Assembly: GCF_001187845.1 (NCBI RefSeq)
Contig: NZ_CP012160.1
Coordinates: 2,604,001 to 2,668,000, forward strand
Length of the DNA: 64,000 bases
Source of the DNA: Octadecabacter temperatus
Lineage (GTDB): Bacteria > Pseudomonadota > Alphaproteobacteria > Rhodobacterales > Rhodobacteraceae
Direction: 5' to 3'
Shown here piece after piece: positions 1 to 64,000 of this stretch. The translations under genes and the position numbers were made by a program. The notes beneath the pieces were generated by a model. It was not told where the DNA came from, did no database searches, and saw only the letters and a list, made by a program, of their open reading frames with translations. The first letter of the stretch is position 1. Each line of letters opens with the position of its first letter.

Positions 1-669
1 CGCGCCCATACGCCCCTGCCCGTCCTTGGCAAAATGTTCCGCCATCTGGCCGAAAACGCCTCTGTGCCCGTCGTCGCCCATCTCGATCACGGCTACACTT
101 ACGATGAGTGCGCCGAAGCCCTGGATTCTGGCTTTACCTCGCTGATGTTCGACGGGTCGCGCAAACCCTTCGACGACAACGTAGCCGAAACTAAACGCAT
201 CGCCGATATGGCCCATGCTGCAGGCATTTCCTGTGAGGGCGAGATCGGGTTTGTGGGTTATGCCGAGGGTGAGGCTTCCGCAGGCACAGACCCTGCTGAG
301 GCCGCCAAATTTGCTCTAGAAACGGGCGTTGACGCGATGGCAATTTCGGTTGGTAACGTGCACCTGCAAGAAGAAAAAGAAGGCGGGCTAGACGAAGGGC
401 GCATCGCCGAAATTCAGGCCGTGACAAACGTGCCGTTGGTGATCCATGGCGGCTCTGGTGTACCTGTGGAACAGCGTGCTCGTCTGGCGCGCAACACAAA
501 CATCTGCAAATTCAACATCGGGACCGAATTGCGCATGGCGTTCGGCGCCGCTCTGCGTGATGCCGTCTCCGCCGACTCCAAAAGGTTCGACCGTGTGTCG
601 ATCCTTAAAGACACCGAAACCCCCATGATTGCCGCCGCACGCCGCGTGCTGGCTCCGCTCAAAGGATAA
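1..669 (+). CDS. class II (zinc) aldolase, fructose-bisphosphate/tagatose-bisphosphate type, 5' truncated
   Basis: The reading frame is open from the first base, so the N-terminus lies outside the window; 222 residues are visible. Class II aldolases cleave ketose bisphosphates through a bound zinc ion. Zinc and phosphate-loop signatures are visible in the expected order: VVAHLDHG, CEGEIG, VIHGGSG and FNIGTELR. The next gene begins 4 bases after the stop and is an inositol-dehydrogenase homologue. This suggests the aldolase acts at the end of an inositol or polyol pathway rather than in glycolysis, but the exact ketose phosphate is an inference. Confidence 0.85.
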   Translation, partial: RAHTPLPVLGKMFRHLAENASVPVVAHLDHGYTYDECAEALDSGFTSLMFDGSRKPFDDNVAETKRIADMAHAAGISCEGEIGFVGYAEGEASAGTDPAEAAKFALETGVDAMAISVGNVHLQEEKEGGLDEGRIAEIQAVTNVPLVIHGGSGVPVEQRARLARNTNICKFNIGTELRMAFGAALRDAVSADSKRFDRVSILKDTETPMIAAARRVLAPLKG

Positions 670-673
670 CAGA

Positions 674-1669
674 ATGCTCAACGTCGGACTTTTGGGATGT
701 GGACGGATCGGCCAAGTTCACGGTGCGACCCTTTCAGGAATGAAAACAGCGCGCACTGTAGCTGTGTCTGACTTTCTGCCCGAAGCAGCGAACGCACTGG
801 CCAGCCAATTGAATGCGAAGGTCATGACCAGCGATCAGATGCTCGAAGATCCTGGCATCGACGCCGTCGTCATCGGCACGCCAACAACCACCCATTACGA
901 CCTGATCCACAAGGCCGCCGCGCACGGAAAAGCAATCTTCTGCGAGAAGCCCGTCGACCTCTCCGTCGATCGTATCCGAGAGTGCCTCTCCGCCGTTGAG
1001 GTGGCTGGCGTGCCTTTCATGGTGGCCTTCAACCGCCGTTTTGACCCCAGCTTTGCGCACCTTCAAAAACAGATATCCGATCAAGTCATCGGCGACGTTG
1101 AGCTCGTCACGATCCTGTCGCGAGATCCAGCGCCACCGCCCATCGGATACATCAAAACCTCAGGCGGGATTTTCCGAGATATGATGATCCACGATCTTGA
1201 TATGGCCCGGTTCTTGCTTGGCGAAGAGCCCGTGGAATTGACCGCTGAAGCCTCTTGTTTAGTGGACCCCGCGATTGGCGAGGCGGGGGATTTCGACACT
1301 GCTGTGGTGACCCTGAAGACCGCGAATGGCAAGATATGCCAGATTAGCAATTCGCGCCGCGCAACCTATGGTTATGATCAACGGATCGAAGTGCATGGCT
1401 CAAAGGGTATGCTGCGTGCGGACAATATGCTCGAAAATTCGGTTCAGCTGGCGACAGGCGCAGGCCACCAAACTGCCGCGACCCAACCCTTCTTTCTGGA
1501 ACGCTATGCAGCTGCCTATCGTGCGGAAATGGAACATTTCGTCTCCTGCATTGCAGCCGGCGTGCCGATAGCTCCAACTGGTGAGGACGGGCTGAAAGCC
1601 CAGATCCTCGCTGATGCTGCAGATGCCGCAGCACGAGACGGTTTGCGTCGCTCACTTTCGCAAACCTAA
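674..1669 (+). CDS. iolG: inositol 2-dehydrogenase family oxidoreductase (Gfo/Idh/MocA)
   Basis: 331 residues. It matches NAD-dependent myo-inositol 2-dehydrogenase, which oxidises myo-inositol to scyllo-inosose. The N-terminal Rossmann motif GLLGCGRIG is at residues 5-13, the EKP motif with the catalytic lysine at 91-93, and the D169/H173 pair in FRDMMIHDLD matches the catalytic Asp and His of IolG. The frame opens 45 bases earlier at a start inside the aldolase gene; the ATG at 674 is chosen because it follows the aldolase stop by 4 bases and gives the family's usual N-terminus. Specificity for inositol over another polyol cannot be proved from sequence. Confidence 0.8.
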   Translation: MLNVGLLGCGRIGQVHGATLSGMKTARTVAVSDFLPEAANALASQLNAKVMTSDQMLEDPGIDAVVIGTPTTTHYDLIHKAAAHGKAIFCEKPVDLSVDRIRECLSAVEVAGVPFMVAFNRRFDPSFAHLQKQISDQVIGDVELVTILSRDPAPPPIGYIKTSGGIFRDMMIHDLDMARFLLGEEPVELTAEASCLVDPAIGEAGDFDTAVVTLKTANGKICQISNSRRATYGYDQRIEVHGSKGMLRADNMLENSVQLATGAGHQTAATQPFFLERYAAAYRAEMEHFVSCIAAGVPIAPTGEDGLKAQILADAADAAARDGLRRSLSQT

Positions 1670-1853
1670 GTTCGCGGATCGACGGTTTTTCCAGCGCAGT
1701 TTGTAACTGTAGCGGCGCCATCATGGCCTTGTCTAAAAGTGACATTGCGGCGATTTCTTTCTTGGAAAAAGCAATCTGTTACAAGGCATTGCGAAGAGTT
1801 TTCCGCTAGCCGCTTGGGAGCACTTGAGCTTCGTTGCAAAACCATCGAGGTCT

Positions 1854-2924
1854 TTACTGACAGATCGGTAGGGGGCTGTAGTTCGGTGCGGGCAATGAGG
1901 CGCGCCATTCTCGAATTATCGGCTCAAGTTGGCGTTTAGGCCAGAACCGTGGTGCGCCAATTTGGTTAAGGCACGAGCTGTTCCAATAATGCCCGTCTAC
2001 AGAAGGTGAACGCCCATTGTTTACCGAAGTTGCAATCGCATTGATGTCTCGCGACTCTGGGTAAATGTACAGCGACGTCCGGTTCCCATCGACCAGCGAG
2101 ATAATTTGCTGTGACACGTCTTCCGACCACGTCGTGCACCCGTTGCTTCGCCCACTCGTATAATCAATCAGCCGACCGAGCCGCACAAATCCATCCTCGT
2201 CCGCGTGGGGACTGCTGGGCACTGACATCCGACATTGTGACCGCACAAACGCCGCCATATGCCCGCCAATCGCGCGATCCCGTGCATTCGACGTCTCTCT
2301 CATCCCGTCAAACACGAGGAACGTCCGGTTGAACGGGACAGTTTGACCGCCCTGTCTAATGTAACCTTTATGAGACGTGCGCGCCTCAGCTGTGAGGTAC
2401 GCGCCCCCCATCGTCAAGTTCGACCCGAGCGCATTGCTAAAGTGGCGCGCGCATTCCCGTCCATTCGAGAAATCCGCCCCAGGTATGCTGCGCCCGTTCC
2501 CGTATCCAGACGACACTGCCGTAAACGACCCCTGCTCTTCACAAATAATGTAATATCGCTGGGTTGGCGTCCCTCGAGAGGACGTACTCGGCCGTGTCGC
2601 GTCCATAGCCATATAGCACGGATTTCGAACACCGGCGCGCCGTACCTGTTGACGATAAAGATCACGCGCGCGTTCAAGGACCACAGGCGCAATCTGCCCT
2701 TCACCGGTCCCGACATGCTGTTGCAGCCATGAAGGAGTTTCGCGTGACAACGATTGCGCCGAAGCGGGCGATTGAACCGCAATCAAACCCACCAACATCA
2801 GCGCAAGCCAAGTACCGTGGAACAGCCGCTTAACTTCTGAACCTGCGCTTACTGTGCCAACGCTTGTTTCGTTACCACACGCCGGTTTAGCGCGAACCTT
2901 CCCAGCCACGTTCCAACCAATCAT
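1854..2924 (-). CDS. exported L,D-transpeptidase-like protein (YkuD_2-type)
   Basis: 356 residues. It resembles the murein L,D-transpeptidase catalytic domain family, which would act on peptidoglycan in the periplasm. A hydrophobic segment followed by ASAQS, about residues 35-57, looks like a signal peptide preceded by an unusually long, basic N-terminal stretch; a GTG near residue 31 (VKRLFHG) is an alternative start. The centre carries HKGYIRQGG and FDGMRETSNARDRAIGGHMA, and a cysteine occurs in SNGCTTWS where the family has its catalytic Ser-x-Gly-Cys. The ATG at 2924 is preferred over an upstream GTG because the GGAGG ribosome site overlaps that GTG. The gene stands alone, convergent with iolG. 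Confidence 0.65.
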   Translation of the reverse strand: MIGWNVAGKVRAKPACGNETSVGTVSAGSEVKRLFHGTWLALMLVGLIAVQSPASAQSLSRETPSWLQQHVGTGEGQIAPVVLERARDLYRQQVRRAGVRNPCYMAMDATRPSTSSRGTPTQRYYIICEEQGSFTAVSSGYGNGRSIPGADFSNGRECARHFSNALGSNLTMGGAYLTAEARTSHKGYIRQGGQTVPFNRTFLVFDGMRETSNARDRAIGGHMAAFVRSQCRMSVPSSPHADEDGFVRLGRLIDYTSGRSNGCTTWSEDVSQQIISLVDGNRTSLYIYPESRDINAIATSVNNGRSPSVDGHYWNSSCLNQIGAPRFWPKRQLEPIIREWRASLPAPNYSPLPICQ

Positions 2925-3571
2925 GAGCACCTCCTACCTACGCATTGTCTATGACCTTAACAAAAGCAGGTCAGCGCTGGATAGCCTTTAGAGGGCGTTC
3001 ACTTGGAATAACCGGACCTCGCTGTACCGACATAGCGCTTTAGTTCAGCTTTCAACCCGCTGGGTCACTGAAGTCTAAAAAGGACTTCGTTAAGTTGGCC
3101 GCGTGTCAAACAGCTACTGTTCAAGCCGCATTGACCCGTCTGTGCCTTGGTAAAGTTTGATCCAAGCGCGCCTGTTCACATCATCTGTATCGGGGTAATC
3201 CAATCTGAAGTGGCTGCCGCGGCTTTCCGCGCGCATTAGGGATGCCCGCATCTTCATCGACGCTTTCTTGATGTACAATACAAAATTGGGGATCATTATT
3301 CACTGAAGCGTCTGTGTGACCCAAGCAGGACCATTGCCCGCGTTGCGCCGAAATTGGCGTTAGTTTCAAAGCCAACGGGTGGTGAACCAAGTGCTCCGCC
3401 CTCGAAAGAGGGTAGGCCATTTGCTCCTCCGCCTTCGCCGTCACCGCCGGGCGCACCAACGTCGCGTTGGAATTCTCTCGGGGTTTGCGGGCCACCCTCA
3501 ACTTCAACAATTTCTCCATCGCTTGGTTGTGAGCCGGACCCACGATCAGATTGTGCAGTTTTTCACATATC
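2925..3571. other. gene-poor stretch of about 650 bases
   Basis: This interval holds the promoter region of the L,D-transpeptidase-like gene at its left end and the flavoprotein remnant at 3114-3296. No other credible gene is seen. A minus-strand open frame at 3181-3594 overlaps the end of the VOC gene and matches nothing I recognise, so it is treated as non-coding. Confidence 0.5.
3114..3296 (-). pseudogene. remnant of a fumarate reductase/succinate dehydrogenase-type flavoprotein (C-terminal tail)
   Basis: The 60-residue frame contains RASLMRAESRGSHFRLDYP followed by DTDD, which closely resembles the conserved C-terminal helix domain of fumarate reductase/succinate dehydrogenase-type FAD proteins (family pattern R..L.R.ESRG.H.R.DYP..DD). 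No FAD-binding N-terminal part lies upstream in any frame, so only a tail survives. It sits just downstream of the VOC gene on the same strand, suggesting that a longer operon once ran here and suffered a deletion. Confidence 0.5.
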
Positions 3572-3958
3572 TTACTCGCGTCCGGCCATCTCATCTGAGT
3601 GGAAATCTATGTGAATGTGGTTTCCGTCCACATCTTCTAAGTTAACCTGCACAATGGGCACGCCAGGAACACGGTCAACTGAATGACGAATATCAGCCTG
3701 TGTTAAACGTTCAGTCAATTCGGTCAAACCAGTGGCCCGAAGCGCGAAGTGTTCGATCTTAGGCTCGATTGAAGCGCATTCCTCAGCCACTTCGACAAGA
3801 TGAATGACAGGATTCTCCGCGATGTAGATCCAAGCTCCCGCAAACGGGAAATCTGGCCGCGCTCCAGACCTTAGTCCAAGAACGTTTTCGTAAAAACGGA
3901 CCATTTCGGCCAACTTGGCAGTTCGGACATTTACATGATCGAGACCGAGCATTTTCAT
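3572..3958 (-). CDS. VOC superfamily (glyoxalase/dioxygenase-like) protein
   Basis: 128 residues, the length of a single vicinal-oxygen-chelate domain module pair. It begins LGLDHVNVRT followed by MVRFYENVLGLRSG, the usual first beta-alpha-beta unit with a metal-ligand histidine, and ends DVDGNHIHIDFH, matching the last strand with a second ligand. VOC proteins include glyoxalase I, ring-cleavage dioxygenases and epimerases; this short single-domain form is most like the glyoxalase I or lactoylglutathione-lyase-like group. It lies 172 bases downstream of the GST gene on the same strand, so it may belong to the same catabolic unit. The substrate is unknown. Confidence 0.75.
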   Translation of the reverse strand: MKMLGLDHVNVRTAKLAEMVRFYENVLGLRSGARPDFPFAGAWIYIAENPVIHLVEVAEECASIEPKIEHFALRATGLTELTERLTQADIRHSVDRVPGVPIVQVNLEDVDGNHIHIDFHSDEMAGRE

Positions 3959-4130
3959 TTAGCGCTTCTCATTCTTGTTAGGTACCGGTTGGTTTGCCCG
4001 CTGAAATCAGAGGCTAACGTGCGAAATTCAGGAATAACTCCACTCATTTTCGTGCACACGAAGGCCCAACCAATCGAGCATGATCCACCCAAAATTGGGG
4101 CGCGCAAGACCAATCGGTTCCCAATCATTC

Positions 4131-4934
4131 TTACAAACCTCCAAAGGCGCGAATGCCGGTGCCCTCTTCGCAACGCTTCATGGTGTAGTCGTCAAACGCG
4201 TTTTGAACTTCTTTCGGCTGCCATGAAAGCAAGGCTTCGTCATAGCTTGGCCGCGCTTTCACCCGCGCAAACCACGAGGTCAGATTTGGAACTGCCTCAT
4301 AGGGCCAACCCATCAATCCATAACGATGGATAATAGGAACCCATGCGATATCCGACAGCGAGAAAACGTCGCCCGAAAGATAAGGACGTCCGTCAGCTAG
4401 CCGGGCCTCAAGCACCTTCAATGCGGCATCAGTTCGACGCACTGCGAAGTCGACCCGATCGCGTTCGAAACCAGCCTGAAAATCGAGATAAAACTGACGC
4501 AGCCAAGCATTCTTGTGGTTCTCCTGAAAAGCGCGCCCGCGATCCAGGTCCGCGGGCGGTGCGCCGCGAAATAGAAACTCGAATGTGAGCAGCTTCAGAT
4601 CCAGTTGTACGCCATCCGCAAGGGCAAGCAGATCAGCGTCAGCGGCCATCAAATCATCATTTTTTCCACCCAGATGCTGAATGATATCAACGGACTCGAT
4701 ATAAAGTTTGCCATCATCAACAAGCGCAGGAACGACCCCTTTGGGATGGATCGCCTGATACTCCTCTGTCGCGTGCTCGCCTGCCTCTAGGTTAACCAAA
4801 TGGCTCTCGTAGGTGCGGCCAAGTTCAGCCAAGACCAAGCGAACCCGCTGCGAGCAACTCGATAGCGGTGCGTGCCATAAATGCAGTTCCGTTAGACCCG
4901 TGAGCGTGCTGTTGAGTGTTTGTATCTGTGGCAT
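4131..4934 (-). CDS. glutathione S-transferase family protein
   Basis: 267 residues, slightly longer than typical GSTs. A thioredoxin-like N-domain begins ELHLWHAPLSSCSQRVRLVL, with the cis-proline and SNAIL-equivalent region at KGVVPAL and IESVDIIQHL. An all-helical C-domain follows, with LSDIAWVPIIHRYGLMGWP. The cysteine-containing active-site loop (SSCSQ) suggests a Beta/Omega-like rather than Ser/Tyr enzyme. It starts 17 bases after the BKACE stop and is probably the last or second-last gene of the catabolic operon. A detoxification or cofactor role on a pathway intermediate is inferred. Confidence 0.8.
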   Translation of the reverse strand: MPQIQTLNSTLTGLTELHLWHAPLSSCSQRVRLVLAELGRTYESHLVNLEAGEHATEEYQAIHPKGVVPALVDDGKLYIESVDIIQHLGGKNDDLMAADADLLALADGVQLDLKLLTFEFLFRGAPPADLDRGRAFQENHKNAWLRQFYLDFQAGFERDRVDFAVRRTDAALKVLEARLADGRPYLSGDVFSLSDIAWVPIIHRYGLMGWPYEAVPNLTSWFARVKARPSYDEALLSWQPKEVQNAFDDYTMKRCEEGTGIRAFGGL

Positions 4935-4951
4935 TTTCTCACCCGTTTTGC

Positions 4952-5890
4952 CTAGAACGCGACCCGATCGCCACCCTTGAGGTCAAGAATTTCCCGCGCC
5001 TCATCTGGCGTAGCTACCTCACACCCCAAATCTTCAACGATGCGACGGATCTTGGCGACTTGTTGCGCATTGCTTTCAGCGAGCTTGCCGCGTGAGATGA
5101 ACAGGCTGTCTTCGAGACCCACACGTACGTTGCCACCCATCTGGCTGGCTGTCGTTCCCAGTGTCATCTGAGACCCGCCTGCCCCAAGGACCGACCAACG
5201 GTAGTCATCGCCAAAAAGACGGTCGGCAGTGCGTTTCATGAACACCAGATTGTCGATCTCCGGCCCGATACCACCCAGGATGCCAAAGATAAACTGGATG
5301 AAAACCGGCGCTTTGAACAATCCGATATCCATACAGAATTTCAGGTTATAAAGGTGGCCGACGTCATAGCACTCATGTTCGAACTTGACGTCGTGCGGGG
5401 CGAGGGTTTCGGCGGCCTCTTTGATATCCCTGAACGTGTTGCGGAAGATATTGCCGTCAGAATTCTCGACGTAATCCTTTTCCCAGTCAAACTTCCAATC
5501 ATCGTCTTTATAGCGCCCAGCGAGCGGGTGGAACGAAAAGTTCATTGAGCCCATGTTCATCGAACACATCTCTGGCGAGAACGTCTTGGCGGGATTGATC
5601 CGGTCCTGAATCGACAACGTTAGTGACCCGCCAGTCGAAATATTCACAACTGCATCTGTCGCCTGCTTAATGCGCGGCAAGAACGGCGCGAAATCGTCAA
5701 TCGCGACCGAGGGTGCACCGGTTTCGTTGTCACGCGCGTGAAGGTGCAAGATAGATGCGCCCGCTTCGGCAGCTTCCAAGGCCTGCTGTGCAATATCGTC
5801 ATAGGTATAAGGCAGTGCGTCTGACATCGTTGGCGTATGAATTGCCCCCGTGACCGCGCAAGTGATGATTGTCTTTTGCTTCTTGGCCAT
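4952..5890 (-). CDS. BKACE family beta-keto acid cleavage enzyme (DUF849)
   Basis: 312 residues. Family members are zinc enzymes that condense a beta-keto acid with acetyl-CoA and split it to acetoacetate and a new acyl-CoA. The zinc-binding HLHARD motif lies at residues 49-54 after the GASILHLH strand, and the C-terminal VRVGLEDSLFISRG holds the conserved glutamate. It is 2 bases downstream of livM and in the same run as a hydroxyacyl dehydrogenase gene, suggesting that the dehydrogenase makes the keto acid cleaved here. The actual keto acid (for example 3-keto-5-aminohexanoate or dehydrocarnitine in known members) cannot be told from the sequence. Confidence 0.88.
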   Translation of the reverse strand: MAKKQKTIITCAVTGAIHTPTMSDALPYTYDDIAQQALEAAEAGASILHLHARDNETGAPSVAIDDFAPFLPRIKQATDAVVNISTGGSLTLSIQDRINPAKTFSPEMCSMNMGSMNFSFHPLAGRYKDDDWKFDWEKDYVENSDGNIFRNTFRDIKEAAETLAPHDVKFEHECYDVGHLYNLKFCMDIGLFKAPVFIQFIFGILGGIGPEIDNLVFMKRTADRLFGDDYRWSVLGAGGSQMTLGTTASQMGGNVRVGLEDSLFISRGKLAESNAQQVAKIRRIVEDLGCEVATPDEAREILDLKGGDRVAF

Positions 5891-5892
5891 GG

Positions 5893-6921
5893 TTAGGCTC
5901 CTTTTGACGAATTTGATTTCTTGACACGAAAGCTAAGCGGGAACAGTTCGAGATCGAAACGGCCCCGCACGAGGCCCCAAATCCCATTCGGGGCCTTGAG
6001 CATGATTAAAATCGCCACGACCCCCAGCACCATGAGATAAATCGTTCCAAGATCAGCCAGTGATTCACGAAGTGCAAAGAAAATTAGCGTGCCGATGATC
6101 GGCCCTTCGATCGTGCCAATCCCGCCGATCACAACGATGAAAATGACAAAGGCCGTCCAATCATTCACCGAAAACGCAGCATCGGGCGAGATACGCAACT
6201 TTTGCAGAAAAATGAGCGCGCCAACCATTGCTGTGAGGGCTGCGGTCACAACGTATACGATGAACTTTGTGCGCCAGATGTCGATCCCGAGCGATCCCGC
6301 CGCCAGTTCATTGTCGCGAATAGCCGTTAACGCCAGCCCATTGCGCGAGCGCAGGAACAGGTACACGGCAACAATCACAATAACTGCCGCCCCAAGCGCA
6401 AGCCAGTAGCTAAGATGTTCGCGACCGGAACGGGACTCGGACAAGGATTTCACAATTCCCGCAGGAAGGGACGAGCCTGACCCACCGCCGAGCGAACTGA
6501 TCTGCGCAAACGAAAGCCGGAAAACTTCGGCGATGACCCATGTGCCAATCGCGAAATAGGCGCCGCGTAGCCGGAAAATAAGCAGCGCGACAGGCACTGC
6601 AATTAAAGCGCCTAGAACGCCAGCAACAAGAATGGCTCCGATCGGATGCAGCCCACCAAAGATCGTAAGTGCGAAAAGCATGTAGCCACCAAACCCGACA
6701 TAGGCTTGTTGCCCAACGGATACGAGGCCAGCATAACCTGCCATCAAATTCCATAAACTAGCCAGTGCGAGATAAAGGAACAATTCCCCCAAAAGTCGCA
6801 TATCAGCGCGGCCTGCCCACAGAGGTGCTGCGATCAAAACAACCAAAATTAGCAGGCCGAGAACAGCAGCGATCTTGGTCGCGCGCGAAGTACGGGTTAC
6901 ATGATAGTCCGAAAGGTTCAT
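5893..6921 (-). CDS. livM: branched-chain amino acid-type ABC transporter permease LivM
   Basis: 342 residues, an inner-membrane permease of the HAAT family. It has about ten hydrophobic segments and the conserved LivM region LMAGYAGLVSVGQQAYVGFG near residue 61. The EAA-type cytoplasmic loop is seen around TAIRDNELAAGSLGID. It overlaps livH by 4 bases (ATGA), so the two permeases are translationally coupled. With LivH, LivF, LivG and the periplasmic binding protein it forms a complete importer; the substrate is probably the compound catabolised by the flanking enzymes rather than leucine. Confidence 0.92.
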   Translation of the reverse strand: MNLSDYHVTRTSRATKIAAVLGLLILVVLIAAPLWAGRADMRLLGELFLYLALASLWNLMAGYAGLVSVGQQAYVGFGGYMLFALTIFGGLHPIGAILVAGVLGALIAVPVALLIFRLRGAYFAIGTWVIAEVFRLSFAQISSLGGGSGSSLPAGIVKSLSESRSGREHLSYWLALGAAVIVIVAVYLFLRSRNGLALTAIRDNELAAGSLGIDIWRTKFIVYVVTAALTAMVGALIFLQKLRISPDAAFSVNDWTAFVIFIVVIGGIGTIEGPIIGTLIFFALRESLADLGTIYLMVLGVVAILIMLKAPNGIWGLVRGRFDLELFPLSFRVKKSNSSKGA

Positions 6922-7781
6922 CCGCTTATCCTCGGGAAAAGGCCGTTGGGCCGCACAGCTAAAATTGCAAGGAACACAAGGTGACCCGCGAGCAGTTGCC
7001 AGCCCGGATCAATCTTCGCACCGATCGTTTGCGCCACTCCCAAGATTACACCCCCAGCAAGCGTCCCCCAAAGGTTACCCAATCCACCGATGATGACAGC
7101 TTCAAAGCCAAAGATGAGCCGCCCACCGCCGACGGACGGATCAAAACTTGTGCGTATGCCGAGCATGATGCCAGCAATCGCCGTCACGCCTAAGGCTAAC
7201 GCCATCGCCAACCCAAAGATGTGCCGCTTGTTCAACCCCATGAGCTGAGCGATTTCCTGGTTGTCTGAAGTCGCGCGGAACGCTCGACCAAGCGCGGTCC
7301 GGTAAAATGTCCACTGGAGCGAAGCGATCACAACGACCGCCATCGCGAACGTCAGGAGAGGCAAAAGGCCCAAAGACAACCCGCCAATCGGAACACTGGC
7401 CGTTTCAAGCGCGCCAGCGTTCATCTTTTGAGGGTCTGCTGTGTAAATCTCGAGTAATGCGTTCTGCAAGATAACCGACAATCCAAAGGTAACCAGCAAA
7501 GGTGGAAGAAGGTCCCCGCCCAGCGTTTGGTTCAATATCCCACGTTGCAAAACGTAGCCGATGATCGCCATGCAAGGCACAACAATAAAGAGTGCCAGCA
7601 AAGGATGAATGCCCAAGACGGCTGTAACGCTCAACCCGAGATAGGCCCCAAGCACGATCATGTCGCCATGCGCGATGTTGACCAAACGCATCACACCAAA
7701 AATCAACGACAGTCCTGCCGCGAAAAGCGCATAGAGCCCACCCAGCAAAATCCCTTGAACAACTGCATTTACCCAATCCAT
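6918..7781 (-). CDS. livH: branched-chain amino acid-type ABC transporter permease LivH
   Basis: 287 residues with eight or so membrane segments. The family signature GVMRLVNIAHGDMIVLGAYL lies near residue 29, and GRAFRATSDNQEIAQLMGLN is the EAA-like coupling loop. It starts 1 base after the livF stop and ends overlapping livM, so expression is clearly coupled with the ATPases and partner permease. Confidence 0.92.
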   Translation of the reverse strand: MDWVNAVVQGILLGGLYALFAAGLSLIFGVMRLVNIAHGDMIVLGAYLGLSVTAVLGIHPLLALFIVVPCMAIIGYVLQRGILNQTLGGDLLPPLLVTFGLSVILQNALLEIYTADPQKMNAGALETASVPIGGLSLGLLPLLTFAMAVVVIASLQWTFYRTALGRAFRATSDNQEIAQLMGLNKRHIFGLAMALALGVTAIAGIMLGIRTSFDPSVGGGRLIFGFEAVIIGGLGNLWGTLAGGVILGVAQTIGAKIDPGWQLLAGHLVFLAILAVRPNGLFPRISG

Positions 7782-7782
7782 G

Positions 7783-8490
7783 TTATTCTACTCCGAAATA
7801 GGCGCGCGAAATGTCTTCACGGGCGACTGTTGCCGAAGGCCCGCTCAACGAGACGTGGCCTTCCTGAAGACAGTAAAATCGACTTGAAACAGCCAGCGCC
7901 TTCGAGATGTCTTGCTCCACGATCAGCGCACTCATACCTTCGCCGATGATACCGGGAAGCGCGTCGTAGATGTCTTTGATGATGATTGGAGCAAGGCCGA
8001 GGCTGATCTCGTCGAACAGGATCAAATCAGGGTTCGACATCAAAGCCCGGCCAATCGCGACCATCTGTTGTTGGCCACCTGACAGCGACGTTGACTGCTG
8101 CGCACGGCGCTCTTTCAAGATCGGGAACAGTTTGTAGATTGCCTGCAAAGACCACGGGCCCTTGCGGCCAATTTGACCACCGATGATCAGGTTCTCCTCG
8201 ACTGACAACGAGGGAAATAACTGTCGACCTTCTGGCACCAACGCGATGCCCCTCTCCGCAATCTGGTCTGCCCGCAACGCGCCAACAGGCTCGCTTCGGT
8301 ATTTAACCATTTCAGCTTCATTGCTGTTTAGTCCAGAAATCGAGCGTAAAAGGGTCGTCTTGCCCGCGCCGTTCGCCCCAATAATCGCGAGAACCTCGCC
8401 CTCGGCGACTTCGAGATCGATCCCGAATAGAGCTTGAAAGTCCCCATAATGGGCCTCAAGGCCGTTGATTTGCAAACTGGGTTCAGACAT
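7783..8490 (-). CDS. livF: ABC transporter ATPase LivF
   Basis: 235 residues. Walker A GANGAGKTT, signature LSGGQQQM, Walker B LILFDEISLGL and an H-loop-like VEQD are all present. The open frame extends upstream to 8574, but the ATG at 8490 is chosen: it gives the usual LivF N-terminus (MSEPSLQINGLEAHYG) and overlaps the livG stop by 8 bases. In most LivF proteins the Walker B ends in DEP; here it is DEI, a modest departure that LivG also shows. Confidence 0.92.
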   Translation of the reverse strand: MSEPSLQINGLEAHYGDFQALFGIDLEVAEGEVLAIIGANGAGKTTLLRSISGLNSNEAEMVKYRSEPVGALRADQIAERGIALVPEGRQLFPSLSVEENLIIGGQIGRKGPWSLQAIYKLFPILKERRAQQSTSLSGGQQQMVAIGRALMSNPDLILFDEISLGLAPIIIKDIYDALPGIIGEGMSALIVEQDISKALAVSSRFYCLQEGHVSLSGPSATVAREDISRAYFGVE

Positions 8491-9211
8491 CGGCTTCAAT
8501 CCCAAGATAAATCTCCTGAACTTCAGGGCTTTGCATGATAGCGTGCGGTTCGCCCTCGGCGATTTTCTTGCCAAAATCGATGACGATCAGACGGTCCACG
8601 ACGGCGAGTAACGCGTGAACGACGTGCTCGATCCAAATGATCGTCACGCCGCTTGCGTGGATGTCTTTGATTGTTTGCACCAGCGAGGTGCATTCCGCCT
8701 CCGTTAGGCCACCGGCGATCTCGTCCAGCATCAGCAACTTGGGTTTGGCGCAGAGCGCACGTGTTAGTTCCAATCGCTTGCGGCCCAGTAGCGTAAGACC
8801 ACCTGCCAACGTATTCGCGCGATCGAGCAGTTCGGTTTGTTCCAAGACCTCAAGGCAAAATTCTTCCGCAACATGACCAGACAAGCCAGCCGCTTGAGTC
8901 GCAGCGATCATCGCGTTTTCAAAGACGGTCATCCCCGAAAAAGGTTGTGGTACCTGAAAGCTGCGGGCCATCCCAGAACGGCAACGTTTTGCCGCGCTCA
9001 TCGGTGTAACATTCTGCCCGTCGAAGTGCACAGTGCCGGAGTTGGGTTTCAGCGTTCCAGTGATCAGATTGAACATAGACGTCTTACCGGCCCCATTCGG
9101 GCCAATAACACCAAGCGCTTCTCCGGCTTCGACACCAAAACTCAGGTCATCGGCAACGGTAACCGCCCCGAAAGATTTAGACACTCGGTCTAGTTGAAGA
9201 ATTGCCGTCAT
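8483..9211 (-). CDS. livG: ABC transporter ATPase LivG
   Basis: 242 residues. Walker A GPNGAGKTS, the LivG insertion with RSFQVPQPFSGMTV, Walker B LLMLDEIAGGL and H-loop IWIEHVV are visible. The canonical signature LSGGQ is replaced by LTLLGRKRLE, as is common in LivG proteins, which have degenerate signatures such as LSYGQQR. It is the first ATPase after the binding-protein gene, separated from it by a strong stem-loop. Confidence 0.92.
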   Translation of the reverse strand: MTAILQLDRVSKSFGAVTVADDLSFGVEAGEALGVIGPNGAGKTSMFNLITGTLKPNSGTVHFDGQNVTPMSAAKRCRSGMARSFQVPQPFSGMTVFENAMIAATQAAGLSGHVAEEFCLEVLEQTELLDRANTLAGGLTLLGRKRLELTRALCAKPKLLMLDEIAGGLTEAECTSLVQTIKDIHASGVTIIWIEHVVHALLAVVDRLIVIDFGKKIAEGEPHAIMQSPEVQEIYLGIEADV

Positions 9212-9232
9212 CGTTCCCTCGTCGTTATGTTT

Positions 9233-9261
9233 CCAACCGCGCCTCGTTTGGGCGCGGTTGG
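9233..9261 (-). terminator. intercistronic stem-loop between livK and livG
   Basis: CCAACCGCGCC at 9233-9243 and GGCGCGGTTGG at 9251-9261 form a perfect 11-bp stem with a 7-base loop, directly after the stop of the binding-protein gene. On the minus transcript it is followed by only a short, mixed tail, so partial termination or 3'-end protection of the binding-protein mRNA is likelier than full termination. Such hairpins are commonly used to make binding protein in excess over membrane components. Confidence 0.65.
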
Positions 9262-9272
9262 ATGTTCTTCTT

Positions 9273-10547
9273 TTAGGAAAGAAGCTTCAATTCACCTGTC
9301 AGGGCGATATCGGGTTGGCCAGCATTGCCTACGATCTTCAAATCAAAACCGTCGCCTTCCTTCTGCCACTGACCTGCAACAAGTGGCGTTTTGGTGACGT
9401 TGTTGATCGGGCCGTTGTCCCAGTTCACGTTACCAACCATTGTATCGAGGTTCGTGGACGCGATCGCCGAAACGATTGCTGCTGGATCTTCAAGATCCTC
9501 GGCACGGCGCACCACATCGGCGACGACTTCGAACAACGCATGTTTGAACCCAATCGGTTGTGTCCAAGGGCGCCCTGTCGACGCTGTGAACCCGTCTGTC
9601 AGTTCGCGTGCGCTAACCCCAGTCAGAGACGACGAGTACGGATGATCTGGTGACCACCAAACCTCGGTTGTCAAACCATCGCCACGGTCGCCAAGGCTTT
9701 CGATGACGGACGGGAACAGCAATGCTTTCCCGATTGTCACGATCTTTGGGTTAAACCCTTGTTGCGCACATTGGCCCCAGAACGTCGCAAAGTCAGGAGG
9801 GATCATGTTGCCTGTTACGATCGTGCAACCAGCCTCTTTGAAGGCTGCAATCTGGTTCGAGAAATCATCCGATAGGGGTTGGTAACGACCAGGATCGGTA
9901 ATGTTGTATCCGGCGGCGGTCATTGCTGGTGGTAGACCGTTCTGGGCATCACCAAATGCGTTTCCATCCGCGTCATTCGGGAACATTCCAGCGACTTGTG
10001 TGCCAACGTCGACTTGGCTCCACATGCCAAGCGTCGCGCCGATCCAGTCTTCGATCCCGAAGAAGAAGTGGTACGTGCTTTGGAAACCTTCGCCTGGAAC
10101 GCCATTGCGGCCAAAGAAGTAGGGCTGCCAAGGACAATCGGTGCTAATGCAGGGAACCTCGTTAATCTCAGCCTGATCCGCGACAGGGTTAACTGTGTCG
10201 GGCGTGGATGCCGCAACGATGATATCAACCTCGTCATCTAGGATAAGGTCCGCCGCAACTTCTGCTGCGCGGTTCGGGTTCGATTGGCTGTCCTTTGAAA
10301 TAATCTCGATGTTCCACGCGGTGCCGTTGTTTTCGATCCCACCTGCAAAAGCATCCACGACGCCTTGCAGAATGAACTCATCGGCCTCCGCAAACGCGGC
10401 CAAAGGCCCTGTCTGTGGGCTCACGTGACCGACTCGCAAGGTGCGAGTTTGGGCGTAGGCCCGTGTTGATGACAAGATCGCAGGTGCAGCCAACGTTGTG
10501 GTGGCACCGGCAATAAAACCACGGCGTGTCCAAGGTGTTCTTTTCAT
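9273..10547 (-). CDS. periplasmic substrate-binding protein of the Liv-type ABC importer (Tat-exported)
   Basis: 424 residues. The N-terminus has a twin-arginine signal, TRRGFI at residues 7-12, followed by a hydrophobic run and a STRAYAQ cleavage region. The mature part starts LRVGHVSPQTGPLAAFAEAD, typical of the Leu/Ile/Val/amide binding-protein family (Peripla_BP_6). It is the first transporter gene in transcription order, downstream of the dehydrogenase gene. The family binds amino acids, amides, urea and aromatic acids. The mature sequence is far from LivJ/LivK, so the ligand is left open. Confidence 0.88.
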   Translation of the reverse strand: MKRTPWTRRGFIAGATTTLAAPAILSSTRAYAQTRTLRVGHVSPQTGPLAAFAEADEFILQGVVDAFAGGIENNGTAWNIEIISKDSQSNPNRAAEVAADLILDDEVDIIVAASTPDTVNPVADQAEINEVPCISTDCPWQPYFFGRNGVPGEGFQSTYHFFFGIEDWIGATLGMWSQVDVGTQVAGMFPNDADGNAFGDAQNGLPPAMTAAGYNITDPGRYQPLSDDFSNQIAAFKEAGCTIVTGNMIPPDFATFWGQCAQQGFNPKIVTIGKALLFPSVIESLGDRGDGLTTEVWWSPDHPYSSSLTGVSARELTDGFTASTGRPWTQPIGFKHALFEVVADVVRRAEDLEDPAAIVSAIASTNLDTMVGNVNWDNGPINNVTKTPLVAGQWQKEGDGFDLKIVGNAGQPDIALTGELKLLS

Positions 10548-10586
10548 TTGATCTTCCTCCCTAAATCGGCCGGTATGGCCGCTTCT

Positions 10587-11522
10587 TCAGTCGCCCTTCT
10601 TCGGCAAAATATCCTCAAGTCGATTGAGATGCCGCGCCACACGGTTGCGTACATCATCAGCTGTCTGAGGCGTCCAATTGCGGAAACCCTCACCAGATTT
10701 CATGCCCAACCGTCCCTCCTCGACGAGCTGTTCAAGGTAGGGCGATGGGCCCTTCCGGCTTTCCAAATCGAAAAGCACGTTCTCATGAATATCGAGCGTC
10801 AGATCAGTGCCAACCAAATCCGCATTTTCTAGCGGACCAAGCACTGCAAGCCGCCGTCCGAAGCTGGCTTTGATCACTGTATCCACGGATTCAGCATCGC
10901 AAATGCCGTTTTCAACGAGGCTTATCGCTTCGCGCCACAGCGCGTGTTGCAGGCGATTACCGATGAAACCAGGTACGTCTTTCCGGACGCGCACAGGTGT
11001 TTTTCCCGCATCTGCCAGCAAATCCATCATATCGTCTGCAACTGCGTCATCTGTCCACTCGGTACTGACAACCTCGACCAGTGGAATTAAATGCGGCGGG
11101 TTCCACCAATGAGTTCCCAGCGCGCGTTTCTTAAGCCGCAGTTCGCTCATGATTTCGGTGATCGGCATTACCGATGTATTGGAAGCCAGCGTGCAGTTCT
11201 CTGGCGCATGTTCTTCGATTTCAGCGAAGATCTTACGCTTCAAGTCCAGTTTTTCCGGAGCCGCTTCAAACACCACTTCCGCGTCTTTCACTGCCGCACC
11301 GGTTGAGCCTGAAATCTCGATCTTTTTCAAGATTTTGGCGATCCGTTCATCAGATTCCCCAAGCCCCTTCAAACTATCCATGATCCGCTGTGACACGGTC
11401 GAGCGCGCCTCGACGACGGGATCCGTGATCCTGACGTATTGTCCGCTACGCGCCAGCGTAAGCGCGATGCCGTGCCCCATGAGGCCAGCGCCAATAACTG
11501 CTATTTGACGGTTCTTTTTCAT
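10587..11522 (-). CDS. 3-hydroxyacyl-CoA dehydrogenase family protein (beta-hydroxy acid dehydrogenase)
   Basis: 311 residues. The N-terminal Rossmann motif is VIGAGLMGHGIA near residue 8. The catalytic region has NTSVMPITEI and THWWNPPHLIPLVEVV, with the His and Asn used by this family. A C-terminal 3HCDH helical domain follows (VPGFIGNRLQHALWREA). The ATG at 11522 is used rather than the TTG one codon upstream. Relatives include 3-hydroxybutyryl-CoA, L-carnitine and L-gulonate dehydrogenases. It nearly abuts the SDR gene, whose stop is at 11526. Next to a BKACE, oxidation of a free beta-hydroxy acid to a beta-keto acid is the likeliest role. Confidence 0.82.
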   Translation of the reverse strand: MKKNRQIAVIGAGLMGHGIALTLARSGQYVRITDPVVEARSTVSQRIMDSLKGLGESDERIAKILKKIEISGSTGAAVKDAEVVFEAAPEKLDLKRKIFAEIEEHAPENCTLASNTSVMPITEIMSELRLKKRALGTHWWNPPHLIPLVEVVSTEWTDDAVADDMMDLLADAGKTPVRVRKDVPGFIGNRLQHALWREAISLVENGICDAESVDTVIKASFGRRLAVLGPLENADLVGTDLTLDIHENVLFDLESRKGPSPYLEQLVEEGRLGMKSGEGFRNWTPQTADDVRNRVARHLNRLEDILPKKGD

Positions 11523-11525
11523 CAA

Positions 11526-12323
11526 TTAGCCCGCCGTGTATCCGCCGTCGGCATAGAGAATATGCCCTGTGTAAAAGTCAGATGCTTTAGACGCGAGGAA
11601 CAGAAGTGGCCCTGCAAGGTCTTCGGGCTCACCCAACCGCCCCTTGGGAACACGCGATAGAAATCCATCGCGGACTTTGGTTGCTTCCGGCGTGTCCTCA
11701 AACATCCACGCGGTAAGCGGCGAACGGAAAACGGTCGGGGCAATCGCATTTACGGTGATACCCGTTGGGCCCAACTCACAACCGAGTGCTTTGGTCAAAC
11801 CGTCGGTTGCAGACTTAGACGTGCAATAAGCAGTGTAACCCGCTGGATGCCCCAAAAGGCCGCGCGCAGAAGACACCAGAACGATTTTACCGCCCTTACC
11901 TTGTTCTTTCATTTGCCCAGCCGCCGCACGTGACAACAACCATGTCTGCGTGACGTTCGCATCCATCACTGCGTTGAAATCTTCAGGTGGCATGTCATTG
12001 ATCAGCGCCACTTTGTTCATGCCGGATGCGACAACAAGGATGTCGAGCTGACCATAAGCTTTGACAGCTTGCGCGACCAAATCGGCGCAGATCGCTTCAT
12101 CGGTCGGGCGGGTGTTGATCGCAGTCACATCAGCGCCCATGCCACGACACTCTTCTGAAATTTCATCCAGTGCTGCTTGATTGCCCGCAACCAGAACCAG
12201 CTTGGCTCCGGCGCCCGCCAGAATGCGCGCTGCGACCATACCGAACGCACCAGAAGCGCCGGTTATCAGGGCGACGTTGTCTTTCACGTCGAACATCGAA
12301 AGGGGATTTTGCATCACGTTCAT
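11526..12323 (-). CDS. short-chain dehydrogenase/reductase
   Basis: 265 residues, classical SDR length. The cofactor motif TGASGAFG, the SSARG catalytic-serine segment and YTAYCTSKSA with the YxxxK pair are present, and the end GHILYADGGYTAG is typical. The usual NNAG motif is replaced by VVASGMN. It sits between the cupin and hydroxyacyl dehydrogenase genes with 1- to 3-base gaps, so it is part of the same operon. It could oxidise another alcohol intermediate of the imported compound; the substrate is unknown. Confidence 0.85.
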   Translation of the reverse strand: MNVMQNPLSMFDVKDNVALITGASGAFGMVAARILAGAGAKLVLVAGNQAALDEISEECRGMGADVTAINTRPTDEAICADLVAQAVKAYGQLDILVVASGMNKVALINDMPPEDFNAVMDANVTQTWLLSRAAAGQMKEQGKGGKIVLVSSARGLLGHPAGYTAYCTSKSATDGLTKALGCELGPTGITVNAIAPTVFRSPLTAWMFEDTPEATKVRDGFLSRVPKGRLGEPEDLAGPLLFLASKASDFYTGHILYADGGYTAG

Positions 12324-12324
12324 C

Positions 12325-12669
12325 TTAAGTCTCCGGTGGGTAAGGAATGACGACCAGCATTTTGGCCGTTTCGTTGCTGCGGTTCTCTATCTTGCGAACC
12401 TCTCCGGCGGGGATGGTGCAACTGTCGTACTTACCCATGACCGTCTCAACATCATCGACGATCACAGTCATCTCGCCCTCAAGCATGACGTAGACCTTTT
12501 CGAACGGCGTGGAATCTGGACCAGCTCCGCCACCAGGCAGAAACTGGCTAAACCCGATCCATTGATTGGTTGGTCCACCTTCTTCGAAACCTTGCAAGCG
12601 TAGCCCGTGGCATTCGAAATGATTGGGCGCAACATAAGGCTGCGCGTCTTGGAAACGTTTGAGGTGCAT
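12325..12669 (-). CDS. single-domain cupin protein
   Basis: 114 residues from the ATG at 12669; the open frame extends to 12834 but the upstream part overlaps the cyclase gene and is unlike any cupin. FEKVYVMLEGEMTVIVDD is the first cupin motif (with Glu where many have paired His) and GEVRKIENRSNE the second. It may bind a metal or small ligand. It lies 1 base before the SDR start and follows an intercistronic hairpin. Confidence 0.72.
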   Translation of the reverse strand: MHLKRFQDAQPYVAPNHFECHGLRLQGFEEGGPTNQWIGFSQFLPGGGAGPDSTPFEKVYVMLEGEMTVIVDDVETVMGKYDSCTIPAGEVRKIENRSNETAKMLVVIPYPPET

Positions 12670-12701
12670 TTTTCTCATCCCAGCAGTTAATGCGAATGGC
12701 G

Positions 12702-12728
12702 TGCCGCCCCTCCGCTTAAGGGGCAGCA
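12702..12728 (-). terminator. intercistronic stem-loop between cyclase and cupin genes
   Basis: TGCCGCCCCT at 12702-12711 pairs with AGGGGCAGCA at 12719-12728 in 9 of 10 positions, with a 7-base loop. It lies in the 68-base gap between the cyclase stop and the cupin start. No T-run follows on the minus strand, so an mRNA-stabilising or attenuating role is more likely than full termination. Confidence 0.45.
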
Positions 12729-12737
12729 ATCTTGGTT

Positions 12738-13574
12738 CTAGAATTTTTCGCCAGCTTCGATGCGGTAGTCCTGCCCTTTGTCGGCCATCGCAACCAAACG
12801 AATGATACAGCCGTCTCCACGGTCCCAATTCCATGGGAAGAACGCAAAGGTCACACGTCGACCGGTAACGGAATCCAGATCACCGCCGACATTCTCGATG
12901 CCAAGGATACCTGCCTTGAAAAGCGTGTTGTGAACCGGTTCCCACTCAGGGAAATCAACCTCCCAAGGAACGCCACCGGACCACTCAAGATACTCAGCTT
13001 CGAGGTGTGGCATGATTGGGCCATTGCGCTGAGGTCCGATAGCAGTGGCAAGCGGGTGATCATTGGCCTGCGTATCGTGCCCAACAACCTTAACGCCTTT
13101 TTCGACCATCCAATCAGCAGCGGACTGCACGAGACCAGGGCAATATGCGAAGTAGTCACCGTCTTCGTATTGCTTATGCCAACCGGTATTGATGATCAAA
13201 ACATCGCCCTTGCGGATCGCATGACCACAGGCCTTTTCAAGATCGTCGCCCGTAATTTTTTCCCACTTTTTCTTGGGGATAGATACGACAAGGCCCGAAC
13301 CAAAGAAGTGTGGCAGCGGAACTTCATCGATGAACGGTGTGCCTTGAACCACATGCGCAGGCGCGTCGATGTGTGTGGTGACGTGCATCGTATGTGTCAT
13401 CGTCTGAGACAGAACGCCGGATTTGGCCATGTAGTGTTTACGTTCGATATGAACATCATCGAAGTAGGGCCAGTTCGGGCACTGATACCCAAACCGGTGA
13501 CTCAGGTTTACAAACTCCAGTCCCATGTCGTTGTCGGTGTTTGCTTGAAACTCGATGCCGCGGATCTCGACCAT
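12738..13574 (-). CDS. cyclase family protein (metal-dependent hydrolase, kynurenine formamidase-like fold)
   Basis: 278 residues. The metal-binding signature HVTTHIDAPAH (family HxxTHxDxPxH) is near residue 75, and GHDTQANDHPLA and ENVGGDL follow. Family members hydrolyse N-formylkynurenine, isatin or cyclic amides. The ATG at 13574 is chosen because GGAGGAG lies about nine bases upstream; the longer frame to 13607 lacks such support. It is the first gene of the minus-strand catabolic run and is divergent from the IclR gene. A ring-opening or amide-cleaving step on the imported compound is plausible; kynurenine formamidase itself is not supported by context. Confidence 0.82.
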   Translation of the reverse strand: MVEIRGIEFQANTDNDMGLEFVNLSHRFGYQCPNWPYFDDVHIERKHYMAKSGVLSQTMTHTMHVTTHIDAPAHVVQGTPFIDEVPLPHFFGSGLVVSIPKKKWEKITGDDLEKACGHAIRKGDVLIINTGWHKQYEDGDYFAYCPGLVQSAADWMVEKGVKVVGHDTQANDHPLATAIGPQRNGPIMPHLEAEYLEWSGGVPWEVDFPEWEPVHNTLFKAGILGIENVGGDLDSVTGRRVTFAFFPWNWDRGDGCIIRLVAMADKGQDYRIEAGEKF

Positions 13575-13699
13575 TAGATAAAACTCCTCCGTTCGCTGCC
13601 GCAGCAACGTTATTGAAATTAGATTGTCAGGATGGTTCCTCCCGATCCCGTCCCCAAAACTAGAACATATTGTCGCGCTTTACGTCAATAATAAATTCA

Positions 13700-13720
13700 C
13701 GATACGGTACTTCTGTATCG
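13700..13720. promoter_or_regulatory. palindromic operator candidate for the IclR regulator
   Basis: CGATAC at 13700-13705 and GTATCG at 13715-13720 are perfect inverted arms separated by nine bases; one further outer-to-inner position also matches (CGATACGG versus CTGTATCG). It lies between the divergent cyclase operon and iclR, just upstream of the iclR -35 box. This is where an autoregulating IclR protein would control both directions. Binding by this protein is inferred from position only. Confidence 0.6.
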
Positions 13721-13737
13721 CTATGTGGGCTCGTGTC

Positions 13738-13766
13738 TTGACAAGGCAGTAGTTTCAGAGTGTTAC
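13738..13766 (+). promoter_or_regulatory. sigma70-type promoter of the IclR gene
   Basis: TTGACA at 13738-13743, a 17-base spacer and TGTTAC at 13761-13766 form a good housekeeping promoter 28 bases before the iclR ATG. The dyad at 13700-13720 ends 17 bases upstream of the -35 hexamer. Confidence 0.6.
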
Positions 13767-13794
13767 AGAACCCAGAGATTTACGGGGATTTTCC

Positions 13795-14571
13795 ATGCCG
13801 CTGGATAAAAACGAAAATAATAAGTCCGGAATTCAAGTGATTGCCCGAGCGGCAGCGATTCTCCGTGCACTGAAAGACCAGCCTGACGGCATGAGCCTCG
13901 GCCAGATCGCGACATCGGTCGATTTACCCCGATCCACAGTTCAACGAATCGTGGCGGCACTCCAGAATGAACGTTTTGTGATTGCCGATGCATCTGGTCG
14001 TGGGCTTAGACTTGGGCCGGAACTCGGCGCACTGGCGGAATCCACCCGCTACAACATCGTTGAGCACTGCCGAATTCTGCTGTCGGAATTGTCACAGGCA
14101 ACCGGTGAAACCGCTGACTTGTCGGTTTTGAGGGATGACAAGATGATATTCCTCGACCAAGTGCCAGGCACCCATCGTCTTCGTGCGATTTCCTCCGTTG
14201 GGGAAGTCTTCCCGGTCACGACCACGGCAAATGGCCGAGCATGTCTCGCGATGCTTCCTCGCAAGAATGCGTTGAAACTTGCCGGTCAAGAGTGGGCCCG
14301 CCAAAACATCGAGCCCGACGTCGCCAAACTGAACAAGATATTAGATGAAATTGCCGAAAACGGTATCGCACATGATGATGACGAACATTCGGAAGGTATC
14401 AGCGCGATCGGGTTCGCCTTCGAAGATTGGATTGGCAGTTTGCATGCGATATCCGTGCCCGTACCGACTTCGCGCTTCTCTCGTGAAATCGTCCAGATCG
14501 AGCAAGCAATTCGAGCGACGCAAATGAACGTCAGAGACATGATGGCGCGTGGCAAACCTAAAATTGGCTAG
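13795..14571 (+). CDS. IclR family transcriptional regulator
   Basis: 258 residues. An N-terminal winged helix-turn-helix spans about residues 10-75 (SLGQIATSVDLPRSTVQRIV). The C-terminal effector-binding domain has the family hallmark AISSVGEVFPVTTTANGRAC and ends with GISAIGFAFEDWIGSLHAIS. IclR proteins usually sense aromatic or short organic acids and control the adjacent catabolic operon. The divergent position and the intergenic dyad suggest it controls the cyclase-to-GST operon. Confidence 0.92.
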   Translation: MPLDKNENNKSGIQVIARAAAILRALKDQPDGMSLGQIATSVDLPRSTVQRIVAALQNERFVIADASGRGLRLGPELGALAESTRYNIVEHCRILLSELSQATGETADLSVLRDDKMIFLDQVPGTHRLRAISSVGEVFPVTTTANGRACLAMLPRKNALKLAGQEWARQNIEPDVAKLNKILDEIAENGIAHDDDEHSEGISAIGFAFEDWIGSLHAISVPVPTSRFSREIVQIEQAIRATQMNVRDMMARGKPKIG

Positions 14572-14903
14572 GTCCTAGACAAGGACACCGCAGTCGCCAA
14601 CGGGCTCGAACCGTAGGAGCAACCATCAGACCTAAGCTGAGGCTCTGTGACGACAAAGTCGCGATCTGCCGATTTACCCCGTCCAAATCAGAAACACGCA
14701 AGTCCCAGACGACAGACAGAGCGCAGACGTTAAAAGCTAAACCGTTAAAATACGAAACAGATTTGCGTTAGCCGGCGAAGCAAATCAACTGATTTGAAGC
14801 AACTTAAGGTTACTTCGATAAGCGAGTTTAGCGTAAATCATTCGAATCGATGGAAAACCCACGAACAAAAATCGCCCATCGAGGCGACAGTGGAGAACCT
14901 GAG
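14572..14903. other. intergenic region before the Hint-domain gene
   Basis: This 332-base region has no convincing gene. It contains a 7-bp inverted repeat, GATTTGC at 14760-14766 and GCAAATC at 14780-14786, with a further GATTTG at 14791. It may be regulatory for the downstream gene. A GGAG ribosome site precedes the ATG at 14904. Confidence 0.4.
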
Positions 14904-16364
14904 ATGCCAACTGGATATTTTGTCACGCTGGGTGACAGCAATCTGAACGCAGGCGACGCGATCAGCGGTGGCCCCATCACGTTTACTAGCGTTTTGGCGA
15001 TAGGTGCCGGCCAATGGAGCTGGTCTGGCACCGCAGGCGGGACCCCCTACACCAATACGGTTGAAGCAGGTCAGTACTGGCTCGGGGATGATGACAATGT
15101 CTATTTCGTTCCAGATCTCGGTGTTGTTAATACCCTTTCCTCAGCCTCAACGATTTCGCCCCCGCCGTTTTCCGCTCCAAACGGCATCGTTGACGGGACA
15201 TCTGGTAGCGATGATATCGGCGCAGGTTACATCGATGCCAATGGGGACGCTGTGAATGGCTGGGACGGCGATGACGACACCATTCAGTTCGGCGACGGCA
15301 ACGATACGGCTTACGCTGGCAATGGCGGCGACCTAATTGGTTCTTGGACCACGGGGAGTGGCACGAACACGCTTTTTGGTGATGGTGGCAATGACTCAAT
15401 CATCGGCGTTTCACGGAACGACTCGATTTATGGCGGCACCGGCAACGATTGGTTGAGCGGTGCGCGCGGGCGACGACGTGTTTATCTATGGCGACGGTTC
15501 CGGGCATGACACTGTTATCGGCTTCGATTTAGGTGACAGCGACTCCGAAGGGTTCACCAACGATCAGCTGGATGTCTCAGCGTCGACAAACGGTGTTGGA
15601 GATCCGGTCACCTCGTCCGATGTCACAGTCAGCGACGATGGGTCAGGCAACGCAGTTCTGACGTTTCCAAACGGTGAAAGCATCACATTAGGCGGTGTCG
15701 CGCCTGCAAGCATTCCCCCCGCAACGCTGGTTTCGATGGGAGTGCCTTGCTTCAAGCTTGGCACCCTCATTCGAACGCCAGATGGTGATCGTCCTGTCGA
15801 AACCCTTCGCCCTGGCGATCTGGTCACAACACTTGAATTAGGTTCGGAACCCGTTCGCTGGATTGCCTCCTCGGACTTGGGTGGCAGTGCTGCCTTGCCC
15901 GAAAACACAGCGCCTGTGCGCATCAAATCGGGCACCATAGGCAATGCCCGCCCCTGATAGTCTCTCCACAACACTACTTTCTTATGCGGAACAGTCAGAC
16001 CGGTGCGAATATCTATGTGTGGGCAAAGCACCTTCCGCTAGAGACACGCTTGGCCTTATTTGCACGCGGCCTTCGACGGATAACCTACGTCCATGTTTTA
16101 CTGGATCAACATGCGACCCTGATCTCGAACGACATCCCAAGCGAGAGTTTTTACCCCGGTCCGGTGGCGTTGCAGATGCTCCCCATTCTAAATCGTTTAA
16201 AACTGTATGCTGTGATCCCGGACCTACTCGATTGCCCCGTCGAACAAGCATACGGTTCGCGCGCTGAACCGGTTTTGTCGCGTAAGGAAATGCGCGAAAT
16301 TGCGAAAGTTGGAGGGCTCGCTAGCCTCGATGGTCGTTTGGTCGAAGAAGCGCTTTTTGTCTGA
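14904..16364 (+). pseudogene. Hint-domain, RTX-like repeat protein disrupted by two frameshifts
   Basis: Three frames together encode one Rhodobacterales-type protein. It starts MPTGYFVTLGDSNLNAG. It continues through Gly/Asp-rich calcium-binding-like repeats (GDGNDTAYAGNGGD, GDGGNDSI, YGGTGNDWL) and then a Hint domain (PCFKLGTLIRTPDGDRPVETLRPGDLV). The reading frame shifts by +1 at the GGG of 15468-15470 (an extra G) and by -1 at the CCCC run of 15951-15954 (a missing C). The second shift puts LIVSPQHYFLMRN in frame with the final block to 16364 (PSESFYPGPVALQ). Correcting both gives a complete protein of about 486 residues. Real mutations or homopolymer sequencing errors are both possible. 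Such proteins are normally secreted by type I systems. Confidence 0.75.
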
Positions 16365-16383
16365 CCCATATCTAAACAATAAA

Positions 16384-16403
16384 GGCGGCCCGAAACGGCC
16401 GCC
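16384..16403 (-). terminator. rho-independent terminator of the peroxidase-like gene
   Basis: GGCGGCC at 16384-16390 and GGCCGCC at 16397-16403 form a perfect 7-bp GC stem with a hexanucleotide loop. On the minus strand it is followed by a T-rich run (TTTATTGTTT), so it terminates the 16434-17090 gene. It also lies 19 bases past the Hint gene and may act on both sides. Confidence 0.75.
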
Positions 16404-16433
16404 TCGTTGGAAAATGCGTGAGCGCGTGGAGTG

Positions 16434-17090
16434 TTACACTTTGCGTTCAGCTGCGCCCACTTCAGCAAACTTGCCAGCAAAGGCTTCGATTTCATCGACA
16501 GACAGGCCTTCAACAGCATTCCATTGCCTTTTGTTGTGCTCAGGAGACTCAAGCGTTGTCCAAAAACTGTCGTTCAAGCGGTTGATCATGTTGAACATCC
16601 CAGCCGCCAGTGAAATCTCGACAATTTCCGCTTCCGTAAAATTCGCCTTCATAACTTCCCAGACGTTCTTGTCACGTTGCGCGGTGTTGTTTGTCATAGC
16701 TTCAGCCCAAGCGATAGCTGCGCGATCGCGTTCATCAAACAGCGGGCTTGTCTTGTAAGCGTCGGTCATCATCGCTTCGAGCTCTTCGTCTGAAATGCCA
16801 AGCCCCTGCCCAAAGACCGAAGTGTGCGCCGTGCAGTATTCACAGGCATTGACCATCGATGTTTTGATGCTGGCAAGACCGCGCAACCGCGGGTCTGTCG
16901 TGGCACCAAGATCAGGTTGGCGCACAGCAGCGACGAAGCCGCCAAACCAACGGGCAATATAAGGGCTATGCGTCCCCAAGATGCGTTGAAGATTAGCGGT
17001 ACGACCTAGAAAGCGATCCGAGCCTTCATAGACCATTTTGGTGGTTCCGGTCGCTTCTTCGTGGCTTAGTCCAGTTAGGCGTTGTGACAT
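16434..17090 (-). CDS. carboxymuconolactone decarboxylase/AhpD-like peroxidase-related protein
   Basis: 218 residues, an all-helical protein of the AhpD superfamily. The core has MVNACEYCTAHTSVFGQGLG, holding the CxxC pair and the downstream histidine used by alkylhydroperoxidase-type enzymes. Length fits the peroxidase-related family with an N-terminal extension. It shares a strand with the next gene upstream (17130-17864), with a 39-base gap. The likely role is peroxide or thiol redox chemistry, but a decarboxylase-like function cannot be excluded. Confidence 0.78.
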   Translation of the reverse strand: MSQRLTGLSHEEATGTTKMVYEGSDRFLGRTANLQRILGTHSPYIARWFGGFVAAVRQPDLGATTDPRLRGLASIKTSMVNACEYCTAHTSVFGQGLGISDEELEAMMTDAYKTSPLFDERDRAAIAWAEAMTNNTAQRDKNVWEVMKANFTEAEIVEISLAAGMFNMINRLNDSFWTTLESPEHNKRQWNAVEGLSVDEIEAFAGKFAEVGAAERKV

Positions 17091-17129
17091 TGTATTCCTC
17101 CCATAAAATTCATTGCGATCTTTGCAAAG

Positions 17130-17864
17130 TTAGACTTTCGGCCAAACGCGACGTCCGGCATGCGGACTGCCTACGGCGTGCGTTACGTATTCAAGGACGT
17201 GCCGTCCCTCCCAGTTTTCGTCGCGATCAGCAGCGACGAAACGATGTTCAAAACTGCTGTCACCCTCGGGCAAGTCAGTGAACTCCCAAAGGACACCATG
17301 CTTCGGCCATCCCGACATCGAAATCATCTTACGGCCACGGATCATGCCCTCGGTTACTGACACCCGTGCAAATCGTTCGGCGCGATACCACCGCGCGAGC
17401 TCTTCTTCATCTTCGGGTGCGTTGGTGTTGTAGTTGCCAAGCTGCATCGCCGGTGGCGGACCCATGCCATAGGGCGACTTGCGTTGGTCCGGCGCATTGA
17501 TCACTTGCTCTTCAATGAAAACCGCGCTCCGGTAATTTTCGCGGGTGGACAGTTTTTCAGCGTTGTCTGCAGTCAGTTCATCAAGACCATTATCAAGGCC
17601 AAAGAAGACTTCTGGCGACATGCCAGCGGTTAGAATTACGTTTTCCCAGCCCGTTGGAATGGATGGATCCGTGGTCTCTTTTCGCCACGGCGCGCCTTCG
17701 ATGTAAGGTTTATGTGGAATAGGGACGATCTCGTAGTGGCCAACCCATCCAACGCCTTGAGTCGCCTGAACAGCGGGGAGGTATTCATTGTGCAGCCACG
17801 CGCAAAATCCGTCGCGTGAGCTTTCGTTCAGATCGAACCACTCCGCCTTTAAGACTTCTCCCAA
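17130..17864 (-). CDS. conserved hypothetical protein, possibly ferredoxin-like alpha/beta fold
   Basis: 244 residues; family not recognised with confidence. It has no signal peptide or membrane segment. It starts VLKAEWFDLNESSRDGFCAW and contains two similar-looking stretches about 100 residues apart (AWLHNEYLPAVQATQGVGWV and ARWYRAERFARVSVTEGMIR). This is reminiscent of duplicated dimeric alpha-beta-barrel (EthD-like) modules, but that is a guess. No ATG is available; the TTG at 17864 with GTGGAG about eight bases upstream is used. It precedes the peroxidase-like gene on the same strand and may be cotranscribed. Confidence 0.6.
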   Translation of the reverse strand: MGEVLKAEWFDLNESSRDGFCAWLHNEYLPAVQATQGVGWVGHYEIVPIPHKPYIEGAPWRKETTDPSIPTGWENVILTAGMSPEVFFGLDNGLDELTADNAEKLSTRENYRSAVFIEEQVINAPDQRKSPYGMGPPPAMQLGNYNTNAPEDEEELARWYRAERFARVSVTEGMIRGRKMISMSGWPKHGVLWEFTDLPEGDSSFEHRFVAADRDENWEGRHVLEYVTHAVGSPHAGRRVWPKV

Positions 17865-18093
17865 TTCGGATCTCCACTTTGTTGAATACGCCTAGTTTAG
17901 GCTACTTCTTGAACCGCGAATGACATTTCTGTAGCCATTCGCCACGCTGCAACAGACGCACCACTGGCGGGCTTTCGGTCATTGAAAATAGCGTATCAGG
18001 CGTTCTCGGCAGCTTGAAAGCAATGTTCCTACTGGCGAATATCAATATCTATGATGGCGGAACTGATCGCAACGCTAGGTCTAAATGTAGACG

Positions 18094-18963
18094 TCAGTCG
18101 CCTTTCGGGCGCGTTCTTGCGATCGGCAATAAGACCGCGGAATTGTCCAAGTCTCCTTCGCCCTTCTCAATCGCGTCATGCATCATCGCCAGATAGGTTT
18201 CTGTGAACGGCAAACCTTGCCCGATGGCAGCGGCCCCATCACGTATTAGGGTAAAGTCCTTGGCAGATTGCGCGATCCGCCCTTGGGCTGCGAACTCACG
18301 CTGCGCCATCATCTGGCCTTTGGTGTTCATCACGGCCGATTGGGCTGCGGATGCTTTCGCGATGTCTAAAAAATCGTTCGGGGCCAGTCCCAGCGCTTCT
18401 GCGTAGACCAACCCTTCGGCGAGTGCCGCACGGTTCAACCCAAGAACAAGGTTAATCGCCAGTTTCGCGCGATTGCCGTTACCGATTGCGCCGACATGCA
18501 TGTACTGGCGCGACATAGCAGCCAGGATCGGGGCGATTTGTTCAACGGTGCCTTCATCGCCAGCGACCAGCAATAAAACATCCCCGTTGCTCAACGCGCG
18601 GCTTGTTCCAGAAATCGGCGCTTCTATCAAAACGACGCCACGTTTGGCAGCGGCATCGGCCAAGCCCCGCATCTGGTCAGGATCACAGGTACTTACCGAT
18701 ACCAGAACTTTTTCAGCATTGGGGGCCATTTCAATAACAGCGGCCAGTTGGTCGGTATCGAAAACGCACGAGAATATCACGTCAGCGTCCCAGACCTGCG
18801 TGGCAGAACAGGGCTTTCCACCAAGATTTTCCAGCGCAACGCTGCGTGCAGGGTCGGGATCAAATCCGTGAACGATGTGCCCTGCCCCAATCAATCGGCG
18901 GGCAACCGCGCTGCCGATCAGCCCGAGCCCGAATATCCCGATTGTTTGAAGCGTGTCCGTCAT
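18094..18963 (-). CDS. 3-hydroxyisobutyrate dehydrogenase family NAD(P)-dependent oxidoreductase
   Basis: 289 residues, normal for beta-hydroxyacid dehydrogenases. The Rossmann motif IFGLGLIGSAVARRL is at residue 9, the substrate loop EAPISGTSRALSNGDVLLLV near 125, and the catalytic lysine lies in GNGNRAKLAINLVLGLN. Members reduce or oxidise 3-hydroxyisobutyrate, tartronate semialdehyde, L-threonate or similar acids. It lies 48 bases downstream of the Gfo/Idh/MocA gene, separated by a stem-loop, so a shared sugar-acid pathway is plausible. Confidence 0.85.
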   Translation of the reverse strand: MTDTLQTIGIFGLGLIGSAVARRLIGAGHIVHGFDPDPARSVALENLGGKPCSATQVWDADVIFSCVFDTDQLAAVIEMAPNAEKVLVSVSTCDPDQMRGLADAAAKRGVVLIEAPISGTSRALSNGDVLLLVAGDEGTVEQIAPILAAMSRQYMHVGAIGNGNRAKLAINLVLGLNRAALAEGLVYAEALGLAPNDFLDIAKASAAQSAVMNTKGQMMAQREFAAQGRIAQSAKDFTLIRDGAAAIGQGLPFTETYLAMMHDAIEKGEGDLDNSAVLLPIARTRPKGD

Positions 18964-18980
18964 GGGTCACCGATTGTGGA

Positions 18981-19001
18981 TGGGCATCAAAGCGATGCCC
19001 A
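18981..19001 (-). terminator. intercistronic stem-loop
   Basis: TGGGCATC at 18981-18988 and GATGCCCA at 18994-19001 form a perfect 8-bp stem with a 5-base loop between the Gfo/Idh/MocA stop and the dehydrogenase start. No T-run follows on the minus strand, so processing or attenuation is more likely than termination. Confidence 0.45.
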
Positions 19002-19011
19002 CCATTGAATG

Positions 19012-20082
19012 TTACTGCGCCGCTTTCATATCGGCCAGCTTGGCCAATGAGCTATTGGAAAGCGGCAGGCTAACGGGCTCGCCAATCTCGGCGGAGATGT
19101 CGGCCGCAAGGTAGCTTTCCATTACCATGCGTGCGTGTTCAGCGGAAACAAGCGGTTCGCGATCCAACAAAACAGATTCAAGGAAGTGCAGTGTCTCTGG
19201 CCCCATCTGTCCCGCATACATGTGATCCACGTGCTCACCAGGCATGGTCGACATTGGAAACTGTGTTCCGCCGTCTGCAAGGTTCAACCAGTTATCACGC
19301 GAGGTGTCGTCAAGAACGAGGGACCCTTCGGTGCCTGTAATCTCAATCCAAGTGGCGCAATAGTTCGGGTAGCTGGGTGGCAAGTTCCAACCGCCACCAA
19401 CAATGACAAGCGAACCGTTATCCATGTTCACGGTGTTCCACATGCAGTCATAAGACCCGTTAAGTTCTTCCATGAAGCCGTAGGCGCCTTGCGAATAAAC
19501 TTTCGTCGGTTTCGCGCCGAGCAACCAGTAAACGAAATCCAAATCGTGGGTGGATTCCATCGCCGCGGGGGACAGCTTTACACGTCCCGCGATACGTTCA
19601 CCAAGGGTGCGTGACAGGTGGCGGCTGACCATGACATTTACGATTTTGCCCAGCTTACCCTCAGAAATCGCCTTCTTGGCCCAAGCGATCTTGGGGTTGA
19701 AGCGCTGCGAATAGCCGATGGTGAACTTCACGCCGTTCGCCTCTGCGATGTTGATCAAGTCATCAGCCTCGGACAGTTCCATCGCGATGGGCTTTTCCAG
19801 CAGCACGTGTTTGCCCGCCTTCAGGCAGTCACGTGCAATCGGGTAATGGGTCGGTTCCGGCGTTGTCGAGATGTAGACAATCTCGATCGCGGGATTGCGG
19901 ATGATGTCCTGATAGTCGGCCGTCGCGGACGCGGGATTGGTCAGTTCTTTGACCTCAGCCATTCTTTCAGGGTTAATCTCACAGATATGAAGCTTGTCGA
20001 CGAGTGCCGACTTTGCCAGCGACTCCGCTCGCATTCCACCGCACCAACCTGTGCCGATCACGGCGACTTCAACCTGTCTCAT
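19012..20082 (-). CDS. Gfo/Idh/MocA family sugar oxidoreductase
   Basis: 356 residues. The NAD(P)-binding motif VIGTGWCGGMRAESL is at residue 8 and the EKP motif, HVLLEKPIAMELSEAD, near 95. A C-terminal beta-sheet domain carries MESTHDLDFVYWLLG, including the catalytic histidine region. The family oxidises sugars, inositols or sugar acids. The downstream dehydrogenase and upstream cupin and TctC genes are on the same strand, suggesting uptake and oxidation of a carboxylated sugar-like compound, which is inference. Confidence 0.83.
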   Translation of the reverse strand: MRQVEVAVIGTGWCGGMRAESLAKSALVDKLHICEINPERMAEVKELTNPASATADYQDIIRNPAIEIVYISTTPEPTHYPIARDCLKAGKHVLLEKPIAMELSEADDLINIAEANGVKFTIGYSQRFNPKIAWAKKAISEGKLGKIVNVMVSRHLSRTLGERIAGRVKLSPAAMESTHDLDFVYWLLGAKPTKVYSQGAYGFMEELNGSYDCMWNTVNMDNGSLVIVGGGWNLPPSYPNYCATWIEITGTEGSLVLDDTSRDNWLNLADGGTQFPMSTMPGEHVDHMYAGQMGPETLHFLESVLLDREPLVSAEHARMVMESYLAADISAEIGEPVSLPLSNSSLAKLADMKAAQ

Positions 20083-20207
20083 TTTTATTCCATCCTGTCT
20101 AAGGTATTGATGATTTGTATAAATACGTCGTTATCCGAGCAAACAAGCTTTGCTGATACTTGCTATGTGATCTCCTGATCCCTTTGTGTGAACGAGAAAC
20201 CTAACAT

Positions 20208-20648
20208 TCAAACTTGATCACGTGGCGACATATGGGCGACGGTTTCTCCGGTTTCGGTAAACGTTCGCGTTACCTCGCGTGCGCCATAGATCCACAAGAT
20301 CGACAGCGGCCCGTCGCCAATGTTGCGAAAGTAATGCGGGACGTTGGCTGGAACAAAGCTGGTGTCTAGTGCGCCTAGCGTCATGACCTCGCCACCAACC
20401 ATTGCCTCGGCCTCACCTGACAGTATCGTAACCTGTTCAGCGCAATTGTGCGTATGCAATGGGGCTGCGCTGCCTGCGGGAAAAACGGTCGTACCGGTTG
20501 TGAACGGGGCCTGTGGGTCGGTTCTGCGGCCCACCATCAGGCGCGTTTCGACTTTGTCACCACGTGCGAACGGGGTGATCTCTTCGTAGAGAACGATCGT
20601 TCCGGTCGCATCTTTCTGTGTGCTTTCAGGTGTTTGAGACGTCATCAT
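20208..20648 (-). CDS. cupin domain protein
   Basis: 146 residues. The first cupin motif is visible as GSAAPLHTHNCAEQVTILSGEAEAM in sequence order, with metal-ligand His-x-His and a glutamate replaced at one position; the second is PANVPHYFRNIG with the third histidine. A metal-binding enzyme or sensor is likely. It lies 125 bases before the Gfo/Idh/MocA gene on the same strand, downstream of the tctC terminator, so it probably has its own promoter in 20649-20723. Confidence 0.75.
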   Translation of the reverse strand: MMTSQTPESTQKDATGTIVLYEEITPFARGDKVETRLMVGRRTDPQAPFTTGTTVFPAGSAAPLHTHNCAEQVTILSGEAEAMVGGEVMTLGALDTSFVPANVPHYFRNIGDGPLSILWIYGAREVTRTFTETGETVAHMSPRDQV

Positions 20649-20723
20649 CTAGTCCTCTCATCTGTTTTAAAGCGTACTCATTCTGGCACGATAATTCATG
20701 CCGATCCAATGGTCGAAGACGCA

Positions 20724-20752
20724 AAAACGCCGGACACGAAGCCCGGCGTTTT
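20724..20752 (-). terminator. rho-independent terminator after tctC
   Basis: AAAACGCCGG at 20724-20733 and CCGGCGTTTT at 20743-20752 form a perfect 10-bp stem with a 9-base loop. On the minus strand the stem runs into a T5 tract. It lies 20 bases after the tctC stop and ends the transporter operon. Confidence 0.85.
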
Positions 20753-20772
20753 CAAGGACTTCAGATCGACCC

Positions 20773-21744
20773 TTATTGCGAAGTCAGGTCTGCAACCAAC
20801 GCTTCGTATGCAACGCTTTGTTCAGCACGCATCGCGTCGTATTCAGCACCAGTGATAATCTCGATGTTTTCACCAAGACGGCCCATCATGCGTGTGAACG
20901 TCCGGTCTTCGCCCAGCGCAACAAATGCTTCGCTCAACGTCGCAAGAACATCTTCCGGTGTATCAGCAGGTGCAAGAACCACGCGGTGCATGAAGCCAAT
21001 GTCGCCTTCTACGCCAACTTCGGTGAACGTTGGGATGTCGTCGTAGATGCGTTCAGGGCCTGCCGTTGCAAGAATGCGAACCGTGCCAGCATCGATGTGG
21101 CTGGACAGCGAGGAAGGGAAACCCATCGTTACATCAGCGTCGCCGCTAAGCAGTGCCTGAAGAGCTGGCCCGCCACCTTGGTACGGTACAAGGTTCCATT
21201 CCATACCAAGCGATTTCATCATCTGTGCGGCCGGCACAAACAGCGCGCCCCAGTTCCCCGAATGCGCCATCTGAATGCCACCTGGATCCGCCTTGGACGC
21301 CTCAATCAAATCGTCCATGGTCTGGTAAGGGCTGTCAGCAAGCACGGCCACAGCGATCGGTGCAAAGTTCACACGTGCAACAGTTACGAAATCTTCTGCC
21401 GGATCATATGGCAGCGTTTCTACGTGCTGTTGCAGCATGTCGATGTAGTTGTGCGTGAACAAAAGCGTGTAGCCGTCAGCAGGCGCATTCGCGACTTCTT
21501 GTGTGCCTTTCTGCCCACCCGCACCTGGCGTCAAACGGACGATCATCGCCTGCTCAAGGTAGGTTGGAATGATGGACGTGATAACACGCGCGTTTAGGTC
21601 ATGCGAACCACCCGCACCAAGCGGGATCACCATCGTGATCGGCTTTTCAGGGTATTCCGCAAGTGCGGGTGACATGGACGCCGCAATCGCGGTCCCTGTG
21701 ACAGCCAGCACAGCCAGCGATTTCTTAGCAAAAGTCGTAAACAT
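20773..21744 (-). CDS. tctC: tripartite tricarboxylate transporter substrate-binding protein TctC (Bug family)
   Basis: 323 residues. A Sec signal peptide of about 28 residues ends SMSPALAEYPEK. The mature protein starts YPEKPITMVIPLGAGGSHDL, the standard Bug-family opening with the ligand-carboxylate loop. It captures a carboxylated substrate in the periplasm for TctAB. It is the last gene of the operon (order B, A, C), after a GC-rich stem-loop, and has a strong GGGAGA ribosome site. The ligand is unknown. Confidence 0.9.
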   Translation of the reverse strand: MFTTFAKKSLAVLAVTGTAIAASMSPALAEYPEKPITMVIPLGAGGSHDLNARVITSIIPTYLEQAMIVRLTPGAGGQKGTQEVANAPADGYTLLFTHNYIDMLQQHVETLPYDPAEDFVTVARVNFAPIAVAVLADSPYQTMDDLIEASKADPGGIQMAHSGNWGALFVPAAQMMKSLGMEWNLVPYQGGGPALQALLSGDADVTMGFPSSLSSHIDAGTVRILATAGPERIYDDIPTFTEVGVEGDIGFMHRVVLAPADTPEDVLATLSEAFVALGEDRTFTRMMGRLGENIEIITGAEYDAMRAEQSVAYEALVADLTSQ

Positions 21745-21773
21745 AGTCTTCTCCCTTAGTTGGTAGCATTTGC

Positions 21774-21795
21774 CGCGGCGCCTCCCTGCGCCGCG
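21774..21795 (-). terminator. intercistronic stem-loop between tctA and tctC
   Basis: CGCGGCGC at 21774-21781 and GCGCCGCG at 21788-21795 form a perfect 8-bp GC stem with a 6-base loop in the 60-base gap upstream of tctC. No T-run follows. It may protect the tctC message from 5'-side decay, raising binding-protein levels over TctA. Confidence 0.5.
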
Positions 21796-21804
21796 ACAAT
21801 TCGT

Positions 21805-23289
21805 TTATGTCGTCTTGGGTGAGCCGTAGAGACGTTTCCACAGCAGGTAGCCAATAACGGGGGTGGCGAGCAGAACAGCCAGCGCGCCAATTCGTTCCGT
21901 AACGAAGAACCCGACCGGATTACCGCCCGACATGGCCGCGGTCTGGCCGAAGGCGTACTCCATCGATGGCCCTAAGATGAAGCCCATCACCATGGGCATC
22001 ACATCAAACCTTGCCGACTTAGCGATGATCCCGAACACCCCAAAAGCAACGAGGATCAGCAGGTCGTTTGCGTCGGAACGGAACACATAGGTTCCTGCAA
22101 AGGCAAACATGATCACCAGCGGGATGAGGATCGATGTCTTGATCGTCACCAGTCGCGAGAACATCGGAATGGATAGGTATCCGATGACGAGGAAAAGCAG
22201 GTTAGCAATGACCATCGCAACGAGGATCGCGAATACGGTCGCGCCCTGCTCTTCAAACAATTGAGGTCCGGGGCGCAGGCCTTGTGCCACAAATGCCCCC
22301 AGTAAGATCGCCGTCACGTTGTCGCCCGGAATGCCAAGTGTCAGCAGTGGCACCATTGTCGGGCCATTTACCGCGTTGTTTGCGGCCTCCGCTGCAGCGA
22401 CGCCTTCCAGCTCGCCTTCGCCAAATGTTTCTGGATGATCAGAGGCGTTCTTCGCTGCGGAGTACCCCATCATGGCGGCAACGATCTGCCCCAAGCCAGG
22501 TACAATTCCGACACCTGTACCAATTGCCGTTGAACGGCAGATGGTCTTAAGGCAGCGGCGGAATTCAGCGAATGTCAGACGCTCGCCGACAAGCGCTGCC
22601 AACTTGCGGCTCTTTTCATTGCGGATGATGACAGACGCCACTTCTGGCAAAGCAAACACACCGATCAACATTGGCAGCAATGGAATGCCTGACTTCAGCT
22701 CAAACAGGCCAAAGGTAAAGCGTTCGACACCACCAAGTGGGTCAGTCCCGATAAAGGACAGCCACAGGCCGAACATCATCATGATCAAGCTTTTAAGCGG
22801 GTTAGAACCTGAAGTAGCGGCAATAATCACGAGGCTCATCAACAGCACGGCAAACAGTTCGGGCGGCCCGAATTGCATAACCAAAACGGCGATCGGGAAC
22901 ATCATGATAATGGTGAACATATCACTCGACGTATCGCCCCAGACTGACGCGAACAGCGCCATATCAAGCGCTTTGCGCGATTTGCCCTGTTGGGTGAGCT
23001 TATAGCCATCACGCGATGTCGCCACCGCAGCACCTGTGCCCGGCATTGAGATCAAGATCGCGGGAACACTGCCTCCAAAAATGCCGCCTTTGTAGATGCC
23101 CAATAGGAATGGAATGCCAACGATTGGCTCAAGGAAAAAGGAGATGGGCAACAGGATCGCCATTGCCATCAAGGTCGTAAACCCAGGCAAAGAACCAACG
23201 AGCATTCCGGCGAAAAGGCCGATGCTCATCAGCGCCATCGTGTCGAGGCGCATTGCCATCGCAAAGCCTTCAGCGAACATTTCAAACAT
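21805..23289 (-). CDS. tctA: tripartite tricarboxylate transporter large permease TctA
   Basis: 494 residues with about twelve membrane segments. Family motifs are clear: GMLVGSLPGFTTLMAMAILL near residue 27, GGSVPAILISMPGTGAAVAT near 72, GTGVGIVPGLGQIVAAMMGY near 255 and VPLLTLGIPGDNVTAILLGA near 315. It forms the transport channel with TctB in the inner membrane, energised by ion gradients. It lies 33 bases after tctB. Confidence 0.95.
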   Translation of the reverse strand: MFEMFAEGFAMAMRLDTMALMSIGLFAGMLVGSLPGFTTLMAMAILLPISFFLEPIVGIPFLLGIYKGGIFGGSVPAILISMPGTGAAVATSRDGYKLTQQGKSRKALDMALFASVWGDTSSDMFTIIMMFPIAVLVMQFGPPELFAVLLMSLVIIAATSGSNPLKSLIMMMFGLWLSFIGTDPLGGVERFTFGLFELKSGIPLLPMLIGVFALPEVASVIIRNEKSRKLAALVGERLTFAEFRRCLKTICRSTAIGTGVGIVPGLGQIVAAMMGYSAAKNASDHPETFGEGELEGVAAAEAANNAVNGPTMVPLLTLGIPGDNVTAILLGAFVAQGLRPGPQLFEEQGATVFAILVAMVIANLLFLVIGYLSIPMFSRLVTIKTSILIPLVIMFAFAGTYVFRSDANDLLILVAFGVFGIIAKSARFDVMPMVMGFILGPSMEYAFGQTAAMSGGNPVGFFVTERIGALAVLLATPVIGYLLWKRLYGSPKTT

Positions 23290-23322
23290 TATTAGTGCCC
23301 TTGGTCTTGGTGTTATTGATGA

Positions 23323-23868
23323 TCATTCGCCCGCTCCAGTGCCGCCGGAAAGCAGCGATAGAACGCGGGAATAAAACAGTTCGATTGAGTTGAGTTCAGG
23401 TAACGAAACCGCCAGCAACTGTGTGGCAGCCAAATAGAGCGCCACAGGTCCAACTATCGCCACAAGCGCGATCTGGATCGGTGATCGCGCACCCATTTGA
23501 AGCGAGATCAGCGTCGTTGCGATTGCGGTTGAAATCAAGAAACCGAAAGGCTGCATCGTGAGAGCAAAAAGCGTCAATGTCCCAAAGAGCATCGCTGCAC
23601 GTACCCATTCTGGACGGCTCATGCCCTCTTCGGGTTCAGCCACAGTGCCAGCGCGGATCATAAAGAACTCGATTCCACACATGACGGCCATCAAGAACAA
23701 AACGATGCCAGGAAAGAGCGTCGGTGCAATCGCCGAAAGCGACCGTCCAAACAGCGCTTTGGGTTCAGCAACCAGAAACGACAAGAAGACTAGCGACAAT
23801 ACTGCACCGAGGAATAAGACGACGAGCATCTTAACTTCGGGCGACTTGAAGAGGTTTTTGTTGCTCAC
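23323..23868 (-). CDS. tctB: tripartite tricarboxylate transporter small permease TctB
   Basis: 181 residues with four hydrophobic segments, as in the family; the central loop contains AEPEEGMSRPEWVRAAMLFG. It starts with GTG preceded by a strong GGAGG ribosome site. It follows the AEC carrier gene by 40 bases and precedes tctA. Sequence conservation in TctB is low, so the call rests on topology and context. Confidence 0.88.
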   Translation of the reverse strand: MSNKNLFKSPEVKMLVVLFLGAVLSLVFLSFLVAEPKALFGRSLSAIAPTLFPGIVLFLMAVMCGIEFFMIRAGTVAEPEEGMSRPEWVRAAMLFGTLTLFALTMQPFGFLISTAIATTLISLQMGARSPIQIALVAIVGPVALYLAATQLLAVSLPELNSIELFYSRVLSLLSGGTGAGE

Positions 23869-23908
23869 AAGATGCCTCCTTCGAAAGTTGAACGTACGGT
23901 GTTTTTCA

Positions 23909-24871
23909 TTAGTGCCCGAACCTTGTGCTGTCGGTGAATGTTTCGGTTTGTGAGTGCGGAGCCCCCCTCGCGGCAGCTCCAGTTTCGCTTGAAATTGTCA
24001 GCGCTGCCCAGACGAGCAAGGGCAGACAAATGAACGTTAGAGCGGTCGAGACCACGACAGACCCTGCCACTTGTTTGGCGTTCTGTTGAAACCTCTCGGC
24101 GAAAACGTAAATCACGATCGCCGTCGGCATAGTCGACAACAAGAACACGATACCTGCGACCGGTCCTTGCAATCCGAGGATCGTAATCGCCATGAACGCG
24201 GACGCGAGGCCGAAAAGCAATCTGCCCAGGGCAACCAACAGCGCAGGGCGCAGATCGGCGACCTCGAGCGTCGCAAGCGATGCGCCAAGCAGCATCAACA
24301 TTGCGGGTATCATCATGCCGCCCAGCAAATCTGTTGCCACCAAAATGACGGAAGGAACCGGAACGCCCGTAAATGTCACGACCAATACGGCTAGTACTGA
24401 ATAGATGAGCGGTTGGCGTAGCAACGTTTTTGGGTTGATGCTTCCCGAATAGATCCACATGCCCAGCGTATGCTGCATCAGTGCGACGACGAAGAAATAC
24501 GCGATCCCCAAGCGCAGCCCGTCGGGACCGAAGGCCAAGACCACCAGCGGTAGGCCCATATTTCCCGAATTCGGCATCATCAAAGCTGGAAGGAAGCTGC
24601 GTATCGGACCACCCAGCCAAAGAAGTGCAGCGAGCCCCAAAAGCCCGGACACCGAAATGCACACAAGCGCAGCCCCGCCCATGGTCCTGATCGTGTCCGG
24701 CGTCACCTGCATCGAGATTAACGTATGAAAGATCAACGCTGGCGTTGCGACCAAGATGACCACAGTACTGAGTGTGCGCGTTTCCAGCCCGACCGACGAA
24801 CGCCCCATCAAAAACCCGATCAGCGTGATGATGCTGATCGGACCTAGGATTTCTACCATCTGCATCAGCAT
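23909..24871 (-). CDS. AEC family transporter (auxin efflux carrier-like)
   Basis: 320 residues with ten predicted membrane segments in two halves. The first half has MLMQMVEILGPISIITLIGF and GPIRSFLPALMMPNSGNMGL with the conserved Asn-Gly motif; the second has LLFGLASAFMAITILGLQGP. Bacterial members are carboxylate (malonate, malate) transporters. It is placed at the head of the Tct operon, so two unrelated carboxylate carriers are neighbours. One could import and the other export, or both serve the same acid. Confidence 0.85.
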   Translation of the reverse strand: MLMQMVEILGPISIITLIGFLMGRSSVGLETRTLSTVVILVATPALIFHTLISMQVTPDTIRTMGGAALVCISVSGLLGLAALLWLGGPIRSFLPALMMPNSGNMGLPLVVLAFGPDGLRLGIAYFFVVALMQHTLGMWIYSGSINPKTLLRQPLIYSVLAVLVVTFTGVPVPSVILVATDLLGGMMIPAMLMLLGASLATLEVADLRPALLVALGRLLFGLASAFMAITILGLQGPVAGIVFLLSTMPTAIVIYVFAERFQQNAKQVAGSVVVSTALTFICLPLLVWAALTISSETGAAARGAPHSQTETFTDSTRFGH

Positions 24872-24916
24872 GACGGGCAGTCCTTATGAGAGTTAGGCTG
24901 GGTCGGAGCATTCACT

Positions 24917-25402
24917 TCACCCTTGAACCTGCGGAACGGTTTCGCCGTTCAGCGTCCAGTTTTCGAACACAACGGTACCGGACTCTTGCAACATTTTCGA
25001 AACAGCACAGTACTCACGCAGGACCTCAGAAACCTTTACAGCGCCTTCGCGAGGACCATCAAATTCTGCATTGATATTCAACGTAACAGACGGGAACGGA
25101 ACATCGATCGGGTTGATCAAACGGGTGCCGTGGCTGTCCATTGTAACGGAGATATCGATATCCATCGACGTGAACGTAATGCCATTTGCAGCGGCAAGTT
25201 TATTAGAAATCACATGGGTACATCCCACGAGCCCCATGAACACATACTCAACCGGCATAGGACCTTCATCGGTGCCGCCTCGCTGGATCGGCTCATCGAT
25301 AATCGCGCTCTTGCCACGGGCCTCCGCGACGGATTGCGTGTTAGAAGTTTGACGCCCAGTGACGGTGAATTTCCAAATCGGCTTCTCTTTGACGGTCGAC
25401 AT
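24917..25402 (-). CDS. OsmC family protein
   Basis: 161 residues. It has both reactive-cysteine motifs of the family: GLVGCTHVISNKLAAANG and REYCAVSKML. Members are peroxiredoxin-like hydroperoxide reductases; this shorter YhfA-like form may act on organic peroxides or thiols. It is 45 bases upstream of the AEC gene on the same strand and could be cotranscribed with the transporter operon. It has no signal peptide, so it is cytoplasmic. Confidence 0.85.
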   Translation of the reverse strand: MSTVKEKPIWKFTVTGRQTSNTQSVAEARGKSAIIDEPIQRGGTDEGPMPVEYVFMGLVGCTHVISNKLAAANGITFTSMDIDISVTMDSHGTRLINPIDVPFPSVTLNINAEFDGPREGAVKVSEVLREYCAVSKMLQESGTVVFENWTLNGETVPQVQG

Positions 25403-25805
25403 ATTTGCTTCCTAAACGCGTTTGTTCGCTTTGTATGGGAAAGATGAATAGCGACGGGCGAGAGTGAATTGCGCATGCAAGCCTCTGAAATCCCCCACTA
25501 AAGCGCGCTCACCTCCCCAGGAGTACGGCTTTGATCTAAAAAGAATGCAATCTATGAGCCTTCAATGGAAATGCTCTTTTCTCCTAGCTGCCTTCAGGAA
25601 TGTTGATAGGTCCGTGGCACGTATTTCTTTCAATTTTTCTGAGGGTTAGCATCAGATAACCACATTTGAACGACGGAAAGTCGTTTGCCATGTGTAATGA
25701 AATACGCGCCACCACCAAGCACTGCTAAATGTATGAATAGGTAGTCCCTCGATGATCGATCAACCTCACGTTGAATCGCCGATATTGACAAAGCGTTGCG
25801 TGAAG
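25403..25805. other. intergenic region without recognised gene
   Basis: About 400 bases between the OsmC start and the hydrolase stop. It is more AT-rich than the flanks. It should hold the promoter of the OsmC-AEC-Tct unit and the terminator of the hydrolase, but no strong hairpin or consensus promoter was seen. Confidence 0.4.
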
Positions 25806-26588
25806 TCAGTTGGGATCCAGACCCAAGAAACCAAGGAGGGCGACGACAAAATTGTTAGGTCGATCGAGGTTCATGATGTGTTTGGCTTCAGGCACTACTG
25901 AAAACGCGGATCCAGGACAGGCATTCGCCATAACGCGCATCGTGTCGGGCGGCGCCACAGTGTCATTGGCCCCTGCTAGGAAAAGCGTTGGCACGGTCAT
26001 GCCGCCCAAATGACGTAAATAATCCAAATCGATCAGTGCATTAGCACACCCTCGATAGCCTTCTTCAGTTGTTTTGAGAAAGCTATTGCGCAAGGTCACT
26101 TCCCGTTCAGGGTGGCTGCGGCGGGTTTCATCCCCAAACCAAAAACCGACGGTACTCTCCCATACGTCTTCGATTCCACCGCTTTCCAATATAGCCAAAC
26201 GATTGCGCCAGTTCTGAACGAATGCAAGTGGCGCATCGGCACGCGCGGCACAACATATCACGCGATTGACTCGTTCCGGTGCCGTTAACCCAAGACCAAG
26301 CGCTGTCATGCCACCAAGGGACAAACCCATGACTGCGGCTGTTTCGACGCTATGCTGATCCAAGACCCCTATCGCATCCGCGACAAAATCATCAAAAGAA
26401 AAGGGTGATGCAGGTGTCGGACTTTGCCCATGACCACGCGCGTCGCATCGGATCACACGATAGTACTGCTCAAGCAGCGGGAGCTGTTGATCCCACATGC
26501 CTTGCGTTGCACCCAAACTGTTGAGCAAAAGCAACGCAGGCGCTTCTTCGCGCCCCGAAACGGTAGAATGAAGAGTTTGAGTTGTCAC
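25806..26588 (-). CDS. alpha/beta hydrolase, 3-oxoadipate enol-lactonase-like
   Basis: 260 residues. The oxyanion-hole region is LLLNSLGATQGMWDQQL, the nucleophile elbow VMGLSLGGMTALGLGL and the catalytic histidine region PEAKHIMNLDRP, in the order found in PcaD. PcaD hydrolyses 3-oxoadipate enol-lactone in the beta-ketoadipate pathway. The GTG at 26588, preceded by AAAGGGGG, is preferred over a TTG 24 bases upstream. No other pca genes are nearby and a LysR gene lies upstream on the same strand, so the function may be a related lactone or ester hydrolysis. Confidence 0.78.
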   Translation of the reverse strand: MTTQTLHSTVSGREEAPALLLLNSLGATQGMWDQQLPLLEQYYRVIRCDARGHGQSPTPASPFSFDDFVADAIGVLDQHSVETAAVMGLSLGGMTALGLGLTAPERVNRVICCAARADAPLAFVQNWRNRLAILESGGIEDVWESTVGFWFGDETRRSHPEREVTLRNSFLKTTEEGYRGCANALIDLDYLRHLGGMTVPTLFLAGANDTVAPPDTMRVMANACPGSAFSVVPEAKHIMNLDRPNNFVVALLGFLGLDPN

Positions 26589-26739
26589 CTGAGCTAGCCC
26601 CCTTTGACCCAAAATCTAACGGAAGGCGAGCCTACAGTGGAAATTATATATGATCGCAACAGGCATCAGGAAACCTGATGTCAAAATTTCAGCACTAAGA
26701 CTCCACGCAAAGGGAAGGGCACCGTGCGATGCGACGTGG

Positions 26740-27663
26740 TCAGTTGCGACTAAACGGTGCGATTTCCAGTGCAGAGTTCAACTCTTCTTGGAGGATGTCC
26801 GCAAACGGTTGCGCTGCGATACTCAACGGGCGTTTACTCGACTCGATGCGCATGTAGTCCACCATAAGTGGCGGATCAGCGAGAGGAGCGACCTTGCGGC
26901 GGGTCCCGTCGAGGTCAGGCTGACACATGATACCCGGCAGGATCGTGACCCATTCCGAATTGGCGACAAGCCCTAGCGTTCCGTGCATCGTGTCCAGCTC
27001 CATAATGTCGGAAACCTCAATCTGATTCACCATCAAGTAGTTTTCAATCAGTCGCCGCCGTGCATTTGCCTTACCCGGCAGCACCAATCGCAACGGCGAC
27101 ATTTGCTTGAGAAGCGCACCGTTGCTGTTCATCGGAACTTTAAGGCCGGTACCACACACAAGACATTCGCGATCATCCCCCATCCGTTTGGAAACCAAGG
27201 ACTCTTGAAGTTCAAATGATGCCGGAACAACTGCAAAATCTAACCGTCCTTCAGACACTTCCGCCGCCAATTCACCCGAATAGGCTTCAGAAATGGATAG
27301 GCGGACTTCTGGATATTCCTTAGCAAACCGAAGTAATACAGGGGTTAATACAGAACGTGTGAAGGTGGGCATAAGCCCGACATGAATATGCCCAACAACT
27401 GACTTCGACAGGGTCTGCAAGCGGTCTTCGGCATGAATGGCCGCAGCCAGAACTTTGACCGCTTCAAGATAAAACGACCGCCCAGCCTCAGTCGGTGTCA
27501 CCCCGACCGAACTGCGAAGAAACAACGTCACCCCATATCGTTTCTCGATTTGACTAACATGCATTGACAGCCCGGATTGGGTGGCATTCACTTTGTCAGC
27601 CGCAGCCGAAAACGAGCCTTGCTCATAGACCGCAGCGAAATATCGAAGTTGCTGTAGTTTCAT
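26740..27663 (-). CDS. LysR family transcriptional regulator
   Basis: 307 residues from the ATG at 27663 (MKLQQLRYFAAVYEQGSFSA); an open frame to 27765 is rejected because its extra N-terminus is not LysR-like. The helix-turn-helix is at residues 5-60 (AAADKVNATQSGLSMHVSQI), followed by the periplasmic-binding-like effector domain. It is divergent from a BKACE gene and is the obvious regulator of it, although the hydrolase at 25806-26588 downstream is also possible. Confidence 0.92.
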   Translation of the reverse strand: MKLQQLRYFAAVYEQGSFSAAADKVNATQSGLSMHVSQIEKRYGVTLFLRSSVGVTPTEAGRSFYLEAVKVLAAAIHAEDRLQTLSKSVVGHIHVGLMPTFTRSVLTPVLLRFAKEYPEVRLSISEAYSGELAAEVSEGRLDFAVVPASFELQESLVSKRMGDDRECLVCGTGLKVPMNSNGALLKQMSPLRLVLPGKANARRRLIENYLMVNQIEVSDIMELDTMHGTLGLVANSEWVTILPGIMCQPDLDGTRRKVAPLADPPLMVDYMRIESSKRPLSIAAQPFADILQEELNSALEIAPFSRN

Positions 27664-27701
27664 ATTGGGTATCCGATTTTGTTGTGGACAGTATCCAATA
27701 T
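27662..27701. promoter_or_regulatory. LysR-BKACE intergenic operator candidate
   Basis: ATATTGG at 27662-27668 and CCAATAT at 27695-27701 are inverted, and GTATCC occurs twice, at 27669 and 27691, 22 bases apart (about two helical turns). The left arm overlaps the LysR start codon. This arrangement suits autoregulation plus control of the divergent gene, but no experimental consensus supports it. Confidence 0.35.
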
Positions 27702-27833
27702 TATTTGTGTTTGTGAAGGGTCTAGCTCTGATAATTTGCAAAAATAGTGAAGATGTAAGGGACAATTATTGATGAAACGAATTCTAGAGCAGAAGTGGCT
27801 TTGTTCGCTTAATGCAACACCCGGTACAGGTCG

Positions 27834-28610
27834 TTGAGGCCCCTGCCCCGCCTGTTGGTGGCCCCGAACGGTGCGCGGCGCACCAAGGCCGACCATCCAG
27901 AACTACCCCTCACTGATGACGAATTAATTGAGACAACCCGTCTTTGCCGCGAAGCTGGCGCAGACGGCGTCCACATGCACATTCGCGACAAACAAGGCCA
28001 GCACCTTCTCGACGCGGGGCGATACCGTGCATTGCTAGACCGGATGGAGGACGCGTTTCCTGACATGTATCTGCAGGTTACATCCGAGTCGGCAGGTCGA
28101 TACGAGGCCCACGAACAACGAGAGATGATGAAAACGCTACGCCCTCAGTATGTTTCAATAGGCTTGCGTGAATTGGTGCGCCTTCCTGAAGATTGGCCCG
28201 AAGCGCGGGACTTTTACCATTGGGCGGCGGACAATGGGGTGGAAATTCAACACATCCTTTATGCGCCTGAAGAAGTGCAGGCCTTTGTTAGCGCCTGCAA
28301 TTCCGGGCTGATCCCTGGCAAGGCGCATATGATCATCTTCGTTCAAGGTAGCTACGCCAACGGATCTGAGAATGCCGTTGAACTTGAAGCCTACCTAGAG
28401 CCGCTTACGCAGGCGGACGGCATGACATTCGATTGGATGGTTTGCGCATTCGGCACCGCTGAGACCGACAGTTTGGTGCGCGCCGCGCAATTGGGTGGCA
28501 AGGCGCGCGTGGGTTTTGAAAACTCGCTTTGGAACAAGGATGGAAGCTTGGCCACGGACAACGCTGAGCGGGTGCGCGAAGTCGATGAAGCTACACGCAA
28601 TATTACGTAA
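27834..28610 (+). CDS. second BKACE family beta-keto acid cleavage enzyme (DUF849)
   Basis: 258 residues. The N-terminus LLVAPNGARRTKADHPELPL and the zinc motif GVHMHIRD are those of the short BKACE subgroup; the conserved C-terminal glutamate lies in ARVGFENSLWNKDGSLA. It is clearly shorter than and different from the BKACE at 4952. No ATG is available in frame (a stop is at 27810), so the TTG at 27834 is proposed. An ATG at 27812 in another frame would need a frameshift. It is followed at once by a strong terminator, so it is monocistronic and divergent from the LysR gene. The keto acid is unknown. Confidence 0.82.
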   Translation: MRPLPRLLVAPNGARRTKADHPELPLTDDELIETTRLCREAGADGVHMHIRDKQGQHLLDAGRYRALLDRMEDAFPDMYLQVTSESAGRYEAHEQREMMKTLRPQYVSIGLRELVRLPEDWPEARDFYHWAADNGVEIQHILYAPEEVQAFVSACNSGLIPGKAHMIIFVQGSYANGSENAVELEAYLEPLTQADGMTFDWMVCAFGTAETDSLVRAAQLGGKARVGFENSLWNKDGSLATDNAERVREVDEATRNIT

Positions 28611-28635
28611 CCGTTAGACGTTCTTAGATTAACTT

Positions 28636-28679
28636 CGCTAAGGTCAGGTTTTGACCTTCTGCCAAACCTGACCTTAGCG
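28636..28679. terminator. bidirectional terminator, 16-bp perfect stem
   Basis: CGCTAAGGTCAGGTTT at 28636-28651 pairs perfectly with its complement at 28664-28679, with a 12-base loop. It is 25 bases after the second BKACE stop and overlaps the last codons of the convergent flavin reductase gene, ending both transcripts. The T-rich arm gives U-runs in both directions. Confidence 0.85.
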
Positions 28680-29618
28680 GGCGATAATTTGTCGTAGCAC
28701 TTCGTTGAAGGTCTCAACCTGTGCTTCGCTGAAGTTCTCAAATGTTTCTTTGGCGTGCGCTTCGGCAATGTTCCAACACGCATCAGCCTTCGACCGACCA
28801 GCGTCGGTCAAGGCATAGCCAGCACCTGTAGCTTCCGCCAATCCGTTATCGATCAAAGTGTCGAGCGCCACCCGTGTTTCATTGATCGGTGCATGCAGAT
28901 GAAGAACAAGTTCATCTGCGCTCACACCAGAAAGATCATTCAATACCAGCAATATACGCGACTCAATGAGGCTTAGATCCACCGACTCAAGCTTTGGCTG
29001 GTAACGGTCCTGATAGGCCCGAACCGCCCGTAACATCATGAAAAATCCATGATCACGCATCCTGCCTAGACCTTCATCTGCGTCGGGTTTTTCAGGATCA
29101 GCCTTCGGGAAGGTTGCCGGATGGTTCAGGACCATCGCATAAGAACCTTGATGGAAACACAGCGGCGAGCGGCCGAAGTCATCAAAGGCCACCACGCGGC
29201 CCACGAAGATCCAGTGATCGCCACCGTCCAGCTTGTCATAGGCTTCACATTGAAACCGACCTGCGCAGTTTGGAAAAATTGACGATCCACCGATGCCTTC
29301 TTCCCACTCAACACCTGCGAATTTGTCCTCTTGTTGGCGAGCGAAATGGTTCGACATTTCCATTTGGTCTGAGGCGAGAATATTCACGGCGAAATGGGTC
29401 GTCTGTTCGAAGATCGCGCAGCTGGGCGTGCCCTTTATACTGCTCCACAAGATCAGAGGCGGGTCCATTGACAGAGAATTAAAACTGCTGGCCGTAACGC
29501 CAACGTTGGTCCCATCTGGCCCGCGGGCCGTAATGATCGTTACCCCAGTAGCAAAGTTCCCGAGTGCGCGGCGAAAGGCTTTCGGGTCAATTTCGGTGGC
29601 ATTGGCAGCAGTTGTCAC
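28674..29618 (-). CDS. flavin reductase with C-terminal MarR-like domain
   Basis: 314 residues. The N-terminal half (about residues 10-170) is an FMN-binding flavin reductase-like domain: FATGVTIITARGPDG, ASSFNSLSMDPPLILWSS and GRVVAFDDFGRSPLCFHQG. The C-terminal 140 residues form a winged-helix-like region (LNDLSGVSADELVLHLHAPINETRVALDTLIDNG). The length and two-part layout match the reductase of the 4-hydroxyphenylacetate hydroxylase of Acinetobacter, where the MarR-like part controls activity on ligand binding. It starts with GTG after a GGGAGA site and lies next to an LLM monooxygenase, so it probably supplies reduced flavin to it. Confidence 0.82.
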   Translation of the reverse strand: MTTAANATEIDPKAFRRALGNFATGVTIITARGPDGTNVGVTASSFNSLSMDPPLILWSSIKGTPSCAIFEQTTHFAVNILASDQMEMSNHFARQQEDKFAGVEWEEGIGGSSIFPNCAGRFQCEAYDKLDGGDHWIFVGRVVAFDDFGRSPLCFHQGSYAMVLNHPATFPKADPEKPDADEGLGRMRDHGFFMMLRAVRAYQDRYQPKLESVDLSLIESRILLVLNDLSGVSADELVLHLHAPINETRVALDTLIDNGLAEATGAGYALTDAGRSKADACWNIAEAHAKETFENFSEAQVETFNEVLRQIIAR

Positions 29619-29663
29619 AGGCTATCTCCCGTTTGGTGGCGCGGCGCCGTTTGTGGCCGCCAA

Positions 29664-29691
29664 AAGCAAAGCCGCAAATCCGACTTTGCTT
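29664..29691 (-). terminator. inverted repeat between monooxygenase and flavin reductase genes
   Basis: AAGCAAAG at 29664-29671 and CTTTGCTT at 29684-29691 are perfect 8-bp arms with a 12-base loop. On the minus transcript the right-hand end of the stem is followed by TTGG. It could be a weak attenuator between the two enzyme genes, allowing more monooxygenase than reductase. Confidence 0.45.
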
Positions 29692-29719
29692 GATGTTCAG
29701 TATGTATTGTCCGTCGCGT

Positions 29720-30829
29720 TTAAGACGCAGCGTAGGCCGGTTCGGATTTTGTCGCCTCGTTCAGGATCGGCATGACTTTCTCAGCCATCAGGATCATTCC
29801 CTTGCGGCCCAAGTCGTAGTCAGCCCAGTCATGGCCGGCATAAACAAGGTGCTGGAAGGGTCCTGTTTCCTCACGCAGTTCCAAAACCTGATCCGCGACA
29901 GAGCTTGGATCGCCATGGATAACCAAACGATCAAGCACGTAGTCCAACGTAACATCGTCATCAGGCATGTTCTGATCCTCTTTAAATAGGTTCAGACGTC
30001 CGCCAGAGCGCAACTTGGTAAGAAGCTGCGAATAGTAAAGAACATAAGGACTTCCCGGATCACGTGCATAGGCACGCGCGGTTTCCATATCGTCGGCGAC
30101 GCAGATATTCTTGGCGACGCGCCAGTCAGAATAATCCGGTGTGATGCCCGCGTTTTCGCAACCTTCCACGTACTTCGGCCAATGGGTCTTAGCCCATTTC
30201 GGCAGCAAGAAGTTGGCGGAAATCGGCTGCCAACCACGTTCAGCCATGGCCGTTACGCCCTTCGAGAAAGGCGCCACAGCGGTGCCGATAATCGGAGGAT
30301 GTGGATCTTGGTAAGGCTTCATAATGTCGCCTTGACCAATCTCGCGCATCATCGTGTTTTCCGTGGAAACCTCCCAGAATTCGCCCTTCAAGTTGTACGG
30401 CGCTTCACCAGCCCAAATATCCAACACCATGTTGATGCATTCTAGGAACATCGCGTTGCGGTCCCTTTTTAGGTTCCCGAAAACTTCGGCATCCGACATC
30501 AGACCACCTGGGGAAATCCCGAAATTCAGACGGCCTTCCAACATGTGGTCCAGCATCGCAATTTCGGCTGCGACACGGGCTGGATGTGAGTTAGGCATGT
30601 TAACCGTACCTGTACCCAAACGGATGTTCTTCGTCTCGTACGCAAGGCTGGCCAAGAATGCGACGGTCGATGTGATGATCTCGGCCTGATCGGTGGTGTG
30701 TTCCCCGCAATAGGCTTCTGCGAACCCCAGCTTGTCCGCGAGGATGAACGCTTCGCGATCCTCGGCAAGGCTTTTGCTAAATGGCTTACCGAGCGGGTGG
30801 ATCGGCATCGTAAAGAATGACAGCTTCAT
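29720..30829 (-). CDS. LLM class flavin-dependent monooxygenase (luciferase-like)
   Basis: 369 residues. It begins MKLSFFTMPIHPLGKPFSKS, with the bacterial luciferase-like features GEHTTDQAEIITSTVAFLAS, RLGTGTVNMPNSHPARVAAEIAMLDH (in pieces) and NFGISPGGLMSDAEVFG. The ATG at 30829 after AAGGAGACC is chosen; an upstream start at 30865 lacks a ribosome site. Such enzymes oxidise alkanesulfonates, alkanes, aldehydes or acyl compounds using reduced flavin from a partner reductase, here the adjacent gene. The N-terminal part resembles limonene or nitrilotriacetate-type oxygenases more than SsuD. Confidence 0.83.
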   Translation of the reverse strand: MKLSFFTMPIHPLGKPFSKSLAEDREAFILADKLGFAEAYCGEHTTDQAEIITSTVAFLASLAYETKNIRLGTGTVNMPNSHPARVAAEIAMLDHMLEGRLNFGISPGGLMSDAEVFGNLKRDRNAMFLECINMVLDIWAGEAPYNLKGEFWEVSTENTMMREIGQGDIMKPYQDPHPPIIGTAVAPFSKGVTAMAERGWQPISANFLLPKWAKTHWPKYVEGCENAGITPDYSDWRVAKNICVADDMETARAYARDPGSPYVLYYSQLLTKLRSGGRLNLFKEDQNMPDDDVTLDYVLDRLVIHGDPSSVADQVLELREETGPFQHLVYAGHDWADYDLGRKGMILMAEKVMPILNEATKSEPAYAAS

Positions 30830-31015
30830 TGGGGTCTCCTTGGCTTCATCAACATTGTGAAGCAATGGAGCCAGCCAAAAAACTGAAACTTTCTGATGTT
30901 TCCTATCTTGTTAATTGATAGCAATCAAAACCACAGCGCGGCACCCGCATTCCGTGTGGTGCTCTCGACATTGAAACTTAGTCACGTGATGCAAGAAAAC
31001 CGGCTCTCCGCCACT

Positions 31016-32290
31016 TCAATTCACCGCAAAAATCAGTATCGCCCTAAAATCATTAACATTTGTCAGAGTGGGGCCAGTCACAATCTGCCCAGCGACTACA
31101 TCGAAGAAGTTATGGGCATCATTGTCGGCAAGCGCGGCGCTTGGGGAAATTCCAACATCTTGCGCGGCGCGAAGCGTTTGCGGGCCAGAAAAAGCCCCAG
31201 CAACCTCAGCCGCTCCGTCCACTCCGTCAGTGTCACAAGCAAGAATATGTATACCTTCTTGCCCGTTTAACGCGATAGCGGCAGCCAGTGCGAACTCTGC
31301 GTTCGGCCCGCCGATTCCATTGCCCCTGCGCGTGACGGTGCATTCGCCACCCGAAAGCAGCAAGATCGGCTTAGCCGTTTTCGTCATTTCCGATTGCAGT
31401 TTCACCGCATACTGCGCTTGCTCGACCCCTAGGTCACGCGCCTCACCCTCAAGCGCATCACCCAGTTGTCGAACGTCTAGACCCGCCATTTCGGCCAGTG
31501 ACGCAGCGGCCGAAAGCGAATGAGAGGGCGCTGCAATTATTCTGGTTTCGGCATACGCCAACCGCGTGTCATCCGGTGCGACAACCCCAGACCCCGCTGC
31601 AATCACAGCACCAACATGCGGCGGCATTGTAATGTTATGCTGCTCAATAATGTCCAAGGCATCTTGCGCAGCGCTGTTCTCGCCCACGGTTGGCCCAGAA
31701 GCGATCTCACTTGGGTCATCACCTGGCACATCGGAAATCAACAACGTCAGCAGCTTCGCTGGGTAGCAAGCAGCGGCCAACTGCCCGCCCTTTACGCGGC
31801 TAAGATGTTTTCGCACGATGTTCACCTCGGAAATCGGCGCACCGGATGCTAGCAGAGCACGATTAACAGCGATCTTGTCCTCCAGCGTAAGTCCTTCGCC
31901 TGGGGCACACAGCAAAGCCGAACCACCACCAGAAATGAGCGCGATCACGACATCGTCTGCATCTAAATTGGACACCATTTTCAACATTCGAACCGTCGCT
32001 GTCTCCCCTGCAGCATCAGGAACCGGGTGGGCCGCCTGCACGATCTCGATCCCTTGCGTCGGGCGGTCATAGCCATATCGCGTGATGACCAATCCCTCAC
32101 ACGGACCGTAGTGCGCTTCGACCGCTTCGGCCATTCGTGCGCTAGCTTTCCCAGCACATATGACGATGAAGCGGCCGTTGGGGCGTTTCGGCAAATGCGT
32201 CTTAACGACACGTATCGGGTCGGCTACGGCAACCGCTTCGGAAAATAAAGTTGTCAGGAATTCTTTTGGATAGGTTTGGATATCAGTCAC
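31016..32290 (-). CDS. glycerate 2-kinase (DUF4147/MOFRL family)
   Basis: 424 residues. The family's N-terminal domain has FIVICAGKASARMAEAVEAHYGP and VIALISGGGSALLCAPGEGLTLEDK (here given in overlapping parts), with the C-terminal MOFRL-like segment GGPNAEFALAAAIAL. The enzyme phosphorylates glycerate to 2-phosphoglycerate, feeding lower glycolysis from hydroxypyruvate or tartronate semialdehyde. It starts at GTG 3 bases after the isomerase stop, so it is cotranscribed with the sugar isomerase. Some relatives are called TtuD or GarK; only the former type fits. Confidence 0.88.
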   Translation of the reverse strand: MTDIQTYPKEFLTTLFSEAVAVADPIRVVKTHLPKRPNGRFIVICAGKASARMAEAVEAHYGPCEGLVITRYGYDRPTQGIEIVQAAHPVPDAAGETATVRMLKMVSNLDADDVVIALISGGGSALLCAPGEGLTLEDKIAVNRALLASGAPISEVNIVRKHLSRVKGGQLAAACYPAKLLTLLISDVPGDDPSEIASGPTVGENSAAQDALDIIEQHNITMPPHVGAVIAAGSGVVAPDDTRLAYAETRIIAAPSHSLSAAASLAEMAGLDVRQLGDALEGEARDLGVEQAQYAVKLQSEMTKTAKPILLLSGGECTVTRRGNGIGGPNAEFALAAAIALNGQEGIHILACDTDGVDGAAEVAGAFSGPQTLRAAQDVGISPSAALADNDAHNFFDVVAGQIVTGPTLTNVNDFRAILIFAVN

Positions 32291-32293
32291 GCT

Positions 32294-32980
32294 TCAGGCC
32301 AGCCAAGTCTGGTAGTCGCTGACCAACAAATGGGATGGATCAACATCTTCATCGATCGAAGAAAAGCGCCCGATTGGGTCGCGAAAAATATTGTCAGTTT
32401 CATCGTCATTTACCGTCGAAACCTCGCCAATCAACACGTCACCCCCGTCGCCCCAAAAAGCGTGCCAGTCACCGGGCATCAAGGTAACGCTTTCACCAGG
32501 CGCGAGGCGCAATTTCTCACCCGCGGTAAAGTTACGCTGTATTCCATCGCGTAGAACACTGCCGCCCTCAGTTTCGTCGAAATCCCCCTGCGCATCTGAA
32601 CCATAAAGCTCAACGATTAGGGTCGCTCCACCACGGTTAATGATGTCTTCAGCTTTGATAACATGGGTATGCATCGGGCTAAGTTGATCCTTCTTTGAGA
32701 TCAACAATTTCTCAGCGTAACACATGCCTCCGCCACGCTGCAGGTCCGCCAAACGGCCATTGCGCAGCGTGAACAAGAACAGCCCCATTTTGTCGAAATC
32801 ACCATCGCCATAGTCAGTGATGTCCCAACCACAACGCGCGTCGATAACGTTTTTGGCGATATCTTTGCGGGACTTGAATTCGTCAAGCGTCCAATAGGCG
32901 AACGGTGGCAATGCGAAACCGTACTTCCGCATCATTTCATCGGATTCAGCAATGATGTCGTTAATGCGTGAGCGTTTCAT
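32294..32980 (-). CDS. D-lyxose/D-mannose isomerase-like cupin protein
   Basis: 228 residues. The metal-binding cupin signature is visible in PMHTHVIKAEDIINRGGATL followed by IVELYG and GDWHAFWG, matching the His/His/Glu/His ligands of D-lyxose isomerase (EC 5.3.1.15), which interconverts lyxose and xylulose. MMRKYGFALPPFAYWTLDEF near the N-terminus is also typical. It overlaps the end of the waaA gene by 20 bases. A product such as D-xylulose would feed the xylulokinase encoded elsewhere in the window, but that link is only suggestive. Confidence 0.82.
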   Translation of the reverse strand: MKRSRINDIIAESDEMMRKYGFALPPFAYWTLDEFKSRKDIAKNVIDARCGWDITDYGDGDFDKMGLFLFTLRNGRLADLQRGGGMCYAEKLLISKKDQLSPMHTHVIKAEDIINRGGATLIVELYGSDAQGDFDETEGGSVLRDGIQRNFTAGEKLRLAPGESVTLMPGDWHAFWGDGGDVLIGEVSTVNDDETDNIFRDPIGRFSSIDEDVDPSHLLVSDYQTWLA

Positions 32981-34286
32981 CTGTCACTTCTCCTAGGGCT
33001 TTATCAATTGCAGCAAGCGTTCGAACACTCGCGCCACCGTGTTCTGCAAGGAACGCTTCGATCCGCGCAACGTTGACTGTCGTTGGCTTGGAAAGTGCCG
33101 CCAACAGCGCTTGTTGATCGGGCAAGCTGACCGCAACACCTGCAGCCTCGGCCTCGCAAAACGGGTACTCGATTGTCCAGACGTAGGGGCCAGTCAACAC
33201 GGGTTTCATGAGCATTAGTGGTTCAATGATGTTATGCGATCCATTTTTCGTAAAACCGCCGCCAACGACAACGCGATCTGCCAAAGCGAGATAGAAATAC
33301 ATCTCTCCAAGACTGTCGCCAACAAGAACGTCAGTGCCCTCGAGTTCTGCGACCTGCTCCAACTTCGAATCAAATAAATCGCTACGCCGACGAACGGTGA
33401 GGTCAGCTTGCTTTAACCCGTCTGCGACCGCATCGAAACGCTCAGGTGCGCGCGGCACATAGACGATGAGCGGAGACGGCTTATCTAACGCACGCGCTTG
33501 TTCGACTAACTTCGTCACAACATCAATGAAAAGCTGCTCTTCACCTTCCACACCGCTTGCAATCGTCACGACCTCACGTCCTGAAGCTAAGGATGGGCGC
33601 GATCGTTGAGCTGCTTCAAGAAGCGCAGGTGGAACGGGTTGATCGAAACGCAATTCTCCTGTCGCGGTGACGTTTTCAAGGCCCACAGAGGCGAAGCGTT
33701 CTGCTTGGATCGACGACTTCACAAAGCCCCCTGCAAACCCCTTGATAATACGCTGCCGAAGTCGCAATCCCTTGCTGTCACGCGCCAATGGAAGCGTTCC
33801 ATAAATCGAGTTGCACATGTAAAGCGGAATGCCCACCCTTTTGGCCGCGAAAATCATTGCGGGCCAAATCTCCACTTCCAACGTCAAGCCAATCTTAGGG
33901 CGACACGCATTGAAAAAGCGCCGGTAGCACCATCGCATATCAAAAGGCACCCAAATTGCCGCAAGCTGGCCAGTGGAAATTTCAGCGCTGAACTGATGCT
34001 CGGCCTCACGCCGCCCTGCCGGTGTAAAATGGGTCAGCACGACCTTGTCACCGCGTGCAAGCGCGAGCTTTATCAACGCCAAAGCCGATCTTGTTTCCCC
34101 CAAACTTACTGCATGGAACCATATTGCGTCTTGCGGGAGGGGTGTGCGGTAAAAGCCAAAACGTTCAGCGATCTTTCCTGCGTAATCAGGATCGCGCCTC
34201 CCCCGTCGCCAGAGGTAAATCAAGACGAGTGGAAGCAGTGGAATCCATAGCAAGCGATAGAAAACAAGAAACAAATTGAGTATCAC
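32961..34286 (-). CDS. waaA: 3-deoxy-D-manno-octulosonic acid transferase
   Basis: 441 residues. An N-terminal membrane anchor (about residues 5-25) is followed by GRRDPDYAGKIAERFGFY and WFHAVSLGETRSALALI, the typical Kdo-transferase opening with the catalytic glutamate. The C-terminal half has VVGGGFTKNGSHNIIEPLML, the sugar-nucleotide-binding motif of GT30 enzymes. The protein adds Kdo residues to lipid A at the inner membrane. It begins with GTG and is the first gene of the waaA-isomerase-glycerate kinase run. Combination with sugar-catabolic genes is unusual. Confidence 0.92.
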   Translation of the reverse strand: MILNLFLVFYRLLWIPLLPLVLIYLWRRGRRDPDYAGKIAERFGFYRTPLPQDAIWFHAVSLGETRSALALIKLALARGDKVVLTHFTPAGRREAEHQFSAEISTGQLAAIWVPFDMRWCYRRFFNACRPKIGLTLEVEIWPAMIFAAKRVGIPLYMCNSIYGTLPLARDSKGLRLRQRIIKGFAGGFVKSSIQAERFASVGLENVTATGELRFDQPVPPALLEAAQRSRPSLASGREVVTIASGVEGEEQLFIDVVTKLVEQARALDKPSPLIVYVPRAPERFDAVADGLKQADLTVRRRSDLFDSKLEQVAELEGTDVLVGDSLGEMYFYLALADRVVVGGGFTKNGSHNIIEPLMLMKPVLTGPYVWTIEYPFCEAEAAGVAVSLPDQQALLAALSKPTTVNVARIEAFLAEHGGASVRTLAAIDKALGEVTDETLTH

Positions 34287-34620
34287 AGCACCGACCTTTG
34301 CAAACCTTCAAAATCATGTGCGAGCAAACTAATCATACTTCTATTTTCGCATGACCTCGGAGTGTTTGCCAGCCGCTAAGTTGCTTCAGCTAAATGCTGT
34401 TTACTGCCATGTTAGAAAATGTCGAAACGGGTTTCTCCAACCCACGACTTTTGCTGAAAATTCTCAAACTCCAGTGGGTAGAAAATCGAAATCCTTTTTT
34501 CGCTACAACAATTTCGCATTCACTCAAGCACTAGGCTATTTATCTTGAAACGGATGTACCGTTCCTACATTTGCCCTAATAATTAACTGAACCCTTGCCG
34601 TCCTTTGCATAGGAAATAAA
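34287..34620. other. divergent intergenic region between waaA and the crp-family gene
   Basis: 334 AT-rich bases that must contain promoters in both directions. No FNR- or CRP-type dyad (TTGAT/TGTGA half-sites in pairs) and no convincing sigma70 promoter were found by eye. A GCATAGGAAATAAA ribosome-site region precedes the regulator's ATG. Confidence 0.4.
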
Positions 34621-35292
34621 ATGAACATTCAAACCGACTGGGTCGAGCGTTTTCCGGGGCTATCTCGTCTGGAACCGCCGATTAAAGAACTGCTGCTTAG
34701 CAGAAGCGTGATCGTTGACGTCCCAAGCGGGACAACATTGTTTGGGCCAGGGAATTCCCCCGAAAACATGCTGTTCCTTTTGGATGGAACTGTGCGTGTC
34801 CAACAGGTGTCAGACACCGGACATGAAATCGTGCTGTACCGCATCCATGCAGGGCAAAGCTGCGTTTTGACGACGGCATGTTTGCTTGCCTATGAAGACT
34901 ATGCAGCGGACGGTATCGCGGAAACCACGGTTCAGGCAGCCGCCGTACCGCGCGAGGTATTCGATGACCTTGTGGCGCAATCTAAGTCATTCCGCGACTT
35001 TGTATTTGCCGCTTTTGCCAAACGTATCACCGACCTGTTTCGCATGATTGATGAGGTTGCATTTCAGCGTTTGGATGTACGCCTCGCAGATAAACTTGTT
35101 AACCTTGCTAACAGTGACAACGTCGTTAAAACAACCCACCAGAAGCTTTCCGTCGAATTGGGAACAGCGCGTGAAGTCGTTTCCCGTCAGCTGCAGGAAT
35201 TTCAACGTCGCGGCTGGATCGAACAAGCCCGCGGTCGCGTAAGCTTGCTCGATATGACCCAACTTAAGACGCTGGCCAATCACAATACCTGA
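34621..35292 (+). CDS. Crp/Fnr family regulator of the sulfide detoxification cluster
   Basis: 223 residues. An N-terminal cyclic-nucleotide-binding-like beta domain (residues 25-120) is followed by a dimer helix and a winged helix-turn-helix with KLSVELGTAREVVSRQLQEF. It lacks the FNR iron-sulfur cysteine cluster. Its only cysteines are C81 and C87 in GQSCVLTTACLL, at the site where effectors bind. This pair is suited to sensing persulfide by disulfide or polysulfide formation, as cysteine pairs do in ArsR-type sulfide sensors; that role is inferred. It lies 86 bases upstream of the DUF2892 gene on the same strand and probably controls the downstream sulfur operon. Confidence 0.85.
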   Translation: MNIQTDWVERFPGLSRLEPPIKELLLSRSVIVDVPSGTTLFGPGNSPENMLFLLDGTVRVQQVSDTGHEIVLYRIHAGQSCVLTTACLLAYEDYAADGIAETTVQAAAVPREVFDDLVAQSKSFRDFVFAAFAKRITDLFRMIDEVAFQRLDVRLADKLVNLANSDNVVKTTHQKLSVELGTAREVVSRQLQEFQRRGWIEQARGRVSLLDMTQLKTLANHNT

Positions 35293-35378
35293 ATGAGTTT
35301 TCAACTTGGTGACAATATCACCGTCGTTTTCTGCCCGTTACGCTATGTTTGACTTAATCACTCATAGGAGACGACGAA

Positions 35379-35591
35379 ATGACTGCAAATATTGGCTCAA
35401 TTGATCGCACGGTTCGAATCATTCTAGGCATTGTGCTGCTGGCCGCGCCCTTCCTTAGCGGGATGGCATTGTTTGATTCCACAACCGCGACCGTAATTTC
35501 CGTGATCGCCGGTATCGTAATGTTGGCAACGTCCTCCATGCGCTTTTGCCCGCTTTACCGCATCTTCGGCATTCGGACGTGCAAGCTATGA
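35379..35591 (+). CDS. DUF2892 (YgaP transmembrane-type) small membrane protein
   Basis: 70 residues with two hydrophobic segments. It begins ANIGSIDRTVRIILGIVLL and ends FCPLYRIFGIRTCKL, the conserved pattern of the YgaP membrane domain, with two cysteines in the tail. In YgaP this domain follows a rhodanese domain that moves sulfane sulfur. Here it is a separate protein with a good AGGAGA site, overlapping the next gene by 4 bases (ATGA). The role, likely at the membrane in sulfur handling, is inferred. Confidence 0.85.
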   Translation: MTANIGSIDRTVRIILGIVLLAAPFLSGMALFDSTTATVISVIAGIVMLATSSMRFCPLYRIFGIRTCKL

Positions 35592-36022
35592 TTGAGACAG
35601 CTTTCACTCCTTATGCGTCACTCGGTGGCGGGATCTTGATTGGTCTTGCATCTGTGGCATTGATGGCCGTTGCTGGCCGCATCATGGGCGCGACCGGCAT
35701 TCTCGCTGGCCTCTTTCAACCGTCCAGTTTTTCGGACTGGTCATGGCGCGCTGTCGTCGTGGCGGGCATGATCGCTGGCCCACTTGTTGTGATGTTGTTC
35801 ACCGGTGAAATGCCTGCTGTTCAGGTGCCTGTCTCGACGACCATGCTGATTATTGGCGGTTTCATCGTCGGTGTCGGCGTCACGTTTGGTGGCGGTTGTA
35901 CGTCTGGCCACGGTGTTTGTGGCATGGCGCGGATCTCGCCCCGCTCAATTGTCGCCACCATCACCTTTATGATTGCCACAATCATTACAGTTTACGTGGT
36001 CCGCCACATCTTCGGAGTTTAA
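35588..36022 (+). CDS. YeeE/YedE family sulfur-compound transporter, half-size subunit 1
   Basis: 144 residues with about four membrane segments. The conserved cysteine motif is seen in VTFGGGCTSGHGVCGMARIS. In full-length YeeE (thiosulfate uptake protein TsuA) such cysteines form the anion path; this short protein matches one half. The ATG at 35588 overlaps the preceding stop. It pairs with the next gene, and similar two-protein systems (PmpA/PmpB type) occur beside sulfide genes under BigR-like regulators. Confidence 0.85.
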   Translation: MIETAFTPYASLGGGILIGLASVALMAVAGRIMGATGILAGLFQPSSFSDWSWRAVVVAGMIAGPLVVMLFTGEMPAVQVPVSTTMLIIGGFIVGVGVTFGGGCTSGHGVCGMARISPRSIVATITFMIATIITVYVVRHIFGV

Positions 36023-36024
36023 AC

Positions 36025-36462
36025 ATGCGCCTTATTTTACTTTTCCTAATCGGCCTCGTGTTCGGTGTTGGCATTTCAATCGGCGGCATGGCGAACCCCG
36101 CCAAAGTCGTTAACTTCTTTGATTTCGCAGGAACATGGGACCCAAGCCTGATCTTTGTGATGGCCGGCGCTGTTGTCGTGACCTTCATCGGCTACCGCTT
36201 TGTTCTTAAACGCCCAGCTCCAATAATGGACGTGAAGTTTTATCTACCAACACGCCGTGATCTTGACCTACCACTCATTGCTGGCTCCGCTGCGTTTGGC
36301 GTGGGCTGGGGGATTGCAGGGTTCTGCCCTGGTGGTGCGCTACCTGCGCTCGGCACTGGCCGCTCGGAAGTATTCATCTTTGTTGGCGCATTACTCGCTG
36401 GCATCTTCACGGCTAAATTTCTTCAATCCGCCCTCGCTAAACGGGCATCCGCACAAGCATAA
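36025..36462 (+). CDS. YeeE/YedE family sulfur-compound transporter, half-size subunit 2
   Basis: 145 residues with about four membrane segments. It starts MRLILLFLIGLVFGVGISIG and carries GVGWGIAGFCPGGALPALGT, the second cysteine motif of the family. The ATG at 36025 is 2 bases after the preceding stop; the open frame extends back into that gene. Together with the preceding half it should form a complete transporter for thiosulfate, sulfite or a similar sulfur anion. Direction of transport is unknown. Confidence 0.85.
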   Translation: MRLILLFLIGLVFGVGISIGGMANPAKVVNFFDFAGTWDPSLIFVMAGAVVVTFIGYRFVLKRPAPIMDVKFYLPTRRDLDLPLIAGSAAFGVGWGIAGFCPGGALPALGTGRSEVFIFVGALLAGIFTAKFLQSALAKRASAQA

Positions 36463-36480
36463 AGAATGGGAGTTTTCCAA

Positions 36481-37362
36481 ATGGCCTACCCAATCGACCT
36501 GACTGTAAAACCCTATGTTTCCGCTCATTTTGATGAGATGACGAACACGATCACGTACATCGTGAAAGACCCGAACAGCGACCATTGCGCAGTCATCGAT
36601 AGCGTGATGGACATCGACTACGCCGCGGGTCGCATCACATATGAGGCCGCCGACCGTCTCATCGCTGAGATCAAAGAACGTGGCCTTACGCTGGATTGGA
36701 TCATCGAGACCCACGTCCACGCTGACCACCTTAGCGCTGCGCCTTACATCCAAGATAAACTTGGCGGCAAGATCGGCGTTGGTGAGAAGATTATGGTTGT
36801 TCAGGAAACCTTCGGTAAGGTTTTCAACGAAGGCACTGAATTCGAACGTGACGGGTCGCAGTTTGACGCACTGTTTAAGGATGGCGACACGTATATGATC
36901 GGTGGCATGCAGGCATTTGCAATGTACACGCCGGGCCACACACCAGCTTGTATGGTGCATGTAGTAGGCAACGCCGCTTTCGCTGGTGACACCTTGTTCA
37001 TGCCTGATGGCGGCTCTGCACGCGCTGACTTCCCAGGTGGTGACGCAGCTGAGCTTTACGACAGCATCATGAAGGTGCTGTCCCTGCCTGATGAGACACG
37101 CCTTTTCATGTGCCACGACTACGGTCCGAACGGTCGTGCGATCGAATGGGAAACCACGGTCGCCGAGCAAAAGGCCGAGAACATCCACGTTGGCGGTGAC
37201 AAAACCCGCGAGGATTTCATCAAGTTCCGCACGGAACGGGACGCCCAACTGGCGATGCCAAAACTGATCATCCCGTCCCTGCAGGTCAACATGCGTGCAG
37301 GTGAAATCCCGAAAGACAAAGACGGAAACCCCGTCCTGAAAGTACCCGTCAACGGTCTGTAA
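36481..37362 (+). CDS. MBL-fold persulfide dioxygenase (ETHE1/Blh type)
   Basis: 293 residues. The metal site is intact: THVHADHL at residues 77-84 supplies H78, H80 and D82-H83, GHTPACMV the next histidine, FAGDTLF an aspartate and CHDYGP the last histidine. Persulfide dioxygenases oxidise glutathione persulfide to sulfite with iron. The ATG at 36481 is used instead of an in-frame start 15 bases upstream. Its place between sulfur transporters and sulfide:quinone reductase supports the assignment over a generic hydrolase. Confidence 0.9.
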   Translation: MAYPIDLTVKPYVSAHFDEMTNTITYIVKDPNSDHCAVIDSVMDIDYAAGRITYEAADRLIAEIKERGLTLDWIIETHVHADHLSAAPYIQDKLGGKIGVGEKIMVVQETFGKVFNEGTEFERDGSQFDALFKDGDTYMIGGMQAFAMYTPGHTPACMVHVVGNAAFAGDTLFMPDGGSARADFPGGDAAELYDSIMKVLSLPDETRLFMCHDYGPNGRAIEWETTVAEQKAENIHVGGDKTREDFIKFRTERDAQLAMPKLIIPSLQVNMRAGEIPKDKDGNPVLKVPVNGL

Positions 37363-37386
37363 CCAGCTGAGACGAAGGAGATTCCA

Positions 37387-37878
37387 ATGTCTAATCACAC
37401 AACAATCGACAATCTAAACAAAGCCCTTCAGATGGAGATGACAGCCTCCCATCAATACCAACTTCATGCCCACGTGCTTGATGACTGGGGCCTTGATAAA
37501 CTGGCCGCTAAAATGCGCGAAGAACAGGCCGAAGAGATCGGTCATTCCGATATGTTCATAGAACGCATTTTGTTTCTGAAGGGCGACCCTGAAATTGCTT
37601 TTGCGAACGCCCCAAAACGGGCGAGCAATTTGAAAGAAATGTTCAAGGCAGATCTGGCCGACGAGGAAGAAGCCGTCGAATTTTACTTGAAGGCTGCAAG
37701 ACAGGCTTACGACGAAAACGACGTCGGTTCGCGCACCTTATTCGAGACCATCGCGTTGGGTGAGGAGGGCCACAAAGCTTGGCTTGAGCTGCAACTCGAA
37801 CTTCTCACGCGATTGGGTGAACAAGCCTACAGCGCAACCCTTGTTTCTTCGCCAGTCATTGGCGGGGAAACTGCCTAA
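37387..37878 (+). CDS. bacterioferritin-like protein lacking the haem methionine
   Basis: 163 residues, the length of bacterioferritin. The diiron ferroxidase ligands align: E17, E50, H53, E93, E125 and H128, the last two in EEGH. The residue that binds haem in E. coli Bfr (Met52) is isoleucine here (EEIGHSD, I51), so haem binding is unlikely. It sits between the persulfide dioxygenase and SQR genes with a 24-base gap on each side and good ribosome sites, so it is clearly part of this operon. Iron storage for the dioxygenase, or oxidation of iron released by sulfide, is inferred. Confidence 0.85.
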   Translation: MSNHTTIDNLNKALQMEMTASHQYQLHAHVLDDWGLDKLAAKMREEQAEEIGHSDMFIERILFLKGDPEIAFANAPKRASNLKEMFKADLADEEEAVEFYLKAARQAYDENDVGSRTLFETIALGEEGHKAWLELQLELLTRLGEQAYSATLVSSPVIGGETA

Positions 37879-37900
37879 ACCACATAAGAAAGTTGAGAGC

Positions 37901-39574
37901 ATGGACCTCAAACCTTTAACAGCTAATCTGTCCGTCAGCGCGCAAATTCAGACGTCTGATTTAAAGGCGATCAAAGACGCGGGCTTTCGGGCGATCATAT
38001 GCAATCGGCCGGATGGTGAAGGCGCTGATCAGCCAACCTTTAACGAGATAGCCACGGCTGCAAAAAAGCAGGGTCTTGAGGCCATGTACCTGCCGATCGT
38101 GGCGGGTAAAGTGTCCGACAAAGATGCGAGCGACTTTAACCAAGCGCTGACATCGATGCCCGGTCCGGTTCTGGCCTATTGCCGCACGGGGACGCGCTCC
38201 GCGACGCTCTGGTCACTCGGCCAAGCTGAGAAGCGCAGCCTTGCTGATATTCTCGCCGCGACAAAAGCTGCAGGCTATGAAATGGGCGGCGTTGTTCGCC
38301 GTATCGTAAACGGCGGCAAGACCCCGACCGACACAGGTGATGCGAGCTTCAACGTCGTGATCGTTGGCGCAGGCGCAGGTGGCATCGCCGCTGCTGCAAG
38401 CCTCAAGTCCCGCCAGCCTGACTTGGAAATCGCAGTCATCGACCCTGCAGATATTCACTACTACCAACCCGGTTGGACTATGGTTGGCGGCGGCATCTTT
38501 GCGCCCGAGCAAACATCGCGCACCATGGGGTCGCTGATCCCCAAAGGTGTCCACTGGATACAATCCGCGGTCGCCGCGTTTGAGCCCGAAAACAACGCCG
38601 TGATCCTCGATGGGTGTCGCGTTGTGAAATACGACCGCCTTATTGTCTGCCCAGGTATCAAGCTGGATTGGAACAAAGTTGAGGGCCTCGTCGAAACCCT
38701 CGGCCAGAATGGTGTGACGTCAAACTACCGCTATGATTTGGCCCCTTATACCTGGAAACTAGTCAACGGTATGATGGAAGGCCGCACGATTTTCACGCAG
38801 CCGCCAATGCCGATCAAATGCGCAGGCGCGCCGCAAAAGGCGATGTATCTGTCAGGTGATGCGTGGCATCGCCGCGGCGTCCTTAACAACATCGACATCC
38901 AGTTCAACAACGCAGGCGGTGTTTTGTTCGGTGTTAAGGACTACGTCCCTGCGCTAATGGAATACGTCAAGAAATACGACGCCAACCTCAACTTCTTCCA
39001 CAACCTCGTGGCCGTCGATGGCCCTGCGAAGAAGGCGTGGTTTGATGTCGCAAAGCCGGACGCACCGGTTGAGCGGATCGAGATGGAATTTGACATGATG
39101 CACGTCTGCCCACCACAGACCGCGCCCGACTTCATTCGCGTTTCGCCCTTGGCTGATGCTGCTGGATGGGTCGACGTTGACCAAGCCACGCTGCGCCACA
39201 AAACTTTCGACAACGTTTGGTCTTTGGGTGACGTGATGAACGCTCCGAATGCAAAAACTGCCGCCGCAGCACGTATTCAAGCGCCTGTTGTCGCGGACAA
39301 CATCATCGCAGACATTCGTGGTGGTTCAGCGGCTGCGCAATACAACGGCTACGGCTCCTGCCCGTTGACTGTGGAACGCGGCAAGATCGTTCTGGCGGAA
39401 TTCGGGTACGGCGGCGCAATGCTACCAAGCTTCCCGAAGTTCATTGTCGATGGCACAAAACCGTCACGCGCTGCGTGGTTCCTGAAAGAAAAGATGCTGC
39501 CACCTATCTACTGGAAAGGCATGCTGAAGGGCCGTGAATGGATGGCGAAACCCGAAAAAATCATTGCGAAGTAA
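37901..39574 (+). CDS. DUF442-sulfide:quinone oxidoreductase fusion
   Basis: 557 residues from the ATG at 37901. Residues 1-115 are a TIGR01244/DUF442 domain with a protein-phosphatase-like loop CRTGTRS at 94-100. Residues 150-557 are a type II (mitochondrial-like) sulfide:quinone oxidoreductase with FAD motif VVIVGAGAGGIAAAA, the first redox cysteine in IKCAGAPQKAMYL and the second in GYGSCPLT. The enzyme oxidises sulfide to a persulfide and passes electrons to quinone. The fused domain may act as a sulfur-transfer partner. Open frame upstream to 37760 overlaps the ferritin gene and is ignored. Confidence 0.9.
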   Translation: MDLKPLTANLSVSAQIQTSDLKAIKDAGFRAIICNRPDGEGADQPTFNEIATAAKKQGLEAMYLPIVAGKVSDKDASDFNQALTSMPGPVLAYCRTGTRSATLWSLGQAEKRSLADILAATKAAGYEMGGVVRRIVNGGKTPTDTGDASFNVVIVGAGAGGIAAAASLKSRQPDLEIAVIDPADIHYYQPGWTMVGGGIFAPEQTSRTMGSLIPKGVHWIQSAVAAFEPENNAVILDGCRVVKYDRLIVCPGIKLDWNKVEGLVETLGQNGVTSNYRYDLAPYTWKLVNGMMEGRTIFTQPPMPIKCAGAPQKAMYLSGDAWHRRGVLNNIDIQFNNAGGVLFGVKDYVPALMEYVKKYDANLNFFHNLVAVDGPAKKAWFDVAKPDAPVERIEMEFDMMHVCPPQTAPDFIRVSPLADAAGWVDVDQATLRHKTFDNVWSLGDVMNAPNAKTAAAARIQAPVVADNIIADIRGGSAAAQYNGYGSCPLTVERGKIVLAEFGYGGAMLPSFPKFIVDGTKPSRAAWFLKEKMLPPIYWKGMLKGREWMAKPEKIIAK

Positions 39575-39584
39575 CAGCTCTAAT

Positions 39585-39608
39585 GGCCCTTGCGACAGAG
39601 CAAGGGCC
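39585..39608 (+). terminator. stem-loop between SQR and sulP genes
   Basis: GGCCCTTGC at 39585-39593 and GCAAGGGCC at 39600-39608 form a perfect 9-bp stem with a 6-base loop. The following bases (CCTAATTCCTTG) lack a clean T-run, so it may terminate partially and lower permease expression relative to SQR. Confidence 0.6.
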
Positions 39609-39628
39609 CCTAATTCCTTGAGAACCCG

Positions 39629-41344
39629 ATGAAAACTGACCTAACGCGTTACCTGCCCATCTTAGCATGGGGGCGGACCTACAACCGTTCTGCGCTAACG
39701 AATGACCTCGTGGCTGCACTGATCGTGACGATCATGCTGATCCCGCAGTCATTGGCCTATGCGCTTTTAGCAGGGTTGCCGGCAGAAGCGGGTCTTTACG
39801 CGTCTATCGTTCCAATCATGCTTTATGCAGTATTCGGAACCAGCCGCGCACTGGCTGTTGGGCCCGTTGCAGTTGTGTCATTGATGACGGCCGCCGCACT
39901 GAGCAATATCGTTGAACAAGGCACGATGGGGTATGCTGTCGCGGCGCTTTCTTTGGCAGGATTGTCAGGCGTTATTCTATTGGCGATGGGGTTGTTCCGT
40001 CTTGGATTTATCGCCAACTTCCTGTCCCACCCAGTGATTGCAGGCTTCATCACCGCGTCCGGTATCATCATCGCAGCCAGCCAGCTCAAGCACATCTTCG
40101 GGATTGATGCACACGGCCACAACCTGCTCGAACTGGTCATTTCGTTGGTCACGCACTTGGGCGAGATCAACTGGATCACCGCCATCATCGGCATCCTTGC
40201 GACCGGGTTTCTGTTCTGGGTCCGAAAGGGATTGAAGCCACTGCTACGAAACCTTGGCCTCTCCAGCGGCCTGACAGGTGTCTTGGTCAAAACCGGCCCT
40301 GTTGCCGTTGTTGTCCTTACAACGCTCGCAGTTTGGTTGTTTGGTTTGGCGGACAAAGGCGTCAAGATTGTTGGCGAAGTCCCACAAAGCCTGCCACCAC
40401 TGACATTGCCATCTTTCTCACCCGACCTCCTCGGACAGCTCCTCCTGCCCGCTTTCCTGATCTCGATCATCGGCTTCGTTGAATCGATCTCAGTGGCGCA
40501 AACACTCGCGGCCAAGAAACGCCAACGCATTGACCCCGACCAAGAGCTCATCGGGCTTGGCGCGGCCAATATCGGCGCATCACTGACAGGTGGTTTTCCA
40601 GTTACGGGCGGATTTTCCCGTTCTGTCGTGAACTTTGATGCGGGTGCTGAAACCCCAGCCGCGGGTGCGTTCACCGCTATTGGCCTGGCGATCGCCGCTC
40701 TGGCCCTCACGCCACTGATATACTTCCTCCCCAAGGCAACCTTGGCAGCGACTATCATCGTCGCCGTTCTCAGCCTCGTGGACTTTTCGATCCTAAAGCG
40801 CAGCTGGGCATATTCAAAGGCTGACTTCTTTGCAGTTCTCGCGACGATCCTTCTAACGCTCGCCCTTGGCGTTGAGATCGGCGTTTCTGCTGGTGTCGGC
40901 CTGTCGATCCTGCTGCATCTCTACAAGTCGTCCAAACCGCACATCGCCGAAGTCGGCCAAGTGCCGAACACCGAACACTTCCGCAATATCCTACGCCACG
41001 ATGTTCTTACTGACCCGAGCATTGTGACCCTACGGGTCGATGAGAGCCTGTACTTTGCGAACGCACGCTACCTTGAAGACAAAATCCACAATCGCGTTGC
41101 TGGCGACAAAGATATCCGCCACGTGATTTTGCAATGCTCTGCCATCAACGAAATCGACCTTAGCGCGTTGGAATCTCTTGAGGCTATCAACGAGCGCTTG
41201 CAAGAAATGGACGTCTGCCTTCACCTGTCTGAGGTCAAAGGGCCAGTTATGGACCGCCTTCAGCGCGAACATTTCTTGTCTGAACTATCAGGTCAGGTTT
41301 TCTTGACCCAGTTCGAAGCCGTCAAAGAATTGGAATCCAAGTAA
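39629..41344 (+). CDS. SulP family anion permease (sulfate/sulfite-type)
   Basis: 571 residues. The N-terminal membrane part has the SulP motif LAYALLAGLPAEAGLYASIV near residue 43 and about eleven to twelve segments, with GGFPVTGGFSRSVVNFDAGA conserved. The C-terminal 140 residues are a STAS domain (ILQCSAINEIDLSALESLEA). It probably exports or imports sulfate or sulfite made by the detoxification genes. Its stop is 2 bases from the stop of the convergent phosphomutase gene, leaving no terminator room. Confidence 0.9.
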   Translation: MKTDLTRYLPILAWGRTYNRSALTNDLVAALIVTIMLIPQSLAYALLAGLPAEAGLYASIVPIMLYAVFGTSRALAVGPVAVVSLMTAAALSNIVEQGTMGYAVAALSLAGLSGVILLAMGLFRLGFIANFLSHPVIAGFITASGIIIAASQLKHIFGIDAHGHNLLELVISLVTHLGEINWITAIIGILATGFLFWVRKGLKPLLRNLGLSSGLTGVLVKTGPVAVVVLTTLAVWLFGLADKGVKIVGEVPQSLPPLTLPSFSPDLLGQLLLPAFLISIIGFVESISVAQTLAAKKRQRIDPDQELIGLGAANIGASLTGGFPVTGGFSRSVVNFDAGAETPAAGAFTAIGLAIAALALTPLIYFLPKATLAATIIVAVLSLVDFSILKRSWAYSKADFFAVLATILLTLALGVEIGVSAGVGLSILLHLYKSSKPHIAEVGQVPNTEHFRNILRHDVLTDPSIVTLRVDESLYFANARYLEDKIHNRVAGDKDIRHVILQCSAINEIDLSALESLEAINERLQEMDVCLHLSEVKGPVMDRLQREHFLSELSGQVFLTQFEAVKELESK

Positions 41345-41346
41345 GC

Positions 41347-42726
41347 TTACGCCAATAGTGTTTTGGTTTTTTCTAGGAACATAGCCAGCAGTTTGCCTGC
41401 TCGCTCGGTGCTGCTGGATTCTGCATAGCACCGAAATTCAGGCGCGTTTCCGGACGGTCTTAGATGCACGATATCTCCTCCCGCAAACGTCACACGCAAA
41501 CCGTCGGTTAGATCAACATCTTTCTCAGCAGGCATACCCGTAAAAAACGCTGTTCGCGCCACCGCGTCGGCACACAAGCTCTCAAGAAAGGGGCCAGAAA
41601 CGTCAGTCGCAATTCCGGTCAATCGGTCCGTTGCAGTAAATCGCGAAGGTAACCCAGCGACCAGTTCAGCCAACCCGCATCCTGCTTTTCGTGCCATGTA
41701 CAGCGGCGCAAGTATCGGCAACAAACAGTCGCGCGTCATAAGGGGGGCCAACGATCCAGCGGGACCATCAGCCGTATATCCTAGCAGGAAACCGCCATTC
41801 GCTTCATACCCAACGACTTTCGTTACGTTACCCGTCTCCATCGCTGCAATCACGTAAGGAGAGCCAATGCGCGTGCGCACGATGTCGCTAAACTCCGGTA
41901 TCGCATCAACCATCGTATTCGATGAAACAGGCGTACAAATTTGTTCAGCCCCAAGAAGCCGCGCCGTCAATGGTCCAAGCACATCGCCTGCAACAATCTC
42001 GCCCGTGGCATCCGCCACCATCGGGCGGTCCGCATCGCCATCGGTCGAGATCAACGCATCAAGGTTGTTTTCTTTGCACCATCCTGCAAGCTGTGCACGT
42101 GTTTCGGGGTCAACAGCTTCGGTATCAACCGGAATGAACGTATCCGACCACGCAAGCGGAACCGCTTCGCCACCTAACGCCTGCACTACCTTCACCATAG
42201 TTTCCCGCGCAACAGAACTGTGTTGGTAAATGCCGATCCGAAGACCGCGCAAAGCATCCGTGCCGAAACCGTCAACGTAACGCGCAATATATGCAGCGAT
42301 TGCTTCGCCTTGCGAATTCATCTTTTTGCCGATCCCGTTAGCTACCACCCCAAGCGTCGCGAGGATCGCGACTTCGTCGTCTTTAGAAATCTCACCGTTT
42401 GGCGTGTAAAACTTTAGCCCATTTCGATCCGCTGGAATGTGGCTGCCCGTCACCATAATCGCGCTTTGCCCTTCGCTAAGCGCGGCAAGCGCAAGCGCAG
42501 GTGTCGGCAATGCCCCGTCCTCAATCGCCGTTCCGCCTGCCGCGGCAATCGCATCAATCACCGCCTTGGCGATCTCGGGTGAAGACGGGCGTAAGTCCCA
42601 TCCGATGCGAACGGCACTGCCTGTGTCACAGGCTTCTAAAAACGCGTGTGTATACGACGTTACCAATTCTGGGGTCAGCTCAACGACGAGCCCGCGTAAT
42701 CCACTAGTGCCGAATTTCGGAGCCAT
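41347..42726 (-). CDS. phosphomannomutase/phosphoglucomutase family protein
   Basis: 459 residues, four-domain alpha-D-phosphohexomutase. It begins MAPKFGTSGLRGLVVELTPE. The phosphoserine loop is MVTGSHIPADRNGLKF, the metal loop STDGDADRPMV and the sugar loop VVGYEANGGFLLGYT. The enzyme interconverts hexose 1- and 6-phosphates, here probably mannose. It lies 13 bases downstream of the xylulokinase gene. It uses N where many use S in the sugar loop, a common variant for phosphomannomutases. Confidence 0.87.
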   Translation of the reverse strand: MAPKFGTSGLRGLVVELTPELVTSYTHAFLEACDTGSAVRIGWDLRPSSPEIAKAVIDAIAAAGGTAIEDGALPTPALALAALSEGQSAIMVTGSHIPADRNGLKFYTPNGEISKDDEVAILATLGVVANGIGKKMNSQGEAIAAYIARYVDGFGTDALRGLRIGIYQHSSVARETMVKVVQALGGEAVPLAWSDTFIPVDTEAVDPETRAQLAGWCKENNLDALISTDGDADRPMVADATGEIVAGDVLGPLTARLLGAEQICTPVSSNTMVDAIPEFSDIVRTRIGSPYVIAAMETGNVTKVVGYEANGGFLLGYTADGPAGSLAPLMTRDCLLPILAPLYMARKAGCGLAELVAGLPSRFTATDRLTGIATDVSGPFLESLCADAVARTAFFTGMPAEKDVDLTDGLRVTFAGGDIVHLRPSGNAPEFRCYAESSSTERAGKLLAMFLEKTKTLLA

Positions 42727-42739
42727 TCTGTTCGTTCCC

Positions 42740-44173
42740 TCAAATATCTTTCAAGACACAATACGCATGCTTGAAGCGCGCATGCCCCTCAGCCATCGCA
42801 TCGCTTAACGCCGGATCAGGTTCAATCGTTTTAGCCAAAGGTGGTTGGGTTGCCACGTCTAACCCTGCCCCCACAGCAGCCATCAAGCTCAGCCGTGCCG
42901 CGCCCAGTGCCGCGCCAAAATCGCCATCCTTGGGAAGGTCTAGCGAAATATTTAATGTACTGGCCAGCATCGATATCCAGTGCTCGGATTTCGAACCGCC
43001 CCCCATCGCCAACGCACGATCCAATGTCGTACCCGTCGCGCCAAGCGCATCTTTGCAATCCGCAAAGGCATAACTGACCCCTTGCAACACCGCACGCGCC
43101 GCCTCCGTCGCATCCGTTGCATGATCAAGATGCAAAAACTGCCCGCGCACGTTGGAATCGTTATGGGGCGTTCGTTCCCCACCGAGATACGGCAGGAACA
43201 TCGTTCTACTTGGGGCCGTAACGTCGCCCAAATCGCGCGTCAGGTCGCTTGCAGTTTGTCCTGTTAGCTTGGCCAGCCAGTTCAGCGCATCGGTCGCAGC
43301 AAGGACCACACCCATCTGGTGCCAAGTGTCTGGCACAGCGTGACAAAACGTGTGCACGGCCGTCTTTGGATCTGGGCGGTATCCTGCGTTCGCGGCAAAC
43401 AAAACGCCGGACGTTCCAAGGGATAAGAAACCTGTCCCGTCTTCCACAACACCCGCGCCGATCGCAGCTGCCGCATTATCGCCAGCGCCACCTGCGACCA
43501 CGACCTGTGGCAATCCAAGTTCAGCAGCAAGATCTGCCCGCAGACGGCCAGACGCAGCCGATCCTTCAACAAGCGTGGGCATCTGGACGCGTTCCAATTG
43601 GCACGTCGCGAGTAAATCATCGGACCAATCCCGCGCACCTGTATCGAGCCATGCTGTGCCAGCCGCATCCGACATTTCTGACACGTGCTCACCGGTTAGA
43701 AACAACCGCAAATAGTCCTTGGGCAGCAGAATCTTTGCAATCTTTCCGAACACTTCAGGCTCGTTCTTACGAACCCATTCGACCTTGGGCGCAGTAAATC
43801 CGGGGAACACGATATTTCCTGTAGTCTCGCGAAACTGCTGGTCACCATCCATTTGCGCCGCCTCAACTTGGCTGCGTGTGTCATTCCACAGCATGCAAGG
43901 CCGCAGCACTTTGTCATCAGCGCCGATAAGCGTCGCGCCGTGCATATGCCCTGCCAACCCTATGCCTTTAAGCCGGCTGCAATCTGCCTTGGTACTAAGT
44001 GCTCGAAATGCCTCCACGACCGCATCACACCACGACTTAGGGTCTTGCTCGGACCACCCGTCATGCAGGCGTTGCACTGATAACGGCACCGAATGTTCGG
44101 CCAAAACCGTTTGGGCGTCATCTACCAAAATTGCCTTAAGAGACGATGTCCCTAGATCTAGCCCGATGAACAT
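42740..44173 (-). CDS. xylB: xylulokinase
   Basis: 477 residues. It has the FGGY-kinase opening FIGLDLGTSSLKAILVDD at residue 2, GLAGHMHGATLI near 75, and FLSLGTSGVLFAANAGY. The ATP-binding segment is ALAMGGGSKSEHWISMLAST. The enzyme phosphorylates D-xylulose to xylulose 5-phosphate. The ATG at 44173 is used; the upstream 21 residues are not family-like. It precedes the phosphomutase gene on the same strand and could use product of the lyxose-isomerase-like gene. Confidence 0.9.
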   Translation of the reverse strand: MFIGLDLGTSSLKAILVDDAQTVLAEHSVPLSVQRLHDGWSEQDPKSWCDAVVEAFRALSTKADCSRLKGIGLAGHMHGATLIGADDKVLRPCMLWNDTRSQVEAAQMDGDQQFRETTGNIVFPGFTAPKVEWVRKNEPEVFGKIAKILLPKDYLRLFLTGEHVSEMSDAAGTAWLDTGARDWSDDLLATCQLERVQMPTLVEGSAASGRLRADLAAELGLPQVVVAGGAGDNAAAAIGAGVVEDGTGFLSLGTSGVLFAANAGYRPDPKTAVHTFCHAVPDTWHQMGVVLAATDALNWLAKLTGQTASDLTRDLGDVTAPSRTMFLPYLGGERTPHNDSNVRGQFLHLDHATDATEAARAVLQGVSYAFADCKDALGATGTTLDRALAMGGGSKSEHWISMLASTLNISLDLPKDGDFGAALGAARLSLMAAVGAGLDVATQPPLAKTIEPDPALSDAMAEGHARFKHAYCVLKDI

Positions 44174-44254
44174 GAAGCAGCCTCTCTTGGATGTTTTCCC
44201 AGATGAACGTTTACAGGTGCGTTTACGCGAAACCAATCCTTTGCCAAAACCAAG

Positions 44255-44288
44255 TGTGGTCTTTGTTCATCCGGTATCAAAGACCACA
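44255..44288. repeat. perfect inverted repeat between kynU and xylB
   Basis: TGTGGTCTTTG at 44255-44265 and CAAAGACCACA at 44278-44288 are perfect 11-bp arms with a 12-base loop. It is 82 bases before xylB and 89 bases after kynU on the same strand. It is either the kynU terminator (the outer flank has TTGGTTTTGG on the minus strand) or an operator for xylB. Confidence 0.55.
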
Positions 44289-44376
44289 TAGTTTCTAAAT
44301 ATTTGTCCGCCCGCATTTTTTTTGGGAAGCAATGGCGAACAAGTTCATGATCACTGGTTGTTCAGATTCGGTGTTC

Positions 44377-45564
44377 TCAGGTCACGCGACCCTTGGTCTT
44401 GTATTTCGGATCATCCCAAATGCGATTGTCCAAGACATCCGCGAGAATCTCGACCGCGCCCAACACGTCGCTTTCATCGATGTATAGCGGCGTGAAGCCA
44501 AAGCGGATTAAGTTCGGTGCTCGGAAGTCCCCGATCACGTTCCGCGCAATCAATGCCTGCATCACCGCAAAGGCATTGTCATGGGCGAAGGATACTTGGC
44601 TTCCGCGCTCTGCTGCATCACGCGGTGAAAACAACGTCAGGTCGGGGCAGCGTTTTTCAACCTCGTTGATGAACAAGTCCGTCAAGGCGACGGACGCGGC
44701 GCGAACGTCCGCCATCTCGACGCCATCCCATACACCCAATGCTGCTTCTAGTGCCGTTAGCTGCAGCACGGGTGGCGTGCCAACCCGCATCCGCTCAATC
44801 CCCATCGCGGGGCGATAGTCTTGTTCAAATGCGAATGGCGCATCATGGCCAAGCCACCCTGACAACGCAGGTTTGATGCCCTCAACCACATCAGGGCGGG
44901 CATAAATAAACGCCGGCGCGCCCGGCCCGCCGTTGAGGTATTTGTACGTACACCCAACCGCAAACTCACACCCGCAACCAGCGAGGTCGACAGGCAAAGC
45001 ACCCGCCGAATGCGCCAGATCCCAGATCATCACAGCACCCGCGTCGTGGGCTTTCTTGGTCATTTTAGCCATGTCGTGCATCCGGCCAGAACGGTAATCA
45101 ACCTGCGTGATCATCACCGCGGCAACCTCGTCCGTAATGGAATCCATCACATCAAGCGGATCAACAATCCGAAGCTCATGCCCTTGCCCGAGTTGTGCAA
45201 TTAGCCCTTGAGCCATGTACAAATCGGACGGAAAATTGCCACTATCAGACAGGATGACTTTGCGGTCAGGGCGCATTTGCACCGCTGCCGAAAGTGCCTG
45301 ATAAACCTTCACCGAAAGCGTATCACCCATCGTGACACTGCCCTCAGAAGCGCCAACCAGTTTGCCGACCATGTTGCCCACCCGCATGGGTTGGCCCATC
45401 CAGTCATCGACATTCCAGCCCTTGATAAGATGTGCGCCCCATTGATCCGTAACCATTGAACCCAACGCAGAGTTCACGTTTTTCGGCAATGGTCCCAATG
45501 AGTTACCATCAAGGTAGATCATACCTTCAGGCAATTCGAATAGGTCTTTTCGGGTGACGGTCAT
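44377..45564 (-). CDS. kynU: kynureninase
   Basis: 395 residues. The PLP lysine is in GCTYKYLNGGPGAPAFIYA. Other conserved features are YLDGNSLGPLPK at residue 18, the GSVTMGDTLSVKVYQALSAA segment and WDLAHSAGALPVDL, with the cofactor-binding Asp. The enzyme splits kynurenine to anthranilate (or hydroxyanthranilate) and alanine in tryptophan breakdown. No formamidase or kynurenine monooxygenase lies beside it. It starts 33 bases before the DMGDH-like gene stop region on the same strand. Confidence 0.92.
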   Translation of the reverse strand: MTVTRKDLFELPEGMIYLDGNSLGPLPKNVNSALGSMVTDQWGAHLIKGWNVDDWMGQPMRVGNMVGKLVGASEGSVTMGDTLSVKVYQALSAAVQMRPDRKVILSDSGNFPSDLYMAQGLIAQLGQGHELRIVDPLDVMDSITDEVAAVMITQVDYRSGRMHDMAKMTKKAHDAGAVMIWDLAHSAGALPVDLAGCGCEFAVGCTYKYLNGGPGAPAFIYARPDVVEGIKPALSGWLGHDAPFAFEQDYRPAMGIERMRVGTPPVLQLTALEAALGVWDGVEMADVRAASVALTDLFINEVEKRCPDLTLFSPRDAAERGSQVSFAHDNAFAVMQALIARNVIGDFRAPNLIRFGFTPLYIDESDVLGAVEILADVLDNRIWDDPKYKTKGRVT

Positions 45565-45597
45565 GGGCGAAACTCCTGTGTTACGCCCATGAGTACC

Positions 45598-48033
45598 TTA
45601 GCTGCGCATCAACGAATAGTCCGGATCGTACGGGCCCATCGGGATGATTGTGGCTGGAACGCGCTTGCCCAGAACATCCACTTCAAACGTGGTGCCCTCT
45701 GCGGAATGCTCGGGCTTAACAAACGCATAAGCAAGGTTCTTGCCCGTTCGGTAACCCCAATCGCCCGACGTTACGGTACCCACGACGTCGTCGCCAACCA
45801 TCACGGACGACCCACCATGTGCAGCAGCCTCGACGGTGTCCAATTCCATCGTAACAAATTCAACCGTCTTGCCCGCAGCCACCCGTTTCTCCAATGCGGC
45901 TTTACCGATGAAATCACCTTTGTCCATTTTGACAAAACGATCCAACCCAGTCTCAAAAGGGTCAAATTCCGTCAAAATATCGGCCTTCCAGTGCAAGAAC
46001 CCTTTTTCCATCCGCATGGAATCTACGGCCTTGGCACCGAACATCTTCATGCCAAACGCCTCGCCTGCTTTGCGAAGGGTTTTATAGGCATTGTAGAGAT
46101 GCGCGTTCGGAATATGGATTTCATAGGCCAACTCACCTGAGAAGCTGACGCCCAGCACTGTCGCAGGCGCAAACCCGATGAAACATTCGCGCGCAGACAG
46201 CCACGGGAAGGCCGCCTTGGACCAGTCCAGACGCGACACAGCCGACAGCACATCACGCGCCTTTGGGCCAGCAACAACCAGGATGGTTTGGTCGTTGGTC
46301 AGTGATTTGATCTGCACGTCTTCGTCATCAGACATGTGCATCTGCAGCCAGTCCATGTCATGGTATTCAGCCGCCGCCGCTGACCCAAACCAAGCGCGCG
46401 CAGGGCCGCGATCCGTTGCGGGAAGGTTCGCAATCGTTGCTTCGCCTTTGACCATGCCGTGGTCGTTCAACATGTAACCAAGGCCGACACGCCCGTCTTT
46501 CTTGGTGATGTTGCCGCAGAACATACGGTCGATGAATTTGTGGCGATCTTCACCGGTGATTTCAAACCGGTTGAAACCGTTGACCTCGCAGATGCCAACA
46601 GCGTTTTGCACGGCGGCAACTTCTTCGCCGACAATGTCAAAGCTCTCGTCGAACTTGAATGTATGCGTGACATGGAAATCAGGGGTCGGCTTCATGAACT
46701 CGACCCGTTCCCAACCATTCACGATGGTAAACTCAGCGCCTTCCGCCTCAAGCACAGGCGTAATCGGCGTTGTCTTCGCGTTGCGGCCAACGGGGCGATG
46801 CTCGTTCGGGAAATGGAAGCGGAACTCGTTTTGGTAGTCCTCAATCGCCTTCAGCGCAGTCAGTTCCACGTTGGTGTGGCCCGTGAAACGACGCGGGTCG
46901 AGGCACCATGTGTCATAGCAAGCCTCGCCGTGAACGATTTGTTGCGCCAACAACCAACCGTGGCCACCGCCCTCGCCCAGACCAGCCCGCAGTCCGATGA
47001 TACAGAACGCATTGCGCTTGTTCGGGATCGGGCCAACCAGTGGTGCACCATCAATCGTATAGGTAATCGGGCCGTTGACGATGTTCTTGATGCCCACTTC
47101 CATCAACGCTGGCATCCGCTCAAACGCGCCTTCAAGCACGTCCGTTACGCGATCCAAATCGTCTGGGCAGAGATCGTTGGAGAAGTCAGGCGAGATGCCA
47201 TCCATGCCCCATGTCTTACAATCCTGCTCATAAAACCCGAGAAGCAGACCATCTTTTTCTTGGCGGCAATAGTAATCTGAAATCGGACAACGCAGCAGCG
47301 GCATTCGGTGACCTGCTTCAACGATTGCGGGAATTTCATCGGTTACAAAATACTGATGCTCCATAGAAGCGACTGGATGATGAACACCCATCATCGCGCC
47401 CACTTCATTCACGCGGTAACCACAAGCATTCACCACGACGTCACAATCGATATCGCCTTTGCTGGTGTGAACCGTCCACGTGTCATCCTTGTGCTGGGTC
47501 AGGCCAGTCACGTTGGTTTGGCGATACACTTCTGCACCCGCCTTGCGCGCACGTCGCGCCAACGCCTGACACAAGGAAGCCGGATCAATGTCACCGTCGC
47601 TTGGGTCCCATAGACCGCCCAACAGGTTGTCCGTTGAAATCAGTGGATGGCGACGCGCGCATTCTTCGGCGTCGAGCACCTCGAAATCCACGCCCATGCC
47701 CCGCGCCATTGATGAAAAGTGTCGATAGCCATCCATCTGCTCTTCGGTGTTGGCCAAACGAATGCCGCCGTCGCCATGGTTGTACTGCACGGGGTAGTCC
47801 GCATCATCGCGCAGCTCTTTATACAGATTGATCGAATGGGTCTTCAGCCCGACCATCGTTTGATTGCCGCCGAAATTCGTAACCTGCGCGGCGGAATGCC
47901 ATGTTGTGCCACTCGTGAGCTCATCACGTTCCACCAAAACAACGTCCGTCCAACCCTCTTGGGTCAGATGATACAGGGTTGAGCAGCCGGCAATGCCGCC
48001 GCCGATGACTACAGCTTTGGTTCGAGTTTTCAT
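45598..48033 (-). CDS. sarcosine/dimethylglycine dehydrogenase-like FAD-GcvT fusion
   Basis: 811 residues. The N-terminal half is a DAO-type FAD domain with VVIGGGIAGCSTLYHL at 8-23 and the flavinylation motif SGTTWHSAAQ (His46). The C-terminal half is a GcvT/aminomethyltransferase tetrahydrofolate domain (GFNRFEITGEDRHKFIDRM, SGELAYEIHIPNAHL, KGDFIGKAALEKRVA). Such proteins demethylate N-methylated glycines and transfer the one-carbon unit to folate. It is next to kynU but probably not functionally related. The substrate may be dimethylglycine, sarcosine or another N-methyl amino acid. Confidence 0.88.
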   Translation of the reverse strand: MKTRTKAVVIGGGIAGCSTLYHLTQEGWTDVVLVERDELTSGTTWHSAAQVTNFGGNQTMVGLKTHSINLYKELRDDADYPVQYNHGDGGIRLANTEEQMDGYRHFSSMARGMGVDFEVLDAEECARRHPLISTDNLLGGLWDPSDGDIDPASLCQALARRARKAGAEVYRQTNVTGLTQHKDDTWTVHTSKGDIDCDVVVNACGYRVNEVGAMMGVHHPVASMEHQYFVTDEIPAIVEAGHRMPLLRCPISDYYCRQEKDGLLLGFYEQDCKTWGMDGISPDFSNDLCPDDLDRVTDVLEGAFERMPALMEVGIKNIVNGPITYTIDGAPLVGPIPNKRNAFCIIGLRAGLGEGGGHGWLLAQQIVHGEACYDTWCLDPRRFTGHTNVELTALKAIEDYQNEFRFHFPNEHRPVGRNAKTTPITPVLEAEGAEFTIVNGWERVEFMKPTPDFHVTHTFKFDESFDIVGEEVAAVQNAVGICEVNGFNRFEITGEDRHKFIDRMFCGNITKKDGRVGLGYMLNDHGMVKGEATIANLPATDRGPARAWFGSAAAAEYHDMDWLQMHMSDDEDVQIKSLTNDQTILVVAGPKARDVLSAVSRLDWSKAAFPWLSARECFIGFAPATVLGVSFSGELAYEIHIPNAHLYNAYKTLRKAGEAFGMKMFGAKAVDSMRMEKGFLHWKADILTEFDPFETGLDRFVKMDKGDFIGKAALEKRVAAGKTVEFVTMELDTVEAAAHGGSSVMVGDDVVGTVTSGDWGYRTGKNLAYAFVKPEHSAEGTTFEVDVLGKRVPATIIPMGPYDPDYSLMRS

Positions 48034-48125
48034 GGAGGCATCCTTTGGTATCTACACCTCAAATCTGACCAGATCGAAGAGAGTCGCGCAATCCAGTCAA
48101 ACACCAGCAAATCAATGATTTCGAT

Positions 48126-49088
48126 TTACCGAAGTATCTGAAGCCCACCATTCAGAAATGGCAACCGCTGCTCAGCAGTCGCGAAAATGCGCTCTTTTAT
48201 AAAGAAGCGGATATCCTCGGCCATTTGGTGCGGCAGTTCCCCCAACGCCCCGCGTCGGGCATGAAGCGCCATACGGCGAGAGAACGCAGGAACGGGCAAT
48301 GGGAGCGCCCGCACAAGATCACCCGCCAGCGGTGTTCCAAAGTATGTAAGCGCGGACGTGATCGCCCATCCACCCAGCTCAGCGGTCATCGCAAACAAGG
48401 CCTGATTGGTCGAAAACTCAAAACTTCGTGCTGGTTGTAGGTTGGACCTGCGCAACTGCGCTTCAATCTGCCGTCCAATCTGCAGTTCAGATGCATAGCG
48501 CACGAAAGGACTGGCTTTCAGCTGCTCAACGTCCGGCGCGTCGCCGAGTTCAGGTGCTGCAACCAAGATAAACGGATCGCGCAAGATCGGGTGTTGTTCC
48601 ACCCAATCAGCTTCTGCAACCGTATCCACAGCCAGCATCAAATCCACAGCGCGTGTGCTGAGTGCTTCGTTGTTCTCATGGCTTGCGCCGCTGCTCAGCG
48701 TAAACGCAATATTCGGAAACGCCTTTGTTTGCTTAACCAGCCACGGGGCAATTACCGTGGCATCCAACTCTTCAATCGAAGCAATCCGAACGGACATTGG
48801 CGGCATTTGGTCCGCTGTGACCAACCGCGCCTTAGCCGCACTTACATCATCCAAAAGCTGTTTGGCCGGATCAAGGAACATCGCGCCCGCCTTAGTCAGC
48901 CTGAATTGACGTGCCGAGCGCTCAATTAATTTCGCACCAAGCGCCGCCTCAAGCCCAGCGAGCTGTTGGGAAACGGATGACGGACTAATGCCAAGACGAT
49001 GCGCGGCTTTGGTGACGGATTGTGCTTCAACGGCCGCCACAAATGTCTGTGCGGCGCGGAATGTGAAAGGGGGCGCTTGATTCTCCAT
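48126..49088 (-). CDS. LysR family transcriptional regulator
   Basis: 320 residues from the ATG at 49088. The helix-turn-helix (SVTKAAHRLGISPSSVSQQL) lies at residues 22-41 and an effector domain follows. An ATG at 49118 is a possible alternative start; the longer frame to 49223 is rejected because it overlaps the divergent gene. The gene is divergent from the MttB-family gene, with a 79-base gap. It probably controls that gene and perhaps the DMGDH-like gene downstream on its own strand. Confidence 0.88.
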   Translation of the reverse strand: MENQAPPFTFRAAQTFVAAVEAQSVTKAAHRLGISPSSVSQQLAGLEAALGAKLIERSARQFRLTKAGAMFLDPAKQLLDDVSAAKARLVTADQMPPMSVRIASIEELDATVIAPWLVKQTKAFPNIAFTLSSGASHENNEALSTRAVDLMLAVDTVAEADWVEQHPILRDPFILVAAPELGDAPDVEQLKASPFVRYASELQIGRQIEAQLRRSNLQPARSFEFSTNQALFAMTAELGGWAITSALTYFGTPLAGDLVRALPLPVPAFSRRMALHARRGALGELPHQMAEDIRFFIKERIFATAEQRLPFLNGGLQILR

Positions 49089-49095
49089 ATAGGAA

Positions 49096-49155
49096 TCAAC
49101 GTTTCTGATTTTCCGCATCTTGTCCACGATACTTGCATGAAAGCCCTTCAACGTT
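49096..49155. promoter_or_regulatory. paired TCAACGTT sites between LysR and MttB-family genes
   Basis: TCAACGTT is found at 49096-49103 and again at 49148-49155, 52 bases apart (about five helical turns), each with a palindromic AACGTT core. Two face-aligned copies in a 79-base divergent region are a candidate LysR-binding arrangement. Confidence 0.35.
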
Positions 49156-49167
49156 GACGCTTCTCCT

Positions 49168-50694
49168 ATGACAGAACCCAAATCATCCCGCCGCGCAGGT
49201 GGCCGCGCGGCCCGCCACGCCAAACGCGCGGTTCCAGTTGCTGTGAACCCCGCCGCACCCGGGCAAATTGGCGGCCAGTACCGCCCACTGTCTGAAGCCG
49301 AATGCCAGGCGATCTATGACACGGCGTTGCGCTTGCTGTCTGAGCTTGGAATGGGTGAAGTCCCAAAACGTTTGTGGGACGACCTAATTGAATCAGGGTG
49401 CAATGACCTTGGGTCGGATCGCATCGGGATGCCGCGCGCATTGGTTGAAGACATTATCGACAAGGCCGCCAAGATATTTCCCCTGCATGGCCGTGATCCA
49501 AGCCGCACCATCGAAGTTGGCGGGGACAAAGTTTATTTCGGCACGGGCGGAGCAGCGGTAAACACGTTGGACCGCGACACGGGTCTCTATCGCCCGTCAA
49601 CCTTGCAAGACTTGCATGATTTCACCCGCCTGCAAGACGCGCTTGATAATGTCGCTTGGTTCACCCGTTGTTGCATCGCCACCGACGTTCCCGACATGCT
49701 CGATCTTGACGTGAACACAGCCTACGCGTTGATGCGCGGCACAACGAAACCTGTCGCGACTGCGTTCACCATCGCCGAGCACGTTGATCCGATCGTCCAC
49801 CTATTCGACATTGCAGCGGGCGGCGAAGGCGCGTTCGCAAAACGCCCGTTCGTGAAAACCCACATCAGCCCCGTGATCTCGCCGATGCGCTTTGGCGAAG
49901 ACGCCGTTGATGTAGTTTATAAATGCATTGAGCATAACATTCCGATGTCGTGCATCACGGCGGCACAGGCTGGCGCGACGGCCCCAGCGACCCTCGCAGG
50001 TTTCCTCGCCCAGTCATTGGCCGAAACGCTGGCGAGCCTTGTCATGGTCAACGTCATTTCCCCTGGCTTTCCGATGATATTCTCCAACTGGCCTCTGGTG
50101 ATTGACCTGCGTTCCGGCGCGTTTGCCGGTGGTGGTGGCGAAACTACCGTTCTCAACGCGGCCTCTGCGCAACTGTCCAACTGGTTGGGTCTACCGTCCG
50201 GTGTGGCGGCGTCCATGACTGACGCCAGGGCGCTGGACACGCAATATGGTGTTGAAAAGGGCATGACATCCGTGGCCGCAGCCCTCGCAGGTGGGAAACT
50301 TATCTATGAATCATCGGGTATGACGGCGGCACTGCTGGGCGCGTCGTTTGAAGCCTTCGTGCTTGATGATGAAATGCACGCCATGACCTACCGCACACTA
50401 CGCGGCATAGAAGTAAGCGACGAAAACCTTGGCTTTGACGCGATCTGCGCAGCCATTCTGGGCGACGGCCATTTCCTTGGGTCCGATCACACCTACGCCG
50501 CAATGGAGCGCGATTATCACTACCCATCCTTAGCCGATCGTGCACAACCCAAGACATGGGCAGACGCAGGCGCGCAAACCGCGGCGGACCGCGCGAAACA
50601 GCGGGTAGATGACATCCTAAGCACCCATAATCCTGCGCATTTATCCGCCAAGCAAGACGCGGAAATCCGCGCGACATTCAACATCATCGACTAA
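49168..50694 (+). CDS. trimethylamine methyltransferase (MttB) family protein, non-pyrrolysine
   Basis: 508 residues read through with no in-frame amber codon, so it is a non-pyrrolysine MttB superfamily member, like glycine betaine:corrinoid methyltransferases. Family features include GTGGAAVNTLDRDTGLYRP, KTHISPVISPMRFGEDAVDV and AGGGGETTVLNAASAQLSNW. The N-terminus is basic and proline-rich. No corrinoid protein gene is next to it in the window. A demethylase for a quaternary amine is therefore likely, but it must obtain its corrinoid partner from elsewhere. Confidence 0.88.
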   Translation: MTEPKSSRRAGGRAARHAKRAVPVAVNPAAPGQIGGQYRPLSEAECQAIYDTALRLLSELGMGEVPKRLWDDLIESGCNDLGSDRIGMPRALVEDIIDKAAKIFPLHGRDPSRTIEVGGDKVYFGTGGAAVNTLDRDTGLYRPSTLQDLHDFTRLQDALDNVAWFTRCCIATDVPDMLDLDVNTAYALMRGTTKPVATAFTIAEHVDPIVHLFDIAAGGEGAFAKRPFVKTHISPVISPMRFGEDAVDVVYKCIEHNIPMSCITAAQAGATAPATLAGFLAQSLAETLASLVMVNVISPGFPMIFSNWPLVIDLRSGAFAGGGGETTVLNAASAQLSNWLGLPSGVAASMTDARALDTQYGVEKGMTSVAAALAGGKLIYESSGMTAALLGASFEAFVLDDEMHAMTYRTLRGIEVSDENLGFDAICAAILGDGHFLGSDHTYAAMERDYHYPSLADRAQPKTWADAGAQTAADRAKQRVDDILSTHNPAHLSAKQDAEIRATFNIID

Positions 50695-50757
50695 CACGCC
50701 CTTGACCTTTGCAGTCCAAGCGTGAAGCGTGGCGGCAACAAAAAGAAAGGTCGGAAC

Positions 50758-51708
50758 ATGGGCAAGCTCCACAAGAAAATCGTCCTCACAGGGGCCTGCG
50801 GCAGCCTTGGAATGGAAATTCGTGTGACATTGGCGGCCTTGGCCGACGAGTTGGTTTCTGTGGACATTGCGGATGCGCCTGAAACGCTGCTTGAGAACGA
50901 GACATTCGTGAAAGCAGACTGCGCGATTTTCGAGGAGGTCCTGCCTCTGATGGAAGGTGCCAATATGGCAGTGCATTTCGCATCCATCCCAGACGAACGC
51001 CCGTTTGAGACCCTCCTCGGCCCGAACTTTCTGTCGTCCTACAACGTTTGGGAAGCGGGCCACCGTCACGGTGTACAGCGCGTCATTTACGCATCCTCCG
51101 TCCACGCGGTTGGCATGCACGAAAACGCAGCCGGCATCGACACCGACGCTGATCATGCACCAGATACGTTCTACGGACTCGCCAAATGCTTCGCCGAAGA
51201 CCTCGGCAAACTTTACTGGGCCAAACGCGGCATGGAATCCGTGCACCTGCGCATCTTTTCCTGTACCAAAGTCCCGCAAAACCTGCGCGCCTTGCGAACG
51301 TGGCTTAGCTTTGATGACTTGCGCCACCTTGTTGAGAGATCGGTCACCGCAACCACAACTGGCTTTTCCGTCGTCTATGGAATTTCCAACAATGACCGTG
51401 CGCCCGTCTCGAACGCAAAAGCCGCTTTCTTGGGTTACAGACCAAAAGATAACGCTGAAAACTGGGCTGAAAGCCTGTTTGCTGGCGCGCCACCGGCTGA
51501 CCCGTCTGACCGTGCACAGCTGTGCCTCGGCGGCCCCTTCGCGACCATTCCTTTGGGGGAAAGCGGCGTAGCAGCAATTCAAGCGATGTCAGATCCAGTT
51601 CCGGAACCCGAAGTCGAGGTTGAGGCTACGGTTGAGGTTGAGGCACCCAATCCGGATGACGCAAAGAAACTGCCCTCGTTCCTGACCAAAAAGGGTATGA
51701 ACCCTTAA
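50758..51708 (+). CDS. NAD-dependent epimerase/dehydratase family protein, uronate dehydrogenase-like
   Basis: 316 residues. The Rossmann motif IVLTGACGSLGMEI lies near residue 7, SSVHAVGMHE and YGLAKCFAEDLGKLYW carry the active-site Ser and YxxxK. The sequence is close to uronate dehydrogenases (Udh), which oxidise glucuronate or galacturonate to aldarolactone: FGLAKCF-type and LRIFSCTKVPQNLRALRTWL stretches match. The last 35 residues form an unusual Glu/Val-rich tail (EPEVEVEATVEVEAPNPD) not seen in Udh. The ATG at 50758 follows AAAGGTCGG. It is 63 bases after the MttB gene on the same strand. Confidence 0.8.
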   Translation: MGKLHKKIVLTGACGSLGMEIRVTLAALADELVSVDIADAPETLLENETFVKADCAIFEEVLPLMEGANMAVHFASIPDERPFETLLGPNFLSSYNVWEAGHRHGVQRVIYASSVHAVGMHENAAGIDTDADHAPDTFYGLAKCFAEDLGKLYWAKRGMESVHLRIFSCTKVPQNLRALRTWLSFDDLRHLVERSVTATTTGFSVVYGISNNDRAPVSNAKAAFLGYRPKDNAENWAESLFAGAPPADPSDRAQLCLGGPFATIPLGESGVAAIQAMSDPVPEPEVEVEATVEVEAPNPDDAKKLPSFLTKKGMNP

Positions 51709-52634
51709 AAACTTATCTCAAAACGCGCACCTAGATCGCTAGGAACCAGCGTGATTTGCGCGTCGTGCGCATCCAGCGTGCGCCGCACGATGGACAGCCC
51801 CATTCCCGTCCCTCCTGCTTCCCGCCTTGTGGTGAAGAACGGCTCAAAAATGCGCTTCGCGTTCCCGTCTGAGATACCTGAGCCATTGTCTTGCACAACC
51901 AACGTTCCGTCGTAGGAAACGGACACGTCAGTCGCGCCGTGTGCGGTTGCGTTGCCAATGAGATGATCCAAAACCAAGCGCAGCGCGTCTTCAGAGAGCG
52001 GTACAAGGCCGTCCTCGATCACCTCACCCCCCTGCGCAACATCAGACAGTAAAACTTGCCCGCGGGCGGCAGGTTCTTGTGCCTGTGCAAGCGTGCGCTG
52101 CGCATCCAAGAGCGCGGTCATCCGTTCAACAGATGCCTCGATCCGTTCCAACAAACGTTCATGTTCATCTTTAGGCAAATCGGGCATGGCCAAAAGTTCG
52201 GCAGCCCCACGCACAACAGTTAAGGGCGATTTCAGCTCATGCGTGACGTGATCTGCGTAGCTGCGCAGAACCACCTCACGGTTTTGCAAAGCGCGGCCCA
52301 TATCAAGGAACGATTGCCCAAGCGCTTGCATGTCCGATGTCCCATAATGCGCCAACGGGTCAAGCGCATCAGTTGCGTTCTGGCGCAAACCAGAAACGCG
52401 GTCGCGCATCGCGAGGACCGGCCGTAGCAACAACCGCCAAAGGGCCCAACCGGTAACAAATGTGGCAACCAGCACGCCAATCGCGGCGAGGTACACTGCT
52501 TCTTGGTAGCCCAAAACAGGCCACATATATCGCACAAAAAAGATACCGATAATCGGCAGCGACAGCACAACACACAGTGTCACTGCAACCACTAACCAAA
52601 GCGGCGGGCGCCATTTTACGACGATCCTTTTCAC
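51705..52634 (-). CDS. sensor histidine kinase
   Basis: 309 residues from the GTG at 52634, which overlaps the response-regulator stop by 4 bases. Two membrane segments with a very short periplasmic loop (about residues 10-60) are followed by a linker and the H-box HVTHELKSPLTVVRG. N-box LDHLIGNATAHGAT, G1 VQDNGSGISDG and G2 GGTGMGLSIVRRTLD are all intact. The short loop suggests it senses within the membrane or through a partner. The start is a choice; an upstream in-frame ATG at 52655 is possible. Confidence 0.9.
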   Translation of the reverse strand: MKRIVVKWRPPLWLVVAVTLCVVLSLPIIGIFFVRYMWPVLGYQEAVYLAAIGVLVATFVTGWALWRLLLRPVLAMRDRVSGLRQNATDALDPLAHYGTSDMQALGQSFLDMGRALQNREVVLRSYADHVTHELKSPLTVVRGAAELLAMPDLPKDEHERLLERIEASVERMTALLDAQRTLAQAQEPAARGQVLLSDVAQGGEVIEDGLVPLSEDALRLVLDHLIGNATAHGATDVSVSYDGTLVVQDNGSGISDGNAKRIFEPFFTTRREAGGTGMGLSIVRRTLDAHDAQITLVPSDLGARFEISF

Positions 52635-53326
52635 GCGCTTTTCACATCTGAACAAGGCCCCATACGAATGCCAATTCCATGCATCGTCTCAACGGAATCA
52701 CCGCAACCCGCCGCATTCAATTTGGCGCGAAGGTTACGCAAGTGGCTGTCCATTGTCCGGTCGCTTACATGGACATTCACACCGTAGATGGCATCCACCA
52801 ACGCAGGGCGCGAATGGACTTGGTCAGGCCGTGTCATCAGCTTCACCAGCAGATCCATTTCCCGCGCCGTCAATGTCACAATGTCCCCGCGCACACGGCA
52901 AAGGTGGCGACTTGGATCGACCTCCAGCACACCATGGCGCAGCGGTTGATCTTCTGCAGCGGTTCCACCGCGCCGCAAAATTGCTTTCACACGGGCAACC
53001 AATTCACGCGGACTGAACGGTTTGGGCAGATAGTCATCCGCCCCCATTTCAAGGCCAACGATACGGTCAATCTCGTCCCCTTGAGCCGTCAGAAACAAGA
53101 TCGGCACATCGGAGTTCACCCTTACCGTGCGACAGACTTCCAATCCGTCCATTTCTGGCAATCCAATATCCAGAACCACCAGATCAGGCTTTAGTCGTGC
53201 AATTGCATCAAGCCCCGCACGCCCATCAGCGGCCTCTTTTGTCTGAAACCCCGCCTGGCCAAGCGCAATACGCACCACGTCGCGGATGTCGCCGTCATCA
53301 TCAACAATCAGGATCGTCTGGCTCAT
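52631..53326 (-). CDS. OmpR-family response regulator
   Basis: 231 residues. The receiver domain has DDDGDIRD at residue 8, LVVLDIGLPEMDG with the phosphoacceptor aspartate near 52, and ADDYLPKPFSPRELV. The C-terminal winged helix has LTAREMDLLVKLMTRPDQVH and VSDRTMDSHLRNLRAKL. It overlaps the kinase start by 4 bases and the upstream small ORF by 4 bases, so the three are translationally coupled. The target genes are unknown. Confidence 0.92.
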   Translation of the reverse strand: MSQTILIVDDDGDIRDVVRIALGQAGFQTKEAADGRAGLDAIARLKPDLVVLDIGLPEMDGLEVCRTVRVNSDVPILFLTAQGDEIDRIVGLEMGADDYLPKPFSPRELVARVKAILRRGGTAAEDQPLRHGVLEVDPSRHLCRVRGDIVTLTAREMDLLVKLMTRPDQVHSRPALVDAIYGVNVHVSDRTMDSHLRNLRAKLNAAGCGDSVETMHGIGIRMGPCSDVKSA

Positions 53327-53451
53327 TGCGCGGTCTCCTTGGAAAGCACCTTAGCGGTAACAATGCGCTTGGGAAACGGGCGAGTAGCATGGTCCAGCCA
53401 CCAGCCGTCCAGTTGTAATTTTGAAGGCACGGCTTGGGTCAACGTCGTCAT
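53323..53451 (-). CDS. small ORF (42 residues) preceding the two-component system
   Basis: A short frame begins at the ATG at 53451 and ends in an ATGA overlap with the response-regulator start. The translation starts MTTLTQAVPSKLQLDGWWLD and ends with a basic HATRPFPKRIVTAKVLSKETAQ (in parts). A GGATG sequence lies about ten bases upstream. Tight coupling supports real translation, either as a small protein or as a translational leader for the regulator. No family is recognised. It lacks a membrane segment. Confidence 0.4.
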   Translation of the reverse strand: MTTLTQAVPSKLQLDGWWLDHATRPFPKRIVTAKVLSKETAQ

Positions 53452-53540
53452 AGGTCTGCATCCTTTTCATTCGGGCTTGCCCCTTATGAAAAACGTTTGT
53501 GCAGACACATTATCGCGTTTGTGCAGTTTCCGTGCAGACC

Positions 53541-54230
53541 CTAAAGCGCGGCTTCAGCCGCCTCACGGATCGCGCGGATGTTGTCTCCGTAAACGTCCGG
53601 CGTCGCAACGGAGCCGCCACGAAACACCGCAGACCCCGCAACCAGAACGTCGGCACCGGCTCTGGCCACCAAAGGTGCCGTCGTCGGGTCGATGCCGCCA
53701 TCCACCTGAATATGAATCGGACGATCACCAATCATCGCACGGCAACGCGCGACTTTATCAACCATTGAATGCGTAAATTTCTGGCCACCAAATCCCGGAT
53801 TGATCGTCATTATCAGGATCATGTCGATGTCGTCGAGAATGTCGACCAACCCGTCCAACGGCGTCGTCATATTCACCGCAACGCCAGCAAGTTTTCCTTC
53901 CGCGCGCACGGACTGCAATGAGCGGTGCAAATGCGGGCCAGCCTCGGCGTGAACGGTAATCATGTCACTGCCCGCCTTGGCAAAATCGCCAATGTAAGGG
54001 TCGGCGGGCGAGATCATCAGATGCACATCCATGAAGGTTTTTACGTGCGGGCGAATGGCCGCCACGACATTTGGCCCAATCGTAAGGTTCGGCACAAAAT
54101 GCCCATCCATAGGGTCCACATGGATCCAGTCAGCGCCTTGCGCCTCAACCGCTTGAATTTCAGCGCCTAGGTTGGCGAAGTCAGCGGACAAAATGGACGG
54201 TGCAATTTTGATAGAGCGATCAAATGACAT
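53541..54230 (-). CDS. rpe: ribulose-phosphate 3-epimerase
   Basis: 229 residues. It starts [19 protein letters not shown], with the first catalytic Asp in [12 protein letters not shown] (the family usually has VDVMDG, so one residue is changed from Val to Pro), metal-ligand His in [13 protein letters not shown] and second Asp in IQVDGGIDP. It interconverts ribulose 5-phosphate and xylulose 5-phosphate in the pentose phosphate pathway. It starts 133 bases from the divergent AraC gene. Confidence 0.93.
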
Positions 54231-54363
54231 GGGAATCCCCTGTGTGTTTAGCAGCTGTGGTTTTTCATCGTCTGCCTACCGCGCAGATCAACAGATGTCA
54301 CGCGCCTCAATGCGCGGCTTTGCGCCGCGTGCAATCATACCTTGAGCATGGTAATTTGATTTT

Positions 54364-55230
54364 ATGGAACAAATTAGCCTCTCCGCCAGCGACATATTCG
54401 GCTCTGATGAAGCCTTCGTTTTCAGCCGCGCCGAACTGGACATACGCCGCCCACCACAACTGCACGTACAAGACTTCCATGAAATGCTTTGGGTGCAAAA
54501 CGGCACCGTGCGGCTACATACCCAAACCGGAAAACGTGATCTTAACGAAGGCGATTTGCTATTCATTTCACCCGACCAACCTCATGGACTTCAAGGGCGT
54601 CGCGCCAAAGGCGCGCACAAGAACGATGAAGCATCTATGGTCGTGTCCCTCGCCATTCGCCCCGGCGTTATCAAGGCCATTGGCAACCGTCACGACGACC
54701 TATCTGGTGTCGCGTTTTGGGGCCGTGGCATTGAAATCGCCCACCGGGATATTCGCCAGCTCGCCGCATTGAACCAAGCTGCGCTCCAATTAGAACGCAG
54801 CCCGCGCCGCAAACTGTTCCTTGAAGCGTTCATATTGCCTCTACTCATCGCGCTTGATCGCCCCCCTGAAGGGCTTTCGCCTGACGCGCCCGATTGGCTT
54901 ATTTCTGCCTGCACCGCCGCGCAAAACCCTGATGTCTTTAGGAATGGTGCTGCGGGTTTCGTTGCTGCAACAGGGCGCGCGCATCCACATGTGTCGCGAA
55001 CCATGCGCCGTTTCCTTGGAATCACCCCATCCGATTACATCAATACGCAACGCATGGAGTACGCCGCACGCAGGCTTACCGGCACATCCGATCCGCTTGC
55101 AGAAATAGCGGCAGACTGCGGGCTTCCAAACCTGTCGCACTTTCACAAACTGTTCCTCGCCTCGCACGGTGAAACACCACAACGCTACCGCCGCGCACGC
55201 CAACGCGAGCTTGTTCAGCCCCGCCCGTAA
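54364..55230 (+). CDS. AraC family transcriptional regulator with N-terminal cupin
   Basis: 288 residues. The N-terminal cupin-like domain (QDFHEMLWVQNGTVRLHTQT and FISPDQPHGLQGR) could bind a small ligand. The C-terminal AraC helix-turn-helix pair is HPHVSRTMRRFLGITPSDYI and IAADCGLPNLSHFHKLFLAS. It is divergent from rpe and immediately upstream of the deoC-ALDH16 operon (82-base gap), so it is the likely activator of deoxyribose or related aldose-phosphate use. Confidence 0.88.
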   Translation: MEQISLSASDIFGSDEAFVFSRAELDIRRPPQLHVQDFHEMLWVQNGTVRLHTQTGKRDLNEGDLLFISPDQPHGLQGRRAKGAHKNDEASMVVSLAIRPGVIKAIGNRHDDLSGVAFWGRGIEIAHRDIRQLAALNQAALQLERSPRRKLFLEAFILPLLIALDRPPEGLSPDAPDWLISACTAAQNPDVFRNGAAGFVAATGRAHPHVSRTMRRFLGITPSDYINTQRMEYAARRLTGTSDPLAEIAADCGLPNLSHFHKLFLASHGETPQRYRRARQRELVQPRP

Positions 55231-55311
55231 CCTCGCGTAGCGAACCCTTAGGATGGCTTGCCAATGCGCCACACCCATGACAGGATTTCGCTTCACAACA
55301 CGGTGCTGAAA

Positions 55312-56298
55312 ATGCAAACGACAGACCCCATCAAAACCCACTTGCCGCAGGTTCAAGAGCCCCGCAATGACGGAATCCCCTTGGATTTGTCATGGGTTAA
55401 GGCTGTCCAGGCGAATACGTCCGCAATAGAACGCCGCGCAGCTACCCTTCCTGGGCGTCGTTCCGTGAAGAAGGACTATCAAGCCGCTTGGCTGTGCAAG
55501 GCAATCAGCCTGATGGACCTTACGACATTGTCAGGTGACGACTCGGAAGGCCGCGTACGTCGTCTTTGCGCTAAGGCCCGCCAACCTGTTCGGGCAGACC
55601 TCCTTAAGGCCCTCGACATGGAAGGCCTGACCACAGGCGCGATCTGTGTGTATCATGATATGGTCAAAACCGCAGTCGACGCGCTGCAAGGGTCAGGCAT
55701 TCCCGTGGCCGCTGTATCTACTGGTTTCCCCGCAGGTCTATCCCCGTTCCATCTGCGCATCGCCGAGATCGGCGAAAGCGTCAGCCACGGCGCCGAAGAA
55801 ATCGACATCGTCATCACCCGCCGCCACGTCCTTCAAGGCAACTGGCAGGCCCTTTACGATGAAATGGCCGAGATGCGCGCTGCCTGCGGCAATGCCCATG
55901 TCAAAGCGATCCTTGCAACGGGCGAACTCGGCTCGTTGCGCAACGTCGCGCGTGCGTCGGTGGTTTGCATGATGGCTGGCGCTGACTTCATCAAGACCTC
56001 GACCGGCAAGGAACCCATCAACGCAACCCTGCCCGTGACCCTCACGATGATCCGCGCGATCCGTGACTACCATGACCGCACAGGCATTAAGGTCGGCTAC
56101 AAACCCGCAGGTGGGATCAGCAAAGCCAAAGACGCATTGGTCTATCTATCCATGATCAAAGACGAACTTGGCGACCGCTGGTTGCAACCTGACCTGTTCC
56201 GTTTCGGCGCGTCATCCCTGCTCGGCGACATCGAACGGCAACTCGAACATCACGTCACTGGCGGATACTCCGCTGGTTGGCGTCACGCGATTGGATAA
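55312..56298 (+). CDS. deoC: deoxyribose-phosphate aldolase
   Basis: 328 residues, the long form of DeoC. Schiff-base lysine is in ADFIKTSTGKEP, the second lysine in KVGYKPAGGISKAKD, and the catalytic aspartate region is EIDIVI (EEIDIVITRRHVLQGNW). It splits 2-deoxyribose 5-phosphate into glyceraldehyde 3-phosphate and acetaldehyde. The ATG at 55312 is used; the ORF upstream to 55258 adds 18 residues of weak support. It ends 4 bases before the ALDH16 start, so acetaldehyde disposal is likely the shared purpose. Confidence 0.9.
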   Translation: MQTTDPIKTHLPQVQEPRNDGIPLDLSWVKAVQANTSAIERRAATLPGRRSVKKDYQAAWLCKAISLMDLTTLSGDDSEGRVRRLCAKARQPVRADLLKALDMEGLTTGAICVYHDMVKTAVDALQGSGIPVAAVSTGFPAGLSPFHLRIAEIGESVSHGAEEIDIVITRRHVLQGNWQALYDEMAEMRAACGNAHVKAILATGELGSLRNVARASVVCMMAGADFIKTSTGKEPINATLPVTLTMIRAIRDYHDRTGIKVGYKPAGGISKAKDALVYLSMIKDELGDRWLQPDLFRFGASSLLGDIERQLEHHVTGGYSAGWRHAIG

Positions 56299-56302
56299 GA
56301 CC

Positions 56303-58621
56303 ATGACAGTAAAAGACATCTTCGAATCCATGGACTACGGCCCTGCCCCTGAAAGCGCATCGGAAACGCTCGAATGGTTAGCGGATCGTGGCGGCATTGC
56401 AGGCCACTACATCAACGGGCAATGGGGCCCACTACGCGATGACTTTGCATCCACCAACCCCGCGACAGGCGCGAAGCTCGCAGGTGTCACCAAAGGCACC
56501 GCGGATGAAGTCGCCAAGGCTGTCGCAGCCGCACGCAAAGCCCAACCCAAGTGGGCGAAAGACGGTGCAGCGCGTGCGCGTGTCCTCTATGCAATTGCCC
56601 GCTTGATGCAGAAGAATTCGCGCCTGTTGGCCGTGATGGAAACCCTCGACAACGGCAAGCCGATCCGCGAAAGCCGCGACATCGACGTGCCACTCGCCAT
56701 CCGCCATTTCTATCACCACGCGGGCTTTGCCCAGCTGATGGACGAGGAAATGCCAAACGCCGAACCCCTCGGCGTGTGTGGGCAAATTATTCCGTGGAAC
56801 TTCCCGCTGCTGATGCTCGCTTGGAAAATCGCGCCCGCACTGGCGATGGGCAACACTGTTGTTCTTAAACCCGCCGAATACACCTCCCTGTCCGCAATGG
56901 TGTTCTGTGAAATCTGTACAGCCGCAGGTGTTCCGCCTGGCGTTATCAACATTGTCACTGGTGACGGCGAAACAGGTGCCGCGCTGGTCGACGCAGACGT
57001 CGACAAAATCGCTTTCACTGGCTCAACTGCCGTCGGCCGCATTATCCGCGAACAAACTGCGGGTTCGGGAAAAGCGCTTTCCTTGGAATTGGGCGGCAAG
57101 TCCCCCTACATAGTGTTTGACGACGCTGACATCGATTCCGCCGTAGAAGGTTTGGTCGACGCCATCTGGTTCAACCAAGGCCAAGTTTGCTGTGCGGGAT
57201 CGCGCCTACTGGTCCAAGAAGGTATCGCTGATCGTTTCTACGCCAAACTACGCGCCCGAATGGACGGGCTTCGCATTGGCGATCCGATGGACAAGTGCAT
57301 GGATATGGGTGCGATTGCTGACGTTGTGCAGCTTGAGCAAATCAAAGCCATCGTCGCCGCGAACACATCCGGCGAGATGTACCAATGCGCGGCCCCTGAG
57401 GGCTGCTTCTACCCACCAACGTTGATCACAGGAATGTCGCCCGCCGACACGCTGATGCAGGAAGAAATCTTTGGCCCCGTTCTGGTCGCCTGCACCTTCC
57501 GAACCCCTGCCGAGGCCGTGGAAATCGCTAACAACACCCGCTACGGGCTGGCAGCATCCGTGTGGACGGAAAACGTGAACCTCGCGCTGGATATCGCGCC
57601 CAAGTTGGTCAGCGGCATCGTCTGGTTAAACGCCACAAACCTCATGGATGCTGCTGCCGGTTTCGGCGGCGTGCGCGAGTCTGGCTTCGGGCGTGAAGGC
57701 GGGTGGGAAGGCTTGCAAGGCTACACCAAACCCAAAGGCAAGACCTCAAAGGTGACCGCCCCAACAGCTTTCACCACCACAGACGGCACGCCTGCCGATC
57801 CGCTGGATCGCACCGCAAAACTCTACATCGGCGGCAAACAAGCCCGCCCAGATAGTGGCTACTCTGAGCCCGTTTTCAACAAATCCGGCAAGCTGTTGGG
57901 CCACGCAAGCCTTGCGAACCGCAAAGACCTACGTAACGCGGTTGAAGCCAATGCCGCTGCAACAGGTTGGTCTAAATCCACAGGCCACCTGCGCGCGCAG
58001 ATCCTGTATTACATCGGTGAGAACCTGTCCGCCCGCGCGGATGAGTTCGCAACCCGCATCAACCAACTGACGGGCGGCAAGTCCGGTACAAAAGAAGTCG
58101 ATGACGCCATCCAGCATCTGTTCACATGGGCTGCATGGGCCGACAAATACGACGGCGCAGCTAAGGGTGTACCGATCCGTGGTGTCGCCTTGGCGATGAA
58201 CGAACCTGTCGGAAACATCGCCGTTCTAACAGACGACACGCGCCCGCTTATGGGCCTGATCGAACCGCTGGCGCCCGCATTGGCAATGGGAAACCGCGTC
58301 ACCGCCGTCGCCTCGCAGGCTTTCCCACTGGCCGCGACAGATTTCTACCAAGTGCTCGAAACCTCGGACGTGCCCGCTGGTGTCGCCAACATCCTTACAG
58401 GCCGTCACACAGACCTCGCGCCCCATATGGCGGCCCACGCCAACATCGACGCCGTCTGGTCCTTCTCGACCTCCGATGTCTCAAAGGTCATCGAAGCAAA
58501 ATCTGCCGCTAACCTCAAACGCACTTGGGTCAACAACGCGACGCAACGTGCATGGCCCTCTAGCACATGGCGCGCCCAGTCCACCGAAGTCAAAACGATC
58601 TGGATTCCTTACGGCGAGTAA
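56303..58621 (+). CDS. ALDH16-type aldehyde dehydrogenase with truncated second domain
   Basis: 772 residues. Residues 1-500 are a full aldehyde dehydrogenase with Asn in PWNFPLL, general-base Glu262 in LELGGKSP and catalytic Cys296 in NQGQVCCAGS. Residues from about 530 repeat the N-terminal half (AKLYIGGKQARPDSGYSEPV to WVNNATQRAW) but have no cysteine-containing half. This is the architecture of ALDH16, known structurally from Loktanella, where bacterial members keep the catalytic cysteine. The gene is in an operon with deoC (gap 4 bases), suggesting it oxidises acetaldehyde or a related aldehyde to the acid. Confidence 0.9.
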   Translation: MTVKDIFESMDYGPAPESASETLEWLADRGGIAGHYINGQWGPLRDDFASTNPATGAKLAGVTKGTADEVAKAVAAARKAQPKWAKDGAARARVLYAIARLMQKNSRLLAVMETLDNGKPIRESRDIDVPLAIRHFYHHAGFAQLMDEEMPNAEPLGVCGQIIPWNFPLLMLAWKIAPALAMGNTVVLKPAEYTSLSAMVFCEICTAAGVPPGVINIVTGDGETGAALVDADVDKIAFTGSTAVGRIIREQTAGSGKALSLELGGKSPYIVFDDADIDSAVEGLVDAIWFNQGQVCCAGSRLLVQEGIADRFYAKLRARMDGLRIGDPMDKCMDMGAIADVVQLEQIKAIVAANTSGEMYQCAAPEGCFYPPTLITGMSPADTLMQEEIFGPVLVACTFRTPAEAVEIANNTRYGLAASVWTENVNLALDIAPKLVSGIVWLNATNLMDAAAGFGGVRESGFGREGGWEGLQGYTKPKGKTSKVTAPTAFTTTDGTPADPLDRTAKLYIGGKQARPDSGYSEPVFNKSGKLLGHASLANRKDLRNAVEANAAATGWSKSTGHLRAQILYYIGENLSARADEFATRINQLTGGKSGTKEVDDAIQHLFTWAAWADKYDGAAKGVPIRGVALAMNEPVGNIAVLTDDTRPLMGLIEPLAPALAMGNRVTAVASQAFPLAATDFYQVLETSDVPAGVANILTGRHTDLAPHMAAHANIDAVWSFSTSDVSKVIEAKSAANLKRTWVNNATQRAWPSSTWRAQSTEVKTIWIPYGE

Positions 58622-58660
58622 ACCCAAACAAGTGGAACTTCCCATTTGTCACTGTTTCTC

Positions 58661-58710
58661 AAATATCCTGGGGGGAGTCCGTCAGGACGGGGGGCTAGCC
58701 CCCCTCCACG
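58661..58710. repeat. GC-rich palindromic intergenic element (REP-like)
   Basis: This 50-base element has a 4-bp hairpin (GTCC at 58677-58680 and GGAC at 58685-58688) next to a perfect 16-bp palindrome of six G, CTAG and six C at 58689-58704. It begins AAATATCCTGGGGGGAG. Elements of this kind recur between genes in many Rhodobacteraceae genomes. It separates the convergent ALDH16 and DUF1523 genes and may act as a terminator. No second copy is seen in the window. Confidence 0.6.
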
Positions 58711-58731
58711 CCCGCGGCACGCGCAAAACGC

Positions 58732-59406
58732 TTACTTTTTGCGCCAGGTGCCAAGCCAACGGGAAACGCGCCCTTTGCGTTCAGACAGATCCGCACTCAC
58801 ATGGTCATACTGATCGCCGACCTTATCCGCCAACGGATCAACCGTGCGCTCTCTAAACTGCCGCCACATGGCACGCAAAAACAAGAACCCTGTAAGAAGC
58901 AATGCAAATATCAACAAATTCACCCACGGGAACGGGCGATAATCCTCGCTCTCGACTGGGCGAATAGACACGGCATTCGGATAAATGGACGCCCAGCGCA
59001 CGCGCCAGCCATAATGCGTTATCACGACCCATTGCTGCGGCTCGGACGTTGAAATGAGCGCCGCAGATTCCGCCTGCAAGTCAGAGCTATCGAACTTGAA
59101 ATACGGTGGGTAAATCCAACCTGTATCTTCATTTCGATACACCATCGTTTCGTTGCCGCCACGGATCAGTCCGAAAAAGTATGTCGCCTTGCGCTCGGTG
59201 TTGATCAGCCGCAAATCACGTGTCGGGTTTTCGACGGTGCCACTGTCAGCCTGCGCATAGAACATGCGGTTAAAGTTAGAGAAATCTGTGCGAATAATCT
59301 CGGTGGAGGTCACCCGTGCGACGTCGCGGTGCGGCATCACATAGTGCAGCCACAATCCGATGATCAAGAACAGGGCAATCCGAAGAATACGACGAGCGTT
59401 GCGCAT
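58732..59406 (-). CDS. DUF1523 family membrane protein
   Basis: 224 residues. A membrane segment at residues 7-24 (IALFLIIGLWLHYVMP) is followed by a soluble domain of about 140 residues and a second segment near 164-180 (PWVNLLIFALLLTGFLF). The family hallmark is the N-terminal VMPHRDVARVTSTEIIRTDF. The domain lies outside the cytoplasm, with a charged 40-residue C-terminal tail facing the cytoplasm. It is the last gene of the AAA+ operon, 11 bases after the 89-residue protein. Function is unknown. Confidence 0.75.
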   Translation of the reverse strand: MRNARRILRIALFLIIGLWLHYVMPHRDVARVTSTEIIRTDFSNFNRMFYAQADSGTVENPTRDLRLINTERKATYFFGLIRGGNETMVYRNEDTGWIYPPYFKFDSSDLQAESAALISTSEPQQWVVITHYGWRVRWASIYPNAVSIRPVESEDYRPFPWVNLLIFALLLTGFLFLRAMWRQFRERTVDPLADKVGDQYDHVSADLSERKGRVSRWLGTWRKK

Positions 59407-59417
59407 GATTATTGCTT

Positions 59418-59687
59418 TCAGTTGATGAAATAAATGATGGTGCCAACAACAATTGGCGGAATGACGTAGACCAGCAGGATCAGCTTCTTGCGAAGACCGC
59501 TCTCATACTTGGTCATGCCATCTTTGACAAAGGTCGCACGCATGTCTGGCGTTGCACCTTCGGGCGGATTCTCGTCCCACTCGTCTTCCAGCTTTTCGCG
59601 CCGGATAGAACGTGAATACAGCGTGATGCACAGGTACAGCACTGACAGGATCAGGAAGCCGAATACGACCAGTCTTACAAATTGCAT
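59418..59687 (-). CDS. small two-TM membrane protein of the AAA+ operon
   Basis: 89 residues. Two hydrophobic segments (residues 3-24 and 70-88) flank an acidic cytoplasmic stretch, REKLEDEWDENPPEGATPD, followed by KDGMTKYESGLRKKLI. No family was recognised. It starts 1 base after the DUF6638 stop, so it is cotranslated in this operon. The acidic loop could dock to the AAA+ ATPase; this is speculative. Confidence 0.6.
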   Translation of the reverse strand: MQFVRLVVFGFLILSVLYLCITLYSRSIRREKLEDEWDENPPEGATPDMRATFVKDGMTKYESGLRKKLILLVYVIPPIVVGTIIYFIN

Positions 59688-59688
59688 C

Positions 59689-61032
59689 TCATCTCCTCCT
59701 CACCGCACCCCAAGGACCAACCCGATCAATCAGGTCATCCTTCTTTGGCGCAGGCTCATCCATCGCCGCTTCGTGCCCAAACAACGCATCCCGCGTGCCG
59801 GCCTTATCCACCTGATACTCCGTTGACAAGAAATCCGCCACATAAGCCTTCTTTTCATCCGGCCAGCCCATATAGGCGCGGTAGAATGCTTCTTTGTGGC
59901 AAATGAACAGCTGACGCACGTCCATTGGCGACAGTTCAGCCAACAACATGTTCACCAAGTCCGCATCGGCATGGTCTTTGGCACGTAGCGTATAGAAATA
60001 CGCCGGATGCTCGCTATCAATGCGCGGCCAAGGTCCACCGTCTTCCGCCCAGCGCACCAAATCAGCGAGGCCCTGCCACGCAGCTGGCAGCTTGTCATGA
60101 TAGCGCCGTCCCAAATTGCGCAGGTCCCGTCGCGTGGCACCGGACAGGTCTTCACCTAATCCAGCCGCCACATCGGCAACCATGAAATCCATCTTCTGGC
60201 GTAGGATAGCCGCGCTATCAATGCCGCGTGCTTCCACGATCGGTTCGGCCAGATCGTTGACCTTCAGGAATTGCGCAATCGCGGATCGTTCATCCCCTTG
60301 AACAACCGTCTCAATCGGCAGCTCTCCAAGATCATCGTTACCGTTCATCACAATCGCTGCAGGCGCTTCAAGCGCGCGGAACACGTAGATCCCACCGAAA
60401 TGCGCCGTCCAGAAATTGTCCTGATCAAACGTCATCGTGTTCAGCTTCAGCGGGTTGCGGGTAATGTCGCCCGTGTCCTTGGCCAGCCCGATCATATTGC
60501 CGATCAACACATCATCACACCACGCATCGTCCTCGCGCATAAAGCGGTCAATCATCCCGCCAAGCTTCTTGGCAGAGGCCACCGCCCCGTCCGTCGTATC
60601 TGCCTCAATGTCCACATGGCGCACATCAAACAACCGCTTGGGTGTCTCAAGCGCATAAACCGAATTCACCAGCTCCCCCGCGACACCATCCCGCGCAGTC
60701 AACGCAAACAACTGCGCCTCATTGGTCTCAATAAACTGGCGCAATATCCCACGGCTGGTTGAGAACTTCGCATTGAGCAACGGCGCCGTCTTCTGCTCTG
60801 TCGTCAGCAAAATAAACTGCCGGTTCACCCCCGCATGGTTGAGGTACAAATCATCCCCCAACTCATCCCCGATCTCCGGCGAATATCCCGAAATATCGAT
60901 ATGAAAATCGCTGAGTTCGGTTTGTTTTCCAGTCAGGCGTTTAAGCGCACGGTTATAGCGCTCCACCAAAATGGGGCTCATCACAGGGATGAGGTTGCCA
61001 AACATTAGACCGCGAGAGATGAGGCGCTTCAT
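59689..61032 (-). CDS. DUF6638 family protein
   Basis: 447 residues, soluble apart from a weak hydrophobic N-terminus (MKRLISRGLMFGNLIPVMSP). It has no nucleotide-binding motif or recognised catalytic motif. It contains a Lys/Asp-rich C-terminal third ending DRVGPWGAVRRR. Its start overlaps the preceding membrane gene by 4 bases. This family is known mainly from Rhodobacterales beside the AAA+ gene and is functionally uncharacterised. A role as substrate adaptor or partner is inferred from operon position. Confidence 0.65.
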   Translation of the reverse strand: MKRLISRGLMFGNLIPVMSPILVERYNRALKRLTGKQTELSDFHIDISGYSPEIGDELGDDLYLNHAGVNRQFILLTTEQKTAPLLNAKFSTSRGILRQFIETNEAQLFALTARDGVAGELVNSVYALETPKRLFDVRHVDIEADTTDGAVASAKKLGGMIDRFMREDDAWCDDVLIGNMIGLAKDTGDITRNPLKLNTMTFDQDNFWTAHFGGIYVFRALEAPAAIVMNGNDDLGELPIETVVQGDERSAIAQFLKVNDLAEPIVEARGIDSAAILRQKMDFMVADVAAGLGEDLSGATRRDLRNLGRRYHDKLPAAWQGLADLVRWAEDGGPWPRIDSEHPAYFYTLRAKDHADADLVNMLLAELSPMDVRQLFICHKEAFYRAYMGWPDEKKAYVADFLSTEYQVDKAGTRDALFGHEAAMDEPAPKKDDLIDRVGPWGAVRRR

Positions 61033-61355
61033 ACCCGTTCTTTCTTAAATCTTAGGGCAAACCGCCCCAATAATCCGCCGAGCGTATACGACGAAACAAC
61101 CAACGCTGTGCGCCCCACGATAGCGCCCAATATGACTCTGTTTACGAGGTTTACGCTAAATTCGGCGTCCTGCTCACTTTCCGGCACGAAATTAGCCATA
61201 AAGATATCCTCTGGTGTCGACATCGTGGTGGACCACATCAAAAGACCGTACAACACAAGCATGATAATCAAGAGCCCGCCGCCCCACAAAGTTACCTGTA
61301 GCGACATTTTCCAAGCGACAAGAAACCCAACGGCAAAAATTGCCAAAGCAATCAT
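61029..61355 (-). CDS. small membrane protein of the AAA+ operon (three-TM)
   Basis: 108 residues with three hydrophobic segments: about residues 3-17, 23-42 and 76-97. Between the second and third is a polar stretch with STPEDIFMANFVPESEQDAE. The C-terminal tail is basic (RFKKERV). It starts 1 base after the neighbouring gene and overlaps the DUF6638 start. No family match was recognised. Confidence 0.6.
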   Translation of the reverse strand: MIALAIFAVGFLVAWKMSLQVTLWGGGLLIIMLVLYGLLMWSTTMSTPEDIFMANFVPESEQDAEFSVNLVNRVILGAIVGRTALVVSSYTLGGLLGRFALRFKKERV

Positions 61356-61356
61356 C

Positions 61357-61701
61357 TCACCATACCTCCTTCACCCAATTCTTCGGCACACCTGCCAGAC
61401 TCAAAACCATCAACGGCCCCCACAGCAACGCCGAAATCAAACTCAGTTTGGCGAAATGCACAGGAACGGACAGCCCGCCCGTCGCATACAAATCATCCAA
61501 ACTCACGCCCTCCGCGGAATACAAAAACGCAAAGAACCCAGCGCCGCAGACCGCCATCACCACTGTAGAAACCAGCGCCAACCCCAACAACCACTTCACC
61601 CCCTCAGGCCACCACAGCGCCAACACGCGCGGCACGGCCCAGCCCAGCATAGCGAGGGCCATTGCGGGCAGGATTAGCCCTGTGGAGAAGACCTCACCCA
61701 C
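61357..61701 (-). CDS. small membrane protein of the AAA+ operon (three-TM, GTG start)
   Basis: 114 residues with segments at about residues 8-25, 36-60 and 84-104 and a short loop with YSAEGVSLDDLYATGG. It starts with GTG inside the end of the preceding gene (8-base overlap), which suggests translation dependent on that gene. No family was recognised. Confidence 0.6.
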   Translation of the reverse strand: MGEVFSTGLILPAMALAMLGWAVPRVLALWWPEGVKWLLGLALVSTVVMAVCGAGFFAFLYSAEGVSLDDLYATGGLSVPVHFAKLSLISALLWGPLMVLSLAGVPKNWVKEVW

Positions 61702-62038
61702 TCTTGCGCTCCGTTTTCTCTAACCGCATGCCCCGCTGCAGCGTCCAATAGTCGTCCAGATTGATCGCCCAAGAAACAGCAGCAAACCCACCGACAACAC
61801 CTAAGACCCGAACGACCACTGCAACGAAGTCAACCAGTCCAAGCGCTCCACCCATTAAGGCCCATAGAAGTGGACCAATGCAGGCAATGCCCAGATAAAC
61901 GGCACAGGTGCGGTAGGTCATTTCTTTCATCGCAGACTGGCGCCCTAGTCGCCAGCCGATCAAGGCTAGCACAATCAAATAGAGTCCCGCCAGAAACGGA
62001 ACAACAACAAAAATACCTGCCCCAGCAGCGTGTCCCAT
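61694..62038 (-). CDS. small membrane protein of the AAA+ operon (four-helix)
   Basis: 114 residues. Hydrophobic segments lie at about residues 7-29, 46-66 and 69-92, and a basic tail ends RGMRLEKTERKSG. The start codon overlaps the AAA+ stop by one base (TAATG), the closest coupling possible. No family was recognised. The sequence is typical of an integral inner-membrane partner. Confidence 0.6.
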   Translation of the reverse strand: MGHAAGAGIFVVVPFLAGLYLIVLALIGWRLGRQSAMKEMTYRTCAVYLGIACIGPLLWALMGGALGLVDFVAVVVRVLGVVGGFAAVSWAINLDDYWTLQRGMRLEKTERKSG

Positions 62039-63972
62039 TACCCCTTACTCTCCAAATACCGCCGCTTGGCTTCCTCGGAACGCTCAAAGTCGCGCATCAT
62101 GTTTTCGATCGCCACCTCGTCGGATTTATCCGCATAGCGGAACTCTGAATCCGCGTAGCGGTTGATTTCCTGAATGACCATTTCAACGGTGATTGGCTTG
62201 CGCATATCGTTGATCATCGCCAGCTTGGTGTCGTAGTCCTTCGCCATGAACAGGTCAGGCGTTTCCATCCATTTGTCCGGTAATTCAAAGTCCATCGCGC
62301 GCACCTTAACGGCGTCCGTGATGTTCTTGATCGCACGCCCCGTAAAGCGTGGGTCAGCCTCTTGGATGCCTTTCAGATAGGTCCCGAGCTTGGCAATCGT
62401 GTCCAGTTCACCAATGTCGCTCGACACGCGATCAAACACGTTCATCAACCCAGGCTCATGCGGTTTGGAATGCCCTTCAAAGCTGGCAGCGACGGCCTTC
62501 TTGATTTCCTGCGCGCTGAACACTTCATGTTCGCCGACCGGAATATCGTGGTTCTTGCCCATCAACAGATACAGGATGTCGATGTAGTCATCCCGCGTCT
62601 GCGGGCCGTCGACAAGGAACCGCGCCCCTGCCCGCTGGCGCAGCGCATCGTCGACGTTTTCAGGATAGTTCGAAAACATCCCGAACGTGCAGTTGCCGCG
62701 CACGACCGTGTTGGCACCCGCAAAGCTTTCCATGAGCACGGCTGTAATCTCAAGCTGGCCCGCCGAAGATTGGCGATCGCCACGCTTCCCCGCTAGTTGG
62801 TCAATATCGTCAATCGTGCCAAAGCCGATAACGTTCGGATCAATCACGTTGTTGATAAACGCCTTGGCGTTCTGGCCTGATTTACCCTGATAACTGTCGA
62901 TATTGTCCGTCGAAAGATTCTGATACCGGAAAGGATAATCCGCGACCTTGCAGTACTCGGAGATCAGCCCTGCCATCATCTGGATCAGCGTAGTTTTACC
63001 CGTGCCAGGCGCACCATCCCCCATGAAGGTAAAGATAAAGCCGCCGAGTTCAGCAAACGGGTTCAGTTTGCGTTCAAAATCATAGGCCATGACCATCTTA
63101 GCCAGCTTCATCGCTTGATATTTGGCGATGTGGTTGCCGACGACCTCATTGGGTTTCTTGAACGTCATTGTAAGGGTCGACGACTTCGCCGCACTCGCAG
63201 GGCTGAACCCGCGAATGGTCAGATCATCGGATTCAACCTTCCAAGACGCATCAGAAAACGCAGCCAGCCGTCCAGCGGTGCTCGCGCGCGCCGCGACTTT
63301 CGCCATCAGCTGTTCGGCGTAAGCAAGTACCGTAGGTACAAGCCGCTCGTCACTATCAGAAAACAGCCCGATGTCTTGGTCCAGCTCCCACAACGCGCCG
63401 TGCAGGGCGAGCGTTGAATTGTCGCTCAGCACCTCTTCGACTTCACCAACTTCAACCGTTTCCTCGCCTGCATGGGACGCCAATAGGAAGGACGTGGCAT
63501 TGCCAAAGACATACAGCACCGCGAGGGCCTCTGCCGCGAGCAGTTCGGAAAACTCAGTTTTCTTTCCCGCTGCCAAAGACCCTTCAAGGTTAGCGCGTTT
63601 CAGATCCGCCAACCCTGTGCGGTCGCTAAATTGCTCACCCACGGCCAGTGCAATCGCCAAGGCGCGGCGCAGCCCATGCTGTACGCTGGCCTGCGTAGGC
63701 GACGTCAGTCCATCGCCATCATCAGCCGCCTCAATACGCGCCGCCAGTTGCACCCCTTCAGTGCGCGCCGTAGACCGTGTTACCAGACCGAGCGTCGTCG
63801 TGCGAAACCGTCGCCGCGTGCCGATCCCGCTGGATTTCTCAGGCGCAGCGACCTCTTTGGTTTCCGCAATACGGGGCGTGTGATCAAAGCCCATGACCAT
63901 CGCAGTCGCAGCTTCGTAATGCTTTGCGATATCTTCCTCGCGCAGCTCCATCGTGTCACTAGTTTGGCTCAT
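62038..63972 (-). CDS. AAA+ ATPase heading a membrane-protein operon
   Basis: 644 residues. A long N-terminal region (residues 1-310, mostly helical, with low similarity to known domains) precedes an AAA+ core: Walker A GAPGTGKTT at 320-328, Walker B VIGFGTIDDID at 381-391, sensor-1 asparagine in GMFSNYPENVDD (N435) and an arginine-finger region LRQRAGARFL at 444-453. The C-terminal lid includes FTGRAIKNITDAV, with a likely sensor-2 Arg. It has no signal peptide, so it acts in the cytoplasm at the membrane if it works with its neighbours. GAGGACG lies a few bases before the ATG. Confidence 0.8.
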   Translation of the reverse strand: MSQTSDTMELREEDIAKHYEAATAMVMGFDHTPRIAETKEVAAPEKSSGIGTRRRFRTTTLGLVTRSTARTEGVQLAARIEAADDGDGLTSPTQASVQHGLRRALAIALAVGEQFSDRTGLADLKRANLEGSLAAGKKTEFSELLAAEALAVLYVFGNATSFLLASHAGEETVEVGEVEEVLSDNSTLALHGALWELDQDIGLFSDSDERLVPTVLAYAEQLMAKVAARASTAGRLAAFSDASWKVESDDLTIRGFSPASAAKSSTLTMTFKKPNEVVGNHIAKYQAMKLAKMVMAYDFERKLNPFAELGGFIFTFMGDGAPGTGKTTLIQMMAGLISEYCKVADYPFRYQNLSTDNIDSYQGKSGQNAKAFINNVIDPNVIGFGTIDDIDQLAGKRGDRQSSAGQLEITAVLMESFAGANTVVRGNCTFGMFSNYPENVDDALRQRAGARFLVDGPQTRDDYIDILYLLMGKNHDIPVGEHEVFSAQEIKKAVAASFEGHSKPHEPGLMNVFDRVSSDIGELDTIAKLGTYLKGIQEADPRFTGRAIKNITDAVKVRAMDFELPDKWMETPDLFMAKDYDTKLAMINDMRKPITVEMVIQEINRYADSEFRYADKSDEVAIENMMRDFERSEEAKRRYLESKG

Positions 63973-64000
63973 AAATACGTCCTCAAATCTATTTGTAACT

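Follow-up and report, generated by a model that had tools for sequence, protein, structure and literature searches.

A conserved CC–p377–AAA+–DUF6638 gene cassette in Octadecabacter temperatus and a tentative remodelling role for its ATPase

Do seven tightly packed genes of Octadecabacter temperatus, a relative of the marine roseobacters, form a single system, and what might their products do? A preliminary description of the 64,000-nucleotide stretch that we analysed (the window) had proposed that they do, as a new AAA+ gene set with small membrane proteins, perhaps a machine for membrane remodelling or the assembly of protein complexes. The window stops short of the full operon: its edge falls 28 bp upstream of the start of AAA+, and of p377, the next gene, it holds only the last 12 bases (63989-64000).

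Operon layout and identity of the products

We retrieved the locus (L004) from the genome; a window position equals the L004 position plus 63499. The whole operon consists of ten co-directional genes separated by gaps of at most 16 bp, three of them upstream beyond the window:

65427-66503 (L004 1928-3004), minus strand: CC, 358-aa coiled-coil protein, core gene 1 of 4; likely ATG start; gap of 9 to the next gene
65100-65417 (L004 1601-1918), minus strand: 105-aa protein with one hydrophobic segment; overlap of 23 with p377
63989-65122 (L004 490-1623), minus strand: p377, 377 aa, core gene 2 of 4; gap of 16 to AAA+
62038-63972, minus strand: AAA+ ATPase, 644 aa, core gene 3 of 4 (ORF, Pfam, motifs)
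61694-62038, minus strand: accessory 114-aa protein, 3 predicted TM segments; relatives found in none of 110 compared loci
61357-61701, minus strand: accessory 114-aa protein with GTG start and 3 predicted TM segments; 45 of the 110 loci have a relative
61029-61355, minus strand: accessory 108-aa protein, 3 predicted TM segments; relatives found in none of 110 compared loci
59689-61032, minus strand: DUF6638 protein, 447 aa, core gene 4 of 4 (Pfam, AlphaFold2 model)
59418-59687, minus strand: tm89, 89 aa, 2 predicted TM segments; pairs with DUF1523, also occurs without the cassette
58732-59406, minus strand: DUF1523 protein, 224 aa, 2 predicted TM segments (Pfam); not cassette-specific

A divergent ORF starts at L004 3087, past CC. 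The ORF list confirmed the seven minus-strand genes of the window at these coordinates, with gaps or overlaps of at most 11 bases; the junctions from AAA+ to DUF1523 are, in order, overlaps of 1 and 8, a gap of 1, an overlap of 4 and gaps of 1 and 11. The three identities proposed earlier were also upheld by Pfam: AAA+ matched PF00004 (2.6e-11, residues 320-453, 44.5 bits against a cut-off of 21.2), DUF6638 matched PF20343 over its full length (8.3e-238, profile 1-439 of 439) and DUF1523 matched its own model (6.2e-60). Using a simple hydropathy scan, we obtained 3, 3, 3 and 2 hydrophobic segments for the four small window proteins, in agreement with their description as membrane proteins. The same scan gave zero predicted TM segments for CC, p377, AAA+ and DUF6638.

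The conserved unit

The order CC–p377–AAA+–DUF6638 was present in 21 of 21 loci chosen by their DUF6638 match. Among 80 named loci chosen by CC, 72 had exactly CC–p377–AAA+–DUF6638–tm89–DUF1523; six of the other eight end at a contig end, and two have split or doubled ORFs. The conserved unit is this set of four genes and not the seven genes of the window, which holds most of one copy of the cassette. The expectation that the seven genes stay together was not borne out: two of the four core genes lie outside the window, and tm89–DUF1523 is also found without the cassette. What survives of the proposed new gene set is that it is real, conserved and of undescribed function, with a membership that differs from the seven.

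Outside the family of the window, the core four were found in rhizobia (Sinorhizobium, including Sinorhizobium meliloti, Shinella and two further rhizobial genomes) and on both Vibrio plasmids opened (882 and 925 kb). Beyond the phylum, the searches covered named sequence collections, among them the phage records and viral contigs described below. The AAA gene was present in 26 of 398 genomes of the phylum, all 26 of which had a full-length CC. Within the family, DUF6638 and CC occurred together in 64 of 149 genomes, with six discordant cases (four cut by a contig end, one remnant and one other); 64 of 148 sampled genera carry the set. In one genome (G441), DUF6638 is reduced to its last 57-59 residues, adjoining an intact tm89–DUF1523. 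In 18 cassette-free loci chosen for DUF1523, tm89 adjoins in 13, and 13 have a flanking gene family in common with cassette loci. From these sequence comparisons, the cassette seems to have been gained or lost as one block in relatives.

The accessory genes behave differently. DUF1523 is not specific to the cassette, since it is present in 130 of 149 family genomes. Relatives of tm89 were found in 90 of 110 compared loci, and tm89–DUF1523, which is missing from the rhizobial and Vibrio cassettes, is a neighbour pair rather than a part of the core. The small membrane proteins do not hold as a set: two have no relatives in the 110 loci and one has them in 45. The gene after DUF6638 encodes a membrane protein in the family of the window and in rhizobia, a different one in each; in six of seven rhizobial loci it is DUF2333 (Pfam-checked for four). 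The Vibrio loci have mfd in this place, with no membrane gene directly following. With a core that lacks predicted TM segments and with mfd next in Vibrio, membrane action can only be tentative, and the earlier proposal of membrane remodelling keeps its status as an inference. Chance packing of unrelated genes holds in part, namely for the accessory genes, since neither tm89–DUF1523 nor the majority of the small membrane genes shows a firm link to the others. As an account of the locus without any common system, it is very improbable: from family to family and class to class, the core four turn up together in the same arrangement.

The AAA+ ATPase and the CC protein

Judged by its motifs, the AAA+ protein is a classical AAA ATPase in which those of a threading motor are intact: Walker A (GDGAPGTGKTT), a pore-loop-like SYQGKS, a Walker-B-like GTIDDID, sensor-1 FSN, arginine fingers LRQR and a sensor-2-like TGRAIKN, together with a C-terminal lid and tail. 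Across 81 non-redundant sequences, the YQGKS pore loop, the sensor-1 N and LRQR were each present in 81, the sensor-2 GR in 79, the Walker B pattern in 77 and the Walker A pattern in 76; two of the sequences missing a pattern (L214 and L215) were inspected and showed conservative changes. This agrees with the intact ATPase core noted at the outset. The N-terminal ≈ 300 aa had no Pfam match. Sequence relatives in the PDB were FIGL1, i-AAA, Vps4 and katanin.

The preliminary description had set its idea of a new system against assignment to the AAA+ families MoxR or ClpX. Among the models in the curated Pfam and NCBIfam lists, PF00004 alone passed its cut-off, and neither list held a MoxR- or ClpX-type profile match up to E 10; we rejected this assignment. 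The cassette resembles MoxR/RavA-vWA and ClpX systems in that an AAA+ gene shares an operon with helper genes, but differs in its match to the classical AAA model. Vps4 is defined by an N-terminal MIT domain and a Vps4 C-terminal domain. Neither was among the Pfam matches listed for AAA+ with E up to 10, where filters drop most of those above 0.1, and membership in Vps4 was not accepted.

CC is predicted to be all-helical and is strongly conserved (76% mean column identity). On the question of an ESCRT-III fold, an AlphaFold2 model of an orthologue (L103) had a pLDDT of 71.9 and a pTM of 0.53, and the matches listed for it by Foldseek and VIA were generic helical proteins. We considered two relationships for CC. 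Pfam matches up to E 10 included neither PF04012 (PspA/IM30) nor Snf7, and hhalign against PspA gave a probability of 1.4-1.9% (score 22.5-23.0, reversed control 17.2), little above reversed controls; membership of CC in PspA/ESCRT-III is unsupported. TelA and tellurite-resistance (Ter) associated systems have a helical cytosolic protein tied to membrane stress genes, and CC would likewise be helical and cytosolic, but its comparison with the TelA profile (PF05816) was not significant (probability 0.3-0.6%, score 18.8-21.8, reversed control 16.5). As a yardstick, the unrelated pair p377 and TelA scored 28.3. With a Pfam match also absent, we rejected CC as a TelA. Elsewhere in the same genome there is a TelA gene above the Pfam cut-off.

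All 107 CC proteins from loci that have the cassette or are cut by a contig end carry a C-terminal tail motif, and none of three from genomes without AAA does, with the reservation that the motif was picked post hoc, after the sequences had been seen, that most of the 107 are closely related to one another and that the three come from one genus. Over residues 326-362, the three AAA-less proteins were 22-32% identical to rhizobial CC, where two CC proteins that come with their AAA reach 27% and 35%; by this measure of sequence, the tail does not separate the AAA-less proteins. Divergence in their N-terminal part is almost as great as in residues 286-325. CC is kept without AAA in that genus and may therefore function independently.

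DUF6638 and p377 lack recognised relatives of known fold; structure models covered CC and DUF6638. The DUF6638 model was confident (pLDDT 86.3, pTM 0.82), and fold searches with it against the PDB and viral structures gave nothing significant. For three of the four core products the analysis led to no assigned function.

Possible modes of action

Our preferred, tentative reading, to which we give a probability of roughly 0.4, is a dedicated AAA+ remodelling machine that acts on CC and has CC, p377, AAA+ and DUF6638 as its constant parts. An AAA+ hexamer would take hold of the long helical CC by its C-terminal part, and an ATP-driven pull would dismantle or rearrange CC assemblies; p377 and DUF6638 could serve as adaptor or clamp, selecting the substrate or the site. 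More speculatively, that site might be the inner membrane, with clade-specific membrane proteins as the link to it (the 3-TM proteins and tm89–DUF1523 in the family of the window, DUF2333 in rhizobia).

The four core proteins, all without predicted TM segments, also fit a cytosolic complex switch, in which AAA+ would open or activate p377 or DUF6638 as its client on a CC scaffold, with the membrane genes as bystanders. TRIP13/Pch2 opens or activates HORMA proteins, and CbbX and RavA do so for their own clients. TRIP13 was the best PADLOC profile for AAA+ (7.4e-6, residues 319-459), and we take the sensor-2-like GR motif to resemble that of TRIP13. The variation of the membrane genes by clade and the Vibrio loci point the same way. 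However, DUF6638 does have a membrane gene directly after it in rhizobia and in the family of the window, though not the same one; no HORMA profile came up when the ten operon proteins were scanned with Pfam; the N-terminal ≈ 300 aa of AAA+ are unmatched, unlike in TRIP13/Pch2; and DUF6638 offers no significant fold match. We regard such a switch as a serious possibility, with the odds somewhat against it.

The TRIP13 match, together with a weak IetA match, could instead indicate a system for defence against phages or for some other conflict, with AAA+ as a TRIP13-like regulator of an effector, and the scattered occurrence in the family (65 of 149 genomes), the apparent gain or loss as a block and the carriage on large Vibrio plasmids would suit this. 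We nevertheless consider it quite improbable. The PADLOC scan covered the seven window proteins, and the six other than AAA+ had no match up to E 1; no effector is recognisable, CC is strongly conserved and the neighbours are metabolic. The AAA match was absent from 50,697 phage records and from viral contigs; CC had one relative among the viral contigs searched.

For the CC-remodelling machine, the closest comparison is with ESCRT-III/Vps4 and PspA, which a gene-neighbourhood study treats together with their associated classical AAA+ ATPases, noting MIT in Vps4 (PMC11237479); the available part of that study does not mention DUF6638. As in those systems, the gene of a classical AAA motor adjoins that of a long all-helical protein, with membrane genes nearby. 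Unlike them, the cassette has an AAA without MIT or Vps4 C-terminal domain, a CC without Snf7 or PspA_IM30 and two more constant proteins, p377 and DUF6638. The system might work like PspA/ESCRT-III and Vps4-type systems without being a member. The most specific version, an undescribed machine in which a threading AAA motor disassembles a helical-hairpin CC polymer by a C-terminal handle under the control of DUF6638 and p377, with ESCRT/Vps4-like logic, unrelated parts and a role in inner-membrane upkeep, is unlikely in all its details.

The set recurs in the family of the window and in several rhizobia, yet DUF6638 is not mentioned in any paper of the literature library searched. Since the set is small, its genes go together and it is present in the tractable Sinorhizobium meliloti, its role is directly testable. 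If the tail of CC is indeed the handle of the motor, the cassette would represent an independent solution to the problem solved by Vps4 and ESCRT-III.

Operon structure and the conserved four-gene unit

All seven tightly packed minus-strand genes of the preliminary description (58732-63972) were confirmed in position and spacing, and Pfam recovered each of the claimed domains (AAA, DUF6638 and DUF1523). The window edge cuts the operon short: upstream, in the same direction, lie p377 (377 aa), a protein of 105 aa that has a single hydrophobic segment, and the coiled-coil protein CC. The full operon comprises ten genes, none separated by more than 16 bp. The likely start codon of CC is the ATG yielding 358 aa, which matches the start in relatives. 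The genome measures 3.26 Mb in two contigs; among the matches listed, the closest named CC is that of Octadecabacter algicola (95% identity), and on this basis Rhodobacteraceae is taken as the family.

Twenty loci that matched DUF6638 were chosen (the family itself gave 15, one rhizobium-like genus three, another family of the class one, and a genome outside the class one). In these and our own locus, CC, p377, AAA and DUF6638 occurred in that order in 21 of 21 cases, with the two-TM protein tm89 in 17 and DUF1523 in 18. We also scanned named genomes for CC and used the best 80 of at least 588 encoding stretches, whose titles were mainly Rhodobacteraceae genera or uncultured Rhodobacteraceae. 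The exact order CC–p377–AAA–DUF6638–tm89–DUF1523 was found in 72 of these 80; a contig end followed one to three genes in six, and ORFs were split or doubled in two. The four core genes stay together in these loci; the seven as first described are not the conserved set.

Small accessory genes and their relatives among 110 loci (window positions)
59418-59687, minus strand: tm89, relatives in 90/110
61029-61355, minus strand: three-TM protein, relatives in 0/110
61357-61701, minus strand: three-TM protein, relatives in 45/110
61694-62038, minus strand: three-TM protein, relatives in 0/110
upstream of the window, minus strand: 105-aa protein, relatives in 2/110

DUF1523 is present in 130 of 149 family genomes. 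We examined 18 loci from genomes without a CC match, in which DUF1523 is present by selection; none contained core genes. Since tm89 adjoined DUF1523 in 13 of them, the pair also exists without the cassette. At least one flanking ORF in 13 of the 18 belonged to a family that flanks the cassette in at least 17 of 80 loci, a rough count read from a table that takes in widespread families such as aldehyde dehydrogenases. Given the pair without core genes and the shared flanks, the cassette seems to have been gained or lost as a block upstream of tm89–DUF1523.

Distribution and co-occurrence

The profile searches with AAA and with CC covered 398 phylum genomes apiece, the same genome handles recurring in both sets of matches. 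AAA matched 26 and CC 30, and all 26 AAA-bearing genomes encoded full-length CC. CC without AAA occurred in three genomes of one genus (G043, G107 and G253), as a divergent form scoring 100–145 bits; p377, AAA and DUF6638 were not found in their fetched loci. A fourth such match (G279; E 2e-4), within a 974-aa frame, is probably due to chance. Divergent CC genes lacking the other three core genes lie at L217:9213-10286, L218:8982-10181 and L219:9422-10495. Formate-THF-ligase-like and choline-transporter-like ORFs are nearby, judged by eye from ORF starts, and the site looks like that of the rhizobial cassette.

Among the 149 family genomes, DUF6638 was found in 69 and CC in 65, with 64 common to both. 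Contig ends cut the locus in three DUF6638-only genomes (G341, G402 and G440) and in the sole CC-only genome (G439). G390 (77% complete) has DUF6638 without a CC match and 3.2 kb upstream of it without AAA; G441, also without a CC match, retains only a DUF6638 remnant of 57–59 residues. One shared genome, G364, is decayed, with CC and DUF6638 fragments and neither AAA nor p377 found; in others of the 64, pieces are partial or on different contigs.

By tblastn, 10 of 72,556 plasmid records matched AAA (Sinorhizobium, four; Vibrio, four, of 882–939 kb; Shinella, one; Rhizobium, one). The core four were present in all four of the ten records opened (two Vibrio, one Sinorhizobium meliloti and one Shinella) and in rhizobial genomes G551 and G575. 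G050, a genome outside the class, carries the six-gene set with a 71% identical CC, which suggests that the cassette moved between classes.

The opened Vibrio plasmids (NZ_CP062152.1 and NZ_CP015514.1; L213 and L216) are circular, of 882 and 925 kb. Alongside the cassette, their annotation includes secA, mfd and RNase H family genes, housekeeping-type content that is unusual for a plasmid. In S. meliloti Ak57, AAA and DUF6638 are separated by a gene with an endonuclease domain and by an ISRm16 (IS4-like) transposase (L214:14106-15851); the record is labelled pSymB, yet has trp and cho genes, which we take to be chromosomal.

The ATPase and its putative partners

The ATPase core, previously described as intact, has conserved motor motifs. 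The YQGKS pore loop, sensor-1 Asn and LRQR were each kept in 81 of 81 AAA sequences, the sensor-2-like GR in 79, the Walker A pattern in 76 and the Walker B pattern in 77. The functions of these motifs are well known from AAA proteins in general; judged by its sequence, the protein retains the residues of a threading motor. Classical AAA was the only Pfam model above its cut-off. The nearest solved sequences were fidgetin-like 1, an i-AAA domain, Vps4 and katanin, and only the i-AAA domain passed 1e-3 in the alignment-based search. Neither MIT nor another N-domain was recognised in the N-terminal part.

CC is strongly conserved, with a peak at residues 221-285. An AF2 model of the L103 orthologue is all-helical, of moderate confidence; helices 117-190 and 194-279 form a long hairpin, and the final helix spans 286-352. 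A C-terminal tail motif was present in 107 of 107 CC proteins from cassette or contig-cut loci, mainly close relatives, and in none of the three from genomes without AAA, which are of one genus; the motif was picked after viewing the sequences. Compared with the rhizobial CC of L068, residues 286-325 were 15–22.5% identical in the AAA-less three and 37.5–45% where AAA is present (Vibrio and three others outside rhizobia). The AAA-less three had diverged nearly as far over residues 1-105 (18–23%). Over residues 326-362 the ranges overlap (22–32% versus 27% and 35% for two CC with AAA), so identity there does not separate the AAA-less proteins. We regard the association of tail motif and AAA as a lead rather than proof.

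The predicted DUF6638 fold is confident (pLDDT 86.3, pTM 0.82), and the model, searched as a whole protein against solved and viral folds, gave no significant match; a new fold is possible. We found no mention of DUF6638 in the PMC literature searched. For p377 there was no Pfam match, and a PDB sequence search gave no convincing match (best E 0.2).

Proposed mode of action

The cassette system rests on a known motor class. We propose that an AAA+ hexamer would pull on CC and that p377 and DUF6638 would serve as accessory factors.

Membrane genes lie beside the cassette. In rhizobia, DUF6638 is followed by a DUF2333 membrane protein in six of seven loci (Pfam-checked for four); the seventh, L220, had no DUF2333-type ORF within the cut-offs used. 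In G262, a genome from another family, the cassette and DUF1523 are followed downstream by a PspA/IM30 family gene and a gene with a YiaAB domain (L066:3599-4615). The window's genome has its PspA gene elsewhere, away from the operon, and a TelA gene above its Pfam cut-off at G000:C1:833227-834219.

By prediction all four core products are soluble, and the gene directly after the cassette in Vibrio is mfd; a cytosolic switch, in place of membrane action, is therefore a close rival. The adjoining membrane genes and the parallel with PspA/AAA and ESCRT gene neighbourhoods (PMC11237479) make it plausible that the machine acts at the membrane.
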